Source: Chitinophagaceae bacterium
Lineage (GTDB): Bacteria; Bacteroidota; Bacteroidia; Chitinophagales; Chitinophagaceae
NCBI GenBank assembly: GCA_019638615.1
Contig: JAHBTL010000003.1
Location: 1-64,000 of the forward strand
Direction: 5' to 3'
DNA: 64,000 nucleotides
The translations under genes were made by a program, and so were the position numbers. The notes under the pieces are model-generated. The model worked only from the letters and a program-made list of their open reading frames with translations. It had not been told where the DNA came from and did no database searches. Shown here one piece after another: positions 1 to 64,000 of the stretch (the stretch's first letter is position 1; each line of letters starts with the position of its first letter).

Positions 1-1
1 A

Positions 2-1168
2 AGGGACAAACCCCACGTAAACGTTGGTACTATCGGTCACGTTGACCATGGCAAAACCACTCTTACCGCCGCTATCACCGAGATCCTTTCTAAAAGAGGC
101 TTGGCGCAGGCGAAAAAGTACGATGAAATTGACGGTGCTCCTGAAGAAAAGGAAAGGGGTATCACCATCAATACTGCACACGTGGAATATCAGACAGCTA
201 GCAGGCACTATGCACACGTAGATTGCCCTGGTCACGCTGACTATGTAAAAAATATGATTACGGGTGCTGCCCAGATGGATGGCGCTATCCTGGTGGTGGC
301 GTCTACCGACGGACCCATGCCCCAAACAAAAGAGCACATCCTTCTGGCCCGCCAGGTGGGTGTACCCCGTATAGTTGTTTTCATGAACAAGGTTGACCTT
401 GTTGATGATCCTGAATTATTGGAACTCGTTGAAATGGAGATTCGCGAGTTATTAAGCTCTTACGGTTTTGATGGGGATAATACACCCATTATTAAAGGTT
501 CTGCTACCGGTGCATTGGCCGGCGACGAAAAATGGGTGGCTGCTATCGATGAGCTGATGAATGCTGTAGATGAATACATTCCTCTGCCTCCCCGTCCGGT
601 TGATCTTCCGTTCCTGATGAGTGTTGAGGACGTATTCTCCATCACGGGTCGTGGTACGGTGGCTACAGGTCGTATAGAGAGAGGTCGCGTGAAAGTAGGT
701 GAAGCGGTTGAGATCGTAGGTTTGATGGAAAAACCATTGACTTCTACCGTAACAGGGGTGGAAATGTTCCGCAAACTGCTGGATGAGGGTGAAGCTGGTG
801 ATAACGCCGGTTTACTGCTCCGCGGTATTGAAAAAACCCAGATCCGCCGCGGTATGGTTATTTGTAAGCCCGGTTCTATCACTCCGCATACCGAATTCAA
901 AGGGGAAGTATACGTACTCAGCAAAGAAGAAGGTGGACGTCACACTCCATTCTTTAACAAATATCGTCCCCAGTTCTATTTCCGTACTACAGACGTAACA
1001 GGTGAAGTTGAATTACCTGCTGGTACTGAAATGGTTATGCCTGGCGATAATACCTCGCTTACTGTAAAACTGATCCAGCCGATCGCGATGGAAAAAGGTC
1101 TTAAATTCGCTATCCGCGAAGGTGGACGTACAGTAGGTGCCGGTCAGGTTACTGAAATTATAAAATAA
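2..1168 (+). CDS. tuf: Elongation factor Tu, 5'-truncated by window edge
   Basis: EF-Tu is the GTPase that delivers aminoacyl-tRNA to the ribosome in the cytoplasm. The frame is open from base 2 and gives 388 residues; comparison with the usual start suggests only about seven N-terminal residues lie outside the window. The G1 loop GHVDHGKTT, the G3 motif DCPGHADY and the G4 motif NKVD are all present, followed by domain 2 ([16 protein letters not shown]) and a complete domain 3 ending in GQVTEIIK. It is followed by a hairpin-rich spacer, tRNA-Trp, secE and nusG, a conserved bacterial order. Nothing is odd apart from the edge truncation. Confidence 0.98.
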
Positions 1169-1229
1169 GCTTTTAGCCGATAGCTTTTAGCTGTTAGCCA
1201 AAAGTGGCTCTCAAGTAAAAGATAATTAC

Positions 1230-1237
1230 TATCTTTG
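1230..1237 (+). promoter_or_regulatory. Candidate -7 promoter box for tRNA-Trp-secE-nusG
   Basis: TATCTTTG is an exact match to the Bacteroidota -7 consensus TAnnTTTG. No clear TTG is seen about 20 bases upstream. Transcription would begin near 1243, just before the hairpin at 1248-1284, so that hairpin would lie in the transcript leader. Confidence 0.45.
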
Positions 1238-1247
1238 AGGCAAATAA

Positions 1248-1290
1248 ACTAAAAGCTGTTAGCTGACCGCTAATAGCTTTTAGTTTTCTT
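1248..1290 (+). terminator. 16-bp hairpin with T-rich tail ahead of tRNA-Trp
   Basis: ACTAAAAGCT pairs with AGCTTTTAGT, then a G-T wobble, then TTAGC pairs with GCTAA around the loop TGACC; TTTCTT follows directly. It looks like an intrinsic terminator for tuf, but it ends six bases before the tRNA and lies downstream of a promoter box. Extra copies of AGCTTTTAG between 1169 and 1200 could pair with its left arm instead. Confidence 0.6.
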
Positions 1291-1361
1291 ACGGGCATGG
1301 TGCAACGGTAGCATACGGGTCTCCAAAACCTTTGATCTGGGTTCGAATCCTAGTGCCCGTG
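1291..1361 (+). tRNA. trnW: tRNA-Trp (anticodon CCA)
   Basis: The 71-base sequence folds as a cloverleaf. The acceptor stem ACGGGCA/TGCCCGT is fully paired, the D arm is four base pairs, the anticodon loop is CTCCAAA with anticodon CCA, and the T arm CTGGG/CCTAG encloses TTCGAAT. The discriminator base is G and CCA is not encoded. The anticodon stem is weak: its outermost pair is C against T and the next is G-T. Its position between tuf and secE is typical. Confidence 0.95.
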
Positions 1362-1387
1362 CTAATATATTTAATAAAAACGTACGG

Positions 1388-1585
1388 ATGAATAAGATAA
1401 GTGCATACTTTAAAGATTCATATCGCGAGTTGCTTGAAAAAGTAACCTGGCCTACCTGGCAGCAATTGCAGCAATCTACCATGATCGTACTGGTAGCAAC
1501 CCTGCTTATTACCGCATTGGTGTGGGGTATGGATTTTGTGAGCAACAGTTTGTTGAAATTTATTTACTCCTTATTTAAATCATAA
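1388..1585 (+). CDS. secE: Preprotein translocase subunit SecE
   Basis: SecE is the small clamp subunit of the SecYEG channel in the inner membrane. The 65-residue protein has the short single-span form: an amphipathic N-terminal helix containing ELLEKVTWPTWQQL, the SecE signature, then one membrane helix at about residues 33-55. Its stop codon overlaps the nusG start by one base (TAATG), so the two are translationally coupled. Length and position after tRNA-Trp are as expected. Confidence 0.96.
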   Translation: MNKISAYFKDSYRELLEKVTWPTWQQLQQSTMIVLVATLLITALVWGMDFVSNSLLKFIYSLFKS

Positions 1586-2151
1586 TGAACGAAGAAGTAG
1601 TAAATGCGCAGGAAACCAAATGGTATGTGTTGCGCGTAGTAAGCGGAAAGGAAAGAAAGGTAAAAGAATACCTTGATAAGGAAATTTCGCGCAGCGACTG
1701 GGGCAAGGTGGTAAAGCAGGTTTTTCTTCCTGTAGAAAAGGTATATAAAGTGCAGAACGGTAAAAAGGTAATGCGTGAACGGAACTTCTACCCCGGTTAT
1801 GTAATGATAGAGGTAGAGCCCGGTAAATTGAATGATGAGATTGTAACGACCATTAAAAATACCAATAGTGTTATTCACTTTTTGGGTAAGGAAAATCCGA
1901 TTGCCTTGCGCAGAGCTGAAGTGAATAAAATGCTGGGCAAGGTGGATGAGATGAGCGATATAGGTGTTACCATGAGTGAACCCTTTATTGTGGGCGAGAC
2001 TATTAAGATCATTGATGGACCATTCAATGATTTTAACGGTGTGATAGAAGAAGTGAACGATGAAAAGAAGAAGCTGAAAGTGAATGTAAAAATATTTGGA
2101 AGAGCTACCCCCGTGGAACTGAACTATATGCAGGTTGAAAAAATTGTGTAG
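1585..2151 (+). CDS. nusG: Transcription termination/antitermination protein NusG
   Basis: NusG binds RNA polymerase and links it to Rho and the ribosome. The 188-residue protein carries the NGN domain (WYVLRVVSGKERKV to about residue 115, with FYPGYVMIEV) and a C-terminal KOW domain at about residues 130-188 (VGETIKIIDGPFNDFNG). It is a general housekeeping NusG in length and context, not an UpxY-type paralogue. A strong terminator follows after about 30 bases. The genes rplK, rplA, rplJ, rplL, rpoB and rpoC, which usually follow, are not here. Confidence 0.97.
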   Translation: MNEEVVNAQETKWYVLRVVSGKERKVKEYLDKEISRSDWGKVVKQVFLPVEKVYKVQNGKKVMRERNFYPGYVMIEVEPGKLNDEIVTTIKNTNSVIHFLGKENPIALRRAEVNKMLGKVDEMSDIGVTMSEPFIVGETIKIIDGPFNDFNGVIEEVNDEKKKLKVNVKIFGRATPVELNYMQVEKIV

Positions 2152-2180
2152 CGCTGATCTTATACAATTAAATCTATAAT

Positions 2181-2216
2181 AAAAAGGTCGTCTCTTATTT
2201 TGAGGCGACCTTTTTA
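2181..2216 (+). terminator. Intrinsic terminator after nusG
   Basis: GGTCGTCTC and GAGGCGACC pair (one G-T) around TTATTTT, flanked by AAAAA on the left and TTTTT on the right. The symmetry means it could also end the minus-strand gene at 2236-2538. A closely related hairpin ends the gene at 50343-52367. Confidence 0.85.
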
Positions 2217-2235
2217 TCATCAGATGCAGCCTGTT

Positions 2236-2538
2236 TTATCTTCTCCATTGACCTTTTACCCATACCTTTCTTCCGTGATGTTGTTGTTTCCAATATCCGG
2301 GAGTCCATGTATAGCCATGGCGCGGGCGAGCATAATGAGGAGCTACGTAAACATATTGCCCGCGGTGCCACCTGTATTCGGGACCTATCCAGATAGCACC
2401 GGCAAAGGGAGGCGGAGGGGGCGCTGCAACTGCTGCGGGGTGTCTTTCGGATACGTATACACGCGACTGTGAAGCGCAGGATGAAAGGAGCAATATGAGT
2501 ATTGCCGGCATCAGGATGTTAAAGCTGATTGTTTTCAT
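2236..2538 (-). CDS. YXWGXW-type repeat lipoprotein
   Basis: This 100-residue protein has a lipoprotein signal peptide (MKTISFNILMPAILILLLSS) with the lipobox cysteine at about residue 21, so it is probably anchored in the outer membrane. The mature part begins with a proline run and continues with spaced Trp/Tyr motifs (YRWHRGQYVYVAPHY, YTWTPGYWKQ, WVKGQW) typical of small Bacteroidota proteins with YXWGXW-like repeats. The molecular function is unknown. It stands alone and converges on nusG with a shared terminator. Confidence 0.75.
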   Translation of the reverse strand: MKTISFNILMPAILILLLSSCASQSRVYVSERHPAAVAAPPPPPFAGAIWIGPEYRWHRGQYVYVAPHYARPRHGYTWTPGYWKQQHHGRKVWVKGQWRR

Positions 2539-2723
2539 AACTGTATGTTTTAAGTGAACCTGACGGATTGACTACGTAATATCAAAAAAGTTTATACAAC
2601 CGCTTCGGCAGGGGTTATTTTAACTTTTTGGATTGCGAAGACATTTGATTAGAGACAGTTATTCCTTTGTTTTGTCGTAAATTGAATAGTAACGATTTTT
2701 CAGACAATGAAAAAAGAAGTCAT

Positions 2724-3377
2724 ATGAAATGGCATGCAGTATTAGGCGAAAAAAGGAAGATAGTAGCGTTCCTGCTGATCGTATTATTGCTGGGTCTGAT
2801 CAACAATTATTTCAGTCGCAGATATTATAGCAGCCTCGACAAAAACATGTCTTCTATATACAAGGATCGTTTAATGCCGGCGAGCTACCTGTTTAAAATA
2901 AGCGATCATTTATACCAGAAAAAACTGTTGCTTGAGCAGGAAGATATTCCGAAAGACCTCATGCTGGCCGAGCTAAAGCAGCACAATGCTAAAATTGACA
3001 GCATTATAGCAGACTATCATAAAACCTATCTCACAAGCGCCGAAGAAAGTCAATGGAATGGCTTTTTACTCCATCTTGACAATTATAATAAAGCCGAAGC
3101 GACCTTCATTGCTGCCCGGGGACGCGACCCCCGGAAAGAAAAAGCAATTCAATCGAATTTTAAAAGTGCTTTAATATCCCTTAACGAATTAAATGACATA
3201 CAAACAGAGGAAGGTGCGCGTTTACAAATTGACTCACACAATCTTATCAGCAGCACTGTGCTGCAGGCCTATCTTGAAGTATCACTTCTGTTTATTATGG
3301 GCATTGCTGTTTTAATGCTGCTGGTCATTCCTGAAAAAGCAGTATACCCGGTATCGCACAGGTATTTGTTTAACTGA
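2724..3377 (+). CDS. MCP-type four-helix-bundle membrane protein
   Basis: From the ATG at 2724 (MKWHAVLGEKRK) this is a protein of about 217 residues. An N-terminal membrane helix lies at about residues 13-31, followed by a helical periplasmic region with the pattern of the 4HB_MCP ligand-binding domain (YYSSLDKNMSSIYKDRLMP), then a second membrane helix near the C terminus (SLLFIMGIAVLMLLVIPE). It ends about 20 residues after the second helix, so there is no HAMP, methyl-accepting, kinase or cyclase output domain. An upstream in-frame ATG at 2667 would add 19 residues; 2724 has a better purine-rich upstream region. It may be a stand-alone sensor or a truncated receptor. Confidence 0.7.
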   Translation: MKWHAVLGEKRKIVAFLLIVLLLGLINNYFSRRYYSSLDKNMSSIYKDRLMPASYLFKISDHLYQKKLLLEQEDIPKDLMLAELKQHNAKIDSIIADYHKTYLTSAEESQWNGFLLHLDNYNKAEATFIAARGRDPRKEKAIQSNFKSALISLNELNDIQTEEGARLQIDSHNLISSTVLQAYLEVSLLFIMGIAVLMLLVIPEKAVYPVSHRYLFN

Positions 3378-3510
3378 TGTATGGTTGCTGTGTAGATTTT
3401 TTTTCCTGTGAAATTTTTTCCGGCATTGCGTAAAGCTCAGGATGTTTGATTTTTAATAGATCCGGGCGCTCGGAAAAGTATTCGGAAGTGCCCCAGGTGG
3501 TCTTTTGCAA
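3370..3510 (-). pseudogene. C-terminal remnant of an M90 (MtfA-like) zinc peptidase
   Basis: Read on the minus strand, the frame containing TSEYFSERPDLLKIKHPELY and then AMPEKI resembles the C-terminal end of MtfA/peptidase M90 proteins (compare SEHYFTRPDLL and the proline before LY). The upstream HExxH part is missing and the frame is not open far upstream. It overlaps the end of the preceding plus-strand gene by a few bases. Identification rests on a short stretch remembered from the family, so it is tentative. Confidence 0.45.
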
Positions 3511-3534
3511 AATAATCATCCATAAATTCTTTGA

Positions 3535-4131
3535 TCACATTGGGATCTGATGCCTCAAACTTTGTCCGAAACTGGCTTCAGGATTGTTCCGGTCGTACCC
3601 GATTTCAAATCCAACATATTTCTGTTTATACGATGTATGGCTGTTTAGATAATCCCTGTTCATGGCCAGCAGCCATTCCCTGATATTATACGTATAATCC
3701 AGCGACTCCAGCCCATCTGTGTTATATCCGGGAGCCAGTATTTTTTTCCTGAGTTGTCCCAGGGCACCGTATTCATTGCTGACAATTAGCTTCTCTTCGT
3801 CTGCGTTGATTTTCTTTTTTATTGAAGTTATCCAGCCCAGGTTATCATAGGTCATCGTCGTTACGAGAATATAAGTTTGCAGGGTACCATTGGCATTTTG
3901 ATGGCTGAGCACCGTTTTTAATGCCTGTCCTGAAAAGTTATACTGAGTGGTTGTTATGTCTGTTCCGGAAGTTTGGTTATAGTGTTTTGTTTGTATCACC
4001 CGTCCCTTATTATCATAAAAGTAAGCGGTAAGCAAGCCGGGGCTGGTTTTATCCCATTGCCCCGTTACCATTCCTTCGGTTAGACTGTGTGAACGGCTGA
4101 GCGTAGGGTTAACTACGGTAGACGCCTCCCG
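3535..4131 (-). pseudogene. Rhs/DUF6443-type protein fragment
   Basis: An open minus-strand frame of about 198 codons (first ATG at 4071) encodes the central part of a large Bacteroidota Rhs-like protein. Recognisable blocks are MVTGQWD, YFYDNKGRVIQTKHYN, TTQYNFSGQALKT, DYTYNIREWLLAMNRDYL and FGFELGYD-like YVGFEIGYD. The signal peptide, N-terminal repeats, C-terminal Rhs core and toxin part are all missing. It stops shortly after the point where full-length relatives continue with an NGNI block, so both ends are lost. It is most likely a decaying remnant. Confidence 0.75.
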
Positions 4132-4317
4132 TTAAAAAACGGTATAAAAAACGTTGTTTTATTTTTGGAAAAGTCAGGGGAAATCACATTCTCTATAAGG
4201 AGCCTGTTTCAACCCGGCAAGAATTAAAACAACAAACCATCGCCCACGCGATGGCTTTGCTGATTATAATCTGCTAAAAATGAATTTCGGCTTGAAATGC
4301 CTGCCCGGGCCTTTTTA

Positions 4318-4608
4318 CTAAACTGTAATCAAGCTATTGGTGCTTCCGTATATATTCGGGATCTGATGATCGGCTTCGGGCTCGTTTAACCACTCTTTTT
4401 CATCCACCAGGTATCTGAATTCGTGTTGGGAATCTTTGGGTAGATTGACATCAGCGCTGAAAGATCCGTCTTTCTTGCGACTCATGATCACTGAGTTCTC
4501 CCAATCACTGTTTAAACCAAGTATTTCTACTGTCTCTGCATTTTCGGGCTTAAAAGAGAATTTTACCTTACAGTAATCCTTGGTTTTGAAATAGGTCTTC
4601 TGTACCAT
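4318..4608 (-). CDS. Isoamylase early-set (CBM48/AMPK1-CBM-like) domain protein
   Basis: This 96-residue protein consists of a single immunoglobulin-like early-set domain as found at the N terminus of isoamylase and glycogen-branching enzymes. Diagnostic parts are VKFSFKPENAETVEILGLNSDW, the lysine-rich turn and the C-terminal FRYLVDEKEWLNEPEAD block. It has no signal peptide and no catalytic domain, so it is a free-standing cytoplasmic module that may bind glycogen or polyphosphate-like ligands. Similar small proteins are common in Bacteroidota. No functional partner is adjacent. Confidence 0.85.
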   Translation of the reverse strand: MVQKTYFKTKDYCKVKFSFKPENAETVEILGLNSDWENSVIMSRKKDGSFSADVNLPKDSQHEFRYLVDEKEWLNEPEADHQIPNIYGSTNSLITV

Positions 4609-5416
4609 TTGCTTTCGTTTAAATTATTGATAATAAATACTGTTCACACTGTCGTGGCAAATCGTTCAGGGACGGGTTCGCGGATTAATACAGTTAGTTC
4701 AAAAAAGTAACCTGTTTTTCTGCGTTGATTTTCCACAATCCTGAAAATAATGTGGAAAACTGTCCATTTTTTTTAAAAACCTGCCCAAAAGCGGGAAAAT
4801 GGTCTTAAAAAATAATATTGCAAATTTACATGTTTTGTTGATACTGGCCGGTATGTATTTCCAAATCAGCCGGGCTACTTCTTCATTGCAGGCTTTCAGT
4901 TTCTTCTGTTACTTTTTTGCGGAAGAAAGTAACCAAAAAGCCCCGCCCGACTTGAACGTCGTTCGGGCGGGCGCCCGAAATCCCCACCTGTCGGACGGGC
5001 AGGGACTACGGCCGATTTCGGGTCCCGCAAATGCGGGATCGATTAAGCTTTGGTACTACTGTGAACTCAGCAACAGAACCTGATACATTTTCTCCCAAAC
5101 CAGGACGTATGCGAAAACTGCAAATAAGAATACAACTTGTTACAGCTCAATGATTGAGCTGCATGGAAGTGTATATATAATATAATAATGGGATCATCCG
5201 GGGTAAATACTATTAACCGCTATCATCCTATCATCACTCCCAGCTCTTTCTGTTAATATAAGTTAAATGCAGTGCAGCCGTTCAGGTAAGTAAAATAAAC
5301 CGGTTTATTTCACCGTTGATAAAAATTAAGAAACAGGCACAAAAAGCCTGATCCTATATTAAACCGGGCTATTCGCAGAAAGTCTATGCCTGCATTACAA
5401 TAATCAATCGTTCTTT
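4609..5416. repeat. Repeat-rich intergenic spacer
   Basis: This 800-base stretch has no convincing gene. GTTACTTT (4908-4915) and AAAGTAAC (4926-4933) form a hairpin followed by CAAAAAGCCCC, and 4935-5045 is GC-rich with nested short inverted repeats (CCCGCCCGA/TCGGGCGGG, CCCGCA/TGCGGG). A plus-strand open frame at 4799-5083 runs straight through these repeats and is not credible. A related hairpin lies at 26433-26456. Confidence 0.55.
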
Positions 5417-6346
5417 ATGAAACTAAAAATTCCCATCTTAGGCCTTGTTGCTTTTTCAGCGATTATCGGCTTTACATCCTGTAAAAAAAATAATGATACC
5501 CCCAAAGAAAACAGTACAGAGGTAATCGCTCATTCCGATGACCAGGCATTGTTTTCATCTGAGCTGGATGCGGCCAACCAGGATGCAGATGCCGTGCTTT
5601 CCGCTTTTACTGTTTTATACAACAGCCGTAACCAGGAACATCCTGTGTACATTTGCGATGCAGAGGTAGATTTTGATTCACAAAGTGATCCTCAAACCAT
5701 TACTGTTACCTACAATGGCGAAAACTGCCGTGGCAACAGATCCAGGTCTGGTGTTGTTATTGTAGCGTTTCCTAAAAATACCAAATGGAGTGATGAAGGC
5801 GCTGCTGCCAGCGTAACTTTTCAGAATTTTAAAGTTACCCGTTTAAGCGATAACAAAAGCATCACCATCAATGGTACCCAAACGTATACCAATGTAAGCG
5901 GCGGGTTACTGAAAGACCTTGCTTCAAAAGAATCTATCATACATTCTGTATCCAGCAATGGACTTTCTGTTGTATTTGACAATGGTGCTGCAAGAACCTG
6001 GCAGGTGGCTAAAAAGCATACCTATACTTACAATAACGGTGCTGTTTTAGCTGTCAGCGGAATGCACACAGAAGGCAATGAAACAAATGTAGTCGAATGG
6101 GGAACCAACCGTTTGGGCCTGTCTTTCACCACTTCAACAGTTGAGCCGGTAATAGTGCGCCAGGATTGTAATTTCCGGGTAACCGGCGGAACGGTAAAAC
6201 ATGCAGTAGCGGGCATTACTGCCACAGCCACATTTGGATTGAATGCACAGGGAGAACCGGTATCCTGCCCCGAAGGAAATTATTATTTTAAGCTGGTTTA
6301 CACAGGCCCTAACGGGAACAGCATCAGTTTTGTATACCCTTACTAA
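5417..6346 (+). CDS. Hypothetical lipoprotein
   Basis: I do not recognise a domain in this 309-residue protein. It starts with a lipoprotein signal peptide (IPILGLVAFSAIIGFTSC, lipobox cysteine near residue 22) followed by a charged linker, so it is exported and lipid-anchored. The mature part is rich in Asn, Thr, Ser and beta-prone residues, contains scattered cysteines (YICDAEVDFD, NGENCRGN, RQDCNFRV, PVSCPEGN) and ends in a beta-rich YKLVYTGPNGN-like block. It is monocistronic, with its own downstream terminator. Confidence 0.8.
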   Translation: MKLKIPILGLVAFSAIIGFTSCKKNNDTPKENSTEVIAHSDDQALFSSELDAANQDADAVLSAFTVLYNSRNQEHPVYICDAEVDFDSQSDPQTITVTYNGENCRGNRSRSGVVIVAFPKNTKWSDEGAAASVTFQNFKVTRLSDNKSITINGTQTYTNVSGGLLKDLASKESIIHSVSSNGLSVVFDNGAARTWQVAKKHTYTYNNGAVLAVSGMHTEGNETNVVEWGTNRLGLSFTTSTVEPVIVRQDCNFRVTGGTVKHAVAGITATATFGLNAQGEPVSCPEGNYYFKLVYTGPNGNSISFVYPY

Positions 6347-6366
6347 TAACGTTCTTTATCAGTTAT

Positions 6367-6396
6367 AAGCCGTAGTATTATTGCTGCGGCTTTTTT
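6367..6396 (+). terminator. Intrinsic terminator of the 5417-6346 gene
   Basis: AAGCCGTAG pairs with CTGCGGCTT (one G-T) around an eight-base loop and is followed by TTTT. Confidence 0.75.
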
Positions 6397-6485
6397 GCAT
6401 TTTGCGCCGGGTATTTAAAAAACAGAGAAGCATATAGTATCTGTAGCTGAATTGCTGCTCTACACATCAGGTCAAAGCCTTTTGT

Positions 6486-7583
6486 ATGCCCCCTCTCTCT
6501 GGTCGCCTTATTTCCCTGGATGCCCTGCGGGGTTTTACCATTGCTGCCATGATTATGGTGAACTTTCCCGGCATGGAGGAGCATGTATATTTTACATTGC
6601 GGCATACCAAATGGAACGGGCTTTCATTTACGGATAATATAGCCCCTGTTTTTCTTTTTGTGATCGGGGTTTCCATTGTTTTTGCCTATAATAAAAGGCT
6701 CGCCGATGGTACTTCTAAAAAAAATCTTTATAAAAAAATAATCATCCGGTCGGTTAAAATTTTTGCGGTAGGTATGTTTTTAAACCTGATGCCCGGCTTT
6801 GATTTCGGCGATGTAAGGTGGACAGGCACATTGCACCGGATTGCTTTTGTGTTTTTTTTCTGCGCTGTTATTTTTTTGAATACCGGTTGGAAACAGCAGG
6901 CCTGGATGGCTGCCTTGTTGCTGATTGGCTATTGGCTGCTGCTTACCTGTGTGCCTACACCCGGTACAGGTAAGGTAATGCTGGAGCCGGGCGTAAATAT
7001 TGTAGCATGGGTGGACAACAAATTTCTTCCCGGGAAAATGTGGCAGGGAACCTGGGATCCTGAGAGTATTTTGAGTACCATACCTTCGGTAGTGAGTGGT
7101 ATCACCGGGATGCTGGCCGGCAGGTTAATGATCAGTGCTTATGCTCCTTACCAAAAGATAAGCTATCTTATGACTGCAGGAATGTTATCTTCCATTGCCG
7201 GTTACTTCTGGGGATTGATATTCCCAGTAAATGAAAACCTGTGGACCAGTTCTTTTGTGCTGGTTACATCGGGTTTTGCCTGTTTGTTGTTAGGCGCCAT
7301 GTATTTGCTGGTAGATATTAAAGGATATACCAGATGGACACGAGTGGGTATTATTTTCGGGGCCAATGCCATTACGGCGTATGTAATGGCAGATATACTT
7401 GCATTGTTTTTTTACAGGGCCTGGTTCGGAGGAGTGCCGCTCAATGAAAAAGTAGTAACAGCTTTGATCAATGGGGGGGTACAGCCGGAACTGGCAAGCT
7501 TGTTATACGCCCTGTTTTTTGTTGCCGTTAATTTTATTCCTGTTTATATCCTCTACCGGCGTAAGGTTTTCATTAAGTTATAG
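6486..7583 (+). CDS. NagX/HGSNAT-like membrane acyltransferase (DUF5009)
   Basis: This 365-residue, roughly ten-helix inner-membrane protein belongs to the heparan-alpha-glucosaminide N-acetyltransferase-like/DUF5009 family. The N-terminal signature RLISLDALRGFTIAAMIMVN is followed by LRHTKWNG and the helix SFTDNIAPVFLFVIGVS, all family hallmarks, and by GTLHRIAFVFF. Relatives are thought to acetylate or move amino sugars such as GlcNAc across the inner membrane. The specific substrate cannot be read from sequence. It stands alone here; glmS lies 1.9 kb away but in a separate unit. Confidence 0.85.
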   Translation: MPPLSGRLISLDALRGFTIAAMIMVNFPGMEEHVYFTLRHTKWNGLSFTDNIAPVFLFVIGVSIVFAYNKRLADGTSKKNLYKKIIIRSVKIFAVGMFLNLMPGFDFGDVRWTGTLHRIAFVFFFCAVIFLNTGWKQQAWMAALLLIGYWLLLTCVPTPGTGKVMLEPGVNIVAWVDNKFLPGKMWQGTWDPESILSTIPSVVSGITGMLAGRLMISAYAPYQKISYLMTAGMLSSIAGYFWGLIFPVNENLWTSSFVLVTSGFACLLLGAMYLLVDIKGYTRWTRVGIIFGANAITAYVMADILALFFYRAWFGGVPLNEKVVTALINGGVQPELASLLYALFFVAVNFIPVYILYRRKVFIKL

Positions 7584-7611
7584 TGGTGGTGCTGTGATCA
7601 AAGCCCTGTAA

Positions 7612-7821
7612 AAACCTGCTATAAATGCACGTCGTACATTTTTACAGGATTACATAATCTCCCTGCTGCTTTTCCGCAAGCGAAGTAATGAGCCGTTGGG
7701 CGCATATTTCAAATCAGGAGATATCCTCCTGCTTAAAGATGCCAAACTTTATGACCTTAATAACAAAACGCTGAAACCCGGGCCAACCTTATTACATTAT
7801 TATTATATCTTGTTTCGATAA
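7612..7821 (+). pseudogene. Unidentified open frame without start codon
   Basis: A plus-strand frame is open for 69 codons and reads like real protein near its end (SGDILLLKDAKLYDLNNKTL, then YYYILFR and stop). It has no ATG and an in-frame stop lies just upstream at 7609. It is probably the 3' remnant of a gene that I cannot identify. Confidence 0.3.
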
Positions 7822-8288
7822 AGAGGAGATAGCTTAAACATCTGCAGGCATAAAATTCACTTCTATGAGGCTAATAAGGTAGTCCTACATTCAGTTATAT
7901 GTTACTGAGGCTTTTTAAGCCGGGTCTATCCTCTATGATGTTGCGATGTTTGGTTAGACACTTTGCTATATATACTGTGTTTTGCAGGTACACCTGCTTT
8001 GCTAATTATATATATACCTCTTCCCTGCAAAAAACGCCAGTTACAAAAAACCCAACACTCTTGCATCGTATTCTGCGATCCCGCCAGCGTGAAGATTTAA
8101 ATTAAATGAATGTTGCGGCGGGAGCCTGCCCGCCGGGGCGGGAAGCAGTAATTATGTAAGAAAAGCATAGTGCAGTTGTTGCGGTCATGCAGCATCCAAA
8201 AATGCTGCGCCGCCAAATCCTGCCTGCGACAGGCAGGTTAGTTTTATAGTGCGATAACAAATAAGTCTCCGCGTTGTGCGTCATGCGC
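7822..8288. repeat. Repeat-rich spacer
   Basis: No gene is supported. GC-rich inverted repeats occur at about 8115-8145 (CCTGCCCGCCGGGGCGGG) and 8218-8240 (CCTGCCTGCGACAGGCAGG). The stretch 8160-8280 resembles dispersed repeat DNA that yields spurious minus-strand frames. Confidence 0.4.
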
Positions 8289-8495
8289 TTACTTCCAGTC
8301 CTTTTCTTCAAGCATAAAAATTTCGTCTGCTTTACAATTAAGTACATTGGCAATTTTAAAAGCCAACACTGTAGAAGGAATAAATTTTCCTGCTTCAATT
8401 GCAATAATAGTTTGTCGGGCGACTTTCACTTTTTCTGCCAGCTCAGCTTGAGTTACATTACATCTTGCCCGTTCAACTTTTATAAGATTTTTCAT
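8289..8495 (-). CDS. Small XRE-family HTH transcriptional regulator
   Basis: This 68-residue protein is essentially one Cro/C1-type helix-turn-helix domain: IKVERARCNVTQAELAEKVKV, then ARQTIIAIEAGKFIPS and TVLAFKIANVLNCKADEIF. It is of the compact YozG/Xre type that binds a short palindrome as a dimer. Its start codon overlaps the stop of the upstream membrane-protein gene by four bases (ATGA), so the two are co-translated. Nested inverted repeats before the pair are the likely autoregulatory operator. Confidence 0.93.
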   Translation of the reverse strand: MKNLIKVERARCNVTQAELAEKVKVARQTIIAIEAGKFIPSTVLAFKIANVLNCKADEIFMLEEKDWK

Positions 8496-8902
8496 TCTAC
8501 CTCATTTATAGATAACCGATGCTTGAGATAATAAAAATTAACCGTGGCAATAATTAATGTTAATGCCAAAAATTGATAGGCAGAAATTGAAAGAATATCA
8601 TCATGTTCTCGATTAAAGCTTAAGTTTAGAAAAAAATAATTATACAGTTGAGTAATTGAAAATGCTATAATAATTGCATTAGACAATGACCTAAATTTGA
8701 GCCCTCGCATCATTTCGTCGTCCGTTTTTTCTTTTGAAAAAAAGAAAAATACAAATCCCCAACTAAGTCCAACAGCTAACTCATTAAAATCAAAAATTCC
8801 TTTGTAATAGTATTTCATTGAAAAAATGACAATGCATGCGAGAATTATTAGTACGCCTAAAATTTTTACCCAATATGCATATGGAAACGAATTTTGCTTC
8901 AT
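8492..8902 (-). CDS. Four-helix membrane protein paired with XRE regulator
   Basis: From the ATG at 8902 (MKQNSFPYAYW) the protein is 136 residues with four predicted membrane helices: WVKILGVLIILACIVIF, LAVGLSWGFVFFFF, a third near NAIIIAFSITQLYNYFF and a fourth near YQFLALTLIIATVNFYYL. Between helices 2 and 3 is the cytoplasmic stretch SKEKTDDEMMRGLKFRS. The arrangement resembles the small DUF2178-like membrane proteins that sit beside tiny XRE regulators in many bacteria and archaea. Its function is unknown. An upstream in-frame ATG at 9004 would put the operator inside the gene, so 8902 is preferred. Confidence 0.8.
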   Translation of the reverse strand: MKQNSFPYAYWVKILGVLIILACIVIFSMKYYYKGIFDFNELAVGLSWGFVFFFFSKEKTDDEMMRGLKFRSLSNAIIIAFSITQLYNYFFLNLSFNREHDDILSISAYQFLALTLIIATVNFYYLKHRLSINEVE

Positions 8903-8947
8903 AAAAGTAATGTTTATGCTACCAAATGTAATATATACATTACTTTT
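8903..8947 (-). promoter_or_regulatory. Nested inverted repeats, probable XRE operator
   Basis: AAAAGTAATGT (8903-8913) and ACATTACTTTT (8937-8947) are exact inverted arms. Inside them AATGTA (8925-8930) and TACATT (8936-8941) form a second palindrome. On the minus strand TTGACA lies just upstream. The site directly abuts the start of the XRE module, as expected for autorepression. Confidence 0.6.
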
Positions 8948-9004
8948 TGTCAAATTTTTATTTGTGATTGAAAGCACGAACGCACAACATGGGGTTTTGT
9001 ACAA

Positions 9005-9421
9005 GTGGGGCTTGACATTGTAACATCAGCTAATTGCAAATCCCAGCAGCAGTTCCAACTGGACGAATATCTATAGGCTTTTGTACTTAACTTCAACAAA
9101 AAATAAAACCGGGTAGCGGTTACGGGCAGACGGAATACTATTTCCTCACCTGCACAAAGCCCTGTTCGGTAGATGCACGAAGATGGCTTCAGCGCAAGAG
9201 GCGGAGCCATGTGTCTGGACAATCACCCATGCGCTTCGCCAGGACGTGCAGGGAACTGGTGATTTTGTAACTTTCACGATGACTCAAGTTTACAAATAAT
9301 TCATTCTCTAGCCAGCCTTCAAAGGTATATCTCATGTTTTGCAGGGGCGACTGCTTGACCAATTTGAAATACACCAAGCGGTTTAAGAAAATAAATAGAT
9401 CATGAATTTTTCGTACTATTG
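9005..9421. other. Intergenic spacer with no supported gene
   Basis: This 417-base stretch holds no gene I can defend. A minus-strand frame runs from 9512 to 9189 and contains protein-like sequence (MRYTFEGWLENELFVNLSH), but it starts inside glmS, crosses the glmS operator and matches nothing I recognise. Confidence 0.4.
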
Positions 9422-9435
9422 CGCAAACGTTTGCG
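9422..9435 (+). promoter_or_regulatory. Perfect PurR/LacI-like palindrome upstream of glmS
   Basis: CGCAAACGTTTGCG is a perfect 14-bp palindrome with a central CG, and with flanks it reads GCGCAAACGTTTGCGT, one base from the E. coli PurR consensus. It sits 37 bases before the glmS ATG and just downstream of a near -7 box (TACTATTG). A LacI-family regulator is the natural candidate; none is encoded in the window. Confidence 0.6.
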
Positions 9436-9472
9436 TTATATATTAAACAATATTTAAACAGGTTATTTATAT

Positions 9473-11308
9473 ATGTGCGGAATTGTTGCTTACATAGGAC
9501 ATCGGCAGGCATACCCGGTGATTGTCAAAGGATTAAAAAGATTGGAATACCGGGGGTATGACAGCGCCGGGGTAGCATTGTTGAATCATGGCGTAAAGCT
9601 GTATAAGAAAAAAGGAAAGGTTGCTGCCCTGGAAGAAACAACATTGGGAAAAGACCTGGATGGTCATATTGGTATTGGACATACCCGTTGGGCCACCCAT
9701 GGGGAGCCAAGCGACAGGAATGCCCATCCTCATTTATCTGCCAATGGCAAGCTGGCAATGATCCATAATGGCATCATTGAAAACTACGCCTTACTGAAAC
9801 AGGAGCTAATTAAAAAAGGATATAGGTTTCACAGCGACACCGATACCGAAGTGCTGCTCAATTTCATTGAAGATATTCAGGAAAATAACGGAAGCACGCT
9901 GGAAGAAGCATTGCGCATAGCGCTCAAACGGGTAGTGGGCGCTTATGTGATTGTATTGATAGACAAGGATAATCCGGATACCTTAATAGCCGCCCGTAAA
10001 GGCAGTCCGCTGGTGATTGGTATTGGTAAGGGCGAGCATTTTCTTGCCAGCGATGCATCGCCGATCGTTGAGTATACCAAAGAGGTGGTATATGTAAATG
10101 ATTATGAAATCGCGATCATTAAACCTGATGAGCTTATTCTGAAAAACCTGGGCAATGAAAGGCAAACCCCTTTTATTCAAAAGCTTGACCTGGAGCTGGC
10201 CGCAATTGAAAAAGGGGGGTATGATCATTTTATGCTCAAGGAGATCTTTGAGCAACCCTCTACCATTTATGATTGTTTGAGAGGAAGACTGGATGTTATC
10301 CAGGGAACCATTACCATGTCGGGCATCCGGAACAATATGGATAAAATAAAAAATGCCAACCGTATATTGATTGTGGCCTGTGGAACATCGTGGCATGCCG
10401 GGTTAATAGCCGAATATGTCATTGAAGAATTGTGCCGCATACCGGTTGAAGTGGAATACGCGTCTGAATTCAGGTACAGGAATCCTATCATTCATAAAGG
10501 GGATATGATCATCGCGATCTCCCAAAGTGGTGAAACGGCAGATACATTGGTAGCGCTTGAAAACGCGAAAGAACAGGGCGCTGTGATCCTGGGGGTCGTG
10601 AATGTGGTAGGTTCTTCCATCGCCCGCTTATCGCATGCCGGCGCTTATACCCATGCCGGTCCTGAAATAGGAGTAGCCAGCACCAAGGCTTTTACGGCAC
10701 AGCTTACGGTGCTTACCATGGTAGCGCTGATGATTGCGAAGGAAAGGAATACCATCACCCGCGATCGTTATCTTCATTTACTGAATGAGTTGAATGAAGT
10801 ACCTGAAAAAGTGAAAAAGGCGCTGGAAGCAGCGGAACATATTCAAAAGCTTGCATTGAAATACAAGGATGTAAGCGATGCCTTATACCTGGGTCGCGGA
10901 TATAATTTCCCGGTTGCGCTGGAAGGAGCATTGAAGCTGAAAGAAATTTCTTACATACATGCGGAAGGATACCCTGCAGCCGAAATGAAGCACGGCCCTA
11001 TTGCGTTGGTGGATGAATCACTGCCTGTAGTATTTGTTGCTACGCGCGATACCTATCACGAAAAGATCATCAGCAATATCCAGGAGATAAAGGCCCGGAA
11101 AGGCAAAGTGATTGCTGTAATTACCGAAGGAGACGAGATCATTACCGCTATGGCGGATGATGTACTTCCGGTACCGGAAGCGGATGAGCTGATCGCACCT
11201 ATCATCAGCACCATACCATTGCAATTGCTTTCCTATTATATCGGGGTAGCCAAAGGATACGATGTGGATAAACCCCGTAACCTGGCCAAAAGTGTAACGG
11301 TGGAATAG
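9473..11308 (+). CDS. glmS: Glutamine--fructose-6-phosphate aminotransferase (isomerizing)
   Basis: GlmS makes glucosamine-6-phosphate from fructose-6-phosphate and glutamine, the first step towards UDP-GlcNAc for peptidoglycan and LPS. The 611-residue length is canonical. The N-terminal class II glutaminase domain begins MCGIVAYIGHR, with Cys2 as nucleophile after Met removal, and contains GHTRWATHGEPSDRNAHPH. Two SIS sugar-isomerase domains follow from about residue 285, with ACGTSWHAG, SQSGETADT and ALEGALKLKEISYIHAE. The C terminus KPRNLAKSVTVE is the conserved end. The gene is preceded by a PurR/LacI-like palindrome and followed by DUF4954. Confidence 0.98.
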   Translation: MCGIVAYIGHRQAYPVIVKGLKRLEYRGYDSAGVALLNHGVKLYKKKGKVAALEETTLGKDLDGHIGIGHTRWATHGEPSDRNAHPHLSANGKLAMIHNGIIENYALLKQELIKKGYRFHSDTDTEVLLNFIEDIQENNGSTLEEALRIALKRVVGAYVIVLIDKDNPDTLIAARKGSPLVIGIGKGEHFLASDASPIVEYTKEVVYVNDYEIAIIKPDELILKNLGNERQTPFIQKLDLELAAIEKGGYDHFMLKEIFEQPSTIYDCLRGRLDVIQGTITMSGIRNNMDKIKNANRILIVACGTSWHAGLIAEYVIEELCRIPVEVEYASEFRYRNPIIHKGDMIIAISQSGETADTLVALENAKEQGAVILGVVNVVGSSIARLSHAGAYTHAGPEIGVASTKAFTAQLTVLTMVALMIAKERNTITRDRYLHLLNELNEVPEKVKKALEAAEHIQKLALKYKDVSDALYLGRGYNFPVALEGALKLKEISYIHAEGYPAAEMKHGPIALVDESLPVVFVATRDTYHEKIISNIQEIKARKGKVIAVITEGDEIITAMADDVLPVPEADELIAPIISTIPLQLLSYYIGVAKGYDVDKPRNLAKSVTVE

Positions 11309-11341
11309 GTTTTTGGTTTGGAGTTTTTGGTTGATGGATCT

Positions 11342-11436
11342 GAAATTTGAGATTAGAAATTTGAAAACATTCAACTAGAAACAATAAACTTCAAACAATA
11401 AACATCTCAAATCTCAAATTTCTAATTTCTAATTTA
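11342..11436 (+). repeat. TCTCAAAT-type word-repeat spacer
   Basis: This AT-rich spacer is built from reiterated words (AAATTTGAGATT, TCTCAAA, TTTCTAAT). ATTAGAAATTTGA (11352-11364) and TCAAATTTCTAAT (11414-11426) form a 13-bp hairpin stem with a long loop. Similar words occur at about 32300-32325 and 60196-60215, so this is a dispersed low-complexity family. Confidence 0.5.
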
Positions 11437-11439
11437 ACC

Positions 11440-13650
11440 GTGAATATTATCAACAAAAGAAGCATTGACTCGCTGGGTTACAATTTTGTAGCTTCCGACT
11501 ATCTGCCCGAAGGAAAAGATGAATATTACCTGCGTAATATCCAGAACAGGAATGGCATACAGTACCGGGGGTTGACCGCGTGGGAAATTGAAGTGCTGGT
11601 AAGGAACAGGAATACGTCAGACGACTGGAACAAGCTGCTGGTATCGGATGCTTTCAATCCCGAGCTGGTTAAAAACTGTAAATTCTTTGGCTTGGTACGA
11701 ATAGGTAAGCTTGAGCCATGCTTCCTGGAGTTCCACAATCTCCGCATGCCTGTCGGATTGTATAACAGCACCATCATAAGCTGCGACTTTGGCGATAATA
11801 TTGTGGTGGACAGTGTTAATTATCTCTCGCATTATATTATCGGAAGCGAAGTGATCCTCGTGAATATTAATGAACTTTCCACTACCAGCGCGGCTAAGTT
11901 CGGCAATGGGATTATCAAAGAGGGTGAAAATGAGAATATACGAATATGGCTGGAAATATGCAATGAAAACGGGGGACGGAAGGTCATTCCTTTTACCCGC
12001 ATGCTGCCTGGCGATGCGTGGTTATGGTCGAAGTACAGGGATGATGAGGTAATGCAGGAAAAATTCAAAATGTTTACCCAAAAGGAGTACGATACCCGGC
12101 GGGGATATTATGGAAAGATCGGCGACAGGACCATTATAAAAAATACCAGCATTATCAAAGACGCATGGATCGGAACAGACGCCTACATCAAAGGCGCCAA
12201 TAAGCTGAAGAACCTGACCGTTAGCTCTTCCGCAGAAGCGCCCTCGCAAATAGGAGAAGGGTGCGAAATGGTGAACGGCATTATGGGGCTGGGATGTAAG
12301 GCTTTTTATGGTGTTAAGGCCATCCGTTTCATTATGGCTTCTCATTCCCAGTTAAAATACGGCGCCAGGCTTATTAACTCGTATTTAGGCAATAATGCTA
12401 CCATCTCCTGTTGCGAAGTGCTGAACTCGTTGATATTTCCATCGCACGAGCAACACCATAACAATTCTTTTTTGTGCGCGGCAACCGTAATGGGGCAAAG
12501 TAATATGGCTGCGGGAGCAACAATCGGATCCAATCACAATTCCAGGAGCCCTGATGGTGAGCTGATAGCCGGCCGTGGTTTTTGGCCGGGGCTGTGTGTA
12601 AGCCTGAAGCACAATTCGAGGTTTGCTTCTTTTAATATCCTTGCCAAAGGCGACTATCCTGCCGAACTGGATATACCCGTTCCTTTTGCTTTAATAAGCA
12701 ACGATGTATCCAAAGATCAGTTGGTGGTAATGCCTGCCTATTGGTTTATGTACAACCTGTATGCTATTGCCCGCAACGAATGGAAGTACCAGGACAGGGA
12801 CGCAAGGATCGAAAAGCTGCAGCATATAGAGTTTGAGGCGCTTGCACCGGATACGATCAATGAAATAGTAGAGTCGTTGGAATTATTGCGCCTGTTTACC
12901 GGGAAGGCTTTTGCACTGAAAAATACTATCAGCGCGTTAACTGATAAGGAATACATTAAAACCGGCAAAATGTTGCTGGATGGTCACGACCCGGTAGTGG
13001 CAGCGCTGGAAGTGCTGGCGGATGGTTTTGAGAACAGCGAAAGAAAGGTTGTGATCATTAAAGTACAGCAGGCTTACGATATTTTCAAAGAGCTGGTGAT
13101 GTATTATGGCGCACTCCGGTGTATGCAATGCATCAAAACCTTCGGAATAAAATCACTTACAGGGCTAACCCGGCATTTGCCTGCAAAACCCAGGCGTGGC
13201 GCCTGGCTGAATGTAGGAGGGCAGCTTATTCCTGCAGACGCGGTTGAAAAATTCAGGAAAAATCTGCACACGGGAAAAGTAAAAAGCTGGGACGATGTAC
13301 ATGCGTTTTATGCCGCCCAGGCTGCTGACTATGAAAGGTATAAGTTTGAACATGCATTTGCCGCTTTACTGCAGGTGCTCAATATTTCCGCACCGGCATT
13401 TTCCGCGACTGTATTTAAAGCGCTTTTGCAGAAAGCGGTTGAAACCAAAGCCTGGCTGACGGAAGGCATCTTCGAATCACGGGCAAAAGATTACTCCAAT
13501 GCTTTCCGGCAAATGGTGTACGATAACCAGCAGGAAATGGACCAGGTGGTAGGCAAGCTGGAAGACAACAGCTTTATTGCCATGCAGCGAAAAGATTTAA
13601 AGACGTTTAAGCAACAGGTAAACCTGCTGATGAAAGAAATGAAGCTATAA
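11440..13650 (+). CDS. DUF4954 family protein (left-handed beta-helix)
   Basis: This 736-residue protein belongs to the DUF4954 family found mainly in Bacteroidota and spirochaetes. The start is GTG at 11440. The middle part (about residues 110-400) reads as hexapeptide-type left-handed beta-helix, as in sugar-nucleotide acyl/nucleotidyltransferases (GDRTIIKNTSIIKDAWIGTD, GARLINSYLGNNATISC), followed by the conserved blocks GSNHNSRSPDGELIAGRGFWPG and SLKHNSRFASF. The C-terminal 330 residues are helical. The catalytic role is unproven; adjacency to glmS suggests amino-sugar or UDP-sugar metabolism, which is inference. Its 3' end overlaps the convergent GNAT gene by six bases. Confidence 0.9.
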   Translation: MNIINKRSIDSLGYNFVASDYLPEGKDEYYLRNIQNRNGIQYRGLTAWEIEVLVRNRNTSDDWNKLLVSDAFNPELVKNCKFFGLVRIGKLEPCFLEFHNLRMPVGLYNSTIISCDFGDNIVVDSVNYLSHYIIGSEVILVNINELSTTSAAKFGNGIIKEGENENIRIWLEICNENGGRKVIPFTRMLPGDAWLWSKYRDDEVMQEKFKMFTQKEYDTRRGYYGKIGDRTIIKNTSIIKDAWIGTDAYIKGANKLKNLTVSSSAEAPSQIGEGCEMVNGIMGLGCKAFYGVKAIRFIMASHSQLKYGARLINSYLGNNATISCCEVLNSLIFPSHEQHHNNSFLCAATVMGQSNMAAGATIGSNHNSRSPDGELIAGRGFWPGLCVSLKHNSRFASFNILAKGDYPAELDIPVPFALISNDVSKDQLVVMPAYWFMYNLYAIARNEWKYQDRDARIEKLQHIEFEALAPDTINEIVESLELLRLFTGKAFALKNTISALTDKEYIKTGKMLLDGHDPVVAALEVLADGFENSERKVVIIKVQQAYDIFKELVMYYGALRCMQCIKTFGIKSLTGLTRHLPAKPRRGAWLNVGGQLIPADAVEKFRKNLHTGKVKSWDDVHAFYAAQAADYERYKFEHAFAALLQVLNISAPAFSATVFKALLQKAVETKAWLTEGIFESRAKDYSNAFRQMVYDNQQEMDQVVGKLEDNSFIAMQRKDLKTFKQQVNLLMKEMKL

Positions 13651-14151
13651 TTGCCTGCGCATAACATAATCATTCATGAAATAACCATTTCCAATATCTT
13701 TATCTTCGGTACGATATACTTCAAACCCCATTTTTTCGTAGAAGCTTTTAGCATTGTTAAACCTGTTTACATTCAGCTCCAGGATCGTAGCCCCGTCCTG
13801 CAGTATTTCATCTGTAATGTGATTGATGATCTCCCTGCCTGCACCTTTACCCTGCATGGAAGGCAGTATGTAAATTTTGTGCAGCCGGTATATACCCGCT
13901 TCCCTGCTCTGTGGTGAATACGAAGCGAAAGCAGCAGGTTCTTCCATATAGCAGCCTATAATAAACCGGTGCTCTAATGTTCGCATCTGATGCTCGAGCG
14001 ATGGAACGCTGTACATCCTTTCCAGCATATACTCCATTTGCTGTGGAGAAAGAATGGATTTATAAGTGACTGGCCATATTTGAAAGGTCAGCTCTCTTAT
14101 CAAAGGAATATCATTTGTACCGGCTTTTTTAAATGACAGCATAATATGCAA
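13645..14151 (-). CDS. GNAT family N-acetyltransferase
   Basis: This 168-residue cytoplasmic protein has the GNAT fold. Motif A, the acetyl-CoA binding loop, reads YILPSMQGKGAGREII, and motif B includes LELNVNRFNNAKSFYEKMGFEVY. The N terminus (IRELTFQIWPVTYKSILSPQQMEYMLERMY) is typical of the subgroup often annotated as RimI-like or small-molecule acetyltransferases in Bacteroidota. The substrate cannot be told from sequence. It is convergent with the DUF4954 gene, overlapping its end. Confidence 0.93.
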   Translation of the reverse strand: MHIMLSFKKAGTNDIPLIRELTFQIWPVTYKSILSPQQMEYMLERMYSVPSLEHQMRTLEHRFIIGCYMEEPAAFASYSPQSREAGIYRLHKIYILPSMQGKGAGREIINHITDEILQDGATILELNVNRFNNAKSFYEKMGFEVYRTEDKDIGNGYFMNDYVMRRQL

Positions 14152-14168
14152 TATTAACCCACCTTTTT

Positions 14169-16532
14169 CTAAAATTCAATTTTATAGCTTAGCACCGGCA
14201 GCATGATCCTGTCTTCTTCTTTTACAATTTCGCCCGTCCGGTAATAATAATCATAGCCATAAAAAGCAGGACTTCCAAGAGCATTCTTTAACTGTAATGC
14301 CAACGCACCTGAATAGTTTTTTCTGTTAACACGGTAGGTGATCGTAGCATCAAAATAATACATAGGACCTGCCTGTTTTTCAAAAGCCTTCCTCTCATCG
14401 TAATATATTTTTTTCTCAGCTAAAGTTTTTTCCTTGTCAACGGGGCTGTATCGTTCACCTCCAATATAATTAAAACGCAGGTTTACTCCCCACACATGCC
14501 CTTTCTGTGTAATAAATTCTTTCCCTCCCAGCAGGTTAATAGCGTAAGACTTATTGTATCGTGTGTTTCGCCACCGTCCGTCCGGCGCTTTATACTTTGA
14601 ATCAAAAAGAGAGCCGGTAATAAGGAAGTAATAATTCTTTTGTAAAAACCGTTCCAGCGTAAAATCAATACCTACATTACGACCCCTGCTGTTATTGCCC
14701 AGCGAATCGCTAAAAGTCCAGTCCTGCCTGAAATTGATCATACTGTAAGAGCTGTCGGCAATACCTGGAACTTTCTGCAGTAACTGGTAGTAAGGTTCTA
14801 TTTTAAGACGCAGGCTGGACGAAATCAGCCAGTCGTATGAAAAAATGAAATGATGGGCACGGGCAATATCCAAGTTTTTATTAGGGTAGTAAGTTTGGTT
14901 ATTTATCTTTTTTTCTACCATGTAAATGCGGAGATCTTCCATCTGCCGGTGCCTTCCATATCCCAATCCTACAATATGCCTGCTTGTAAGTTTATATTGT
15001 ATGCCCAGCCGCGGGTCAATTGAAAAAGCATGATTCATATCGTAATAACTGACATTTATACCTGCGTTTATCGAAATGGCGGGATTGATATGATACCTGG
15101 TCTGCATAAAGTATTCAGCAAAACCAGTTTCTCCATTGCTGCTGGTAATGTTGCGGAAAGTACCGGGTATATTATTGACTGTACTGTTAACATCAAGGTT
15201 GTAAAACAACCGATGATAATTTACGCCTGTTCTTAATGAAAAGGACGCATTGAATTTATGATTAAGCACACTGCTTAATGTGGCCCGCCAGGACTGGTCA
15301 GAAATCTTCGCATCGGGCTGCAGTGTAAGCTGATCATCGACTCTTTGAATATCTGCAACGTTGCTGACACCGGAAGCTGCCAGTGTAGTATTCAAATAAG
15401 TGCCGGATCCCAGGAGTATTTTGTGTGAAATGCCCATTGCCCCCATACTTAATCTCCAGTCATTTCTTACCCGGTCCCAATTCGTTTCCCATCTGGCGGA
15501 ATCTGTACTTTCTTTTTCGAGCGCATGATCCATTGCTCCGATACCCCATACTGAAAGCGTACCTGCTTTTTGAGTTGGGAAATTCAGCTTGAACGAAAAA
15601 TCCTGAAACGCGGGTACCTGAGATTGGTTGAAAAGCCCCAACCCTGCCAGCAGGCTGAGTGTAGAATAGCGGTAGTTAAACAGGTAAGCTGCCTGCTTCC
15701 CTTTTTTAAAAGGGCCTTCTGATGAAAGGTCGATACCGAGTAAACCCACCTGTACCGAGCTTTCTCGTTGCTCATTATTCCCATTGCGTAATTTCATGTC
15801 GAATACTCCGGCCATGGCGTTGCCGTATTCCGCCGGAAAAGCGCCGGTTAAAAAATCTGAGTGGGCGAGCATTTGACTGCTGAATATAGTTACTACTCCG
15901 CCTCCTGCCACATTTCCACCTGCAAAATGATTGGGATTGGGGATCTCAATACCCTCCAGTCTCCATAATACGCCTTTAGGGGCGTTCCCCCGGATGATGA
16001 TGGCGTTGTCCTGCATATTACCAGGCGTAACACCGGCAAAAGCAGATGCCATGCGGGCGGGGTCATCCAGGCCGCCGGCATACCGTCTTGTCTCTTCTAC
16101 TGAAAAAGAACGGGCGCTCACTGTTGCCATCATGTTGAGCGGCTTATGCTTTTGCAGCCCGGCTTTAATCACAATTTCATCAAGACTTCTAACGGACTGT
16201 TTGAGTTCAATGAACAGTATCAACTCTTTGCTACTGGTTACAAGTATCTCGGGAACCGAAACCGGTTCATATCCTGCCAGGCTTACAAACAGTGTTTGTC
16301 TTCCCAGGGGAATATTAGCAATACGGAAATTGCCATCATCGCTGGATACCGATCCAAGTAGCGGAGCAGTATCCATTACCGTTATGCTGGCGCCGGCGAG
16401 CGGTGACTGTGATTCAGCATCAACGATCTTACCCCTGATGACCTGGGTAATTTGCTGTGAAAAGACGGGTGTTACTGACAATAATATCAATAACATGCCA
16501 AGCTGCCTTTTGGCAATAGAAATTATGTTCAT
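14169..16532 (-). CDS. TonB-dependent outer-membrane receptor
   Basis: A 787-residue TonB-dependent receptor with a signal peptide (residues 1-25, cleavage after FSQ), an N-terminal CarboxypepD_reg-like beta-sandwich (IRGKIVDAESQSPLAGASIT), a plug domain at about 115-250 (NAIIIRGNAPKGVLWRLEGI, with AEYGNAMAGVFDMKLRNGN) and a C-terminal beta-barrel ending in an aromatic residue (YKIEF). There is no STN domain, so it is not itself a classic transducer, and no SusD partner follows. It lies downstream of the sigma/FecR/STN/PepSY genes and is probably part of that regulon. The substrate is unknown. Confidence 0.93.
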   Translation of the reverse strand: MNIISIAKRQLGMLLILLSVTPVFSQQITQVIRGKIVDAESQSPLAGASITVMDTAPLLGSVSSDDGNFRIANIPLGRQTLFVSLAGYEPVSVPEILVTSSKELILFIELKQSVRSLDEIVIKAGLQKHKPLNMMATVSARSFSVEETRRYAGGLDDPARMASAFAGVTPGNMQDNAIIIRGNAPKGVLWRLEGIEIPNPNHFAGGNVAGGGVVTIFSSQMLAHSDFLTGAFPAEYGNAMAGVFDMKLRNGNNEQRESSVQVGLLGIDLSSEGPFKKGKQAAYLFNYRYSTLSLLAGLGLFNQSQVPAFQDFSFKLNFPTQKAGTLSVWGIGAMDHALEKESTDSARWETNWDRVRNDWRLSMGAMGISHKILLGSGTYLNTTLAASGVSNVADIQRVDDQLTLQPDAKISDQSWRATLSSVLNHKFNASFSLRTGVNYHRLFYNLDVNSTVNNIPGTFRNITSSNGETGFAEYFMQTRYHINPAISINAGINVSYYDMNHAFSIDPRLGIQYKLTSRHIVGLGYGRHRQMEDLRIYMVEKKINNQTYYPNKNLDIARAHHFIFSYDWLISSSLRLKIEPYYQLLQKVPGIADSSYSMINFRQDWTFSDSLGNNSRGRNVGIDFTLERFLQKNYYFLITGSLFDSKYKAPDGRWRNTRYNKSYAINLLGGKEFITQKGHVWGVNLRFNYIGGERYSPVDKEKTLAEKKIYYDERKAFEKQAGPMYYFDATITYRVNRKNYSGALALQLKNALGSPAFYGYDYYYRTGEIVKEEDRIMLPVLSYKIEF

Positions 16533-16623
16533 TTTTTTGATATTAAAAAATGAGGCTAAAATGGAATCAATTCAGTTGGTAGAAAAATCCGGGTGCGGGG
16601 TTTCCGTTTGGCGGAGGTAAACA

Positions 16624-16650
16624 AACAGTACACTCTTATGGTGTACTGTT
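16624..16650 (-). promoter_or_regulatory. 10-bp inverted repeat between PepSY and receptor genes
   Basis: AACAGTACAC and GTGTACTGTT are exact inverted arms around a seven-base loop. On the minus strand a T-rich run (TGTTTACC) follows, so it may be the terminator of the PepSY-like gene. It may equally be an operator for the receptor gene, about 90 bases downstream. Confidence 0.5.
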
Positions 16651-16752
16651 GCTCCATTTCTTATGTATGAAAAACTGTAGTATTTAAAGCGCTATAGGTA
16701 CAACTGCTTCGTTGTGTTACATGGCATGAACAAAGTGCGGTATTGTGCGCTG

Positions 16753-17184
16753 CTAATCATCTATCCTTAAAAAGGTCCCGTTTTTGTCGAACTCAAGCGT
16801 TAACCCGTTAGATAATTTTACGTCCTGGGTGGTTTTATTCAGTTCCCATTCTTTAATAAATAAACCAGGATAATTGGTAGTAACATAACTGAGAATGGGT
16901 GCAGGTATTACACTTTCCGGTAATGCTTCGTTGCTTTCAATGTCTATAATTTCCCCATCGCTATTGAACTCAAGCTTCGTACCGCCTTTCAGGTAGGCTT
17001 TATAGGTTGTTTTAAGATCATCTCTTTCTTTTACAACCTGTAAAATCTGCTGTCCTGCAAAGTGTGTATTGATGTAACTGGTACTTGTGGCAGGTAAATC
17101 ATTGGGTGATACTACTTTTTCTTTGTCGCAGGAAGCCAAAATAAATACACAGGCTGCTGTCACTAACAGGAGGATTCTTTTCAT
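16753..17184 (-). CDS. PepSY-like (DUF2874) lipoprotein
   Basis: From the ATG at 17184 (MKRILLLVTAACVFILASCDK) this is a 143-residue lipoprotein with its lipobox cysteine at residue 19. The mature protein has two PepSY-like beta-alpha-beta repeats: ATSTSYINTHFAGQQILQV with YKAYLKGGTKLEFNSDGEI, then PAPILSYVTTNYPG with LSNGLTLEFDKNGTFL. Such proteins are thought to act as periplasmic or surface inhibitors or ligand-binding proteins. The ECF-type promoter motif at 17219-17247 lies 34 bases upstream, so it should belong to the sigma regulon. An upstream in-frame ATG at 17238 would place that motif inside the gene and is rejected. Confidence 0.88.
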   Translation of the reverse strand: MKRILLLVTAACVFILASCDKEKVVSPNDLPATSTSYINTHFAGQQILQVVKERDDLKTTYKAYLKGGTKLEFNSDGEIIDIESNEALPESVIPAPILSYVTTNYPGLFIKEWELNKTTQDVKLSNGLTLEFDKNGTFLRIDD

Positions 17185-17218
17185 GTTACTCTTTTTATTA
17201 TTGTAAATAGGTTTATTA

Positions 17219-17247
17219 TAAGACAATTCAAATAGCATGCACCCTTA
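17219..17247 (-). promoter_or_regulatory. ECF-type promoter, copy 1 (PepSY-like lipoprotein)
   Basis: On the minus strand the site reads TAAGGGT, 14 bases, TTGTCTTA. The same bipartite motif with exactly 14 intervening bases occurs at 20932-20960 and 21216-21244. The GTC in the downstream half fits the -10 core of many ECF promoters. The PepSY-like gene starts 34 bases further on. Confidence 0.7.
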
Positions 17248-17316
17248 TTCAACTCCGGGGTAAAAAAATGTTAAAGAAGATGCTGCTTTTAACATTTACT
17301 TTACAGGCTTCTTCCA

Positions 17317-19143
17317 TTAAAACAAATTGATACCTGCATTCCAGCCGATCCAGCCACTCAGTCTATCGTTATTGAACATTCTTTTTGCGGACGATGATGC
17401 TACTATCGGGAATTTGTATCCGTCAATTGCTGTTTTTTGGTCGCTGTAATACAAGGTGAACGATGGTCCGGCAAATACAGAGAATTTTTTACTCAGGTTA
17501 AAATTAAATTGAATATTAAGCCTGTTTAAAAGGTTTGAGTGATCCCAATCGCCCAGATAGGCAAATGAGGAGCTGAGCTCGGGATTCACGGTAAGCCAGT
17601 TCAGCATTTTGATTTCAGTGCCCAGTCCGTATCCTGCCGTATATAATTTTCTATTCCTGTTTCCTGCATTGGCTCCGGCCTGCAGAATGCTATACAATTT
17701 TGTGCTGCCGGTTTTAAAAGCCAGGTTAAAATTGGTTGTTTCGTTAGTGGAAACTGATACTTTGTGATAGCCCTTTATAACAATATTCACCAACCCGATA
17801 CTGTAACCATCTGAGCTGTCAGCAATATTGATCAATCCCACCTGCACGCCCTGTAATTTTTTGGTATAGTTTACAATTCCACTTACCTGCACTCCTTTTA
17901 TATTTTTTTTATTGTAGTTGATAATACCGGCTGTTTGCAATCCTTTGAAGGAGCCTGTATGATAGTTAACAATGCCCGAAAACTGAGCGCCTTTAAAATC
18001 GCCGCCGCTTACATTTGAAATTCCGGCAACCTGCGTACCTGTAACATGCTGTCTTACATGGTTTGATACGCCGGCAACCTGCATACCATTTATCTGCTGC
18101 AGTACAGTATTGTGTACACCTGCCACCTGCACCCCTTTGACTTCTCCGCCGGTAAGATTAAATACGCCTGCCACCTGTGCAAACTGTGTGTTTTTGCGGT
18201 TAATATTAAAGATACCGCCTGCTTCAACCACTTCAACACCACCGGTATAGCCACCCAGCACGTTGAAAGAAAACTTACTGATGACCTGGCTGCTCAGGCT
18301 GCCATTCGTACTTAATCCGGGCACTACTGACACCTGTACAGATTTTTCGGTAAAAAATTTCCTGATATTAAGGCTCTGGGCTTTTTGACGGGCAGTTAAA
18401 AAGAGCTTTGCCAACCGGGTTTGTTCCACTGTCCCGGGTCTGTTCATCGGCGGAATGCTCGATGTATCTATTATCGGAATGGTCAGTCCGCTGTCTGCAA
18501 GCTGGTAAATGTTTGCTGTAGATTGGATCCTCGCATTGATCACCGGCACTAGCGATATTTCCAGTTGCATATTATAAGCGGGTTGTATGATAACAGTCGT
18601 ATCTTCAAAAGCATCTTTGCTGATAGACAGGGAGGCCGACCGGCGCCTGCTTTTGAGCTTAATGGTAAACTTTCCTTCTTCGTTGGTGAGCGTTGATGCC
18701 AGGTGTGCAGGCTCATAGATGCTGGCATTGGCTATTTTTTCTCCCGTTTCCCCGTTTACGATGTAGCCGGTAATGGTAATGGTATTGTCGGTGGCCGGGC
18801 TTTGCTGTACTACCGATGTAAGCCTGATTGCCACGCGTCTTAGTATAATATAATTGCCGCTTTCCTTGTATTCGTACCCGGTTCCCAGCAATTGTTTCAG
18901 TGCCTGGCGGATGGTATAGTCTCCTGCCGGCAGGCTTACCAGGCTGTCGCGCTTGAGTATATTGCTGTTATAGGAAAAGCTGAAATTTGCCCGGTTGCTG
19001 ATGATGGATAATGCATCATCCAGCCTTTGCTGCCTGATGTCAACAGATACTGATCTGCCAAGTATGTTCTGAGCAAAGCTGTTGTATCCCAAAAGGCATA
19101 GAATGAGCAGTGCCAGGTATTGCCTGTTTCTTTTAATCGTCAT
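17317..19143 (-). CDS. STN/CarboxypepD_reg protein with LA_2272-type surface repeats
   Basis: This 608-residue outer-membrane protein follows fecR by 15 bases. It has a signal peptide (residues 1-25), an STN domain at about 28-102 (VDIRQQRLDDALSIISNRAN, ending YIILRR), a CarboxypepD_reg-like domain at about 122-200 (ITGYIVNGETGEKIANASI), then nine or ten tandem repeats of about 20 residues at roughly 290-455 built on Q-[VFT]-[AS]-G-[IV]-x-N (VQVAGVHN, MQVAGVSN, TQVAGISN, AQFSGIVN), like LA_2272-type surface repeats. The C-terminal 130 residues are barrel-like. There is no plug and no TonB-receptor barrel. STN normally talks to FecR, so this is a candidate surface transducer. Confidence 0.85.
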   Translation of the reverse strand: MTIKRNRQYLALLILCLLGYNSFAQNILGRSVSVDIRQQRLDDALSIISNRANFSFSYNSNILKRDSLVSLPAGDYTIRQALKQLLGTGYEYKESGNYIILRRVAIRLTSVVQQSPATDNTITITGYIVNGETGEKIANASIYEPAHLASTLTNEEGKFTIKLKSRRRSASLSISKDAFEDTTVIIQPAYNMQLEISLVPVINARIQSTANIYQLADSGLTIPIIDTSSIPPMNRPGTVEQTRLAKLFLTARQKAQSLNIRKFFTEKSVQVSVVPGLSTNGSLSSQVISKFSFNVLGGYTGGVEVVEAGGIFNINRKNTQFAQVAGVFNLTGGEVKGVQVAGVHNTVLQQINGMQVAGVSNHVRQHVTGTQVAGISNVSGGDFKGAQFSGIVNYHTGSFKGLQTAGIINYNKKNIKGVQVSGIVNYTKKLQGVQVGLINIADSSDGYSIGLVNIVIKGYHKVSVSTNETTNFNLAFKTGSTKLYSILQAGANAGNRNRKLYTAGYGLGTEIKMLNWLTVNPELSSSFAYLGDWDHSNLLNRLNIQFNFNLSKKFSVFAGPSFTLYYSDQKTAIDGYKFPIVASSSAKRMFNNDRLSGWIGWNAGINLF

Positions 19144-19158
19144 ATCCGGTCTGTAAAA

Positions 19159-20127
19159 TTATTGTAAAACAATATCGTCGCCGTTCCTTGTTACTTTGAT
19201 CATGAGCGTTTGCGACAGGATTTCAAAAATGGTATCTAATGATTCTTCGTTAAACGTTACTGTAAGCGGCAGGGCGCGTAATTCTTTTTTTGCTATCGTG
19301 ATATGAACGTCATAGGCTTCGTTCAATTTGTCAACCAGCTTCCACAGCGGAGTGTTATCGCAAACAAAAGTACGGCTTACATAATAGTTGAAAAGCTTGT
19401 CTGTATTACTGCCTTTTTCCAGTTTATTGGTCAAAGCTGTTATTGTTGTTTGCTCTCCTGCCCTCAATTCAATCGTTTCGTTTTCCCTGGTTACCCGTAC
19501 AATGCCTGTGCTTACTACAATTTCCGTAGCGCTGTTGTTGTTTTTAATATTGAAGGAAGTACCTATCACTTTTACCCTGATATTATCAACATCAATGGTG
19601 AAGGGTTTTGTTTTATCAGGCATGATATTAAAAAAAGCTTCTCCGCTCAGCTTCACATGCCTCTGTTTTTGAAAAGAAGACGGGTAGGAGAGCACCGCTT
19701 TTTTGTTGAGGGTAACAACAGAGTGATCCGGTAATGTGTCAGTCTTTACTTCATTTCCTGAACGGGATACAATCTGTTCAGGAGTTATTTCACCCGGCTG
19801 GTAGATGGAATAAGTAAGCAAAACACCTGCGGCAATAATGAGGATAGCTGCCACCATTCTGAACCAGCTAAATTTTATAATGCGGGTGCCGGGAGGGTTT
19901 TCCGAAATTGCTGCCTGGAACTTTGCCCAGGCTGCATTTTCATCCGGGGTATTAATACCGGCGGGGTTGCTCTCATTCCATAGCAGCGAAAGCTGGTGAA
20001 AGTAATGAAGGTTTTGTTCGCTGCTTTCTACCCACGAAAGCATTTCCTTCTCTTCGGCAGGTGAAGCTTCTCCCGCGAGAAACTTTACCAGCAGTTGATC
20101 TATTTTATCGTTTGCAGCGTATTCCAA
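19159..20127 (-). CDS. FecR family transmembrane anti-sigma factor
   Basis: FecR proteins hold their ECF sigma factor inactive and relay a periplasmic signal to it. This 322-residue protein has the cytoplasmic N-terminal sigma-binding domain (IDQLLVKFLAGEASPAEEKEMLSWVESSEQ split over residues 8-38), one membrane helix at about 86-107 (WFRMVAAILIIAAGVLLTYSI), the periplasmic FecR domain (KTDTLPDHSVVTLNKKAVLSYP, LSGEAFFNI, VKVIGTSFNIK) and a C-terminal STN-like domain (LWKLVDKLNEAYDVHITI). It lies between the sigma and STN genes. A miniature inverted-repeat element separates it from sigma. Confidence 0.95.
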   Translation of the reverse strand: MEYAANDKIDQLLVKFLAGEASPAEEKEMLSWVESSEQNLHYFHQLSLLWNESNPAGINTPDENAAWAKFQAAISENPPGTRIIKFSWFRMVAAILIIAAGVLLTYSIYQPGEITPEQIVSRSGNEVKTDTLPDHSVVTLNKKAVLSYPSSFQKQRHVKLSGEAFFNIMPDKTKPFTIDVDNIRVKVIGTSFNIKNNNSATEIVVSTGIVRVTRENETIELRAGEQTTITALTNKLEKGSNTDKLFNYYVSRTFVCDNTPLWKLVDKLNEAYDVHITIAKKELRALPLTVTFNEESLDTIFEILSQTLMIKVTRNGDDIVLQ

Positions 20128-20163
20128 AGTATACCTTTTATTGGGTTAGATGAGCTATTGCAG

Positions 20164-20285
20164 GTGTATTCCAAATTATCGCTGCATATTTAATTGCCCT
20201 CACCCCTGTCTGCCGACAGGCAGGCTTTTTATTCCCTCCCCGCAGCGGCGAAGGAAAAGCGGTGCGACAATTTGGAATGCACCCA
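20164..20285 (-). mobile_element. Miniature inverted-repeat element, copy A
   Basis: The left end is GTGTATTCCAAATTATCGC and the right end GCGACAATTTGGAATGCACC, giving imperfect terminal inverted repeats. Internally, runs of CCCTCACCCC and TTCCCTCCCC flank a CTGTCTGCCGACAGGCAG hairpin. The reverse complement of 26706-26820 aligns with it at both ends and in the C-rich blocks. It lies 11 bases after the sigma stop and 36 bases before the fecR start. It encodes nothing and would have moved, if ever, by a transposase in trans. Confidence 0.65.
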
Positions 20286-20296
20286 CCCTTGTCTGT

Positions 20297-20872
20297 TTAT
20301 GGTAGCAGCAGATACAACACCGTTGTTGCCGGTAAATATGCTGCCAGTTTTAAGCGCAAAAGTCTCAAAGCCTTGCCCATTTGAGCCTCTATTGTTTTTA
20401 CCGAAAGCCCAAGCTGCAGGGCTATCTCCTGGTATTTTAGTCCCTCGAACCTGCTCAGCCTGAATATGATGCCACATTGCTCAGGTAAATCGTCCAATGC
20501 CACCCGTATATGTTCCTGCAGTTCTTTACCCAGAATTTTATGCTCTGCATTTTCTGCAAAAGAGGGCGGTTGCCTGGTTATATATTTTTCGTGAACTGAT
20601 TTTATCTGCTGGTGCTTGATATAATTAAGACAATGATTATAAATCGATTTGTACAGGTATGCTTTAGCAGATATGCCAATAGATAATTCGTCTTTTTTCT
20701 CCCATAATTTTAAAAAAACCTGTTGCACTATTCCTTCGGCGGCAAATTCATTTTTGATCAGGGTATAAGCGTACCGGTACAATTCTTCATAAAATTTTTT
20801 AAAGATCGTTTCAAATGAAGAGGTTGTTACGGTTGTTACAATATCTGCGCTGTCGGTTTTTATTCGTTCCAC
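20297..20872 (-). CDS. ECF RNA polymerase sigma factor, FecI-like Bacteroidota family
   Basis: This 191-residue sigma-70 family protein has region 2 at about residues 22-90 (FKKFYEELYRYAYTLIKNE, AEGIVQQVFLKLWEKKDEL, AYLYKSIYNHCLNYIKH) and region 4 at about 125-180 (ALDDLPEQCGIIFRLSRFEG, LKYQEIALQLGLSVKTIEAQ, MGKALRLLRLKL). It directs transcription of cell-surface signalling genes and is controlled by the FecR protein encoded next. Its own promoter at 20932-20960 carries the motif shared by two other genes here, which suggests autoregulation. A 120-bp repeat element follows its stop. Confidence 0.96.
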   Translation of the reverse strand: MERIKTDSADIVTTVTTSSFETIFKKFYEELYRYAYTLIKNEFAAEGIVQQVFLKLWEKKDELSIGISAKAYLYKSIYNHCLNYIKHQQIKSVHEKYITRQPPSFAENAEHKILGKELQEHIRVALDDLPEQCGIIFRLSRFEGLKYQEIALQLGLSVKTIEAQMGKALRLLRLKLAAYLPATTVLYLLLP

Positions 20873-20931
20873 CGTTGCTTGCTTAATTCCTGTATCAAAG
20901 ATAATCGCTTCCAGCCAATACCACTTTGTAG

Positions 20932-20960
20932 TAAGACAATCATTGGAACGCTTACCCTTA
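20932..20960 (-). promoter_or_regulatory. ECF-type promoter, copy 2 (sigma gene)
   Basis: TAAGGGT, 14 bases, TTGTCTTA on the minus strand, with the downstream end 59 bases before the sigma ATG. Identical halves and identical spacing to the copies at 17219-17247 and 21216-21244 point to positive autoregulation. Confidence 0.7.
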
Positions 20961-21012
20961 CCGGTTCTTTAAAAAAAATCAGGTGGTTGATTATCATAGC
21001 AAATCTTTTCAG

Positions 21013-21198
21013 TCATTGTATTGCGGCAATGCTTTTAAAAAGAAGGCTATTACCCAGGGTGCAGTACTGATTCCAACTGGAGGCAAAATACCGGAAATAA
21101 TACAGGTGATCGTCGCTGCTTTCAAGCCACAACCTTATAGTTGTTTCTTCAGACAATGTAGCTTTTTGCTCGAGGAATTTGAGGAGTAATTCATCCAT
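21013..21198 (-). CDS. Free-standing FecR N-terminal (sigma-binding) domain
   Basis: From the ATG at 21198 this is a 61-residue protein whose first 44 residues match the cytoplasmic N-terminal domain of FecR: MDELLLKFLEQKATLSEETT, then IRLWLESSDDHLYYFRYFAS and SWNQ. The complete FecR at 19159-20127 has the parallel LLVKFLAGEASPAEEKEMLS and WVESSEQNLHYFHQL. It lacks the membrane helix and periplasmic part; the last 17 residues are unrelated. It has its own copy of the ECF-type promoter and lies directly upstream of the sigma gene. It is either a remnant of a second fecR or a soluble anti- or pro-sigma peptide. An alternative in-frame ATG at 21216 overlaps the promoter. Confidence 0.6.
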   Translation of the reverse strand: MDELLLKFLEQKATLSEETTIRLWLESSDDHLYYFRYFASSWNQYCTLGNSLLFKSIAAIQ

Positions 21199-21215
21199 TG
21201 TTTGTTGTTTTATCA

Positions 21216-21244
21216 TAAGACAACAAACAGCCGGTGTACCCTTA
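21216..21244 (-). promoter_or_regulatory. ECF-type promoter, copy 3 (FecR-domain stub)
   Basis: TAAGGGT, 14 bases, TTGTCTTA on the minus strand, ending 18 bases before the ATG at 21198. It matches the promoters of the sigma and PepSY-like genes. Confidence 0.65.
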
Positions 21245-21356
21245 CGTGCTGCGATATTTGGATTATGGGGATATCATGCGCTGAGTGCGTTGGTTCATTT
21301 ATTTCAGATGGTGAATGGTATTCCTTGTAACCTGCAACTTGCAACGATGTCTTTTC

Positions 21357-22724
21357 TTACACATTGCCTGGTGTAGGATGCACCCACGATCCCCTGTAGG
21401 GACGCTGTAACAGTTTTGTTGCTTCCGGGTCGCCCACAATTTCTCTTTTAACGGGATCATACTTCAGAGAACGCCCAAGCTGCATGGAAAGGTTGGCAAT
21501 GATACAGCTTGCAGTAGATATATGACCTTCTTCTATATCCGCTATTGGCCTGGTTTTATTGTCTATCGCTTTCAGGAAGTCGAGCATGTGCAAACGGGTA
21601 GCGGGGGCAGCGTTCAATTCAATCGCAGGCTCGTTTACATCCTCCGGATATTTTTCCTTTTCGTATACTACATCTTTGTGGATCTTTTCACCCTTGCCAA
21701 CCGGAATAAAATCATATTGCATGGTACTGCCGCAAAGCGTTCCCTTGTCGCCGTATAATTTAAAAGACCAGGGATATTCCGGGTCTGCGGGAGTGCCCCA
21801 ACTCCTGTGCTGCCATACACAGTTTAATCCATCGTATTCAAAAATCGCCGATTGCGTATCAGCAATATTGCTTTTTCCTGTTTTGTTAACATATATACCG
21901 CCGGTTGAAGTAATAAGCTTTGGCCAGCCGAGTTTCAGCATCCACCTGACGGTGTCGAGCATGTGAATGCACATGTCGCCCATAATACCGTTGCCATATT
22001 CCATAAAAGTACGCCACCAGCGTATATGGGGTAATCCATCATAGGGACGCATTGGGGCGGGACCTGTCCACATTTCATAATCAAAAAAATCGGGCACAGG
22101 TTGTTCCGGCGGATTGCCGTTGTTGCGCATGTGATAGTAACAACACATTTCCACGTGCGATATTTTTCCCAGCAAACCCGCATCTATAATATTCTTTTTA
22201 GCGTCAATTAAGTGAGGAGTGCTTTTGCGTTGCGTACCTACCTGCACTACTTTGTTGTATTTCCTGGCGGCGGAAACCATTGCTTCGCCCTCTGTTACAT
22301 CCACGCTGATGGGCTTTTGTACATATACATGCGCGCCGGCTTTTATAGAATCAATGGCCTGCAGGGCATGCCAGTGATCAGGAGAGCCTATCAGTACTAT
22401 TTCAGGTTTTTGTTCCGACAGCATTTTCCTGTAATCTCCATATTGCGCCGGCTTTTTCTTGTTTTGCTGGCGCTGGCTTACCATAGTGGCAGCATTTTCC
22501 AACTGGTTTTTGTCGGGATCGCATACGCCTACCACTTCTACCGGGGCAACCTGTATTAACCTGAACAGGTCGCTTTTGCCGTACCAGCCTGTACCGATCA
22601 GCGCTACCCTTCTTGGAGAAGGAGGTGTGGAGAAATCCATTCCATTCACTTTAAGAGAGGCAAGTGCTAAAGCTGCAGACGTACCACGAATAAACTGGCG
22701 GCGGTTGAAATTGTGCTGACTCAT
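21357..22724 (-). CDS. Gfo/Idh/MocA family oxidoreductase, Tat-exported
   Basis: A 455-residue NAD(P)-dependent sugar dehydrogenase-like protein. It opens with a twin-arginine signal (NRRQFIRGTSAALALASL), so it is probably exported folded. The Rossmann domain follows (RRVALIGTGWYGKSDLFRL, VVGVCDPD, VLIGSPDHWHALQAIDSI), with the family EKP-type motif as VQKPIS and the C-terminal GFO/IDH domain containing GDMCIHMLDTVRWML. The substrate is unknown; homologues act on sugars or inositols. It is monocistronic. A second family member of the GH109 type is at 63187. Confidence 0.93.
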   Translation of the reverse strand: MSQHNFNRRQFIRGTSAALALASLKVNGMDFSTPPSPRRVALIGTGWYGKSDLFRLIQVAPVEVVGVCDPDKNQLENAATMVSQRQQNKKKPAQYGDYRKMLSEQKPEIVLIGSPDHWHALQAIDSIKAGAHVYVQKPISVDVTEGEAMVSAARKYNKVVQVGTQRKSTPHLIDAKKNIIDAGLLGKISHVEMCCYYHMRNNGNPPEQPVPDFFDYEMWTGPAPMRPYDGLPHIRWWRTFMEYGNGIMGDMCIHMLDTVRWMLKLGWPKLITSTGGIYVNKTGKSNIADTQSAIFEYDGLNCVWQHRSWGTPADPEYPWSFKLYGDKGTLCGSTMQYDFIPVGKGEKIHKDVVYEKEKYPEDVNEPAIELNAAPATRLHMLDFLKAIDNKTRPIADIEEGHISTASCIIANLSMQLGRSLKYDPVKREIVGDPEATKLLQRPYRGSWVHPTPGNV

Positions 22725-22825
22725 ACGACAAATAATTTTACTTGGAATGTATATTGATTAAAGATAGCAAGCTTTGCAATTTCTGCCCAAATCAAATTCT
22801 CCTGACTTCCTGAGCGGTGCTGTTT

Positions 22826-23491
22826 TCAGTTTACGATTGCCAGGGCTATGCCATCGTGGTATTTGCTGCCTACTGTTTGAATAATAGTGGCAGTTACTTC
22901 TTTGCTGTTCGAAAGAAGTTCGATGAAGCGTTGCACTCCCTTTACTTCAGGGTCGGTTGTATTTTCATCCAGTATCCTGGCTTCTCGTACTACATTGTCT
23001 GTAATGATCAATGTGCCCGGGTGGGAAAGTTGCAACGCCCATTGAAAATATTCAGCGTAGGGTTCTTTATCGGCATCGATAAAAATAACATCAAAGGGGC
23101 TACCACCTTTAGCTTTCAGTTTAGGTAGTTCCTCAATTGCATTGCCTACTCTTATAGTCGCACAATCACCCAATCCTGCAACCTGAAGATTAGAAGTAGC
23201 TATATCTGCATGGTGCTGGTCCAGTTCAAGTGTGATCAGCTTACCCCCGGGCTGAAGCGCTCTTGCCAGCCAGATAGTACTGTATCCACCCAATGTTCCT
23301 ATTTCAAGAATTTTTTGCGGCTTGTTGAGCCTGGCAAGCATGTATAAAAATTTCCCCTGGTTTTCTGAAATGCTGATAGGAGGCAGATTGCCTGCTATAA
23401 TAGTTTGTTTAGTCTGTAATAATGCGTTGTCTTCTTTTACAAAGCGCTGGTTGATAAACCGATCAACATCACCGAATATATCGTTACTCAT
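22826..23491 (-). CDS. Class I SAM-dependent O-methyltransferase
   Basis: This 221-residue cytoplasmic protein is of the catechol/caffeoyl-CoA O-methyltransferase (methyltransf_3) family. The SAM-binding motif is ILEIGTLGGYSTIWLARAL, followed by the acidic residue of LITLELD, and the metal-binding and catalytic region VIFIDADKEPYAEYF plus ITDNVVREARI. It methylates a hydroxyl on a small aromatic or other substrate using a divalent metal; the exact substrate is not predictable. It stands alone. Confidence 0.93.
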   Translation of the reverse strand: MSNDIFGDVDRFINQRFVKEDNALLQTKQTIIAGNLPPISISENQGKFLYMLARLNKPQKILEIGTLGGYSTIWLARALQPGGKLITLELDQHHADIATSNLQVAGLGDCATIRVGNAIEELPKLKAKGGSPFDVIFIDADKEPYAEYFQWALQLSHPGTLIITDNVVREARILDENTTDPEVKGVQRFIELLSNSKEVTATIIQTVGSKYHDGIALAIVN

Positions 23492-23562
23492 AAAATTAAT
23501 TTTTTATTTGGAATAAATATTGCATAAGTTTAAAAAATAGATAAGCACAAACCGGAGCAGCA

Positions 23563-25053
23563 TCATTGATCGTGGATATATATTATCTGTTGAAAATTGA
23601 AATCGGGCGCCTCTATCCATACAGCTTCTTTCAGTTGCCATGCTTTCATTAATTGTTTTACTTCAATTGTGTCAGTAGCATTTGTAATGTTCCGTTTCGC
23701 ATAATATTCTATCATAGGATTAGCTTCTGGCATATGCATGAATATTTTATGTTCTCCATTGATTTGCCGAAGTTTATTTCCTAACTTTTCATATAAGTCA
23801 TAAGGTGTTCCATTTAAAGATCTTTTTCCTGGAGGATTGATATAATAGTATTGTAATATACTAATGATTGATATAGCAGTTAATATTGAACAAGCCAGTT
23901 TGGGTTTATCAAAACTGAAAATCCCGGATAAATATTTTGAAAGTATAAAAATTAATAATACAAATGATGGTAAAACTGAAAACTCATGCACAAAAGACCA
24001 ATTGAATAGAACGATATGATATAGTATTATTGCTGTACCCCATAAAAAGATAAATAAGATTTCCTTTTTGTAGAAAACGATTCTTATCCTATTTCTTTTA
24101 GTTATAAACATGCTTATCAATACCCCAATCAGCAAGGGAAGATAGGATGTACAGTAGTGGCGTAACAGTAAGCCTGTTTTTTCGATCAAGGGTAAATTGG
24201 CCCTGGCGAAAAAGCGCCCGGTCCAGTATTGTTGAAGATTATCAATTCCTGCATATGATGAGAACTGAAGAAAAATAAGGGAAATACCCAAAAAAATTCC
24301 GGCAATAATTGTAATAATAAAGGTTATATATTTTTTGCTTTCTCTTAATTTACTAAGGCAAATGAGGATAGAACTTATTCCCAGGAACAGGGCAAACCAA
24401 TCTATGTATATTCCTAATGCTAAAAGCATAATTACATATACCAGCCGTATAGATTTAATTTTGGTAGAATCATTAATCATTGAAAGAAGCAGGACTGCTA
24501 AGGCTAAAGCGAATGGAAGCATAATGCCTGTATGTGTATAGCCATTACCAAAATACCATAATATGGCTGGTAAAAAGAGCATGCTTAGTCCGGCAAAAGC
24601 TATGATTATATTCCCTTGATTATTGTTATCTGGTAAAATTTTATAAATTATAATAATAAAAAGAAACATTGTTAAAAGACCGAAAAAGAGATTTAATATT
24701 CGTAGTCCTGTTACAGACGGATGTATATTGAGGATTTTAAAAACAGAATAAGGAATTATATACCATCCGGGTCCGATTGACAAATACACAATATTTCCAT
24801 TTTGTGTAACAATATCCCCCTTTACATATTTATCACCTGTATTTTGATAATTCATAACGGGCGTGTAATGAAATTTATGCCCTCCTCCCGCTTCATTCCA
24901 TGATTCTGTATTCATTAAAACAACCGCCGGTAAATATTCATGGTGTTTTGAGAGAGGGCGCATAAGATTGGGGATACGTAATATCACGGCAAATAAAAAT
25001 GCCAAGGCAAGGATTACAATTACCTGACTTTTTCTGATATTATCAAAATTCAT
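23563..25053 (-). CDS. Polytopic membrane protein, GT-C/GT39-like
   Basis: A 496-residue integral membrane protein with about eleven hydrophobic helices and a soluble C-terminal part of about 70 residues. The first periplasmic loop after helix 1 reads RIPNLMRPLSKHHEYLPAVV, the position where GT-C glycosyltransferases carry their catalytic acidic pair, here HHE. The overall layout resembles ArnT/PMT-like enzymes, but I cannot name the family with certainty. The gene is visibly more AT-rich than its neighbours, with long runs of Ile, Phe and Leu codons, compatible with transfer. It is isolated, with no lipid-glycosylation genes near by. Confidence 0.65.
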   Translation of the reverse strand: MNFDNIRKSQVIVILALAFLFAVILRIPNLMRPLSKHHEYLPAVVLMNTESWNEAGGGHKFHYTPVMNYQNTGDKYVKGDIVTQNGNIVYLSIGPGWYIIPYSVFKILNIHPSVTGLRILNLFFGLLTMFLFIIIIYKILPDNNNQGNIIIAFAGLSMLFLPAILWYFGNGYTHTGIMLPFALALAVLLLSMINDSTKIKSIRLVYVIMLLALGIYIDWFALFLGISSILICLSKLRESKKYITFIITIIAGIFLGISLIFLQFSSYAGIDNLQQYWTGRFFARANLPLIEKTGLLLRHYCTSYLPLLIGVLISMFITKRNRIRIVFYKKEILFIFLWGTAIILYHIVLFNWSFVHEFSVLPSFVLLIFILSKYLSGIFSFDKPKLACSILTAISIISILQYYYINPPGKRSLNGTPYDLYEKLGNKLRQINGEHKIFMHMPEANPMIEYYAKRNITNATDTIEVKQLMKAWQLKEAVWIEAPDFNFQQIIYIHDQ

Positions 25054-25264
25054 TCTGGAGAATTGTTCAGGAAATGTAAAACAATATCAGGTAAAAAATA
25101 ATATATTGCTGTTTTAAATTAAACTTATATATAGGTAGTTTCTGTTTGCAAAAAACATCCACCCAATACCCACCTCCGTCATTATCCGCTACTTTTTGCT
25201 CTTCAATGTACAAGCTTCACCTATTACCGGATTAGGTATAAAAATAAAATTTTCCGGGCGCCAA

Positions 25265-26209
25265 TTACTTCTTCCCCTTCCACAGGTTAGCAGGCTCGCT
25301 ATACCCTTCAAATGCTGGTTTTATGGGACGGCCTGTCCAGGCGTAAGGAGGAGTAATATGGAACGCGAAGGCGATCGTGGCCGCCAGGTCGTAGGTGTAT
25401 ACCTGCTGCTGTATCTCGTAGCCTTTTTTAATATCCTTACCAAAAAGGATCATGGCAATTTCTCCTTCTTCTGGTGTGGCACCGCCATGGCCTTTGCCCT
25501 TGCCGCCATGATCGGCAGTAATGATAACAAGTGTGGTTTTGTCAATGCCGGCGTCTTTGATGCTTTTCAGTACTTCTCCCACCAGAGAATCTGTTTTGGC
25601 TACCGCTGCGTAATAAACAGGTGTGCCATGTCCGTCATGATGACCGGCATGGTCTACATGATCAAAGTGAACGAAGCCGAAAGCGGGTTTCTTTTCCCGT
25701 ATGTATTTTGTAAAATCAGTGGCAGTAGAGTCTTCAGTTGAAAAAGTCTCGTCATAGTTCACTGCCTTTTTTTCAAACAACCTTCCAAATCCTTTCCAGT
25801 TGTACACTGTGCCTATTTCAGCATTGGGCTTGGCTTCGCGTATGCGCCCGAAGATGGTTGGAAAAATACCTTCCTCGCCGGCAACAATTGGAGGCAGGGA
25901 ATGTTTATCTCTTTCCCAGTCGTTGTCTATCACCCCATGCGCTTCCGGTCCTGTACCCATAATCATCGATGCCCAGTTCTGGCTGCTGGCGGTTGTTAAC
26001 ACCGTGCGTACGTTCCATTTAACGGCGCCATTGCGGATCATGCTGTCCATCACAGGCGTCTTTGCTTTTTTAATGCCATCCGGACTTAAGCCGTCCACTC
26101 CAATCACAATAATGTGTTCTATGCCTGGAGGATAGGGACCGGCTGCATCGTTTTTATAGCCTGCACATATAAAAAGCGGAAAAACAAAAAGAGAAATAAA
26201 AATTTTCAT
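25265..26209 (-). CDS. Alkaline-phosphatase superfamily phosphodiesterase/pyrophosphatase
   Basis: A 314-residue exported protein (signal peptide at residues 1-18) of the type I phosphodiesterase/nucleotide pyrophosphatase family. The metal ligands and nucleophile region are visible: VIGVDGLSPDGIKKAKTPVM, the Thr/Ser-rich nucleophile segment VLTTASSQNWASMIMG, HFDHVDHAGHHDGHG and VIITADHGGKGKGHGG. It should hydrolyse phosphodiesters or pyrophosphates in the periplasm. The specific substrate is unknown. It stands alone. Confidence 0.9.
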   Translation of the reverse strand: MKIFISLFVFPLFICAGYKNDAAGPYPPGIEHIIVIGVDGLSPDGIKKAKTPVMDSMIRNGAVKWNVRTVLTTASSQNWASMIMGTGPEAHGVIDNDWERDKHSLPPIVAGEEGIFPTIFGRIREAKPNAEIGTVYNWKGFGRLFEKKAVNYDETFSTEDSTATDFTKYIREKKPAFGFVHFDHVDHAGHHDGHGTPVYYAAVAKTDSLVGEVLKSIKDAGIDKTTLVIITADHGGKGKGHGGATPEEGEIAMILFGKDIKKGYEIQQQVYTYDLAATIAFAFHITPPYAWTGRPIKPAFEGYSEPANLWKGKK

Positions 26210-26855
26210 AAAGAATATTTAGTAGTTGATACAAAAATGGAATTACCGAATAAATTTAAAGTTAATAAATACTAATCAAAAAGTTAAGTAATATTAAAGG
26301 TAGAACTTCTGCGAAACTTTTGACTTTTAAATCATTGTTGTCTGGTTAAAATGTTAACCGAAACGGCCAAAGCCAGCACTGTACTGAATTTCATTAAAGT
26401 TTACGGCATGACCCACTTACCACTGGGTATTCCACTTTTTTCTTGATAAAAAAGTGAAGCAAAAAATCAAGGCTTCGGAAAAATGGCTAAAAATTATCTT
26501 TCCCGGCTAAGAAAAACAAGTTCCAGGTGTAGATCAAAGCCAGTAGTGGTGCGACTTTTAAGCTAATTGCACTTCCTAACTGTGGCATATGGTGTTTTTC
26601 TTTTAGCGCCATCCAAGCCAATTTTCTTAACGCCATTTTTCCGAGGCCGACCTCCCTTTATATTTTACAGGACAATACTGCTTTTAAATGTGCCCCTTAG
26701 TCGGGGCATTCCAAATTTTCGCACAATTATTCTCCTCGTCACGCTCCGAACATTCGGAGGGAGAGGGGAAAAAGGGAGTGAGGCAAACCAATATGAAGCG
26801 AAAATTTGGAATACACCCCCTTAACCTGCGCCTGCAGAAGCTTATTTTTAATCGG
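26210..26855. repeat. Repeat-rich intergenic region
   Basis: No gene is supported. CACTTTTTT (26433-26441) and AAAAAAGTG (26448-26456) form a hairpin followed by AAGCAAAAAATCAAGGC, similar in plan to the hairpin at 4908-4933. The inverted-repeat element copy B occupies 26706-26820. Confidence 0.5.
26706..26820 (+). mobile_element. Miniature inverted-repeat element, copy B
   Basis: The ends GCATTCCAAATTTTCGC and GCGAAAATTTGGAATAC form almost perfect terminal inverted repeats of about 15 bases. The reverse complement aligns with copy A at 20164-20285, including GTGTATTCCAAATT at the end and the following TCGCT and CATATT. Inside is a GAGGGAGAGGGG purine run and a CTCCGAACATTCGGAG hairpin. It lies about 50 bases upstream of the rRNA methyltransferase gene. 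Confidence 0.65.
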
Positions 26856-26863
26856 TACTTTTG
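26856..26863 (+). promoter_or_regulatory. Candidate -7 box of the RlmK-like gene
   Basis: TACTTTTG matches TAnnTTTG exactly. It lies only three bases before the first ATG (26867), which suggests either a near-leaderless message or the later start at 26900. Confidence 0.4.
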
Positions 26864-26866
26864 ATC

Positions 26867-27826
26867 ATGAACATCGCAACCCCTAACGATAAATTGCAAA
26901 TGTTTGAGAACAGGCTGAATAAAGTTTTCAGGCATATTCGTAAACAGGCGGAGCGACAGCATATCCGTTGCTACCGGGTGTATGATCATGATCTTCCTGA
27001 GTTCCCTTTAAGCATTGATGTGTATGAGGATAAATTGTACATTGCCGAATACCTGCGTAGGCATGGCATGGAAGAGCAGGAGCATGAAAGATGGCTGAAT
27101 GATACGCTGGAGGTGGTAGAAAAAATTTTGCAGATACCACAGGAGAATATTTATGTGAAGCAACGCCAGCGCAAGCAGGGGCGGCTGGGCCAGTATCAAA
27201 AAATAAATGAAGGGAAAGCATATTTTACTGTAACTGAAGCGGGATTAAAATTTCAGATCAATCTTTCTGATTATCTTGATACCGGGCTGTTCCTGGATCA
27301 TCGGATTACCCGTGAAATGGTGAGGAATGAAGCAAAGGATAAAAGAGTGCTTAACTTATTTGCCTATACCGGTTCGTTCAGTGTACATGCGGCAGCAGGA
27401 GAAGCTTTGCTGGTTGAAACGGTAGATCTCTCCAAAACATACCTGCACTGGGCAGAAGAGAATTTCCGGTTGAATGATTTTTCAGGTCCCCGGTTTAGGT
27501 TTGTAAACGCGGATGTTAAACAATATTTGCAGGAAGTTAAACCTGGTAGTTTTGACCTGGTCATTATGGACCCGCCGACTTTTAGCAACAGTAAAAAAAT
27601 GAAAGATGATTTCCTGGATATTCAGCGCGATCATGTTGAGCTGATCAACCGGGCACTGTATGCTATGCCGGAGGGTGGCATCCTGTATTTCAGCACCAAT
27701 TTTACAAAATTTGTATTGAATGAAGCAGCCCTTGCATGTTCAATTGTAAGAGATATTACCCGGGCGACCACTCCTTTCGATTTTGCAGGCAAACTAAAAA
27801 GGTACTGCTGGAGAATGACCAAATAA
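26867..27826 (+). CDS. Class I SAM-dependent 23S rRNA methyltransferase, RlmK/RlmI-like
   Basis: About 319 residues corresponding to the RlmK half of RlmKL. The N-terminal part (YRVYDHDLPEFPLSIDVYED, then LYIAEYLR) is the RlmK-type RNA-binding lead-in, followed by the PUA-like segment GKAYFTVTEAGLKFQINLSD and YLDTGLFLDHRITR. The methyltransferase core has RVLNLFAYTGSFSVHAA (SAM motif I), VETVDLS and the catalytic-type motif VIMDPPTFSN. Predicted to methylate a base of 23S rRNA in the cytoplasm. A promoter box at 26856 and the conserved MFENRL point suggest that translation could start at 26900. Confidence 0.9.
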   Translation: MNIATPNDKLQMFENRLNKVFRHIRKQAERQHIRCYRVYDHDLPEFPLSIDVYEDKLYIAEYLRRHGMEEQEHERWLNDTLEVVEKILQIPQENIYVKQRQRKQGRLGQYQKINEGKAYFTVTEAGLKFQINLSDYLDTGLFLDHRITREMVRNEAKDKRVLNLFAYTGSFSVHAAAGEALLVETVDLSKTYLHWAEENFRLNDFSGPRFRFVNADVKQYLQEVKPGSFDLVIMDPPTFSNSKKMKDDFLDIQRDHVELINRALYAMPEGGILYFSTNFTKFVLNEAALACSIVRDITRATTPFDFAGKLKRYCWRMTK

Positions 27827-27866
27827 TTTTTTGCATAGGACATCAGTAATAGTCGGAAGCCAGTCT

Positions 27867-27930
27867 GCCGCAGATGCGCAGATTAAATCTGTGTATCTGC
27901 GGCATTTTCTACATGAGCATAAATATAATT
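27867..27930 (+). repeat. Dispersed GCCGCAGAT hairpin repeat, copy 1
   Basis: GCCGCAGAT and ATCTGCGGC form a hairpin around inner AGATTAAATCTG sequence, followed by TTTCTACATGAG. A second copy with the same order and orientation is at 41879-41940. Confidence 0.6.
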
Positions 27931-27947
27931 AGCAAAGTGCTTACACA

Positions 27948-29060
27948 TCATATACATCCCACAGTAAACAGGCTGTGCTGGCTGGCTGTGCTGAAATCCC
28001 GCCATACAAGATTGATTTCTGAAGTGGGGTCGGCTGCAATCATTCCGCAAAGGGGAAATAAAGCATTCACTGTATTGCGTGCTGTTTTTACCAATGAATG
28101 GCAGGCTGCTGTGATGGAATTCATATCATCTTCCGGCCATTGCTTTTTTTCAACTCCTTTTTTCCAGGCAGTGTCCATTGTTTCGTAGAACCGGAATCTT
28201 TCCGCTTCAAATATGGTTTTGCTTCTTCCAAGACATTCAAATACGTCGCATGCCTGTTCTGTAGTATAACCTTTTTGTTTTACTCTTCGGTGAAAAAGCA
28301 ACTGACACAAATCGATGAAATGAGCGGTGATGCCCGAAAAATTAGAGGCAATGGTCAGTTCTGCAAACTGTGCAAACGGAAAAGAAAAAGCGGGATGAGG
28401 TAAGTAAGCAGAAGAAGGATTGATTGAGAATGCCCTGTTGGAAGGTATGTGTAACTTGTCTACAAGAAAAGAATGACTCGCAGTCGCTTTCATTCCTATA
28501 CAGTTCCAGTCGTTGATAATTTTTACTTCCTCTCTTTTAAACAGAAAAGAAGATATTTTTCCGTTACCTGCTTCATCAATCAATGGAATGCCGTCTTTTA
28601 CAATAGAACAGTTGGCTGTAAAATGAGTAGCGTGCGGGGCGCCCGTAGCATATTTCCATGAGCCGGAAACAATATACCCGTCATTTGTAATTTCAGCTTT
28701 ACCCGTAACGGCGCCGCTTCCTGAAAGGCAAACCGACAGCGGGTCAGCAAAAACTTCCCTGCACAATTCCGGGTCTAAAAAGCCAGCAAACCAATTGGCT
28801 CCTGCGCATAGCGTAACAGTCCAGCCCAGGCTCCCGTCAGCTTTTGCAATGCTTTCCTCCAGTCTTACTGCATCAGGCAGGTTCATTTCCAGTCCGCCTA
28901 AAAGTGCAGGTATAAAAATGTTCAACCAATTGTTATCGTAAATAAACTGCAACTGCTCCGGTACAAGCTGTCCGGCTTTTTCAGAAGCAAACGAAAGGCT
29001 CCGGATCTTTCTTATTTGTTCTTCTGTAAGTAACAGGGAGGGGTTGGATATTGAACTCAT
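27948..29060 (-). CDS. Acyl-CoA dehydrogenase family protein
   Basis: A 370-residue flavoprotein of the acyl-CoA dehydrogenase superfamily, closest in style to the HpaC/DszC-like and SfnB-like monooxygenase/desulfurase branch. N-terminal helical domain about residues 10-110 (VRLEESIAKADGSLGWTVTL), beta domain with GSGAVTGKAEITNDGYIVSGSWKY split over residues 118-142 and WNCIGMKATASHSFLVD, then the C-terminal helical domain ending WRDFSTASQHSLF, a conserved part of that branch. The exact substrate is not predictable. It stands alone, with a promoter box next to its start. Confidence 0.85.
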   Translation of the reverse strand: MSSISNPSLLLTEEQIRKIRSLSFASEKAGQLVPEQLQFIYDNNWLNIFIPALLGGLEMNLPDAVRLEESIAKADGSLGWTVTLCAGANWFAGFLDPELCREVFADPLSVCLSGSGAVTGKAEITNDGYIVSGSWKYATGAPHATHFTANCSIVKDGIPLIDEAGNGKISSFLFKREEVKIINDWNCIGMKATASHSFLVDKLHIPSNRAFSINPSSAYLPHPAFSFPFAQFAELTIASNFSGITAHFIDLCQLLFHRRVKQKGYTTEQACDVFECLGRSKTIFEAERFRFYETMDTAWKKGVEKKQWPEDDMNSITAACHSLVKTARNTVNALFPLCGMIAADPTSEINLVWRDFSTASQHSLFTVGCI

Positions 29061-29067
29061 ATTCCGG

Positions 29068-29075
29068 CAAAATTA
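29068..29075 (-). promoter_or_regulatory. Candidate -7 box of acyl-CoA dehydrogenase-like gene
   Basis: On the minus strand TAATTTTG matches TAnnTTTG exactly, seven bases before the ATG, implying a very short leader. Confidence 0.4.
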
Positions 29076-29133
29076 ATTCCCCGTAATTACTCTTCGAAAA
29101 AATCTTACATTCATTATTAAAATAGGTTAAACA

Positions 29134-30426
29134 ATGAAAAAGTATTTTCTGGCAGCGATCATTTTGATAACTGCCGTTGATGCGCTGAACGCGCAGAAAA
29201 TATACCAGCAGATCCGTGAACGGGCAGGCGCCTTAGCACCGCAGTTAACCGAATGGAGAAGGTATTTGCATGAGCATCCTGAGCTATCGAACCGAGAAGT
29301 AAAAACGGCTGCTTATGTTGAAGCGCATTTGCGTAAGCTTGGGATGGAGGTTTCTGCCAATATTGCAAAAACAGGCGTGGTTGGAATTTTAAGAGGGGGC
29401 AAACCCGGTCCTGTAATTGCCCTTCGGGCAGATATGGATGCGCTTCCTGTGAAAGAGCGGGTAAATGTACCGTTCGCATCAAAGGCCGAAGCTGAATACC
29501 TGGGGCAAACAGTTCCGGTAATGCATGCCTGCGGGCACGACACTCATATGGCAATATTAATGGGGACGGCATCGGTGCTGAGCGCCATGAAAAAAGAGGT
29601 TCCGGGTACCGTTAAATTTATATTTCAGCCTGCCGAAGAAGGTCCGCCAGGTGATGAGGAAGGAGGAGCTCCCCTGATGATCAAAGAAGGTGTAATGGAC
29701 AATCCAAAGGTAGAGGCGATTTTCGGGTTGCATATTAATGCGCAAACACCCGTAGGGGAGATCAAATACAAGCCGGGTGCCGAAATGGCGGCAAGTGATT
29801 GGTTTACCATTAAAGTACGGGGAAAGCAATCGCACGGTTCGCAGCCCTGGAGCGGAGTAGATCCGGTAGTGATTGCCGCCCAGATCATACAGGGGTTGCA
29901 AACCATTGTAAGCCGGCAGCAGGATCTTACAAAAGCGCCTGTAGTGATTACTGTGGGCAAGATACATGCAGGCGTGCGGAGCAATATTATTCCCGAAGAG
30001 CTTGTTATGGAGGGTACGATCAGAACGCTGAACAGCGATATGCATAAAGATGTGCATGAACGAATAAAGAAAACCGCCAGCCATATTGCTGAAGCGGGTG
30101 GGGCTACGGCAGAAGTGAGCATTGATACTAAAACAGAAGTAACATACAATGATCCCGCGCTTGTAAAGAAAATGCTCCCTTCGCTGGAAATGGCTGTAGG
30201 TAAGGATAAAGTGTATGAAACTGAGTGGACAACAGGAGCGGAAGATTTTTCTTTTTTTGGTAAAAAAGCGCCTGCTTTCTTTTTCTTTTTAGGCGGTATG
30301 CCGGCGGGGCAGGATCCCAAAAAAGCGGCTCCTCATCATACACCTGATTTTTTTATAGACGACAGTATGCTGGATACCGGCGTGAGGGCTTTTTGTAATA
30401 TCGTTTTTGATTATGCCAAACCATGA
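29134..30426 (+). CDS. M20 family amidohydrolase, exported
   Basis: A 430-residue peptidase M20/aminoacylase-I-like amidohydrolase with a signal peptide (residues 1-20, cleavage after LNAQ). The metal-binding motif MHACGHDTHMAIL and the catalytic acidic segment FQPAEEGPPGDEEGG are present, as is the dimerisation domain with VRGKQSHGSQPWSGVDPV. The N-terminal substrate region WRRYLHEHPELSNRE is diagnostic of the hippurate-hydrolase/N-acyl-amino-acid branch. It should hydrolyse N-acyl amino acids or IAA conjugate-like amides in the periplasm. It is monocistronic and ends at a bidirectional terminator. Confidence 0.94.
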   Translation: MKKYFLAAIILITAVDALNAQKIYQQIRERAGALAPQLTEWRRYLHEHPELSNREVKTAAYVEAHLRKLGMEVSANIAKTGVVGILRGGKPGPVIALRADMDALPVKERVNVPFASKAEAEYLGQTVPVMHACGHDTHMAILMGTASVLSAMKKEVPGTVKFIFQPAEEGPPGDEEGGAPLMIKEGVMDNPKVEAIFGLHINAQTPVGEIKYKPGAEMAASDWFTIKVRGKQSHGSQPWSGVDPVVIAAQIIQGLQTIVSRQQDLTKAPVVITVGKIHAGVRSNIIPEELVMEGTIRTLNSDMHKDVHERIKKTASHIAEAGGATAEVSIDTKTEVTYNDPALVKKMLPSLEMAVGKDKVYETEWTTGAEDFSFFGKKAPAFFFFLGGMPAGQDPKKAAPHHTPDFFIDDSMLDTGVRAFCNIVFDYAKP

Positions 30427-30469
30427 AGTCGGGAAAGTCTTAGAGATCAGAGAAAAGCAGACGGTATAA

Positions 30470-30503
30470 AACAAAAAGCCGGGATCTTACCCGGCTTTTT
30501 GTT
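30470..30503. terminator. Bidirectional terminator
   Basis: AACAAAAAGCCGGG and CCCGGCTTTTTGTT are inverted around ATCTTA. A and T tracts on both sides allow it to end both the M20 gene and the convergent coiled-coil protein gene. Confidence 0.85.
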
Positions 30504-30518
30504 CGTAGAAATTTTTGA

Positions 30519-31496
30519 TTATCCGAATATGCCGCCTTTTTTCAGTGTAACGGCTCCTTCGCCTATTTTAAAGCCGTTCTGGTAAACTTCAACTTTGTAA
30601 GTACCAGGTTTGTATTTATCGGTTTGTTTCAGATCAAAGCTCACCCCTTTGAGTTTGCCTTGTTCATAATCTATGGAAACTTTATTGGTAAACTCTTTAT
30701 CGCCATCTTCTCTTGTTGTAACGGTTCCTGAACCCAATCCGTCCTCTTTCACTACAACTCCTTCAGGCGTGGTTACTATCACATACAGGTCTTTTGTGCC
30801 GGTTGTTGATAACCTGTTTTCAACATCAAAAGATATCCTGAATTTGTCTGCTTTTTTGGCTTTGCTGGTTTCTTTCTCTTTTCCGCTTTTTTTCTCATCA
30901 ATAGCGGCAATGTGGAAATTACTTGCGTTTAAAGTAGATCCCACGTCCACTTTGCTGGTAAGGTCCTTGTTTTCGGTTACCTTCAGGTTGAGTGTATCTG
31001 TCAGTTGTGCTTTTTCGGTAGTCAACTGCTGGTTGTCTGCTGTCAGCTTAATATTTTCGCCGGTAAGCCGTTCAACTTCTTTGATGTATTCTTCGATTTT
31101 ACCATTCAGAGAATTAATAAGCTTACGCGCTTCTGCAAGGTCGGCAGCGGTAGCATTTGATTTGCCGATAAGCGATTTAATCCTTGATCTCATGTCAGAT
31201 ACATCCTTGTCGCGTGTTTTAACAAGGCTGTCTAACTTGGTATTTTCAGAAGTCATCTTATCCAGACGGATTTCTGCAGCCTGGTAATCGGTAAGCAATT
31301 GGTTTCTTACTGAATCCAAAGATGCATACTGAACATCCTTTTGCTGGATAACTTCCTTGGTTTTACTTTTATCATAAATTATATAACCCCATGTACCTAA
31401 TAACGCGGCTATTAATACACCGTATATGATACCGCGGTTATCTTTTCTTGGTGGTTGTGAAGGGCTGGTTGCCGAGGGATAATTAGAAGCGCTCAT
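30519..31496 (-). CDS. Membrane-anchored coiled-coil protein
   Basis: A 325-residue protein of unknown function. A short Ser/Pro-rich cytoplasmic tail is followed by one membrane helix at about residues 24-42 (GIIYGVLIAALLGTWGYIIYD), a long coiled coil at about 45-190 with repeated SLVKTRD, LNGKIEEYIKEVERL and ENIKLTADNQQL patterns, then a Lys-rich linker and a C-terminal beta domain of about 110 residues (FRISFDVENRLSTTGTKDLY, KYKPGTYKVEVYQNG). The layout suggests an envelope or cytoskeleton-associated structural protein. It is divergent from the exonuclease gene, only 40 bases away. Confidence 0.8.
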   Translation of the reverse strand: MSASNYPSATSPSQPPRKDNRGIIYGVLIAALLGTWGYIIYDKSKTKEVIQQKDVQYASLDSVRNQLLTDYQAAEIRLDKMTSENTKLDSLVKTRDKDVSDMRSRIKSLIGKSNATAADLAEARKLINSLNGKIEEYIKEVERLTGENIKLTADNQQLTTEKAQLTDTLNLKVTENKDLTSKVDVGSTLNASNFHIAAIDEKKSGKEKETSKAKKADKFRISFDVENRLSTTGTKDLYVIVTTPEGVVVKEDGLGSGTVTTREDGDKEFTNKVSIDYEQGKLKGVSFDLKQTDKYKPGTYKVEVYQNGFKIGEGAVTLKKGGIFG

Positions 31497-31536
31497 AAAT
31501 GTTTATTTTTTTTGATTAAAGCAATGATTATATACT

Positions 31537-32265
31537 ATGATACATCAGATAAACCTGACAAATTTATTGGTTATTGATATTGAAACTGTTCCATCAGTAC
31601 CTGATTTTCAACACTTAGATGAAGAATGGAAGGTACTCTGGGAGGACAAGATTTCCAAAACCATGCCAGAAAATTTTTCCCTGGAAGAATCTTACCTCCA
31701 AAGGGCCGGTATTCTGGCAGAATTTGGTAAAATTATTTGTATTTCTACCGGCTTTTTTTATCATGATGCAACCGGAAAAACCTGTTTTAAGATAAAATCC
31801 TTTAGCGGGGATGATGAAACGGCTATTTTACACTCATTTGTTGATTTATTAAATAAATACCGCGACAAGCGGGGCATATTCTCGGTAACGGGGCACAATG
31901 TCAAAGAATTTGATGTTCCGTATATATGCCGGCGCATGCTTATTAATAATATACCGCTGCCCGATTATCTTCAATTGAGTGGTAAACGCCCCTGGGAAAC
32001 CAATATTGTAGATACAATGGAGTTATGGAAATTCGGAGATTATAAAAATTATGTTTCTTTAAAATTGTTAGCGGCTGTTTTAGGCATCGCAACTCCCAAA
32101 GACGACATTGACGGCAGTATGGTGCGGGACGTCTATTACGGAGAGCAAAACCTCACACGGATCGTTACCTATTGCCAGAAAGACGTGGTTACGGTGGCCA
32201 ATATCATTTTAAGATTTAAGAATTTACCGTACCTGGAAAAGGAGAATATTACGATTACAGAATAA
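31537..32265 (+). CDS. Predicted 3'-5' exonuclease, PolB-exonuclease-like
   Basis: A 242-residue DnaQ-fold nuclease of the DNA_pol_B_exo2 type. ExoI motif: LLVIDIETVPSVPDF (catalytic Asp and Glu); ExoII region: VTGHNVKEFDVPYICRR; ExoIII: YCQKDVVTVANI, a DEDDy-like arrangement. It is a stand-alone cytoplasmic exonuclease without a polymerase domain, probably acting in DNA repair or RNA turnover. It precedes holA by about 78 bases, in the same direction; holA has its own promoter box. Confidence 0.9.
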   Translation: MIHQINLTNLLVIDIETVPSVPDFQHLDEEWKVLWEDKISKTMPENFSLEESYLQRAGILAEFGKIICISTGFFYHDATGKTCFKIKSFSGDDETAILHSFVDLLNKYRDKRGIFSVTGHNVKEFDVPYICRRMLINNIPLPDYLQLSGKRPWETNIVDTMELWKFGDYKNYVSLKLLAAVLGIATPKDDIDGSMVRDVYYGEQNLTRIVTYCQKDVVTVANIILRFKNLPYLEKENITITE

Positions 32266-32324
32266 CAAATGTTCGCTGCCTGTAACTGTTACGAGCCATA
32301 AAATCTCAAATCTCAAATTTCAAA

Positions 32325-32332
32325 TAGCTTTG
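32325..32332 (+). promoter_or_regulatory. Candidate -7 box of holA
   Basis: TAGCTTTG matches TAnnTTTG and lies ten bases before the holA ATG. It is embedded in a TCTCAAAT-type word repeat (32300-32325). Confidence 0.4.
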
Positions 32333-32342
32333 CATCTTCAAT

Positions 32343-33341
32343 ATGAGTACAGAGAAAATCATTGCCGACTGGAAGCAAAAAAAGTTTAAGCCCGTTTACT
32401 GGCTGGAGGGGGAAGAAGCTTATTATATCGATCGGGTGGTTGAATATGCCGAACGTTCAGTATTATCGGAGGAAGAAGCCGGGTTTAACCTGACTGTTTT
32501 TTACGGAAAGGATGCCAGTTGGTCGGACGTAGTGAATGCCTGCAGGCGTTACCCTATGTTTTCCGATAAGCAGGTTGTAATATTGAAAGAAGCGCAGCAG
32601 ATGCGCGACCTGGAAAAGCTGGAAAGCTATATAGAACATCCCCTCGACTCAACGATCTTCGTGGTAGCGCATAAGGAGAAAAAGATAGATGGCAGAAGCC
32701 GGATGGCCAGGCTTTTAAAAGATAAATCCGTTCTGGTATCCACAAAAAAAATGTATGACAACCAGTTGCCGGAATGGACAAATGAACTGGTTGCCGCGAA
32801 AGGCTATACAATCTCTCCCAAAGCATTGATGTTGCTGGTAGATCATATAGGCAATGATCTAAGCCGCATTAACAATGAAGTAGATAAGCTGCTGATGAAT
32901 TTAGGTAATAGAAAAAATATTACGGAAGAGGACATAGAGCTGTATGTGGGGGTGAGCAAAGAGTACAATGTTTTCGAGTTGCAGAATGCTCTTTTACGGA
33001 AAGATATGTCCAAGGCGATGCGCATCATTCAATACTTTGAATCCAATCCCAAAGTAGCGCCTATACAACTGGTATTACCTTCGCTCTATAATTTTTTCAG
33101 CAAAGCGTATATCCTTTCTTCAGCGCAGACAAAAGATGAAAAAGCTGCCGCTTCATTAATAGGAGTAAATCCCTTTTTTGTAAAAGACTACCTTGTTGCG
33201 GTAAAAAATTATGGGTACGAGGGGGTTGAAAAAATATTGCTGCTTTTACATCAATACAACCTGAAAAGCATAGGCATCAATAGCCCGGGCACTGAAGACG
33301 CGTCTCTGATGAAGGAAATGATAATGAAAATGGCAATGTAA
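32343..33341 (+). CDS. holA: DNA polymerase III subunit delta
   Basis: HolA is the delta subunit of the clamp loader, which opens the sliding clamp. The 332-residue length is typical. The N-terminal signature is FKPVYWLEGEEAYYIDRVVEY; the second domain has VVNACRRYPMFSDKQVVILK and FVVAHKEKKIDGRSRMARLL; the conserved delta motif appears as LLVDHIGNDLSRINNEVDKL; and the C-terminal collar domain has LQNALLRKDMSKAMRIIQYF. All of these are characteristic of Bacteroidota HolA. Confidence 0.95.
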   Translation: MSTEKIIADWKQKKFKPVYWLEGEEAYYIDRVVEYAERSVLSEEEAGFNLTVFYGKDASWSDVVNACRRYPMFSDKQVVILKEAQQMRDLEKLESYIEHPLDSTIFVVAHKEKKIDGRSRMARLLKDKSVLVSTKKMYDNQLPEWTNELVAAKGYTISPKALMLLVDHIGNDLSRINNEVDKLLMNLGNRKNITEEDIELYVGVSKEYNVFELQNALLRKDMSKAMRIIQYFESNPKVAPIQLVLPSLYNFFSKAYILSSAQTKDEKAAASLIGVNPFFVKDYLVAVKNYGYEGVEKILLLLHQYNLKSIGINSPGTEDASLMKEMIMKMAM

Positions 33342-33382
33342 TATGTTTTACACGACCATTTTCATTGAGTATGCCGGAACGG

Positions 33383-33787
33383 CTATTCGGGTATATCGAT
33401 TTTACTTGCAGGATGTTCCTTTCCGTTGTGGCAGGTAATGCATGTTATGGCCGATGAAGCGCCGCTTTCGCTTTTGAAATATTTTTTATTGATCTTGGCC
33501 GTCATTTTCATCATAGAACGAGCTATATCCTTTTCAGGCTTTTCATCGCTTTGAAAGTCCAGCTTTTTCGGATCGGTTTTAGAAGGAACATGACAAAAAT
33601 TGCATTTTACTCCCAGTGAAACGTTGAACCCCTTCATTATTTTTACCAGTTCCTCGTGATCAATGTTTTTGGGAAGTACTTTAAGATTGGGTTTTGGACC
33701 TTCGGCTGTAGTGGCGGCTACACCTGTCATCAGGATGGCAAACAATACCATCCCTACAAAAATTTTGTTTTTGTTTGTACGAAGCAT
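33383..33787 (-). CDS. Small diheme c-type cytochrome
   Basis: A 134-residue periplasmic protein with an N-terminal signal anchor (residues 8-26). Two CXXCH haem-attachment motifs are seen: CNFCH at about residue 61 and CITCH at about 115. The spacing and surrounding residues (VKCNFCHVPSKTDPKKLDFQ, SDEKPEKDIARSMMKMTAKIN) match the small Bacteroidota cytochromes annotated as related to photosynthetic reaction-centre cytochrome c subunits. It would transfer electrons in the periplasm; no partner oxidoreductase is adjacent. Confidence 0.92.
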   Translation of the reverse strand: MLRTNKNKIFVGMVLFAILMTGVAATTAEGPKPNLKVLPKNIDHEELVKIMKGFNVSLGVKCNFCHVPSKTDPKKLDFQSDEKPEKDIARSMMKMTAKINKKYFKSESGASSAITCITCHNGKEHPASKIDIPE

Positions 33788-33900
33788 AGAAGTGGAATTA
33801 AGATGTTAAAATATGGTATTCTTATATACATACCAATTTTTTTTCGAAATGCGCCCGTTGCTGATTGAAAAATCAAAGCATCTTGTAGGCAACTTTTATT

Positions 33901-33908
33901 TAGGTTTG
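33901..33908 (+). promoter_or_regulatory. Candidate -7 box of TDH-like epimerase gene
   Basis: TAGGTTTG matches TAnnTTTG exactly, 27 bases before the ATG at 33936. A TTG lies 14-15 bases upstream, a short spacing. Confidence 0.4.
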
Positions 33909-33935
33909 CGATTGTAATGCTTATTTTAAAAATCT

Positions 33936-34880
33936 ATGGCTAAGGAAAAAATATTGGTAATCGGGGCTTCGGGACAGATTGGCGTTGAATTAACGCTGGC
34001 ATTAAGAAAAATATACGGAAATACACAGGTCGTGGCCTCTGACCTCAGGGAGGAAAATAATCTCCTGCATGGCACTGGGCCCTATGTTTCGCTGGATGTA
34101 ATGAACAAAGAAATGCTGCATGTGCAGGTGATAAGGCAAAATATTACGCAGATATACCTGCTTGCCGCCATTCTTTCTGCAACAGGCGAAAAAAATCCGG
34201 GGCTGGCCTGGCATCTTAACACACAAAGCTTATTAAATGTGCTGGACATTGCCAGGGAGGAGCATCTTCATAAAGTATATTGGCCCAGCAGTATAGCGGT
34301 GTTCGGACCTACATCGCCTCGTATCAACTGTCCCCAGCAAACCATTATTGAACCTACCACTGTATACGGCATAAGCAAATATGCCGGTGAGTTCTGGTGC
34401 AAGTATTATCATCAGCGGTATGGAGTAGATGTAAGGAGCATCAGGTACCCCGGTTTGATCAGCTACAAATCATCTCCCGGCGGGGGAACGACGGACTACG
34501 CGGTTGAGATTTTTCATGAAGCGCTGGAAGAAAAAAAATATACCAGTTTTCTTGCAAAAGATACTTACCTGCCTATGATGTATATGCCGGATGCCATCAG
34601 GGCAACCATCGAATTAATGGAAGCCGATGCAAAGAAGATATCTGTACGGACTTCATATAATATTGCAGGCATTAGCTTTTCCCCTGAAGAAATTGCCACG
34701 GAAATAAAGAAGCATATTCCTGGTTTTGCGATTGACTATCAACCCGATTACAGGCAGCAGATAGCAGATAGCTGGCCGCAAAGCATTGACGACAGCGTGG
34801 CGAGACAGGATTGGGGTTGGAAACATGAGTATGATATTGGCAGGATGACTGAGGATATGTTAAACAATCTGCGGTCTTGA
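33936..34880 (+). CDS. NAD-dependent epimerase, short-chain L-threonine 3-dehydrogenase-like
   Basis: A 314-residue extended short-chain dehydrogenase. The NAD-binding motif is ILVIGASGQIGVELTLAL; the catalytic Tyr/Lys pair is in TVYGISKYAGEFWC. The C-terminal region with YNIAGISFSPEEIATEIKKH and SWPQSIDDSVARQDWGWKHE closely matches the GalE-like L-threonine 3-dehydrogenases described from Flavobacterium and other bacteria. These oxidise threonine to 2-amino-3-ketobutyrate; the KBL lyase that would follow is not in the window. It is cytoplasmic and monocistronic. Confidence 0.88.
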   Translation: MAKEKILVIGASGQIGVELTLALRKIYGNTQVVASDLREENNLLHGTGPYVSLDVMNKEMLHVQVIRQNITQIYLLAAILSATGEKNPGLAWHLNTQSLLNVLDIAREEHLHKVYWPSSIAVFGPTSPRINCPQQTIIEPTTVYGISKYAGEFWCKYYHQRYGVDVRSIRYPGLISYKSSPGGGTTDYAVEIFHEALEEKKYTSFLAKDTYLPMMYMPDAIRATIELMEADAKKISVRTSYNIAGISFSPEEIATEIKKHIPGFAIDYQPDYRQQIADSWPQSIDDSVARQDWGWKHEYDIGRMTEDMLNNLRS

Positions 34881-34937
34881 GGGCGCATTTATCTTCAATG
34901 AAAAAAGCTTAATTTTTTACGCTATGCAAATTCATCT

Positions 34938-35206
34938 GTTGGTAAGACACCATAGCCGTATTCTAGGATATAGAAACGACCGAGGCAATCCTATTGAACG
35001 ATAACGGCTTAAGTATTTGGGATTGCTTCTCCGCCGCGGTGGACTACCCTTCACGTAAAGTGATCAGGAAGTACCGGAAAATATTTCATCTCAATGTGAG
35101 CACTACCAAGTCTTTGCCAAGCCTAAAATAACTATTCAAACCTGCCTGCCACAGGCGCGGTTAAAACCCGCCCGGCATAAGTTGACGGTCATAGTGAGAC
35201 ACCGCC
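34938..35206. mobile_element. Degenerate copy of the 42-kb inverted-repeat element
   Basis: The left end (34941-34960, GACACCATAGCCGT) and the right end (35180-35206, TAAGTTGACGG with ATAGTG and ACACCG) match the terminal repeats of the intact element at 42048-42283 with several changes. The interior differs and contains GAGGCAATCC and GGATTGCTTC as an inverted pair. No gene lies here; the region 34881-35272 is otherwise empty. Confidence 0.55.
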
Positions 35207-35272
35207 TGCGAAAAATTGAACTTTATCACCGAAAGTAAATACGCTGGTTCTGAGGTATTCAACTTTACCTGC

Positions 35273-35280
35273 TATTTTTG
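35273..35280 (+). promoter_or_regulatory. Candidate -7 box of TlpA-like gene
   Basis: TATTTTTG matches TAnnTTTG exactly and lies eight bases before the ATG at 35289, implying a near-leaderless transcript. Confidence 0.4.
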
Positions 35281-35288
35281 CATCCATC

Positions 35289-36530
35289 ATGAAAGAAATA
35301 GTATTGATTGTAATTGCATCAGTTTTCTGCGGTATTGTGAATGCCCAGCAAATGCCATCTTTAACAAACGGCATCTGGAGGGGCGTTTTAAAAAGAACAG
35401 ACGGCAAAGAGATCGTTTTTAATTTCGAGGTAAAAGATTCACTGCAAAAGAAAACAATATTTATAATTAATGCATCTGAAAGACTTGCGGCAGATGATAT
35501 TGTTATTAAAAATGACTCTGCATTGATAACATTGCCTTTTTTTGATTCTGAATTTCGCGTGGCAGTTCAACATGACCGGCTCATGGGAAACTGGATCAAA
35601 CATCTTGCCGATCGGGATGTAGTAATTCCTTTTGAAGCGGTATATAATCAAACTTATCGCTTTAACGCAGCAAATGAAAGTGCCAATATCAATATCAGCG
35701 GACGGTGGAAATCAATATTTACCGATACCATTTCTAAAAAAATGAATGAGAAAGTGGGGGTGTTTGAGCAAAAGGGAAACAGGCTGACGGGCTCATTTCT
35801 TACACCTTATGGAGACTATCGCTACCTGGAAGGCGTGGTGGACGGCGATTCTTTAAAGCTTTCAGGCTTTGATGGCGGGTATGCTTTATTGTTTACGGCA
35901 AAAATAAGCAGCGATAAAACAATTACAGGTGGGAGGTTTTATTCCGGCGCAGGACCAGCCCCACAGGTATGGGTAGCCGAAAAAAGCCCTGATGCGGCTT
36001 TGTCGGAAAGCGGTTCCCTTTTGAAGCAGGACATGTCACCAAAGGTGAGCTTTACGTTTAAAGATATGAACGGAAAACCTGTATCATTTTCTGATAAAAA
36101 GTTTAAAAACAAGGTCGTCATTTTGCAGATAACGGGCACATGGTGCCCTAATTGTATAGATGAAACAAGGTTCCTGAATGAGCTGTATGCAAAGTACAAA
36201 CAGCAGGGATTGGAAATTATATCACTCGCTTATGAAAGAACAGAAGATTTTACCCGTTCGCAGGCAGCGGTAAAGAATTTTATGAAAAGGTTGAATGTAC
36301 AATACGAGGTACTGATCACGCCTGTTGCTGCCGGCGACCCGCAAAGGGCCGAAAAGACCTTGCCCCAGCTTGAAAGGATAACGGCATTCCCTACTTCTGT
36401 TTTTGTAAACCGGAAGGGAGAGATTGAAAAGATTCATGCAGGATTCAGCGGGCCGGGAACCGGTGAGGAAGAATACAATAAGCAGAGAGAAGAGTATATA
36501 CATATTGTAGAATTGCTGTTAAATAAATAG
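35289..36530 (+). CDS. TlpA-family thioredoxin-like protein, exported
   Basis: A 413-residue periplasmic protein with a signal peptide (residues 1-19, cleavage after VNAQ). The first part, to about residue 250, is beta-rich with no named domain. The C-terminal part, from about 255, is an AhpC/TSA/TlpA redoxin domain: FTFKDMNGKPVSFSDKKFKN, VVILQITGTWCPNCIDETRF with the redox pair Cys-Pro-Asn-Cys near residue 285, and TAFPTSVFVNRKGEI. It probably works as a disulphide reductase in envelope redox or cytochrome maturation. It is monocistronic. Confidence 0.92.
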   Translation: MKEIVLIVIASVFCGIVNAQQMPSLTNGIWRGVLKRTDGKEIVFNFEVKDSLQKKTIFIINASERLAADDIVIKNDSALITLPFFDSEFRVAVQHDRLMGNWIKHLADRDVVIPFEAVYNQTYRFNAANESANINISGRWKSIFTDTISKKMNEKVGVFEQKGNRLTGSFLTPYGDYRYLEGVVDGDSLKLSGFDGGYALLFTAKISSDKTITGGRFYSGAGPAPQVWVAEKSPDAALSESGSLLKQDMSPKVSFTFKDMNGKPVSFSDKKFKNKVVILQITGTWCPNCIDETRFLNELYAKYKQQGLEIISLAYERTEDFTRSQAAVKNFMKRLNVQYEVLITPVAAGDPQRAEKTLPQLERITAFPTSVFVNRKGEIEKIHAGFSGPGTGEEEYNKQREEYIHIVELLLNK

Positions 36531-36611
36531 GGAAGAAGATTATTGCTTGAGGTTATATTCAGCGGTATCGCGAAGCAGGGAGCAACTCATTTTAAACTTC
36601 CTCTCTTACGT

Positions 36612-37262
36612 TCACCTGCTTAAGAAATAAATTATTATACACGCGGCTATTGCAATAATAAAAGCCAATACCGGGTAGTACTGCTCCCAAAGTTTCTTGT
36701 AGATGAGTTGTTTTATTTTTTGTTGAATAACGGCTGATATGTCCTGCTGGTCCCCTGCCAGCTTATTCAAAGTGTCTTGTATGGATGAAAGGCTTTTTGC
36801 GGGAAGTACAACGCATATTTCAAGTATACACATGATAATGCTTTTGTTGATCGCTTTATCGTTGTGGAACAATAAAAGCGCAATGGCATCACCTGACAAT
36901 ACTTTATTCAGTTCCGATTGTATATAGGACTGATTTATCCTGAAGATATCCATATCGCGAACTTCCTGCTGCAATTTTTTACATTTCAGCAAAACGCTTT
37001 CCGGGCCGGTTTCTTCCGCAACAGACAAATTCACTTTAGGATAATGATCCCGCCAGGTTCTGTTGTAAATAATCCTCCTGGCTGAATCGCTTAAAGTTTC
37101 GTATGCTTCCTGGATCTCCCTGAAACGTATGGCTGCGAACTCGCTTTCCGCATTCCTGTCAGGATGATACAGCAGTGCAAGTTTCCTGAACTTTTTTTTG
37201 ATATCGTCTGCTGAAGCATCAGGAGCCACTCCAAGAACAGCATAATAGTTTTTGAACGACAT
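36612..37262 (-). CDS. DnaJ-domain protein with C-terminal membrane anchor
   Basis: A 216-residue protein with an N-terminal J domain (residues 3-66; NYYAVLGVAPDASADDIKKK, HPD in LYHPDRN), which should stimulate an Hsp70 ATPase. The middle is helical with no G/F region and no zinc finger. One membrane helix is at the C terminus (VLAFIIAIAACIIIYFLSR), so the J domain faces the cytoplasm on a tail anchor. It is divergent from the aminotransferase gene and monocistronic. Client and partner are unknown. Confidence 0.92.
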   Translation of the reverse strand: MSFKNYYAVLGVAPDASADDIKKKFRKLALLYHPDRNAESEFAAIRFREIQEAYETLSDSARRIIYNRTWRDHYPKVNLSVAEETGPESVLLKCKKLQQEVRDMDIFRINQSYIQSELNKVLSGDAIALLLFHNDKAINKSIIMCILEICVVLPAKSLSSIQDTLNKLAGDQQDISAVIQQKIKQLIYKKLWEQYYPVLAFIIAIAACIIIYFLSR

Positions 37263-37376
37263 ATCCGCCGGCGAATTTCCAAAAATGTGCCGATATAGCG
37301 GGAATTTTCACACAAGCACCTTTTGTTTATGAAAATTTACAGTTGTTTACAATTACTAAACATTTAATTTTATGGT

Positions 37377-38729
37377 ATGAATGATATTTTTCATCGCACA
37401 GAAGGCGATATCAATCTCTCTGATTCCAGGAAAGAATGGTACAGGATAATAAACCATCCCGATACTCAATATTATCTTGACGAGGATGCCAGGTATTTTC
37501 TGCATCAATCCATGTCTACTCCCTGCCTGGATGTTTTGCAATCATGCGAAGGGATTTATATAACTGATCTTACTGGCAAACGTTACATGGATTTTCATGG
37601 CAATAATGTACATCAGGTAGGATATAGAAATGAATATGTATTACAGAAAGTAAAAGCACAGTTGGATGTGCTGCCATTCAGCCCCCGGCGTTATACCAAT
37701 ATACCCGCCATTGAGCTGGCAAAAAAATTAACGGGCTTGTTTCCGGGAGATTTGAACCGGGTATTGTTTGCTCCCGGGGGCACTTCGGCTGTAGGGATGG
37801 CATTAAAGCTGGCGAGAATGGTTACCGGTAAATACAAAGTAGTATCGCTGTGGGATTCGTTTCACGGTGCTTCTATAGACGCTATAGCAGCAGGAGGAGA
37901 ACAGGTGTTCCGGAAAGGAATGGGACCTTTGCTGCCCGGAATAGAACGTATTCCGCCGCCGACAACCTACAGGGGAATTTTTGGAGATGATGGCAACGAT
38001 ATCAAATATGCCGAATACCTTGAATATGTGATAGAAAAAGAAGGAGATATCGGGGCATTTATCATAGAAACCATCCGGAATACGGATGTGCAGATACCTT
38101 CTAAAACCTATTGGAAAAAAGTCAGGGAAATATGTACCCGGCATGGCGTATTGCTGATACTGGATGAAATACCGATTGCTTTTGGCAGAACGGGTAAGAT
38201 GTTCGCTTTTGAGCATTATGATATTGAGCCGGATATTGTGTGCCTGGGGAAAGGGCTGGGGGCAGGCATTATGCCGCTGGCGGCTATGGTTACCCGTGAT
38301 GCGTACAATGTTGCCACAGAAGTATCGCTGGGGCATTATACCCATGAAAAAAGCCCCCTGGGGGCTGTTGCAGCGCTGGGTATGCTGGAATATATAGAAA
38401 AGGAAAACCTGCTTGCAAAAGTGAAGGAAGATGAAGCCTTTATGCAACAGGAGCTGAACGCATTAAAAAGTAAATATGAGCTGGTAGGTGATGTACGGGG
38501 CATAGGCTTATTATGGGGTATAGAGCTGGTTAAGGACCGGCAAAGCAAAGAAAAAGCAATTGATGCGTGTGAAATGATATTGTACGAATGCCTGAAAAAC
38601 GGGCTTAGTTTCAAGATATCGCAGGGAAATGTTTTACAGCTTTCACCGCCGCTTATCATTACAAGGGCTCAATTGAAAGAGGCGCTGGCAATCGTGGAAG
38701 CAGCTATTGCAAAAGCGTCGAAATCATAA
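37377..38729 (+). CDS. Class III PLP aminotransferase, PbfA-like
   Basis: A 450-residue PLP-dependent class III aminotransferase family enzyme. PLP-site elements are visible: FAPGGTSAVGMALKLARM, WDSFHGASIDA, LILDEIPIAFGRTGK and the catalytic lysine near residue 291 in CLGKGLGAGI. The N-terminal segment EGDINLSDSRKEWY resembles the EGD start of PbfA, the (R)-1-hydroxy-2-aminoethylphosphonate ammonia-lyase, rather than acetylornithine or GABA transaminases. If so, it would feed 2-aminoethylphosphonate catabolism, but no other phosphonate gene is near. The family is firm, the specific reaction tentative. Confidence 0.85.
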   Translation: MNDIFHRTEGDINLSDSRKEWYRIINHPDTQYYLDEDARYFLHQSMSTPCLDVLQSCEGIYITDLTGKRYMDFHGNNVHQVGYRNEYVLQKVKAQLDVLPFSPRRYTNIPAIELAKKLTGLFPGDLNRVLFAPGGTSAVGMALKLARMVTGKYKVVSLWDSFHGASIDAIAAGGEQVFRKGMGPLLPGIERIPPPTTYRGIFGDDGNDIKYAEYLEYVIEKEGDIGAFIIETIRNTDVQIPSKTYWKKVREICTRHGVLLILDEIPIAFGRTGKMFAFEHYDIEPDIVCLGKGLGAGIMPLAAMVTRDAYNVATEVSLGHYTHEKSPLGAVAALGMLEYIEKENLLAKVKEDEAFMQQELNALKSKYELVGDVRGIGLLWGIELVKDRQSKEKAIDACEMILYECLKNGLSFKISQGNVLQLSPPLIITRAQLKEALAIVEAAIAKASKS

Positions 38730-38739
38730 AACAAAAAAA

Positions 38740-38778
38740 GACGTTGATACGTTCCCGTTATAACGGTGTATCAACGTC
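38740..38778 (-). terminator. Terminator of the minus-strand porin-like gene
   Basis: GACGTTGATAC and GTATCAACGTC are exact inverted arms. On the minus strand the stem is followed by CTTTTTTTG, so it ends the gene at 38807-39430 rather than the plus-strand aminotransferase. Confidence 0.7.
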
Positions 38779-38806
38779 CTGCTGTATATTTACCAGGTAA
38801 AGAAGG

Positions 38807-39430
38807 TTATTTGCCCAGCATATAGCCGACAGAAATACCTATCTGCCTTGTGCGCATTTTACCCAATTCACCTTCGATATTCGATAAATTGCTGAGGCCC
38901 TGGGTATAGTTTGTGCTGATCAACAGGTTGTTTTTAAATTGGTAACCCATTGTTACATTGGCACCCACCTCGAAGCGTTTTAAAATGGTTTTTTCTTCAT
39001 CGCCCTCGCCAACAGGTTGTTTTTTGTATAAGTCCTGGTCATTTTCGCCAGTTGCTATTTTGGCAGATAAGCCGTAAGAAAGATTGGGGCCCAATCCCAG
39101 GAAAAATCCTCCTGTTTTATACAAAAAATTTACCGGCACGTCAAGTGCATATAACTTGAATGATACTTCGGAATTTAGTAAAGCGCTTTTTGAATTAAAG
39201 AGAAGCGCAGGCTGAACAGAAATATTTTTTGTTAAAGAAATGTCTGCGAGCCCTCCAACATGGAAACCTGCTCCTGAGGAAAGATATCTGTTCCATTCGC
39301 CATCTCCTTCCTGCTTCATGCTGATGGTGTTTTGCTGGGCGCCTGCCTTAATACCGAAACTTGCCTTCTGGGCTTTAACTGTAGCGCAGCTGATAGCCAG
39401 CGCCGTCATCAATACAAACGTTTTTTTCAT
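38807..39430 (-). CDS. Outer-membrane beta-barrel protein, PorT family
   Basis: A 207-residue outer-membrane protein with a signal peptide (residues 1-20, ending VKAQ). The beta-barrel domain (OMP_b-brl_2) shows SFGIKAGAQQNTISM, GFHVGGLADISLTKNISVQ, YALDVPVNFLYKTGGFFLG and the final strand IGISVGYMLGK, with alternating hydrophobic residues throughout. It resembles the small opacity-type barrels common in Chitinophagaceae. Its function is unknown. It is divergent from the DUF2279 gene. Confidence 0.9.
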   Translation of the reverse strand: MKKTFVLMTALAISCATVKAQKASFGIKAGAQQNTISMKQEGDGEWNRYLSSGAGFHVGGLADISLTKNISVQPALLFNSKSALLNSEVSFKLYALDVPVNFLYKTGGFFLGLGPNLSYGLSAKIATGENDQDLYKKQPVGEGDEEKTILKRFEVGANVTMGYQFKNNLLISTNYTQGLSNLSNIEGELGKMRTRQIGISVGYMLGK

Positions 39431-39639
39431 TTGATTTGGGTTTTAATAAGACATTACCGGGTTTAGATTGTTATCCGGCAACCGGCACATAAACGGCCTA
39501 ACAGGGCATCCATTGCGTATTATGTTATCAATCAATGGGGATTTATCATTTTTCAAAATCTTTTTACTCATGCAGCGTTCTTATATTAGCATAAAGTTTT
39601 TGTTATTTCGTCATATTAAATTAATTGTTTAACACCCGC

Positions 39640-40566
39640 ATGCAGGGTATCAAAGCCGCTATATATAAGCTGTTCCTTATCTGGGGATTGAGCTGCCTGC
39701 TGGTGTCGGCAAACGCCCAGTATTTTCTTCCACCTTCAGATACCTACCGGCCCGACCGTCTTAAAAAAGTAGTGATCACTGAGGTGGCGATCAGTACGGC
39801 AGTGAGCGTGGGATTGTATTATTTGTGGTATAAGAAATTTCCGAGGAGTAAATTCCATTTTTTTAACGACAACCGGGAGTGGCTGCAAATGGATAAAATA
39901 GGGCATGCTACTACGGCATATAACATTGGCGTTCTACAATACGATATGATGCGATGGTGCGGTGTAAAAAAGAACGATGCGATCGTTATCGGATCGGCTA
40001 CCGCGTTAGGGGGGCTTACTATAATTGAGTTGCTGGATGGTTTTTCGACGCATTGGGGGTTTTCAAAAGGCGATATGCTTGCCAATCTGGTAGGCACGGC
40101 CATATTCGCATCGCAGCAGCGCTGGTGGGATCAGCAACGCATATCCATGAAATTTTCTGCTCATCTTTCACCCTATGCGCAGTACCATGGCGGGGAATTA
40201 GGTAAAAGTTTTGCATCGCGTATATTAAAGGATTACAACGGGCAAAGCTATTGGCTGTCATTCAATATAAAGTCTTTCCTGCCTGCATCCTCCGGCTTCC
40301 CTGCATGGCCCGCTATATCGTTGGGATATGGCGCAGACGGTATGATCGGAGGGCATGAAAACCCTCCCGCCGTTAAAGGCGTGTCCGTTCCGTCATTTGA
40401 ACGTACGCGCAGGTTTATGATATCCCCCGATGCAGATCTGTTCAGGGTTCGATCGGCCGCGCCGGTTGATGCCGCTACCTATATGCTGAAGTCATTCAAG
40501 TTCCCCGCACCCACTTTTGAAATCAATTCAAAAGGGAAAGCAAAGCTATATGGTATCTATCATTGA
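39640..40566 (+). CDS. DUF2279 family membrane protein
   Basis: From the ATG at 39640 (MQGIKAAIYKLF) this is a 308-residue protein with a signal peptide (cleavage near SANAQ). It contains the conserved DUF2279 motifs MDKIGHATTAYNIG, a membrane segment with IVIGSATALGGLTIIELLDG, and GFSKGDMLANLVGTAIF. It is an inner- or outer-envelope protein of unknown role, widespread in Bacteroidota. A TTG at 39625 could extend it by five residues. Its stop overlaps the end of ispH on the opposite strand by seven bases. Confidence 0.88.
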   Translation: MQGIKAAIYKLFLIWGLSCLLVSANAQYFLPPSDTYRPDRLKKVVITEVAISTAVSVGLYYLWYKKFPRSKFHFFNDNREWLQMDKIGHATTAYNIGVLQYDMMRWCGVKKNDAIVIGSATALGGLTIIELLDGFSTHWGFSKGDMLANLVGTAIFASQQRWWDQQRISMKFSAHLSPYAQYHGGELGKSFASRILKDYNGQSYWLSFNIKSFLPASSGFPAWPAISLGYGADGMIGGHENPPAVKGVSVPSFERTRRFMISPDADLFRVRSAAPVDAATYMLKSFKFPAPTFEINSKGKAKLYGIYH

Positions 40567-41792
40567 CGGGTAAACGAAGCAATCAGCTCTTCTATCTTGC
40601 TTCCTGCATTATAAAAGCCGGCAATCTTGCGGATTACGTTCTCAACCAGTGCATCAGGGCACGACGCTCCGCTGGTGATAAGTATTTTGACCGGTTCTTC
40701 CAACGGAAGAAAATCATGGGTAAGTATTTCTTCTTTTGTATGGAAATTATAATGCAGGATCTCCTTTTCTGAAAGGATCTTATTTTCACCGCTTATGAAA
40801 TAAGTAGGGAGCTTTTCTTCGCATAATTCCACAAGATGAGACGTGTTGGAGCTGTTGTATCCCCCGATTACAATTGCCAGTTGCGCACTGGTAGCAAGCA
40901 TACCCAGTACGGCAGACTGGTTGTCGTTGGTGGCGTAACATAAAGTATCACGGGTGTCGGCAAAGCGTTCTTCGATATTGGTTTCATTTAAACCGTAATG
41001 TGCCATCATTACCTTTTTAAGATAATCTGCAATAGCCTGCGTATCGCTCGACAGCATGGTAGTTTGGTTCACCACGCCTATGCGCTGAAGATGCAGTGCC
41101 AGATCAAAGCCGTCTGAAAATCTTCCTTTAAATTCTTCCTTAAACCGGTTGGGATCTTTTTCCCCCGTAATATACCTGCCAAGCTCAATGGTTTCCTGCA
41201 TGTCGTTCACTATCACTGCAGGAGCCGAGTAAGCGCTGTGCGAAAAAGTAGCCCTTGTTTCTTCATGCCGGGGCTTGCCGTGTATAACAATGCTATATCC
41301 TTTCAGGGCAATCTGTTCCGAACGGTTCCACACTTTTTCAACAAACGGGCAGGTGGTGTTATACTGTTTGGTTTCCAGCCCCAGTCCATGTAATTTCTCC
41401 TCAATAGCCAGCGTAGTTCCAAATGCGGGAGTGATCACAATGTCTTCGGGAGTCAGTTCTTCAAATGGCATTAATTGTTTTCCATAAGTATCCTGTAAAA
41501 AATGAACTCCTCTTTCCTGCAGGTCTTCGTTTACGTGCGGGTTGTGGATCATTTCGCTTAGCAAAAAAATGCGTTTGCCCGGGTTTTCGTCTACTGTGCG
41601 GAAGGCAATTTCAATGGCGTTCTCTACCCCGTAGCAAAATCCGAAATGACGGGCCAGGTAAATATGCACAGCCCCCAGGTTGAGCAATGTGGGTGTAAAG
41701 TCTTTTTTCATCTTATCCAGTTGCTTACGGTGCTGTTTGATAGCGGAAATAAGCGGACTCCGATAAATAATAGGGACATTAAATTGTTTCAT
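40560..41792 (-). CDS. ispH: 4-hydroxy-3-methylbut-2-enyl diphosphate reductase
   Basis: IspH performs the last step of the MEP isoprenoid pathway, forming IPP and DMAPP with a [4Fe-4S] cluster. From the ATG at 41792 the protein has 410 residues, the long Bacteroidota form with an N-terminal extension (MKQFNVPIIYRSPLISAIKQ). The three cluster cysteines are in RHFGFCYGVENA, YNTTCPFVEKVW and TSGASCPDALVEN. A perfect -7 box at 41809-41816 supports this start rather than the in-frame ATG at 41828. Convergent with DUF2279. Confidence 0.95.
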   Translation of the reverse strand: MKQFNVPIIYRSPLISAIKQHRKQLDKMKKDFTPTLLNLGAVHIYLARHFGFCYGVENAIEIAFRTVDENPGKRIFLLSEMIHNPHVNEDLQERGVHFLQDTYGKQLMPFEELTPEDIVITPAFGTTLAIEEKLHGLGLETKQYNTTCPFVEKVWNRSEQIALKGYSIVIHGKPRHEETRATFSHSAYSAPAVIVNDMQETIELGRYITGEKDPNRFKEEFKGRFSDGFDLALHLQRIGVVNQTTMLSSDTQAIADYLKKVMMAHYGLNETNIEERFADTRDTLCYATNDNQSAVLGMLATSAQLAIVIGGYNSSNTSHLVELCEEKLPTYFISGENKILSEKEILHYNFHTKEEILTHDFLPLEEPVKILITSGASCPDALVENVIRKIAGFYNAGSKIEELIASFTRQ

Positions 41793-41808
41793 AACTGCTG
41801 TGCAACCG

Positions 41809-41816
41809 CAAAGGTA
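41809..41816 (-). promoter_or_regulatory. Candidate -7 box of ispH
   Basis: On the minus strand TACCTTTG matches TAnnTTTG exactly, 16 bases before the chosen ATG. This decides the start in favour of 41792. Confidence 0.5.
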
Positions 41817-41878
41817 CAAATACTGCAATAAAGTTCAGATTAGCCCGGGCAATCACTCCTGCAAAAGATGGGTTTTTA

Positions 41879-41940
41879 GCCGCAGATTCGCAGATTAGAT
41901 TTACAGATCTGCGGTAATTTCTATATGAGGTATATGTAAT
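41879..41940 (+). repeat. Dispersed GCCGCAGAT hairpin repeat, copy 2
   Basis: GCCGCAGATTCGCAGATTAG is followed by AGATCTGCGG and TTTCTATATGAG, the same order and orientation as copy 1 at 27867-27930. The two copies differ at about one base in six. Confidence 0.6.
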
Positions 41941-42047
41941 TATACATTATCTTACCGGCCGAATTGCCGGTATCTGATTTTTTTGCAGGCGGGTGGTGAC
42001 CCGTCCGACCGATCATCCGGGCGGGCACCCGTTTGGAGAACGCACTA

Positions 42048-42283
42048 CCGGTCGGTGTGACACCATAGCCGTCAACTTAGGAAATCTGGTGCTTAAATAC
42101 CCCGAATGGGGTTTAATTTGAATAGCCATCGGTGTAACCGGTGGTATATTTGCGACAATTTTACATTGAACCCCGTAGGGGTTCAACAAAACTTCGGCAT
42201 TGCTGTCCCCCAACTTTGTTGGGGGCTATTCAAATTCAAGCCCTTCGGGCTTAAGTTGACGGCTATGGTGTCACACCGACCGG
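42048..42283. mobile_element. 236-bp element with perfect 32-bp terminal inverted repeats
   Basis: Bases 42048-42079 are the exact reverse complement of 42252-42283 (outer end CCGGTCGGTGTGACACC). Inside, AATTTGAATAGCC and GGCTATTCAAATT form a second inverted pair, and several short hairpins follow (CCCCGAATGGGG, GAACCCCGTAGGGGTTC, CCCCCAACTTTGTTGGGGG, AAGCCCTTCGGGCTT). It encodes no protein. No clear target-site duplication is visible. Together with the neighbouring repeat it fills most of the spacer between ispH and the GH13 gene. Confidence 0.8.
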
Positions 42284-42373
42284 AAAGTTGTGAGTGAGCA
42301 AGAAATTGAACTTTTTCAATGCGTCCATCGCCGGTATCTGAATCAATATATAACCACAACGAGCTATTTTATT

Positions 42374-43663
42374 ATGCAGCATGTGCAGGTAACCACTCAA
42401 TCCCAAAGAGTAGACTGGAGACTTCATACCAACCTTTACGAAGTAAATCTTCGTCAATATACGGAACAGGGAAATTTTGAAGCATTTACAGAGGCTTTGC
42501 CCCGACTGAAGGAAATGGGAGTGCATACTTTGTGGTTTATGCCCCTTACCCCCATAGCCCGGCAAAGAATGAAGGGAACCTTGGGGAGTTATTACGCCTG
42601 TTCGGATTATACTTCTGTCAATCCTGAATTTGGCACATTGAACGATTTTAAAAAGCTGGTCAATGTTGCACATGAGTTGGGTTTTAAAGTAATTATCGAC
42701 TGGGTTGCCAATCATACGGGCTGGGATCATGTGTGGACGGACTCCAATCCGGAGTTTTACAAGCGGGACGCTTCAGGCGTTTTTAAAGCAGCATCGGGCA
42801 TGGATGATATTATTGAACTGGATTATGAAAATCCATCCCTGGTCAGGGCAATGATCGACGCTATGCAGTTTTGGGTAAAAGCGTGTGATATAGACGGATT
42901 CAGGTGCGATCTGGCTTCATGGGTACCGCTTCATTTCTGGAAAAAAGCCCGTCCTGAATTAGATGCGGTAAAGCCGCTTTTCTGGTTGGGAGAAATGGAT
43001 GCCATCGAAAGCAAAGAATACCTGGATGTTTTTGATGTGGCCTATGCCTGGCAATGGATGCATACCACCGAAACATTTTATAAGAAAGACAGGAGGGTAG
43101 CATTGCTCACTGACCTGCTCAACCAGTATAATAGCATTTGTGTTGATGGGAAAGCCGCCTTGTTTTTTACTTCCAATCATGATGAAAACAGTTGGAACGG
43201 GACCGAGTTTGAAAAATATGGCGATATGGCAAATGCACTGGCTGTACTTGGTTTTACATGGAAAGGGATGCCCCTGTTGTATAGCGGGCAGGAGTTGCCT
43301 AATTTAAAGCGACTCAAATTTTTTGATAAAGATGTGATTGAATGGAAGGGCGGTTTTGCCATGCAGGCGTTTTATAGCAAATTATTACAGTTGCATACAG
43401 CTAACCCTGCGCTCTCTGTTACGGCGCCTGTAAAAATATTAAACATCCCGTCCGACGGGCATATACTGGCGTATTATCGTTCTTCCGGTAACGACCTGGT
43501 GCTGGTCATCCTTAATCTTTCGCCTTACCCGGCAAGGTTCAGGATCCAATCGCTGGATGTGAATGAGCCCTGCAAAGAACTTTTCAGCGGGGAAGTAAAA
43601 CAATGTTCGGGCGATAGCTGGTTTGAACTGCCCCAGTGGGGGTATAAAATATATGTAAAATAA
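42374..43663 (+). CDS. GH13 alpha-amylase family glycosidase
   Basis: From the ATG at 42374 this is a 429-residue cytoplasmic enzyme without signal peptide. The (beta/alpha)8 barrel motifs are visible: region I DWVANHTG, region II with nucleophile Asp in DIDGFRCDLASWVP, region III with acid/base Glu in FWLGEMDAIES, and region IV FFTSNHDENSWNG. A short C-terminal beta domain ends in WFELPQWGYKIYVK. It should act on alpha-1,4-glucans or maltodextrins. A GTG at 42290 would extend it into spacer sequence and is not preferred. Confidence 0.92.
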   Translation: MQHVQVTTQSQRVDWRLHTNLYEVNLRQYTEQGNFEAFTEALPRLKEMGVHTLWFMPLTPIARQRMKGTLGSYYACSDYTSVNPEFGTLNDFKKLVNVAHELGFKVIIDWVANHTGWDHVWTDSNPEFYKRDASGVFKAASGMDDIIELDYENPSLVRAMIDAMQFWVKACDIDGFRCDLASWVPLHFWKKARPELDAVKPLFWLGEMDAIESKEYLDVFDVAYAWQWMHTTETFYKKDRRVALLTDLLNQYNSICVDGKAALFFTSNHDENSWNGTEFEKYGDMANALAVLGFTWKGMPLLYSGQELPNLKRLKFFDKDVIEWKGGFAMQAFYSKLLQLHTANPALSVTAPVKILNIPSDGHILAYYRSSGNDLVLVILNLSPYPARFRIQSLDVNEPCKELFSGEVKQCSGDSWFELPQWGYKIYVK

Positions 43664-43694
43664 AAGCCGGGCATTTATTTGTACCCGGCCTTAT
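43664..43694. terminator. Bidirectional terminator between GH13 and HtrA genes
   Basis: AGCCGGG and CCCGGC pair around a 12-base loop, flanked by TAAAA on the left and CTTAT on the right, between two convergent genes. Confidence 0.55.
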
Positions 43695-43713
43695 AATCAT
43701 GTACTATATTTTA

Positions 43714-45219
43714 TTACTGGGGATCCCTGCTGATGCTGTAAGTATACAGTCCTTCAAATCCCGGGTAAAAACCATCCAGTTTAATATTAGATCCTGCTTT
43801 CTGGATCTGGCTGGCAAGTTCTTCAACATTGGCTACCGGTTTGTCATTGACGCGAAGTATAACAAATCCGTCCTTCATCCTTGTCTGCCCGTCAATTAAT
43901 CCGTTCTGATTGATCTTTTTCACTATTACACCGCCCGTTTGACCATATTCAGAGGCTTTCTTTTTGTCGAGCGCGACGAAATCGGCCCCAAATTCATCGA
44001 GTACGGAAGTTTTTACTACATCGTAAGTGCCTGATTTATTTTTTAAGGTAACATCCACGGTACGTTCCTTACCTTCCCTTTGGTATGTTACGGAGATCTT
44101 GTCGCCTGGTTTCAGCCTGGCGATCTGTTCTACCATTTCATTGCCCGATGTAACGGGTACGCCGCTTACTTTAGTGATATAATCGCCGGCTTTAATGCCT
44201 GCGGACACAGCGGCTCCGTCTTTGGCAACATCTGTTACATATACGCCCATACCGGTTTTATATCCCACTTTTTCTTTTTGTGAATCAGGGGCTTCATCGG
44301 GCAGGTAGCTGATGCCCAGGTAAGCGCGCTGCACTGTACCGAACTGTATCAGATCGTTCACAATTTTTTTAGCAATGTTCACCGGAATGGCATACGAATA
44401 ACCTGCATAAGATCCGGTGGGTGAGGCTATCGCGGAGTTGATGCCGATCAGCTCCCCGTTGGTATTTACCAGTGCCCCGCCGCTGTTACCCTGGTTTACT
44501 GCCGCATCGGTTTGCAGGAAGGCCTCGATAGGCGTTTGGCTCCTGCGGGCATTTAAACCCAGGTTTCTTCCTTTGGCGCTGATAATACCGGCGGTAACAG
44601 TAGTTTCAAGGTTCAGGGGGTAGCCTATGGCAAGCACCCATTGACCTATCTGCACATTGTCTGAGTTACCATATAAAAGGAACGGAAGACTCTTGGCATC
44701 TATCTTCAGCACCGCGAGATCGCTGCTGGGATCGGCTCCGATCACCTTGGCAGTAAAGCTTCTTTTGTCGCTTAACCCTACTTTTATTTCGCTGGCGCCA
44801 TCTATTACGTGGTTATTGGTAATAATATATCCGTCCTGGCTTACAATTACGCCTGAGCCGGAAGCTCTTTGGGGAATACTGCGCATCTGGGGGGCATCGC
44901 CGAAGAAATCATCGAAAAAATCGTCGGGAACCAGGCCCCGGAACGGATTGCTCCTGCGGGGGAGGTTGTTGCTTGCCTGTTCTTTGCCAATAACCGTTGT
45001 GATATGCACAACCGCCGGAACGGCTGTTTTGGCCGGCTGTTCAAAATCCACAGGCCCGGGTATATTATTCCCATCAAATAAACCCGCATAATTGGCAGGT
45101 ATTTTTATGCCTTCCTGAACGGCTGCCGGTTTTGTAACATAGGAGTTATAAGCATACATTACTCCAAACGCGGTAATGGCGCTTATGATTACAGTGAATA
45201 GAACTTGTTTGATTTTCAT
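43714..45219 (-). CDS. Do-family periplasmic serine endoprotease (DegP/HtrA)
   Basis: A 501-residue envelope quality-control protease. An N-terminal membrane segment or signal at about residues 7-25, then the trypsin-like domain with the catalytic triad His in ITNNHVIDGA, Asp in SSDLAVLKID and Ser in NQGNSGGALVN, followed by two PDZ domains (GMGVYVTDVAKDGAAVSAG and the C-terminal GGVIVKKINQNGLIDG region). It degrades or refolds misfolded envelope proteins. It is monocistronic, with an exact -7 box upstream. Confidence 0.96.
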   Translation of the reverse strand: MKIKQVLFTVIISAITAFGVMYAYNSYVTKPAAVQEGIKIPANYAGLFDGNNIPGPVDFEQPAKTAVPAVVHITTVIGKEQASNNLPRRSNPFRGLVPDDFFDDFFGDAPQMRSIPQRASGSGVIVSQDGYIITNNHVIDGASEIKVGLSDKRSFTAKVIGADPSSDLAVLKIDAKSLPFLLYGNSDNVQIGQWVLAIGYPLNLETTVTAGIISAKGRNLGLNARRSQTPIEAFLQTDAAVNQGNSGGALVNTNGELIGINSAIASPTGSYAGYSYAIPVNIAKKIVNDLIQFGTVQRAYLGISYLPDEAPDSQKEKVGYKTGMGVYVTDVAKDGAAVSAGIKAGDYITKVSGVPVTSGNEMVEQIARLKPGDKISVTYQREGKERTVDVTLKNKSGTYDVVKTSVLDEFGADFVALDKKKASEYGQTGGVIVKKINQNGLIDGQTRMKDGFVILRVNDKPVANVEELASQIQKAGSNIKLDGFYPGFEGLYTYSISRDPQ

Positions 45220-45245
45220 CGTTTATGAGCATTTAATTTCCTGGT

Positions 45246-45253
45246 CAAATGTA
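45246..45253 (-). promoter_or_regulatory. Candidate -7 box of the HtrA gene
   Basis: On the minus strand TACATTTG matches TAnnTTTG, with TTTG 22 bases upstream as a possible -33 element. The start codon is about 27 bases downstream. Confidence 0.45.
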
Positions 45254-45486
45254 AACATACTTCTCTATTCTTCATCAAATGCCATGCCTTTCAGGGCTGA
45301 GCGGAAAGGGAGCATGATCGGGGTGACATTTAGTCTTATCCATCCTTCAGCAAATGACTTGGAAGAGCCTGTGTTCGTTTTATTTAATGGCGAGAGTGAA
45401 ATTACGAAGGAATACGTAATTAAAATGTTAATGATTATGGGGTGAAAATAAAGAAAACAGAGAGGGATGAGGCATCAACGGAATCT

Positions 45487-46494
45487 TTAATTGTTCCCGA
45501 GGTTTTTTAGAAAAGCCATCGTGTCTATGCCATCTGCATAATCATACAGGGTGGGCGCCTGTGCCTGTCCCAAAGGGAGCTTTTCAATACCGGTTATGCA
45601 CTGTATTTCATCAGGATTAAGATGGGCATATATATCGCCGGGGTTAACATAAAACTCGTAGTTCAACTGGCTGATGGGGGAGAACGGGGATTGATTTTCG
45701 GACAGCAGTATGGAACCATTGGTCATATAAAACTTTTGATTCACGATATGCATAGCCAGGTTAAAATCATAATTGTGCTTGTATTTATGATTTTCGATCA
45801 GGTAATCATACCTGCGAAAAGCATCTAATAGGGACACGAAATCGTATTGCTGCGGCACGTATATTTTTGTCACATTCCTGCACCCCATCCCAAAATACAT
45901 GTACACATCATCCGAAAGCTTTTCTAATTCAGCGGTTGTTTCATTTCCCCTGACAATGGCAACCGATGTCCGGTTTTTTCGTATGATGTGCGGATACTTC
46001 CCAAAGTAATAATCAAAATACCGGGCAGTGTTGTTCGACCCTGTTGCAATGTAAGCGTCGCAACCTTTTAGCCTCTCTTCGAATTTTACGCATTCCGATA
46101 CTTTTTCATTCCATTCCGTCATCCTGTCCACGAGGTGCTTCAGCAGTATATTGTCTTTTGAAGAACATTTGATTGTTTGCGTATGCCCGTTTATAAAAAC
46201 GCACAAAAAGTCAAAGAACCCTACCAGGGGAATATTGCCGGCCATCACCACGCCTACATTGTATACTTTTGAGGGCAGAGGAGGTATGGCATAGTATTGC
46301 GCCCACTCTTCCAGTTTTGCTTCATCAAGGTAGTTGCAGGCAATCTGGCGGACTGCGTGAGCAATAAATTCAGGAATAAACCATGCATTATTTTCAGCCG
46401 CTCTTTGCTGAATATTCTTCCAATGGATGTCGTCGCTTAGTATATAATCTTTAAGGCGGGCCGCTATTTCTATCCGCTCCTGTAAATTCAGCAT
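45487..46494 (-). CDS. Acyl-CoA reductase, LuxC family
   Basis: A 335-residue protein of the LuxC/aldehyde-dehydrogenase-fold acyl-CoA reductase family. Visible features are VGVVMAGNIPLVGFFDFLCV (nucleotide-binding region) and the active-site block YFGMGCRNVTKIYVP, whose Cys corresponds to the catalytic thiol. Bacteroidota carry this gene beside a ferredoxin, as here (divergent, 78 bases apart). It would reduce an acyl-CoA to the aldehyde; there is no luciferase context. The physiological substrate is unknown. Confidence 0.9.
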   Translation of the reverse strand: MLNLQERIEIAARLKDYILSDDIHWKNIQQRAAENNAWFIPEFIAHAVRQIACNYLDEAKLEEWAQYYAIPPLPSKVYNVGVVMAGNIPLVGFFDFLCVFINGHTQTIKCSSKDNILLKHLVDRMTEWNEKVSECVKFEERLKGCDAYIATGSNNTARYFDYYFGKYPHIIRKNRTSVAIVRGNETTAELEKLSDDVYMYFGMGCRNVTKIYVPQQYDFVSLLDAFRRYDYLIENHKYKHNYDFNLAMHIVNQKFYMTNGSILLSENQSPFSPISQLNYEFYVNPGDIYAHLNPDEIQCITGIEKLPLGQAQAPTLYDYADGIDTMAFLKNLGNN

Positions 46495-46524
46495 TGATTA
46501 TTAATTCGGATGTAACTATCTTTG
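46494..46524 (+). promoter_or_regulatory. Ferredoxin promoter (-33 TTG, -7 TATCTTTG)
   Basis: TTG at 46494-46496 and TATCTTTG at 46517-46524 are separated by 20 bases, a complete Bacteroidota-type promoter. The predicted leader to the ATG at 46573 is about 40 bases. It overlaps the start of the divergent LuxC gene. Confidence 0.6.
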
Positions 46525-46572
46525 ATGTGCAAATCTAAATGCAAAAAATGATCTGTAAAATTGTAAATTAGT

Positions 46573-46920
46573 ATGGCTATAAAAATAACAGACGAATGCA
46601 TAAATTGCGGAGCCTGTGAGCCGGAATGTCCAAACAATGCCATTTACGAGGGAGGAGTAGAGTGGTCAATTTCAGACGGTACCACTATAAAAGGTTCTTA
46701 TGTACTGATGGATGGAACTGTGGTGGATGCGGACGAGCGGCTGGTGCCAATAAGCGTGGACACTTATTATATAGCACCCAATAAGTGCACAGAATGCCAG
46801 GGTTTTCATGAGGAGCCGCAATGTGCGGCAGTATGTCCGGTAGATTGTTGCGTGCCGGACGAAATGTACCAGGAAACAGTAGAAGAACTGATGGAAAAGA
46901 AAAGTAAGTTGCACGTTTGA
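46573..46920 (+). CDS. Two-cluster [4Fe-4S] ferredoxin
   Basis: A 115-residue cytoplasmic electron carrier. The first cluster motif is [13 protein letters not shown], the second begins CTECQGF and continues with [11 protein letters not shown], so two 4Fe-4S clusters are held by the usual eight cysteines. A long insert of about 60 residues with [20 protein letters not shown] lies between them, typical of the Bacteroidota form. It is divergent from the acyl-CoA reductase gene, which suggests a functional link. Confidence 0.95.
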
Positions 46921-47054
46921 AGCCGGAAATTGTAAATTCTTGAATAATGATGCTTCGGCATCATAGTACAAGCGGGTGATATTTCCCGTTTTGAGGGTGA
47001 AGGAAAGTAATGATACCTTCACCCTTGTTTTTACTACCTGTTCAACTGGCATGT

Positions 47055-47534
47055 ATGGCACGCTACCTGTTTTGTGTTGTTTTAATTTTAACGCTGTATG
47101 GCTGTATGCTTGAGTTTCGTGAAGAAAAGGAAAGGGTGAACGCCTTAAATGCCATATTGCAGGCAGACGTTGATTTTTCCAACCGGTCTAAAGAAGTGGG
47201 CATGCGTAAGGCCTTTTTGGAGTTTATAAATGATGAAGGGATACTGCTGCGCCCGGGGAGGATGCCTATTGTTGGGGCAGATGCCGTGGATTTTATAACG
47301 TCGGTCAACGATTCAACGTTTGAGCTTACCTGGAAACCTGAAGGTGGAAATGTCTCCCGTTCTTATGATATGGGGTATACTTATGGAATATACGAGATGC
47401 AGGTAGAAGATTCCACACACAAAGGGACGTATGTAACAATATGGGAAAAGCAAAGCAATGGCGACTGGAAGTTTGTGCTCGACAGCGGAAATGAGGGAAT
47501 CGGTGCATCAGGCGGTTCCCTTCCAGGGCAATAA
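47055..47534 (+). CDS. Exported DUF4440/SnoaL-like protein
   Basis: From the ATG at 47055 (MARYLFCVVLILTLYGC) this is a 159-residue lipoprotein with its lipobox cysteine at about residue 17. The mature part resembles the DUF4440/SnoaL-like fold: AILQADVDFSNRSKEVGMRK, AFLEFINDEGILLRPGR, a central YDMGYTYGIYEMQ and a late WEKQSNGDWKFVLDSGN. Such proteins are small-molecule binding or of unknown role. The ddl gene follows after about 107 bases. An in-frame ATG at 47010 would add 15 residues without a signal-like gain. Confidence 0.85.
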   Translation: MARYLFCVVLILTLYGCMLEFREEKERVNALNAILQADVDFSNRSKEVGMRKAFLEFINDEGILLRPGRMPIVGADAVDFITSVNDSTFELTWKPEGGNVSRSYDMGYTYGIYEMQVEDSTHKGTYVTIWEKQSNGDWKFVLDSGNEGIGASGGSLPGQ

Positions 47535-47641
47535 AAAACGGCAACAGATAAAACAGGTAGCTGAAAGCCTGAAATTTAGCTTTTTGCGTATCATATTTGA
47601 ATTCAAATATCGTTTCTTTGCAGGCAAATATTACAAAATTC

Positions 47642-48649
47642 ATGAAACCTAATATTGCGTTTGTTACCGGTGGTTATTCAGGAGAATCAGTGATTTCATA
47701 TAAAAGCGCGGTTACCATCGAAGACAATATTGATAAAGATAAATACAATGTTTATACGATCGATATCAGAACAGACGGATGGTTTTACCGTGCCGGCGAT
47801 ACGGTTGTGCCTGTTGACCGCAATGACTTTACAATTACACTGAATGGTACACGCATTAAGTTTGACGGGGTTTTGATCGGCATTCATGGCACGCCGGGCG
47901 AAGACGGAAAGCTCCAGGGTTATTTTGATATGCTGGGCTTGCCTTACAGTTCCTGCGACGCTGCAACCTCCGCCCTGACGTTCAATAAACGATATACCGT
48001 ATCTGTAGCTGCATTCAGCGGTATACCGGTGGCCAAATCTGTGCTGTTGATTAAAAACCAGTTTGAGAGTGCAGATGAAATTGTGAATGGATTGAAGTTT
48101 CCTGTATTTGTAAAACCCAATAATGGAGGCTCCAGCATCGGGATGTCCAAGGTAGACCACCCCTCGGAGGAGTTGGGGAACGCGATTGCCAAAGCATTTA
48201 AGGAAGATGACCAGGTACTCGTTGAGGAATTTATTAAAGGGAGGGAGTTTACAATAGGCGTTTTTAAAAAAGAAGGAAAGATCATCACGCTTCCCATTAC
48301 CGAAGTGATAAGTAAAAATGATTTTTTTGATTATGAAGCGAAGTATACCGCAGGACGGTCTGCAGAAATTACCCCGGCCCAGGTAGAAGAAACAATAGCC
48401 GGACAAATACGGACTACTGCCACCCGGGTATATAAAATTTTTAATTGCAGCGGGATAGTAAGGATGGATTTTATTTTCAATGAAGAGAGCAAGACGCCTT
48501 ACCTGCTCGAGATCAATACGGTGCCGGGACAGAGCGAGGCAAGCATTGTGCCGCAACAGGTAAAAGCCATGGGGTGGACCCTGAAAGCCTTTTATTCTGC
48601 ATTAATTGAGGAGGCGCTTTCCAGGAAAGCAAAGAGCAAGGATATTTGA
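47642..48649 (+). CDS. ddl: D-alanine--D-alanine ligase
   Basis: Ddl makes the D-Ala-D-Ala dipeptide for peptidoglycan. From the ATG at 47642 (MKPNIAFVTGGYSGES) it has 335 residues, normal for the family. The N-terminal domain includes FDGVLIGIHGTPGEDGKLQG, and the ATP-grasp domain has PVFVKPNNGGSSIGMSKV, VLVEEFIKGREFTIGV and the metal site FNCSGIVRMDFIFN with LLEINTVPGQSE. A PASTA-protein gene follows after 21 bases in the same direction, which fits a cell-wall operon. Confidence 0.97.
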   Translation: MKPNIAFVTGGYSGESVISYKSAVTIEDNIDKDKYNVYTIDIRTDGWFYRAGDTVVPVDRNDFTITLNGTRIKFDGVLIGIHGTPGEDGKLQGYFDMLGLPYSSCDAATSALTFNKRYTVSVAAFSGIPVAKSVLLIKNQFESADEIVNGLKFPVFVKPNNGGSSIGMSKVDHPSEELGNAIAKAFKEDDQVLVEEFIKGREFTIGVFKKEGKIITLPITEVISKNDFFDYEAKYTAGRSAEITPAQVEETIAGQIRTTATRVYKIFNCSGIVRMDFIFNEESKTPYLLEINTVPGQSEASIVPQQVKAMGWTLKAFYSALIEEALSRKAKSKDI

Positions 48650-48670
48650 AATTCAGATTTTGCATAATAT

Positions 48671-49498
48671 ATGTTCAAATTCATAAAGAAGCGTCCTTTT
48701 TGGGTTAGTTTAGTATTAATAATTGGGATCATTTTCCTGATCATTGTTCTTTTTTTGCAATCATTGCGTTTTTTTACGCATCATGGTTCTTATCTAAAAG
48801 TTCCGGATGTATATAATAAAGACATCAAGGATGCCACTGCTTTGCTGAACGGGCAGGGGTTTGATGTACAGGTGCTGGATTCAGTATATTATGACACACT
48901 GGCTCCCCGGTCTGTTGTAAAACAGTTTCCCGAGCCTGATGCCACTGTGAAAGTAAACAGGGTGGTGTATCTTACTATAAACCGCGCTGTTCCTCCTATC
49001 ATCGAAATGCCCAACCTGGTGGGCATGAGCTTCAGAAATGCAGAGCTTGAAATAAGAACAAGAGGCCTTAAACTGGGCGATACCTCGTATAAACCGGATA
49101 TAGCAAAAAACGCAGTGTTAGACCAGTTGATAAAGAATCAAACTGTTAAGCCGGGAACAAAAATCACGATGGGCACAACCATTTCACTGGTTTTAGGTGC
49201 AGGTGTGAGCAGTGAAGATATGCCGGTACCTGATTTGTTTGGGATGAATTTTGAAGAAGCCGCTGCTTTACTGGAAGCAAATGGTATTGTGTTAAGCAGT
49301 GTGGTGCCCGACGGGAATATAACAGATACCGGAGGGGCGTTTGTTTTTTGGCAACAACCAGACAGGGTGAACCCCGACGGCAGCATCAACAGGATCCGCA
49401 AAGGGCAAATGATGGATGTACGTATTACAGCGGTTAAGCCTGTCAGGAAAATAGCAGACAGTACTGCAAAAGCCGCTACCGGCGCTAACGAATACTGA
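48671..49498 (+). CDS. Membrane-anchored protein with three PASTA domains
   Basis: A 275-residue protein with a short cytoplasmic tail, one membrane helix at about residues 10-34 and three PASTA domains in the periplasm at about 38-103 (YLKVPDVYNKDIKDATALLN), 108-175 (IIEMPNLVGMSFRNAELEIR) and 182-255 (MPVPDLFGMNFEEAAALLEA). PASTA domains bind peptidoglycan or beta-lactam-like ligands. There is no kinase or transpeptidase domain. It sits directly behind ddl, so a role in wall synthesis is likely, but the exact job is unknown. Confidence 0.94.
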   Translation: MFKFIKKRPFWVSLVLIIGIIFLIIVLFLQSLRFFTHHGSYLKVPDVYNKDIKDATALLNGQGFDVQVLDSVYYDTLAPRSVVKQFPEPDATVKVNRVVYLTINRAVPPIIEMPNLVGMSFRNAELEIRTRGLKLGDTSYKPDIAKNAVLDQLIKNQTVKPGTKITMGTTISLVLGAGVSSEDMPVPDLFGMNFEEAAALLEANGIVLSSVVPDGNITDTGGAFVFWQQPDRVNPDGSINRIRKGQMMDVRITAVKPVRKIADSTAKAATGANEY

Positions 49499-49529
49499 TC
49501 CTGATTTCATCATTTTTAAACCATATAAA

Positions 49530-49835
49530 ATGCAACTTATAACCATTGAAGAGCTGAAGCAAAGGCTGGATGCAGGGGAAGAGCTGAATTTGATCGATGT
49601 GCGTGAGCCGCATGAAAATGCAGAATTCAATATTGGAGGAGTGCTTTTACCATTGAGCGAGATAAGGACGATGGGCATTGATCCAATCGAGTCCTTAAAA
49701 GACAAAGAAGTCATATGCTATTGCAGAAGCGGCAATCGCAGCGCTCAGGCATGCCAGTTACTGGAGGCATTTGGCTTTTCTAATGCTAAAAATCTAGTTG
49801 GAGGAATACTGGCCTGGAGAGAGGCTTTTAAATAA
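49530..49835 (+). CDS. Single-domain rhodanese-like protein
   Basis: A 101-residue cytoplasmic rhodanese domain. The active-site loop is CYCRSGNRSAQAC, with the catalytic Cys near residue 65 carrying the persulphide, and the family end is LVGGILAWREAFK. LNLIDVREPHENAEFNIGGV is the N-terminal half. It should handle sulphane sulphur or act as a thiol-transfer module. It follows the PASTA gene by 31 bases. Confidence 0.94.
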   Translation: MQLITIEELKQRLDAGEELNLIDVREPHENAEFNIGGVLLPLSEIRTMGIDPIESLKDKEVICYCRSGNRSAQACQLLEAFGFSNAKNLVGGILAWREAFK

Positions 49836-50342
49836 AGTGAAGCCGATAAATGAACCGAAATTGAAATTTTGAATAATTGAAGGGTAACAAAGCCATTCGT
49901 TACCTGATTAGTCAGTGGACAGTGCATGCTGTGGATGTGCAAAGATTTCAATTTGTATTTTGTTTTTTTAACTATATATTTATTTGAAAATAATTTGTTT
50001 ATAATATATTGCTCTAAATTGCATCGCCAGTATATTATTAAGGAAAGATAAAATGTCGAGAAAACTATTGCAATTGAATTTTTTTTAGCATCTTTGCAAC
50101 GAATTATTTTCTTTTGCTCTCTACAAATTATCCCCAATTTCCTATTCTCAGGATTTAATCCGGAGTATAACAAGATCGATTCTTCCAGTATTCACATGTC
50201 TTACCACATTTAGGTTTTCAACAGGTGTAATCTGTATGTGTATGAAATCTTCAAAGTTTTAAATTAAACTCCAAGTCCTCATATAAAAACCTAAAGATTA
50301 TTGTAATTGTAGGCCATTTGAAAAATAATACTGTACTGAAGT
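49836..50342. other. 507-bp AT-rich intergenic leader
   Basis: No gene is supported on either strand. A complete-looking promoter is at 50068-50096; everything from about 50105 to 50342 would then be an untranslated leader of roughly 240 bases for the CapD/WbpM-like gene. Confidence 0.4.
50068..50096 (+). promoter_or_regulatory. Candidate promoter of CapD/WbpM-like gene
   Basis: TTG (50068-50070) and CATCTTTG (50089-50096, seven of eight bases of TAnnTTTG) are 18 bases apart. The distance to the ATG at 50343 is unusually long. Confidence 0.4.
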
Positions 50343-52367
50343 ATGAAAATTTTTTACAACAGACCTTTTATCGTTCCCCGCTGGATCATTTTAATTATTG
50401 ACACTGCCATTGTTACAGCATCATTTGCCCTTTCGTATTTCATTTTAATGGAATTTCGCTTCCCTGTTTTAGTGAGAGGGCACTTTTTTATACATGCAGG
50501 ATTGTTCAGTTTGTTGGCGCTGAGCGTTTTTTATTTAATGCGTATACATACCGGTTTGATCCGCTATTCGAATACCAAAGACATGTTCAGGATATTTTCG
50601 GCTGTGCTTGCCGTAAGTCTTTTGTATCCTTTCCTGGCGGAATTAATAGGCAGCAGGGTTTTTAAGATCCCTGCTATTGATATGCCCACTTTGCTTGTAT
50701 TGAACTTTTTTATATCTTCTTCTTTACTCATCATGTTGCGTACTTCTATTAAAGAGGTATATATTCTTGCAAAAGGATACGCCATGTCTGATGTAAAGCG
50801 GGTGTTGATATATGGTTCAGATAAGCAGGCCATACTTTTAAAACAGGCTATCGAGGCGGCGGGAAATGGTAAAGTAATGGTTAGCGGTTTTGTACAGTCA
50901 GGAGGTAAAAAGATCAACAGTACTATTGAGCAGAAACGTGTATTTCATTTTCGTGAAATTGCAGACCTGCATAAAAAATTAAAAATTGATAAGCTGATCC
51001 TGCCGGCTGAAAAACCCGGCAAGTCTGAATTCAGGGATGTAATTGATTTTTGCCTTAACCTCGGCATCAAAATACAAACAGTTCCGCCATCCGAACAATG
51101 GATCAGTGGAAAATTAGCTTTGGGACAGATGCAGGATTTAAAGATCGAAGACCTGTTGCCCCGTAAGCCTATACAAATCAATAACCAGCTTGTTTCTCAG
51201 GAAATTTTCGGAAAGCGCGTACTGATCACCGGCGCTGCAGGTTCAATAGGTTCGGAAATTGTAAGGCAGGTAATGTCTTACAACCCTGAAATGGTAATAT
51301 TGTGTGACCAGGCTGAATCGCCATTGCATGAAATTCAACTGGAAATGGAAGAAAAATACCCTTCGGGTAAAATAAAAGTTTTCATTGCCAGTATCAGGAA
51401 TCTCAGAAGAATGCTGATCCCGTTCAAGGAACATCGTCCGCATATCGTATTCCATGCTGCAGCGTATAAGCATGTTCCCATGATGGAAAAACACCCCGAA
51501 GAAGCAATTTTAACCAATGTAATGGGGACCCGGAACATGGCTGATCTTTCAGTTTGCTTTGGTGTTGAAAAATTTGTGATGATTTCAACAGACAAAGCTG
51601 TGAACCCAACCAATATCATGGGGGCTTCAAAACGCATTGCTGAAACCTATGTTCAGTCGCTTAACCATGTGTCTAACAATCCTCCCGCATCTGATTTTCT
51701 TTCCCGTTTAATACAGGACGATGACGATGAGTCATTGACCATATCGGCTAACATCAAAACCAAATTTATTACAACCCGTTTTGGAAATGTATTAGGTTCG
51801 AATGGTTCTGTGATACCCCGTTTTCGCCAACAGATACAGCAAGGAGGCCCCATTACTGTTACACACCCAGAAATTACGCGTTATTTCATGACAATTCCGG
51901 AAGCAGTACAATTGGTGCTGGAAGCTGCCATAATGGGTAATGGTGGTGAAATATATGTGTTTGATATGGGAGAGCCGGTTAAGATCGCTGATCTGGCTGT
52001 GAATATGATTAAGCTGGCAGGGTTGGTTCCCGATAAAGATATTAATGTTGTATATACAGGGTTGCGTCCTGGAGAGAAGCTGTATGAAGAGTTGTTGAAT
52101 GAAAAAGAAAAGACCCTGCCAACCCACCACGAAAAGATCAAAATTGCCAAGGTGGTATCAAGGGCTTACAAGGAAGTATTGAATGATATAGAAAATCTTA
52201 CCGATCTCTGCAAGCAGGGCGATCACTTTAAGCTGGTAGGTAAAATGAAGGCGATTGTTCCCGAATTTATCAGCAACAATTCCGAATTCGCAAAACTGGA
52301 TGAGGCCAAGCCCAAAAAGAAAGTATTGTTTGTGCCTGCATTTTCAGATTCGATCAAATTGTCATAA
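50343..52367 (+). CDS. Polysaccharide biosynthesis protein, CapD/WbpM/FlaA1-type NDP-sugar dehydratase
   Basis: A 674-residue membrane-bound UDP-sugar 4,6-dehydratase. Four N-terminal membrane helices span about residues 10-130, followed by a CoA-binding-like Rossmann domain (RVLIYGSDKQAILL) at about 155-270, then the catalytic SDR domain with LITGAAGSIGSEIVRQ, HAAAYKHVPMME, the STDKAVNPTNIMGASKR segment in place of a classic YxxxK, and FGNVLGSNGSVIPRF. It would convert UDP-GlcNAc to a 4-keto-6-deoxy sugar for capsule or O-antigen. No other polysaccharide gene is adjacent. Confidence 0.95.
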   Translation: MKIFYNRPFIVPRWIILIIDTAIVTASFALSYFILMEFRFPVLVRGHFFIHAGLFSLLALSVFYLMRIHTGLIRYSNTKDMFRIFSAVLAVSLLYPFLAELIGSRVFKIPAIDMPTLLVLNFFISSSLLIMLRTSIKEVYILAKGYAMSDVKRVLIYGSDKQAILLKQAIEAAGNGKVMVSGFVQSGGKKINSTIEQKRVFHFREIADLHKKLKIDKLILPAEKPGKSEFRDVIDFCLNLGIKIQTVPPSEQWISGKLALGQMQDLKIEDLLPRKPIQINNQLVSQEIFGKRVLITGAAGSIGSEIVRQVMSYNPEMVILCDQAESPLHEIQLEMEEKYPSGKIKVFIASIRNLRRMLIPFKEHRPHIVFHAAAYKHVPMMEKHPEEAILTNVMGTRNMADLSVCFGVEKFVMISTDKAVNPTNIMGASKRIAETYVQSLNHVSNNPPASDFLSRLIQDDDDESLTISANIKTKFITTRFGNVLGSNGSVIPRFRQQIQQGGPITVTHPEITRYFMTIPEAVQLVLEAAIMGNGGEIYVFDMGEPVKIADLAVNMIKLAGLVPDKDINVVYTGLRPGEKLYEELLNEKEKTLPTHHEKIKIAKVVSRAYKEVLNDIENLTDLCKQGDHFKLVGKMKAIVPEFISNNSEFAKLDEAKPKKKVLFVPAFSDSIKLS

Positions 52368-52387
52368 TTCTTTAAAGTTAATTGTTA

Positions 52388-52424
52388 AAAGAGGCTGTCT
52401 CGTAAGTTGAGGCAGCCTTTTTTA
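52388..52424 (+). terminator. Terminator after CapD/WbpM-like gene
   Basis: AGGCTGTCTC pairs with GAGGCAGCCT (one G-T) around a seven-base loop and is followed by TTTTTT. It is a sequence relative of the nusG terminator at 2181-2216, in both stem and loop size. Confidence 0.85.
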
Positions 52425-52550
52425 TTGTCTTGTTTCCTCATCAATCAAAATTGCATCTGTGTTCAATTCCTTTATCAAAACAATGACTTCCGATTTGGTT
52501 GATTTTGCAAAAAAGTAAGTAATTGGAGAAGTGTCGGAAATAACCATCAT
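52422..52550 (-). pseudogene. PIN/DUF3368-type toxin remnant
   Basis: A 42-codon minus-strand frame begins MMVISDTSPITYFFA, the hallmark N terminus of DUF3368 PIN-domain nucleases, and ends with LNTDAILIDEETRQ, the kind of block found in the middle of the domain. The catalytic remainder is missing, which implies an internal deletion. There is no antitoxin beside it. The frame overlaps the terminator of the plus-strand gene and the stop of the M20 gene. Confidence 0.6.
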
Positions 52551-53839
52551 TCCCGCATTTGTGTCAGCCGGTAAATAAATATGGCTGTCCGTTGTATAAG
52601 TATGGGCAATTCTTTGCTGTTGATGGTCTCTCCCGGTGCGTGCGATCCTTTACCGCTCGGTCCCAATCCATCAATACAGGGCAGGTAGTCTGCTATGAAC
52701 GAAATATCGCCGGCGCCTCTTTCCATGGGGTGATACGCGGTAACAGTACCTAAATTCATATCAGAATTTATCTTATTGATCTCGGCCAGCAAAGCGTTAT
52801 TTCCTTCCGCAGGAGCCATGGAAGGCATGCCATCTTCGAAAGTGATCGTTGCCGAAGTGCCCGCAAGGTTGCCGGTGCGTACGATGCTTTTCATTTTTTC
52901 ACGGGCTTCCCGTCTTTGTCTTTCACCTAAAAAGCGCAGGTCGCCCATTACAGTAGCTTTGGATGCGATGATATTGTCCTTTCCAAATACATGGATGTTA
53001 TCAGTAGAATCCAAGAGGGTTGTACCGCCTGCGATCAACCCGGGGTTGAACGTGAGATATTCTTCACCGCCCAGCGTGGTTCTGAAAGAATCCAGTATCC
53101 GGGCTGCTTCGTAGACAGCGCCGTAGCCGGCTTTTTCACTGAATATGCCCGACGAATGCGCCTGTGTGCCATATACATACATATTCCAGGTGTCGGCGCC
53201 CCTTCTTGAAGTAGTTACCTTATTGATCATTCCTGCTTCAAAGCTTAACCCTGCTGTGTGTTGCTTTGCTCTTTCTATCAGATCTGCGCGGGTGACGGCA
53301 GAAGGAATGCCGCCGATTTCCTCATCGCCGGTAAGATATACAGTGATGATCGCGTCCTTTAATAATCCATTTTCGTGCAAAGCCTGTAAAGCAGCCAGCA
53401 AAACGATCACGCCTCCCTTATCGTCGAGTATTCCCTGACCGGTAATGGTAGAGTCGTTGATAATGGTATATGGATTGGCCGGCATATCCGGCTCAAATAC
53501 GGTGTCAAGGTGTGCCAACGCCAGTATTTTTTTTCCTTTTTTTCCTTTGATAGTGGCTGTGAGATGCCCGGCGGTTCTAATTGAATCGGGCATGGCGACC
53601 CATTCCGTGGCAAACCCTATTTTATCAAAGGATTTTCTTACCAGTTCCCCGCTTTGTCTTACACCCGCGCTGTTCATTGTACCACTGTTGATGTTCACGA
53701 GTTGCTCAAGCAGCGCGAATGTTTCGGGCATTTGTTTGTTTACACTTGCTATTATTTTCTTTTCAGTTGAATGGAGCTTTTGCGCATTTGTAAAAATTGA
53801 CAATAAAAGAAAGCCGGGTATAAGATAAATGTGTCGCAC
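52547..53839 (-). CDS. M20 family metallopeptidase, glutamate carboxypeptidase-like, exported
   Basis: A 430-residue M20/M25/M40 dinuclear zinc peptidase with a signal peptide (residues 1-19, cleavage after TNAQ). Metal and catalytic residues are seen in LALAHLDTVFEPDMP, ILDDKGGVIVLL, TGDEEIGGIPSAV and GLSFEAGM. The dimerisation domain includes GTQAHSSGIFSEKAGYG. The similarity is strongest to glutamate carboxypeptidase/carboxypeptidase G2-like enzymes. It would act in the periplasm. It is monocistronic. Confidence 0.93.
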   Translation of the reverse strand: MRHIYLIPGFLLLSIFTNAQKLHSTEKKIIASVNKQMPETFALLEQLVNINSGTMNSAGVRQSGELVRKSFDKIGFATEWVAMPDSIRTAGHLTATIKGKKGKKILALAHLDTVFEPDMPANPYTIINDSTITGQGILDDKGGVIVLLAALQALHENGLLKDAIITVYLTGDEEIGGIPSAVTRADLIERAKQHTAGLSFEAGMINKVTTSRRGADTWNMYVYGTQAHSSGIFSEKAGYGAVYEAARILDSFRTTLGGEEYLTFNPGLIAGGTTLLDSTDNIHVFGKDNIIASKATVMGDLRFLGERQRREAREKMKSIVRTGNLAGTSATITFEDGMPSMAPAEGNNALLAEINKINSDMNLGTVTAYHPMERGAGDISFIADYLPCIDGLGPSGKGSHAPGETINSKELPILIQRTAIFIYRLTQMRE

Positions 53840-53888
53840 GGTATTGGGTGTTTATAGGTGTAAGATAAGAGAAAATAGAGAAGTGCCT

Positions 53889-55247
53889 CTATTTTACCAG
53901 GAGCTCCGGCTGTATCCTGATCATTACATACGCCCAGTTATTACTTTTTTGTGCATGCGGGATGTTTTTAACGGAAGAAGAAGTCAAAGTTGCCGTACTG
54001 AGAAAATGACTGTATCCTGCTTCAAGGCTGATGATTTTTGTGAGTGTGTATGTGGCGGTTATATCCGCTTCAGTGCCAAAATTACTGCTGAGCTTATTGC
54101 CGGAAGCATCGTACACAGCACTTGCGCTGCTGAAGCAGTGCAGGTCTGCCGACAGGAGGAATTTTCCGGATGCTTGGTACTTCGCCCTGACATAATAATC
54201 TGCCAGTCCTTTACTGCCAAATCCGCTGCCCGCATAAAAATAATCCATGAATCCCCAGAACTTGTGTGGTGTTCCATACAGCGGATCAAACGCATTGCTG
54301 GTGTTGCCGCTCACACCGCCGGTAGTATAGTCAATGCCCGTCCCGACACTGAGCTTTTTACCTGTATTGAGTGATATATTGGCTGATAACAATGCAGCAG
54401 ATACCTGCTGTCCTGATGAATTTTTGCCAGCCTGGTAATATGCTGATGCAGTAAGCATGACTTTACCAAAGGTATGGGTTGCATACAGCCCGGTTGTCAT
54501 CCTGTTCCAGGTGCCTTTATCCCATACTTTTACGGGAACATTATTTTCAATATTTGTGTGGTATTTATTAAACTGGTCTGCAAAGAACAGGAAGGAAATA
54601 TTTCCCTGTTTATACTTTCTGTCTGCATGCAGGTATTCAAAGCTTTTATAGTTAACGCCGCCATTCGTATTCCCTGCATAGTTTCCTGCAGGGGTTTCAT
54701 TATACTTTGTACTGCTGGCACTTTCCTTATTCTGGTTATAGGCGAATCCCCCGTGTATCGCCCATTGTGAAGTATTAAACTGTAGTATTGCGGCATCATG
54801 CCTGCGTGCCTGCTGCAGCCAGTCGAGATTGCCGATCAACCGCTGATCGTCGTATATCAGCTCCTGCCGCCCCAGCTTTAAAGAAAGCGCATATACTTTA
54901 CTGCTGGTATCGGTGAGGCCTATTTCGGCCCATGCTTCATGCAATAGTAAGCCGTTATTGTCCTGGGTGCTGTTCCTGTTAATGGTAGAAACATCCTGTC
55001 CCCAAACACGCACATCCTGTACTGTTAAGCCAAATTTCAACCTGTAGGTGCTATATACTGCGGTTAGCCGTGTACGTTGAGAAGTGAAAAAAGCCGGATC
55101 GGCATCTTTGGGCAACGGAGTGCCCTGTCCATCGCGTAACTCTGTACGGGTACGCAGTTGTGCGGAAAGGCTGAACTGGGCGTTTGCAAAATTGCAGGTA
55201 AGAAAAATGATTGCCGATAATGATATGATTGCTAAAGCTGGTTTCAT
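53889..55247 (-). CDS. Alginate-export-type outer-membrane porin, nitrite-cluster associated
   Basis: From the ATG at 55247 (MKPALAIISLSAI) this is a 452-residue barrel protein with a signal peptide ending FANAQ. It has the Alginate_exp pattern: SAQLRTRTELRDGQGTPLP, RTRLTAVYSTYRLKFGLTVQ, EAWAEIGL, LKLGRQELIYDDQRLIGNLD and a final WAYVMIRIQPELLVK. Despite the family name, its position directly downstream of a nitrite channel and nirBD suggests an anion porin for nitrate or nitrite. It lies about 73 bases beyond the FNT gene, in the same direction. Confidence 0.85.
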   Translation of the reverse strand: MKPALAIISLSAIIFLTCNFANAQFSLSAQLRTRTELRDGQGTPLPKDADPAFFTSQRTRLTAVYSTYRLKFGLTVQDVRVWGQDVSTINRNSTQDNNGLLLHEAWAEIGLTDTSSKVYALSLKLGRQELIYDDQRLIGNLDWLQQARRHDAAILQFNTSQWAIHGGFAYNQNKESASSTKYNETPAGNYAGNTNGGVNYKSFEYLHADRKYKQGNISFLFFADQFNKYHTNIENNVPVKVWDKGTWNRMTTGLYATHTFGKVMLTASAYYQAGKNSSGQQVSAALLSANISLNTGKKLSVGTGIDYTTGGVSGNTSNAFDPLYGTPHKFWGFMDYFYAGSGFGSKGLADYYVRAKYQASGKFLLSADLHCFSSASAVYDASGNKLSSNFGTEADITATYTLTKIISLEAGYSHFLSTATLTSSSVKNIPHAQKSNNWAYVMIRIQPELLVK

Positions 55248-55320
55248 TGTTGTAATGTTTGGATAAAACACCCCCCGCGCTTTTGCAGGTGCGTAAGCGG
55301 GTAATAAATTTCAATGACGA

Positions 55321-56145
55321 TCAGGCTGCTTTCTGTAATAAAGAAAGGTCGGTTTCTTTTTGTTTGCCGTACGTGTAATAAATAGCCATCCCGGTAAACA
55401 ACAAGCCTCCCACAATATTGCCTGCTGTAACGATCAGCTGATTGTACAACCACCAGTCACCTACAGAAACTTTTGCACCGAATAACATACCGGCAGGAAT
55501 GACAAACATATTTACTACCGCATGCTCGTATCCCAAAGCGAAAAATATAAAAATAGGAATACCTGCTGCCAAAAGTTTACCCAGGGTAGATTTTGATGTC
55601 ATTGCCATTACCACGCCCATGCAAACCATCCAGTTGCATAAAATGGCTTTTATAAAAGCGCTCAGCAAACCGGCGGCTCCATGTTGCGCATACCCGGTCG
55701 TTTTCTTTTCCGAAACCGCTATCAGCATTTGCTCAATGGCGCCAGGGTTGGCGGAGGTACCCATTTCCGAAGTGGCCGCCCAATAAAGGAACGCGTATAA
55801 CATGCTTCCGATGAGATTGCCGGTAAAAACCCAGAACAGGTTTTTCAACATTACACCCGCACCTATCTTTTTTTCGAAGTAAGCAAGTGGAATAAGCGAG
55901 AAGCTACCTGTAACCAACTCCAGCGCCAGTATAACAATGATCACAAATCCCACCGGAAATACAATAGCGCCGATCAGCGGTATTTTGGTTTGTGTAACGG
56001 CGGCATAAGCAAGGGTAACAGATATGGCAAGCAATGCGCCTGAAAGTATACTGCGTATCAGCAGGTCCTTCACGGGTAAGGAAGCTTTTGTAAGGGCGGC
56101 ATTCATCATGTTGCCTGCTACTTCTTTGGGAGTTACATAATCCAT
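55321..56145 (-). CDS. Formate/nitrite transporter (FNT) family channel
   Basis: A 274-residue inner-membrane protein of the FocA/NirC family with six membrane helices. Family features are the N-terminal YVTPKEVAGNMMNAALTKA, the central LFWVFTGNLIGSMLYAFLYW and the second signature LCNWMVCMGVVMAMTSKS with Asn-Trp at the pore half-helix, then LGYEHAVVNMFVIPAG. As it lies with nirBD, it most likely moves nitrite. It sits between the porin and nirD genes, the same strand. Confidence 0.94.
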   Translation of the reverse strand: MDYVTPKEVAGNMMNAALTKASLPVKDLLIRSILSGALLAISVTLAYAAVTQTKIPLIGAIVFPVGFVIIVILALELVTGSFSLIPLAYFEKKIGAGVMLKNLFWVFTGNLIGSMLYAFLYWAATSEMGTSANPGAIEQMLIAVSEKKTTGYAQHGAAGLLSAFIKAILCNWMVCMGVVMAMTSKSTLGKLLAAGIPIFIFFALGYEHAVVNMFVIPAGMLFGAKVSVGDWWLYNQLIVTAGNIVGGLLFTGMAIYYTYGKQKETDLSLLQKAA

Positions 56146-56233
56146 ACAGAGTGATTTTAAGCGTTAATGGTTGGTTTGATACGTGTGTGCTATCCGGTCA
56201 GGGATGCATTTATTGAAATTTTTTTATGGTAGG

Positions 56234-56599
56234 TTAATGGCTTACGTCTATATAAACAAAACCGTTTTCAACCTTTACCGGGTATGTTTTAATGCTGCAT
56301 GCATCGCCGCTCAGGCATTGACCCGTTACTAGGGAAAACGTTTTTTTGTGAAAAGGACAGGCTACTTTGGGCTCTTCATTTTTTGTTCCTATCATACCCC
56401 GGCTCAATGCCATTTGCTTTTTGTGCGGGCATTCGTTTTGTGTGGCATACCATTCGTTGCGGCGGGTAAAATAAAACAGCGCTATCTGTTCATTGCCATA
56501 TTTCACACATACGCCACCATTTTCAACCACATCTTCCACTTTGCATGCAGTAAACCATTGACTGCTCTTTACAGCAGTTTCATTCTGTGTAATCATTCG
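56234..56599 (-). CDS. nirD: Nitrite reductase [NAD(P)H] small subunit
   Basis: NirD is the small partner of NirB in assimilatory or dissimilatory NADH nitrite reduction. From the ATG at 56599 (MITQNETAVKSSQWFTACK) it has 121 residues with the Rieske-like fold. Cluster ligands of a true Rieske [2Fe-2S] centre are present: CPH in NECPHKKQMALSR and CPFH in VACPFHKKTF, whereas some NirD proteins have lost them. It starts 71 bases beyond the end of nirB. A 23-codon extension to 56665 would be rich in Phe and Tyr and is not favoured. Confidence 0.94.
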   Translation of the reverse strand, partial: RMITQNETAVKSSQWFTACKVEDVVENGGVCVKYGNEQIALFYFTRRNEWYATQNECPHKKQMALSRGMIGTKNEEPKVACPFHKKTFSLVTGQCLSGDACSIKTYPVKVENGFVYIDVSH

Positions 56600-56670
56600 T
56601 ACCGATTTATAAGTGTTAAAAAAAAGCAGGCAATCGCTGAAGTAGTATAATATAATAAGGAACAAGCAGG

Positions 56671-59187
56671 TTATTTCCAGTTGGCAGCTTTTTTCTGCTC
56701 TCTTAATATTTCAAACTGTACAGTAGGGTCTTTTTCTTCCGGAGCATTTATAAAATGAACAAAGCGTTTTTTTATTTCAGGAGTTTCAATAGCCGTTTTC
56801 CATTCGCACCGGTAAGCGTCTACCAATGCCTGCATTTCCTCCTCCCATTGGGTTGCCATGCCCAGGCTGTCGTTTATCACCACGTTGCGCAGGTAGTTTA
56901 TGCCACCTTCCATTTTATTAAGCCAGGTGGCAGTACGGGTGAGCGGGTCTGCCGTGCGGATATAAAACATCAGGAAACGGTCAATGTAGCGAAGACAGGT
57001 TGCATCGTCAAGGTCGGTTGCTAATAGCAGGGCATGCTGCGGTTTGCTGCCGCCATTTCCGCATACATATAAATTCCATCCTTTTTCCGTTGCTATGATA
57101 CCAAAGTCTTTACTCTGCGCTTCAGCGCATTCTCTTATGCAGCCCGAAACGGCCGACTTGATCTTATGCGGTGCTCTTAAACCACGGTAGCGCTCCTCCA
57201 CTCTAATGGCAAAGCTCACGCTATCCTGTAATCCAAACCTGCACCAGGTACTGCCTACGCAACTTTTAACGGTGCGCAGTGCCTTACCATATGCGTGGCC
57301 GCTTTCAAAGCCCGCAGCAATCAGTTCACTCCATATCAAAGGTAAATCGCTTACATGCGCACCAAACATATCTATACGCTGCCCGCCGGTAATTTTGGTA
57401 TACAATCCATACTTCTGTGCTACCTGCCCGATTGCAATCAGCTTTTCGGGTGTTATTTCGCCACCGGGTATACGGGGCACAACAGAATAAGTGCCTCCTT
57501 TTTGTATGTTGGCCAGAAAACGATCGTTGCTGTCCTGTGCAGTATCGTTGCCTTTTTTTAATACCATTTCATTCCACAAGCTTGCCAGAAGAGAAGATAC
57601 TGCCGGTTTGCAAACTTCACAGCCATCGCCTTTGCCCAGTTGATCCAACACAGCATCATACGTTTTCAGTTCGTGCAACCTGATGAGGTCAAAAAGTTCC
57701 TGGCGGCTGTAGTTAAAATGTTCGCATAGTACATTGCGGATGTATTTTCCCTGTTGCTTCATGGTATATACCATCAGGTCTTTTACCATGGGCAGGCATC
57801 CGCCGCAGCCAGTACCGGCTTTGGTGCATTTTTTTACAGCGTCTACTGTTTCGCATCCATGTTCAGTTACCGACTGACAAATCGCATCTTTGGTAACTCC
57901 TTCGCAACTGCATATCAAAGCATCGCCTGGCAATGCCTGTACTCCGGCACCTTCCTCTTTTTGGGCTTCGCGTGCGGGTAATATCAGGTCTTCGGGATGA
58001 GGAGGAAGCAGAATTTTATTCCTGCAGGTTTGTAAAAGCATATTGTATTGCGACGCATCGCCTACCAGCACACCCCCCAACAGGTATTTGCCATCGGCAG
58101 AAACATTGATCCTTTTATATACGCCTTTTACTGTATCCTTTAAAACGATATTGCGTATGTTCTCGCCATTGGCGAACGGATCGCCAAAACTTGCTACATC
58201 TGTTCCTACCAGCTTTAGTTTGGTGCTCATATCAAAACCCGTAAACAATTTTGCAGTGGCAGATGCATCAAACATTTTGCAAATTTCACCCACCACTACT
58301 TCAGCCATTTCATACCCCGGAGCTACCAGTCCGTAGATCATTTCATTGTATAAAGCACATTCACCAATAGCATACACAGAGCTGTCGGACGTTTGCATCC
58401 GGCTGTTTACTACAATGCCTTCGTTCATGCCGGTTTCCAGCCCGCAATCAATGGCCAGTTCACCCCTTGGCCTGATACCTGCTGAAATCACCAGTATATC
58501 TGTTTCAATGGAGCTCCCGTCTGCGAATTCCAAACCTGTTATGCACTCATCGCCAACAATCCGGGATGTATTGGTACTGGTATGAATAGTTAAACCGAGT
58601 TGTGTGAGGGTTGTCATTAGCATTTCAGATCCAGTCTCGTCTAATTGCCTGGGCATTAACCGGGGGGCAAATTCAATCACATGTGTATCCTGTATACCCA
58701 GATCTAATAAAGCTTTTGCGGCTTCCAGTCCCAGTAATCCACCGCCAATTACCGTTCCTTTCTTAGCCTTTGGAGCGTAAGATCGGATCAGATGCAGATC
58801 CTCAACGGTACGATAGAGGAATACGCCGTCTTTTTCAATACCCTCAATTTTAGGAACGAAAGCCGATGAGCCTGTAGCCAGTACCAGGATATCATAATGC
58901 TTGATATAACCCTTAAAAGTATGAAGCAGTTTAACGGAAGGCTTTATATACTGCACCGGGTCTCCAAGGTGCAGCTCAATATTTTTTTCCTTGTACCACG
59001 CTAAGGGAGCCAGGCTAAGATCGCTTACATTTTTTCCGTTGAAAAATTCGCTGAGATGCACCCTGTCGTATGCGGGATATTGTTCTTCACCAAAAACGGT
59101 AATGTGGAGGTTGGGCAGGTTTTTGGTTACAAGTTTTTCACAAAATTTATATCCCACCATGCCATTTCCAACAACTACAACTCTCAT
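56671..59187 (-). CDS. nirB: Nitrite reductase [NAD(P)H] large subunit
   Basis: NirB reduces nitrite to ammonium with NADH in the cytoplasm. From the ATG at 59187 (MRVVVVGNGMVGYKFCEKL) it has 838 residues. Order of domains: FAD-binding and NADH-binding Rossmann domains (VVGNGMVGYKF, GTVIGGGLLGLEAAKAL), a BFD-like [2Fe-2S] domain (LICSCEGVTKDAI with CTKAGTGCGGC), a second CEVCKP-type region, then the siroheme domain with ligands in VKSCVGSTWCRFG and SGCIRECAEAQS. It is complete. It forms an operon with nirD, the FNT channel and the porin, divergent from cobA. Confidence 0.97.
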   Translation of the reverse strand: MRVVVVGNGMVGYKFCEKLVTKNLPNLHITVFGEEQYPAYDRVHLSEFFNGKNVSDLSLAPLAWYKEKNIELHLGDPVQYIKPSVKLLHTFKGYIKHYDILVLATGSSAFVPKIEGIEKDGVFLYRTVEDLHLIRSYAPKAKKGTVIGGGLLGLEAAKALLDLGIQDTHVIEFAPRLMPRQLDETGSEMLMTTLTQLGLTIHTSTNTSRIVGDECITGLEFADGSSIETDILVISAGIRPRGELAIDCGLETGMNEGIVVNSRMQTSDSSVYAIGECALYNEMIYGLVAPGYEMAEVVVGEICKMFDASATAKLFTGFDMSTKLKLVGTDVASFGDPFANGENIRNIVLKDTVKGVYKRINVSADGKYLLGGVLVGDASQYNMLLQTCRNKILLPPHPEDLILPAREAQKEEGAGVQALPGDALICSCEGVTKDAICQSVTEHGCETVDAVKKCTKAGTGCGGCLPMVKDLMVYTMKQQGKYIRNVLCEHFNYSRQELFDLIRLHELKTYDAVLDQLGKGDGCEVCKPAVSSLLASLWNEMVLKKGNDTAQDSNDRFLANIQKGGTYSVVPRIPGGEITPEKLIAIGQVAQKYGLYTKITGGQRIDMFGAHVSDLPLIWSELIAAGFESGHAYGKALRTVKSCVGSTWCRFGLQDSVSFAIRVEERYRGLRAPHKIKSAVSGCIRECAEAQSKDFGIIATEKGWNLYVCGNGGSKPQHALLLATDLDDATCLRYIDRFLMFYIRTADPLTRTATWLNKMEGGINYLRNVVINDSLGMATQWEEEMQALVDAYRCEWKTAIETPEIKKRFVHFINAPEEKDPTVQFEILREQKKAANWK

Positions 59188-59306
59188 AAGTCTGATTTTT
59201 AAGTGTTCGGAAGATGGCAAACAATCGAATAATAAAAAATAATATCTATATAATTATCTTATATTTTATATAAAAAATAAAATTATACAAATATTTATAT
59301 GATAAA

Positions 59307-59327
59307 TTTAATACTATTTGTATTAAA
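59307..59327. promoter_or_regulatory. Palindrome in the nirB/cobA divergent promoter region
   Basis: TTTAATAC (59307-59314) and GTATTAAA (59320-59327) are exact inverted arms around TATTT, in a stretch of about 160 bases that is almost free of G and C. It lies between the divergent nirB and cobA starts. A Crp/Fnr-type regulator gene is next to cobA, but the half-sites do not match the classical TTGAT. Confidence 0.45.
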
Positions 59328-59379
59328 AATTTAATTTTATAGTAAATAATATTACATATTTATAATAATAATATAAATA

Positions 59380-60162
59380 ATGACGAAACTTTTTTTAATA
59401 GGAGCCGGCCCGGGAGACCCCGATTTAATTACTGTAAAAGCTATTAAATGCCTGCTGCAGGCAGATGTGATATTGTACGATGCGCTTGTTAATGAAGCGC
59501 TGTTGAATTATGCAGAAAAGGCTCAACTGAAAAAATTTGTAGGCAAAAGATATGGTTGTCACGCGTTAAGTCAATCGGAAATCAATGACCTGATTATTGA
59601 ATGTGCAGGCCGGTATGATCATATTGTACGGTTAAAAGGCGGAGATCCTTTTGTTTTTGGCAGAGCCCATGAAGAAATAGATGCTGCTACAGAAGCAGGT
59701 ATGGAAGTGGAGGTGATTCCCGGTATTTCCAGCGCACTGGCAGTACCAGCTTCGCAAATGATACCGGTTACCTGCAGGGGAATCAACGAAAGTTTTTGGG
59801 TGGTAACCGGCACTACCAGCACCGGCGCTATTTCAAACGACCTGTACCTGGCTGCGCAGTCAACTGCTACGGTTGTAATATTAATGGCCATGAGCAAGCT
59901 TGAAGCCGTTACAGAAATATTTTCTCAGTACGGGAAAGCTGAAACAGCCGCTGCTGTTATACAAGATGGTACTACCCCTGCTGTAAAAATGGTTACAGGA
60001 AAAGTAAAGGATATTTTTTACAGGGCGCAGCATGCGCAGTTAAGCAATCCTGCCATTATTATTATAGGAGAGGTGGTGAATCTTTGTACAAAACATAATA
60101 GAAGTAAAAATAGCGCAGCTGACGGCAGAGCTGTAAGGTTGGCCATGAAGAATTCCAGGTAA
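59380..60162 (+). CDS. cobA: Uroporphyrinogen-III C-methyltransferase
   Basis: CobA/SUMT makes precorrin-2 from uroporphyrinogen III, the first step to siroheme, the cofactor of NirB. The 260-residue protein has the tetrapyrrole-methylase motifs GAGPGDPDLITVKA, DALVNEALL, VRLKGGDPFVFGRAHEE, VIPGISSALAVPASQ and PVTCRG. It lacks the CysG dehydrogenase/ferrochelatase part, so that activity must come from elsewhere. It is divergent from nirB, which fits co-regulation. Confidence 0.96.
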   Translation: MTKLFLIGAGPGDPDLITVKAIKCLLQADVILYDALVNEALLNYAEKAQLKKFVGKRYGCHALSQSEINDLIIECAGRYDHIVRLKGGDPFVFGRAHEEIDAATEAGMEVEVIPGISSALAVPASQMIPVTCRGINESFWVVTGTTSTGAISNDLYLAAQSTATVVILMAMSKLEAVTEIFSQYGKAETAAAVIQDGTTPAVKMVTGKVKDIFYRAQHAQLSNPAIIIIGEVVNLCTKHNRSKNSAADGRAVRLAMKNSR

Positions 60163-60304
60163 GCGGAAAAAGAGTTTGTTGTTTGGAGTTGGCGGATTTG
60201 AGATTTGAGATCCACCACGGCGGACAGCTTGGAGATTGGGCCAACTTGTAACCTGAAACCTGTAACAAACCATAGATCATAAACCATAAACTATAAATGG
60301 GGCT
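60163..60304. repeat. Word-repeat spacer between cobA and regulator
   Basis: Contains GGATTTGAGATTTGAGATCC, then TGTAACCTGAAACCTGTAAC and a run of ATAAACCATAAACTATAAAT words. It belongs to the same style of low-complexity spacers as 11342-11436. No start-proximal promoter box is clear. Confidence 0.4.
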
Positions 60305-60991
60305 ATGAAAAAAGAGAAAAGGGATTTTGATGCCGGCTGTACTTTTTTGTATCAGCGTTGCCTGAAGGAATGGTGGCCTGCGCTGGATGCGCACAGGCAG
60401 GTATTCCGTTATAAAAAAGGGGAAATTATTTTTAAAGAGGGCGACGTGGTGCAAGGTGTGTTTTTTATGGTAGACGGGGTGGTAAAAGTACACAAACAAT
60501 GGACAGACGATAAAGAACTGATCATACGTTTTGCCCGGCAATCGGATATTATTGGGCATAGAGGGCTTTCTACACACAACCATACTTATCCTATCAGCGC
60601 AACCGTGCTGGCAGATGCTGCTGTATGTTTTATTACTATTGATTTTTTTCGTTCAACCCTTGCCGTTAACCAGGGATTTGCTTATGACTTTTTGATGTTT
60701 ATGGCTGATGAACTGCAGTTGTCGGAACAGCGGATGCGCGACCTGGCTCATATGCAGGTAAAAGGTCGTGTAGCCAAAGCATTGCTGTCCATTGAAAAAA
60801 AGTTTGGCGTGGATAAAGATGGATTTATCGCCTTCACCTTCAACCGGCAGGATATTGCTTCCTACACAGGTACTACTTACGAAACAGTATATAAATTGTT
60901 GGTCGATTTCAGCGAAGCGGGCTTTATTAAAACGAACGGTAAGGATATGGCGTTGCTAAACCGGGCCGGATTAACAGCATTAACCCAATAA
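60305..60991 (+). CDS. Crp/Fnr family transcriptional regulator
   Basis: A 228-residue regulator. The N-terminal cyclic-nucleotide-binding-like beta roll spans about residues 20-125 (YKKGEIIFKEGDVVQGVFFM, VDGVVKVHKQW), followed by the long dimer helix and a C-terminal winged helix with the recognition segment FNRQDIASYTGTTYETVYKL. There is no FNR-type cysteine cluster, so it does not sense oxygen by iron-sulphur. It follows cobA in the same direction and probably controls the nitrite cluster. Confidence 0.93.
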   Translation: MKKEKRDFDAGCTFLYQRCLKEWWPALDAHRQVFRYKKGEIIFKEGDVVQGVFFMVDGVVKVHKQWTDDKELIIRFARQSDIIGHRGLSTHNHTYPISATVLADAAVCFITIDFFRSTLAVNQGFAYDFLMFMADELQLSEQRMRDLAHMQVKGRVAKALLSIEKKFGVDKDGFIAFTFNRQDIASYTGTTYETVYKLLVDFSEAGFIKTNGKDMALLNRAGLTALTQ

Positions 60992-61012
60992 AGCCACGGA
61001 ACGACAGGTAGT

Positions 61013-62233
61013 TTAGCTTAAATTAAACTGTTTCGTAGCCATTTCTTCTACCGCTTTGCCAATAGCAAGCGCTGCTGTGGCGGCAGGAGAGGGGGCGTTT
61101 AAAACATGTATGGCATTTTGCCTGGACTCAATTTTAAAATCATCTATCATCGTTCCCTCCCTCGACAGCGCCATGGCTCTTACTCCCGCGCGGGCGGGTA
61201 CTATGTCATCTGCTTCCAGCGAAGGGATCAGCTTTTGCAGCCGTTTCAGGAAATATGCTTTTGAAAATGCTCCCCTGTATTCATCCAGCCCAAAACGCCA
61301 GTGCTTTGCAAAAAATTTCCAGGTGCCGCCATACGAAAGCGCCTGCGCAGTATCCTTCAGGCTGAAATCTGTTTTATGATACCCTTCCCTTTTAAAAACA
61401 AAAACGGCGTTGGGACCGCATTCCACGCCGCCTTTGATCATACGTGTAAAATGTACGCCCAAAAACGGAAACTGCGGATTGGGAACCGGGTAAATAAGAT
61501 TGCGCACCTTGCTCATGCCCTTTTCGCTCAAATCATAATAATCCCCCCGGAAACCTACAATAGCTGTTTCGGTTCCCGTACCTTCTTTTTTGGCTATGCG
61601 ATCGCTTTGCAACCCGGCGCAGGCTACAATGTATTTTGCCGTAAAATTTCCACGGCTGGTTACTACAATGGTTTGTTCTCCTTCTTTAATAAAATCTTTT
61701 ACTTCGGTATTTAAAAAAACTTTGCTGCCGTCAAATTTTTGTTCCACTAACTCAGCCAGTTTTTCAGTGAAACCCACATAATCAATAATACCTGTACAGC
61801 CTACCCATATTCCGCTTATGCCTTCGCAGTAAGGCTCAATGTCTTTAATTTCCCGTGAAGTGATCATCCTGATATTTTCCACACCATTCGCCTGTCCGTT
61901 CTGGAACACTTTATTCATATGGGGCAGTTCACTTTCATCCGTGGCTACAATTACTTTTCCGCAAATGTCGTGCTGTACGCTATATTCCTTTGCAAAAGCT
62001 ACCAGTTCTCTTCTCCCATCCACGCAATTTTTTGCCTTGTATGATCCTGGTTTGTAATAAATGCCCGAATGTATTACTCCCGAATTCCGGCCGGTTTGAT
62101 GCGCCGATACCCGGCCTTCTTTTTCAAGCACCGCTATAGTAAGATGAGGATACCGGCTGTTAAGTTTATATGCTGTTGCAAGGCCTACGCAACCTCCGCC
62201 AATAACAACAATGTCAAAAGATGAATTGTTCAT
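61013..62233 (-). CDS. lhgO: L-2-hydroxyglutarate oxidase
   Basis: An FAD-dependent oxidase of the DAO family that oxidises L-2-hydroxyglutarate to 2-oxoglutarate and passes electrons to the membrane quinone pool. From the ATG at 62233 (MNNSSFDIVVIGGGCVGLAT) it has 406 residues. The FAD motif is FDIVVIGGGCVGLATAYKL, followed by LEKEGRVSAHQTGRNSGVIH, the family-typical GVHFTRMIKGGVECGPNAV and PARAGVRAMALSREG, and ends in APSPAATAALAIG. It is next to cutC on the same strand, with 56 bases between them. Confidence 0.94.
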   Translation of the reverse strand: MNNSSFDIVVIGGGCVGLATAYKLNSRYPHLTIAVLEKEGRVSAHQTGRNSGVIHSGIYYKPGSYKAKNCVDGRRELVAFAKEYSVQHDICGKVIVATDESELPHMNKVFQNGQANGVENIRMITSREIKDIEPYCEGISGIWVGCTGIIDYVGFTEKLAELVEQKFDGSKVFLNTEVKDFIKEGEQTIVVTSRGNFTAKYIVACAGLQSDRIAKKEGTGTETAIVGFRGDYYDLSEKGMSKVRNLIYPVPNPQFPFLGVHFTRMIKGGVECGPNAVFVFKREGYHKTDFSLKDTAQALSYGGTWKFFAKHWRFGLDEYRGAFSKAYFLKRLQKLIPSLEADDIVPARAGVRAMALSREGTMIDDFKIESRQNAIHVLNAPSPAATAALAIGKAVEEMATKQFNLS

Positions 62234-62289
62234 GTAATAAGACAAAAATTTTGCGCAAGATACAGAGAAGCAAATTCTTTCAGAAAAGG

Positions 62290-63030
62290 CTATTCAGCAC
62301 TTTGCTGGTATTGTTGCAAGGCTTCCAGCATTTTTTTTACTTCTTCGGTATTCAATTGTACAGTATCCAATGTTTCCTGCATCCCATCATTCGTATACTG
62401 CATTGCCGAAGCAATTGTTTTTCTGGCCGATGAGTGAAATTCGGTAGCCTGAGTTTGCCGGGCAAGCGATACAATATTATCTGATCTTACGCCCGATCCA
62501 GGCATTATTATAATGCGATCGTTGGCTTGTCTTACCAGGTCTGCAATCAGGGGTATCCCTTCGGGAGCGGCAGGCTTTAACCCGCTCGTGAGTATGCGCT
62601 CACAACCCGAGGCTATAACGTCTTCCAGGGCTTCAAATGGGTTGGATACCCTGTCGAACGCCCGGTGAAAGGTGACACCGAGCGGGTAAGCAGCCTCCAC
62701 CAGTTGGGCTGTACGTATTTTATCTACGTTCCCATCCGGTTGCAGCAGCCCGATAACCACACCGTCGCATCCTGTTTCTTTGCATAACAGGATATCTCTT
62801 TTCATTATTTCAAATTCGTCATTGCTGTACAAAAAGTCACCACCTCTTGGTCGTATAATAGGAAATAATTGCAATGAAGTTTTTTCCCTGGCAGTTTTGA
62901 TCATGCCGTACGATGCCGTGGTACCGCCCTCCGCGGGGTTGTCGCAAAGCTCTATCCTATGCGCTCCTGCTGTTCCTGCCGCCAGTACCGATTCTATGTT
63001 GAATGCAATTACTTCTAATGTATAGTTCAT
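62290..63030 (-). CDS. cutC: CutC family protein
   Basis: A 246-residue TIM-barrel protein. Signature stretches are LEVIAFNIESVLAAGTAGAH, RIELCDNPAEGGTTASYGMI, IIRPRGGDFLYSNDE, VTFHRAFDRVSNPFEALEDV and IIMPGSGVRSDNI, all typical of CutC. The family is annotated as copper homeostasis, but direct evidence for copper binding is limited. It is cytoplasmic. It lies between lhgO (same strand) and the divergent GH109-like gene. Confidence 0.93.
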   Translation of the reverse strand: MNYTLEVIAFNIESVLAAGTAGAHRIELCDNPAEGGTTASYGMIKTAREKTSLQLFPIIRPRGGDFLYSNDEFEIMKRDILLCKETGCDGVVIGLLQPDGNVDKIRTAQLVEAAYPLGVTFHRAFDRVSNPFEALEDVIASGCERILTSGLKPAAPEGIPLIADLVRQANDRIIIMPGSGVRSDNIVSLARQTQATEFHSSARKTIASAMQYTNDGMQETLDTVQLNTEEVKKMLEALQQYQQSAE

Positions 63031-63186
63031 ACTAAAAGGTTTAATAAAACGACGTTACGGATCACCATGTGTAAAAATGCCTTAATAATAAAACAATCGT
63101 TTGCTTAATTTTTTATATACTGGCTTTTATTCGTTTAAATTGATGAAATTAGCAAATACTATTTTTATTAATTCAACTTACTTGCT

Positions 63187-64000
63187 ATGACTTCCAACCG
63201 AAGAAATTTTTTGCGCAATGTTACACTTGGAACAGGTGCGCTCGCTACAGGATTACCCACATTTGCCCGAGAAGAAGGGGATCTGTTGGTTAATGGAATA
63301 ACCAGGCGTCATGCTGCCGATGGTTTTAATATGTGTGGCTATGCTGCTCCCAAAATTGAAACGGTTAGGATCGGTTTTATTGGCCTGGGGAACAGGGGAC
63401 CGGGAGCCGTAGAGCGCATCTCCCACATTGAAGGGGTTCAGATCAAAGCGCTTTGCGACAAACGTCCGGAGCGGATCGCGAACGCCCAAAAAATACTTGC
63501 TAAAAACGGCTTGCCAACGGCAACCGAATATACAGGAGAAGAAGGCTGGAAAGCATTATGCGAGAGCAGGGATATTGACCTTGTATATATTGCCACTCCA
63601 TGGAAATTGCACACGCCGATGGCTGTATATGCTATGAATCATGGAAAACATGCCGCTTCGGAGGTTCCTATTGCAGTTACCGTAGATGAATGCTGGCAAC
63701 TGGTGGAAACTTCGGAAAAAACCAGGAAACATTGTATGATGCTGGAAAACTGCTGTTATGATTTCTTTGAGCTGCTTACTCTTAACATGGCCCGTAATGG
63801 CATGTTTGGCGAGCTCATTCACGCAGAAGGCGCATATATACACGATTTAATTCAGTCGAATTTCGGAAAAACGAGCTATTCCGATATGTGGCGATTGAAG
63901 GAAAACATTGGCAGAAACGGGAATTTATATCCCACGCATGGTTTAGGCCCTATTGCGCAATGCCTCGATATCAACCGCGGCGATAAGATGGAGCACCTGG
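63187..64000 (+). CDS. Gfo/Idh/MocA oxidoreductase, GH109-like, 3'-truncated by window edge
   Basis: The frame is open for 271 codons to the window edge. It begins with a twin-arginine signal (SNRRNFLRNVTLGTGALATG), then a NAD-binding Rossmann domain (VRIGFIGLGNRGPGAVERI, IKALCDKRPERI, LVYIATPWKLHTPMAVY) and substrate-domain motifs MLENCCYDFFELLTLNM and NLYPTHGLGPIAQCLDINRG. The last two are characteristic of GH109 enzymes, NAD-dependent alpha-N-acetylgalactosaminidases. It would cleave terminal GalNAc in the periplasm. About 180 residues are outside the window. Confidence 0.9.
   Translation, partial: MTSNRRNFLRNVTLGTGALATGLPTFAREEGDLLVNGITRRHAADGFNMCGYAAPKIETVRIGFIGLGNRGPGAVERISHIEGVQIKALCDKRPERIANAQKILAKNGLPTATEYTGEEGWKALCESRDIDLVYIATPWKLHTPMAVYAMNHGKHAASEVPIAVTVDECWQLVETSEKTRKHCMMLENCCYDFFELLTLNMARNGMFGELIHAEGAYIHDLIQSNFGKTSYSDMWRLKENIGRNGNLYPTHGLGPIAQCLDINRGDKMEHL

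Follow-up and report, generated by a model that had tools for sequence, protein, structure and literature searches.

Among described systems, the locus examined here most resembles FecI–FecR–FecA (E. coli; Pseudomonas Pup/Fpv), with which it shares an ECF sigma factor, a FecR-type regulator encoded next to it, and an STN protein, here only presumed to reside in the outer membrane. In the parts of the literature available to us, fecIR is described as Fur-controlled and not autoregulated (PMC9249621), and FecI-type ECFs as exceptional among ECFs with regard to autoregulation (PMC8103513); the latter point counts against the explanation we favor below. The same portion of the latter source predicts positive autoregulation for about 55% of ECFs and gives AAC as the typical −35 and CGT as the typical −10 element; the promoter elements described below differ, with a GGGGTA-like −35 and a −10 of TTGTC that contains no CGT. 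Autoregulated ECFs are characterized, in the section of the source cited, by stringent −35 and −10 elements and a rigid spacer (PMC6411747); the present locus resembles autoregulated ECF sigma factors generally in both features and, apparently, in positive autoregulation.

Several comparisons within the Bacteroidota are also relevant, each drawn from partial text of its source. In the Dma/Das system (ECF21) of Bacteroides, an outer-membrane barrel is linked to an ECF sigma factor (PMC13088901); that barrel and its anti-sigma domain form one protein, whereas here FecR and an STN protein whose end is barrel-like are separate ORFs, and no single dual membrane-spanning anti-sigma protein of the Dma kind is found at the locus. 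The SM6 motif of Flavobacterium psychrophilum is ECF-type, has a CGT box, and precedes a sigma/anti-sigma pair (PMC9723704); compared by description, it resembles the local motif as a Bacteroidota ECF-type promoter in front of such a pair, but its regulon differs, comprising T9SS genes. In Flavobacterium johnsoniae, FecR-like and ECF sigma genes in phosphate-induced clusters are strongly induced (PMC8115612), and induced expression of such pairs is therefore not new in the phylum; those clusters differ in being SusCD-type, and the text portions examined give no promoter motif. For B. thetaiotaomicron, the portion cited reports that none of the alternative ECFs had a known motif at that time (PMC7366714). 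The titles and abstract openings surveyed describe neither this motif nor this operon, and a published logo for the sigma factor's group may exist.

In the Terrimonas-related bacterium analyzed here, comparison across many species suggests that the sigma factor activates both the operon that encodes it and a neighboring lipoprotein gene. The relevant features of the window (the whole 64,000-nucleotide stretch that was analyzed) are as follows.

14169–16532, minus strand: TonB-dependent-receptor-like protein, a neighbor without the motif upstream in this genome
16753–17184, minus strand: PepSY-like lipoprotein (PF11396, Pfam 1e-17; lipobox LASC recognized by eye)
17219–17247, minus strand: putative promoter of the PepSY-like lipoprotein; exact motif copy, 34 nt from the end of the −10 to the ATG
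17317–19143, minus strand: STN protein, the presumed signal donor (STN and CarboxypepD_reg-like domains; GxQxAGxxN repeats/barrel-like C-terminus)
19159–20127, minus strand: FecR-type anti-sigma factor/regulator (Pfam FecR 3.4e-14, FecR_C 4.6e-12)
20163–20283, no strand assigned: dispersed repeat bounded by inverted repeats, between the sigma and FecR genes; overlaps a three-mismatch look-alike of the motif
20297–20914, minus strand: ECF sigma factor, TIGR02985 (170.4 bits against a cut-off of 126.4), also matching Sigma70_r2 and r4_2
20932–20960, minus strand: putative promoter of the sigma–FecR–STN operon; exact motif copy, −35 TAAGGGT(AA), N14, −10 TTGTCTTA
21013–21198, minus strand: anti-sigma-like stub of 61 aa, resembling the N-terminal region of FecR without its last part
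21216–21244, minus strand: putative promoter of the stub; exact motif copy, 17 nt from the end of the −10 to the ATG

A first-pass annotation of this DNA had reported three exact minus-strand copies of TAAGGGT-N14-TTGTCTTA and read them as an ECF sigma regulon, an interpretation that sequence comparison supports. The three copies are confirmed, and a scan of the whole 7.18-Mb genome recovered these and no further exact match, in agreement with the annotation's statement that the full motif was not seen elsewhere; with 15 fixed bases and both strands counted, simple arithmetic puts the number expected by chance at about 0.013. The spacing is identical among the copies and the spacers share no likeness, as first described. 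Single TGTCTTA halves are present at 39447 and 62238, again as first described, and the window holds seven more besides the three sites (18050, 20626, 34943, 50197, 51274, 53655, and 62528).

With up to three mismatches allowed, the window contains six matches, while shuffled versions average 2.25 and one of 100 reaches six; the information therefore resides in the exact copies. Across the genome, three matches are exact, one has a single mismatch, and 11 have two mismatches; this total shows no enrichment over the reversed control (15 vs. 26). Nine of the 12 weaker matches fall within open frames of at least 110 codons, and three are intergenic (C10:44612, C25:40636, and C34:264302), the first and last of these oriented toward a downstream gene. 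The match at C34:264302 lies about 120 nt upstream of another ECF sigma gene, has two mismatches, one of them in the −10 core, and was not picked by a weight matrix (locus L123, −8.6). That matrix, built from 64 sites including the three in the window, scores the latter at 27.1, 28.3, and 31.5 bits, against 8.4 for the next-best window position. The look-alike at 20263–20291 was rejected as a promoter, lying mostly inside the dispersed repeat of about 120 bp.

Among 40 relatives, selected for a similar sigma factor as the best sigma matches, all have adjacent sigma and FecR genes, and in 39 of them the STN gene comes next. The conservation to be expected of a shared promoter is found upstream of orthologous sigma operons: TA(G/A)GGGTAA-N12-TTGTCnTA stands at the operon head in 87 of 94 distinct-sigma loci, mostly from Chitinophagaceae as judged by record title (calls require more than 12 bits, and 200 shuffles of the stretches give no score above 7.5; the 64 training sites of the matrix come from loci that also enter the counts). 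By manual count, at least one forward site occurs in 70 of 80 named loci. The operon-head site is absent from seven of the 94, five of them from Hufsiella, Pedobacter, and Arcticibacter (L209, L221, L225, L226, and L230); the others are L081 and L197, where the site is cut by a contig end. Where a receptor gene stands in front of the sigma gene, the motif moves before the receptor gene (three of three operons). The PepSY-like lipoprotein, with orthologues of 142–143 aa, is a second conserved target: its site occupies the same position in the same-genus genomes G246, G239, and G123, which also have the sigma-operon site, and in loci L059 and L073. The possibility that the three copies are a recent local duplication or due to chance gains something from the nearest species, G246, which lacks both the stub and its promoter copy, but it is extremely improbable given the unrelated spacers, and the same-genus sites already refute it for two of the three copies.

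The spacing is fixed. In 559 kb of sequence, N14 gives 59 forward and three reverse matches, while other spacings from 8 to 21 give at most three each and the reversed control gives one. All 59 forward matches fall outside the same-strand genes mapped at their loci, and the three reverse ones occupy the interval that separates the operon from a divergent STN-gene relative. A 5′-leader RNA element, rather than a promoter, could also stand a short distance before several operons; this is very improbable, as N14 is constant while the spacer is unconserved, and 16000–22500 contains no Rfam match at E ≤ 0.5.

The motif also varies in concert. Sites at different genes of one genome have motif variants in common, but not spacers: in 83 within-locus pairs from 66 loci, agreement is 0.689 at variable motif positions against 0.579 when permuted (reached in 0 of 2000 permutations) and 0.307 against 0.300 at spacer positions (657 of 2000), the permutation ignoring relatedness of loci. 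Any shared trans-acting factor would produce such variation, including a separate transcription factor whose operator lay just ahead of genes that a different sigma factor reads. This genome's copies do contain an imperfect TAAG...CTTA, with TAAG-N21-CTTA forming a 4-base dyad that could be, for example, the target of a dimer. However, the dyad is lost in most relatives, which have TAGGGGTAA...TTGTCnTA. Further, in 32 of 42 rows, counted manually, a start-like peptide in frame with the sigma gene begins 11–18 nt past the −10; the rows were picked by peptide score, such that their codon pattern is no independent test of translation. The motif thus appears to stand where a core promoter must, leaving little space for another downstream, and an operator is improbable. 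The peptide is LxEAxIF-like, and its distance from the −10 varies little among the sigma genes of relatives; the local coding start may accordingly lie near 20914 (LEAIIF...), about 14 codons upstream of the listed GTG at 20872.

It is also conceivable that another ECF sigma factor of the genome reads these promoters and controls the local one in a cascade. The genome has 94 TIGR02985 matches, 36 of them over the cut-off, and cross-talk is possible by sequence. Yet the best-scoring 29 of the 93 other matches have no motif upstream (28 inspected over 420 nt, one over 321 nt), with a best score of −3.3 bits against at least 24 for the 64 sites. These paralogues are not visibly in the circuit, even if a sigma factor could read the motif without having it upstream of its own gene, and the motif tracks the local sigma factor's operon across genera; a cascade is accordingly a poor prospect. 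We infer instead that the local sigma factor reads the motif and that transcription starts there: a −35/−10 core promoter that serves the sigma factor's own operon and the PepSY-like lipoprotein, as well as the stub in this genome, is very probably the correct reading.

Promoter and sigma sequences covary at residue positions that are plausible for such recognition. An A at −35 position 3 pairs with a non-Asn at sigma residue 163 in six of six promoters, and a G with Asn in 79 of 81; residue 163 aligns to a serine in the sigma-E region-4 structure 2h27. For −10 position 26, the top z-score belongs to residue 78, in region 2. For the −35 base, however, residues 89, 134, and 90 have higher z-scores than 163; for the −10 base, residue 78 is surpassed in mutual information by several columns. 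A tree test, in which independent changes are few, supports two pairs for the −35 base and one for the −10 base and is not significant.

The first-pass annotation had proposed that the local sigma factor autoregulates and drives the receptor-side genes. The sites before the sigma operon, the lipoprotein, and the stub agree with this, but the TonB-type receptor does not: the gap before 14169–16532 has no site (best matrix score −1.5 bits). TonB-type receptors at this locus in many relatives do have the motif upstream. The label “FecR-domain stub” proved wrong: neither Pfam nor NCBIfam matches the protein at E ≤ 1. It does resemble the N-terminal anti-sigma part of the neighboring FecR (38% over 50 residues, E 4.8e-7). 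A separate stub copy was found in none of the other 120 loci scanned, only in this genome.

The presumed signal donor is unusual among the STN proteins of this genome. It has 608 residues (open frame 613), whereas 52 of the genome's 54 STN matches lie in frames of 1091–1224 residues. STN (PF07660) is detected in this protein; a scan of 36 family members detected it in 33 and gave no match to Plug or a TonB-receptor family at E ≤ 0.01 in any of them. The STN partner is therefore not recognizable as a TonB-dependent transporter, which would have a plug and a large barrel; this, together with the sigma operon's own apparent ECF promoter, distinguishes the locus from FecI–FecR–FecA. An NCBIfam LA_2272 repeat is present (27.3 bits, cut-off 25). 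In Foldseek, the AlphaFold model (pLDDT 81, pTM 0.59) weakly matches outer-membrane barrels and the PupA and PupR:PupB entries, with TM 0.72 to PupA (2a02) and 0.74 to PupR:PupB (6ovm), by target and with weak E-values; when solved structures were searched with a profile of the protein, a SusC-homologue domain was the one good match.

A scan of 244 genomes recovered, by manual count, 80 sites in 48 genomes, against 24 sites in the reversed control. Twenty of the regions away from the sigma locus, a part of the remote ones, contain 22 motif copies, some from related genomes and hence non-independent; six of the 22 precede relatives of TonB receptors, three relatives of the STN protein, and one a relative of FecR. 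The remaining 12 have no match to proteins of the locus, and some are probably chance.

A signal would presumably pass through the STN-bearing outer-membrane protein to the FecR-type anti-sigma factor, which would release or activate the sigma factor. The latter would then transcribe its own sigma–FecR–STN operon and the PepSY-like lipoprotein, joined in this genome alone by the anti-sigma-like stub; the result would be a positive feedback loop that encloses the anti-sigma factor. A broader reading is about as likely to be wrong as right: a branch of cell-surface signaling, widespread among Chitinophagaceae, whose sensor is no transporter and in which a plug-less STN-repeat-barrel acts through FecR on a self-activating ECF sigma factor with its own GGGGTA/GTC code, remote promoter copies in some genera recruit TonB receptors and barrel relatives, and the stub here serves as an extra soluble brake or helper under the same promoter.

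Promoters of TIGR02985-type sigma factors in Bacteroidota are poorly known, and one FecI-like branch now gains a testable promoter and a small regulon. The base/residue covariation may offer a starting point for a promoter code of the sigma group. The conserved motif before the sigma factor's own operon, as in autoregulated ECFs, suggests that autoregulation is possible in a FecI-like system, and the findings also indicate a sensor of an unusual kind.

The bipartite element TAAGGGT-N14-TTGTCTTA, proposed in the first-pass annotation as a three-copy promoter of the local ECF sigma factor, is found by a scan of the window at exactly the three sites claimed, without mismatch:

17219-17247, minus strand, exact motif copy
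20932-20960, minus strand, exact motif copy
21216-21244, minus strand, exact motif copy

These are the only exact copies genome-wide (7.18 Mb, 87 contigs), with none remote from the locus; a single further match has one mismatch and 11 more have two. With as many as two mismatches allowed, the reversed control outnumbers the motif (26 matches vs 15), and such weak genome matches are therefore uninformative. Under a weight matrix built from 64 sites, the window's three among them, the three score 27.1–31.5 bits and the next-best window position 8.4. The motif is absent upstream of 29 ECF paralogues of the same genome (321–420 nt each; best score -3.3 bits). One two-mismatch match elsewhere in the genome (C34:264302-264330) lies ~120 nt ahead of a different ECF sigma gene, and could be a related paralogue promoter or chance.

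The minus-strand gene order is a stub (61-aa ORF, 21013-21198), sigma (matching TIGR02985 above cut-off), a protein with FecR and FecR_C domains, a protein with STN and CarboxypepD_reg-like domains, a PepSY-like lipoprotein and a TonB-receptor-like protein; the ORF at 13645-14151 is acetyltransferase-like by eye. An inverted-repeat-bounded element of ~120 bp (20155-20292) is sited between sigma and FecR, a gap ~100 bp shorter in the nearest species, G246. With 14 further near-full-length copies (70-87% identity) among 27 genome matches, it looks like a REP/MITE-type repeat inserted within the operon. Upstream of its listed starts, the sigma frame contains an LxEAxIF-like peptide; by hand count of 42 rows (40 loci, the window and L151), it begins 11–18 nt past the -10 in 32. 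In the 24 rows of best peptide score, themselves selected by that score, the Ala and Ile codons vary at the third position only, as expected of coding sequence; if the peptide is translated, sigma would start near 20914.

A search for sigma across 244 genomes of the family gives a match at E 1e-20 or better in 166, many paralogues included, and larger regions were fetched for 40 of the best matches. FecR follows sigma in all 40 of these loci and the STN protein comes next in 39, the sole exception (L057) stopping at a contig edge. By hand count, the strict pattern TA[AG]GGGT-N14-[TG]TGT[CT] stands ahead of sigma in 30/40 loci and ahead of a receptor gene preceding sigma in three more (L048, L055, L074), and a variant form occurs in six of the remaining seven. 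A spacing of 14 gives 59 forward and 3 reverse matches, any other spacing from 8 to 21 at most 3, and the reversed-pattern control 1. None of the 59 forward matches falls within same-strand mapped locus genes, and the three reverse matches sit between the operon and a divergently oriented relative of the STN gene (L052, L053, L054). A second, named set, overlapping the first, kept 80 of 187 loci from an STN protein family search (Terrimonas, Niastella, Chitinophaga, Flavihumibacter, Pinibacter, Pedobacter and others); at least one forward site occurs in 70 of the 80 (hand count), with 121 forward and 4 reverse matches in 1.29 Mb vs 1 in the control.

Merging both sets with the window (40 + 80 + window) gives 121 loci, 115 with sigma and STN and 94 of distinct sigma. 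The conservation upstream of orthologous sigma genes that had been suggested as a check is borne out: 87 of the 94 have an operon-head site above 12 bits (84 ahead of sigma, 3 ahead of a receptor gene), scored with a matrix trained on part of the same loci, and the maximum among 200 shuffled stretches is 7.5. Operon and motif travel together. The seven loci without an operon-head site are L081, L197, in which it is cut at a contig end, and L209, L221, L225, L226 and L230, which belong to Hufsiella, Pedobacter and Arcticibacter. In three of these, the Pedobacter loci L221, L225 and L226, sigma has no motif, but some 3.5 kb upstream a good copy precedes a different STN-protein relative, as though the order of the operon or its specificity had shifted.

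Sites before different genes of one locus (83 pairs, 66 loci) agree at variable motif positions at 0.689 vs 0.579 in shuffled pairs (sd 0.012; 0 of 2000), a shuffle that ignores relatedness, such that one ancestral shift may be counted several times; their spacers agree at 0.307 vs 0.300 (657 of 2000). Such co-variation of non-homologous sites within a genome, in which the spacers take no part, is the outcome expected of a single shared reader, a trans-factor common to those sites. For the -35 base, comparison of sigma residues with promoter bases yields two independent pairs with support, and for the -10 base a single one, numbers too low to reach significance. At -35 position 3, residue 163 has the largest mutual information among eight listed columns, exceeded in z-score by residues 89, 134 and 90; it is Ala, Val or Ser in 6/6 A-promoters and Asn in 79/81 G-promoters, and aligns to a serine in region 4 of sigma-E (structure 2h27) that we take to contact -35 DNA. 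Residue 78, which adjoins residue 79, has the highest z-score of the columns for position 26, a -10 base (56 C-Tyr, 19 T-His, 5 C-His, 3 T-Tyr, 4 others). In M. tuberculosis SigH, as described in an excerpt of PMC6411747, a flipped -10 base is contacted by specificity-loop T76 and N77. The present residues 78 and 79 may be their equivalents.

That sigma also drives the receptor-side genes finds no support at the window's TonB-receptor-like gene (14169-16532), which has no motif ahead of it and is missing from this place in the nearest species. Receptors at the corresponding locus carry the motif in many relatives. Among 22 remote copies examined elsewhere in the family, six precede TonB receptors, three STN-protein relatives and one a FecR relative; the other 12 have no match to locus proteins. 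Sigma is found at E 1e-45 or better in 4 of 12 genomes of the genus. Whole-genome scans of two genomes of the genus, G239 and G123, give exactly two sites each, ahead of sigma and of PepSY, and G246 (sigma identity 79%, upstream gene shared at 95%) has two at matching places within the 16.5-kb region read. The G246 locus lacks both stub and receptor gene, and a counterpart of ORF 13645-14151 comes after the lipoprotein; the core regulon of the lineage would, from these sites and gene content, be sigma-FecR-STN plus PepSY.

The stub had been labelled a FecR-domain stub, a label that needs correcting: it has no family match, and what it resembles is the local FecR at its N-terminus (38%, E 4.8e-7), the alignment showing the anti-sigma region with its beginning kept and its last part missing. 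It has an exact promoter copy, with its ATG 17 nt past the -10, and is present in the window's genome only among the 121 loci scanned; it could be a copy in decay, or else act as a small brake or helper. At the stub promoter, the stretch with the -10 and the start (21199-21229) forms a 15-nt inverted repeat (TGTTTGTTGTTTTAT / ATAAGACAACAAACA, 93%), and none such is listed for either of the remaining sites.

The model of the 608-residue STN protein (36 sequences; mean pLDDT 81, pTM 0.59) has an STN domain resembling PupA (2a02, TM 0.72 by target) and the PupR/PupB entry 6ovm (0.74), as well as a transthyretin-like domain. Its C-terminal part gives weak matches to outer-membrane barrels and no Foldseek match to the model reaches E 0.001, so a C-terminal barrel stays a good guess. 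Plug and TonB-receptor families give no match with an E of 0.01 or better in any of the 36 family members. Of 54 STN matches in the genome, 52 fall within frames 1091–1224 residues long, against 613 for the frame of this protein and 361 for that of one other; the genome holds no full-length paralogue, the other seven matches spanning at most the first ~200 residues.

By analogy with FecIRA, a signal would arrive at the outer membrane, STN would contact FecR_C, the FecR N-terminus would release sigma, and sigma would transcribe from the motif, raising the amounts of both sigma and FecR; apart from the DNA step, this scheme is drawn from what is known of FecI/FecR. We do not file the system as a full FecIRA member because the transporter feature was looked for in the STN protein and not found, and autoregulation differs: an excerpt of PMC9249621 describes fecIR as not autoregulated, and part of PMC8103513 names FecI-like ECFs as exceptions to autoregulation, whereas the present sigma operon is apparently autoregulatory. 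Induction of FecR and ECF genes has been described before, in Flavobacterium (PMC8115612). The three-copy motif is real, and its reading as a sigma regulon is well supported by comparison; what this would add to FecI/FecR-type signalling is a defined, conserved ECF promoter that is apparently autoregulatory.
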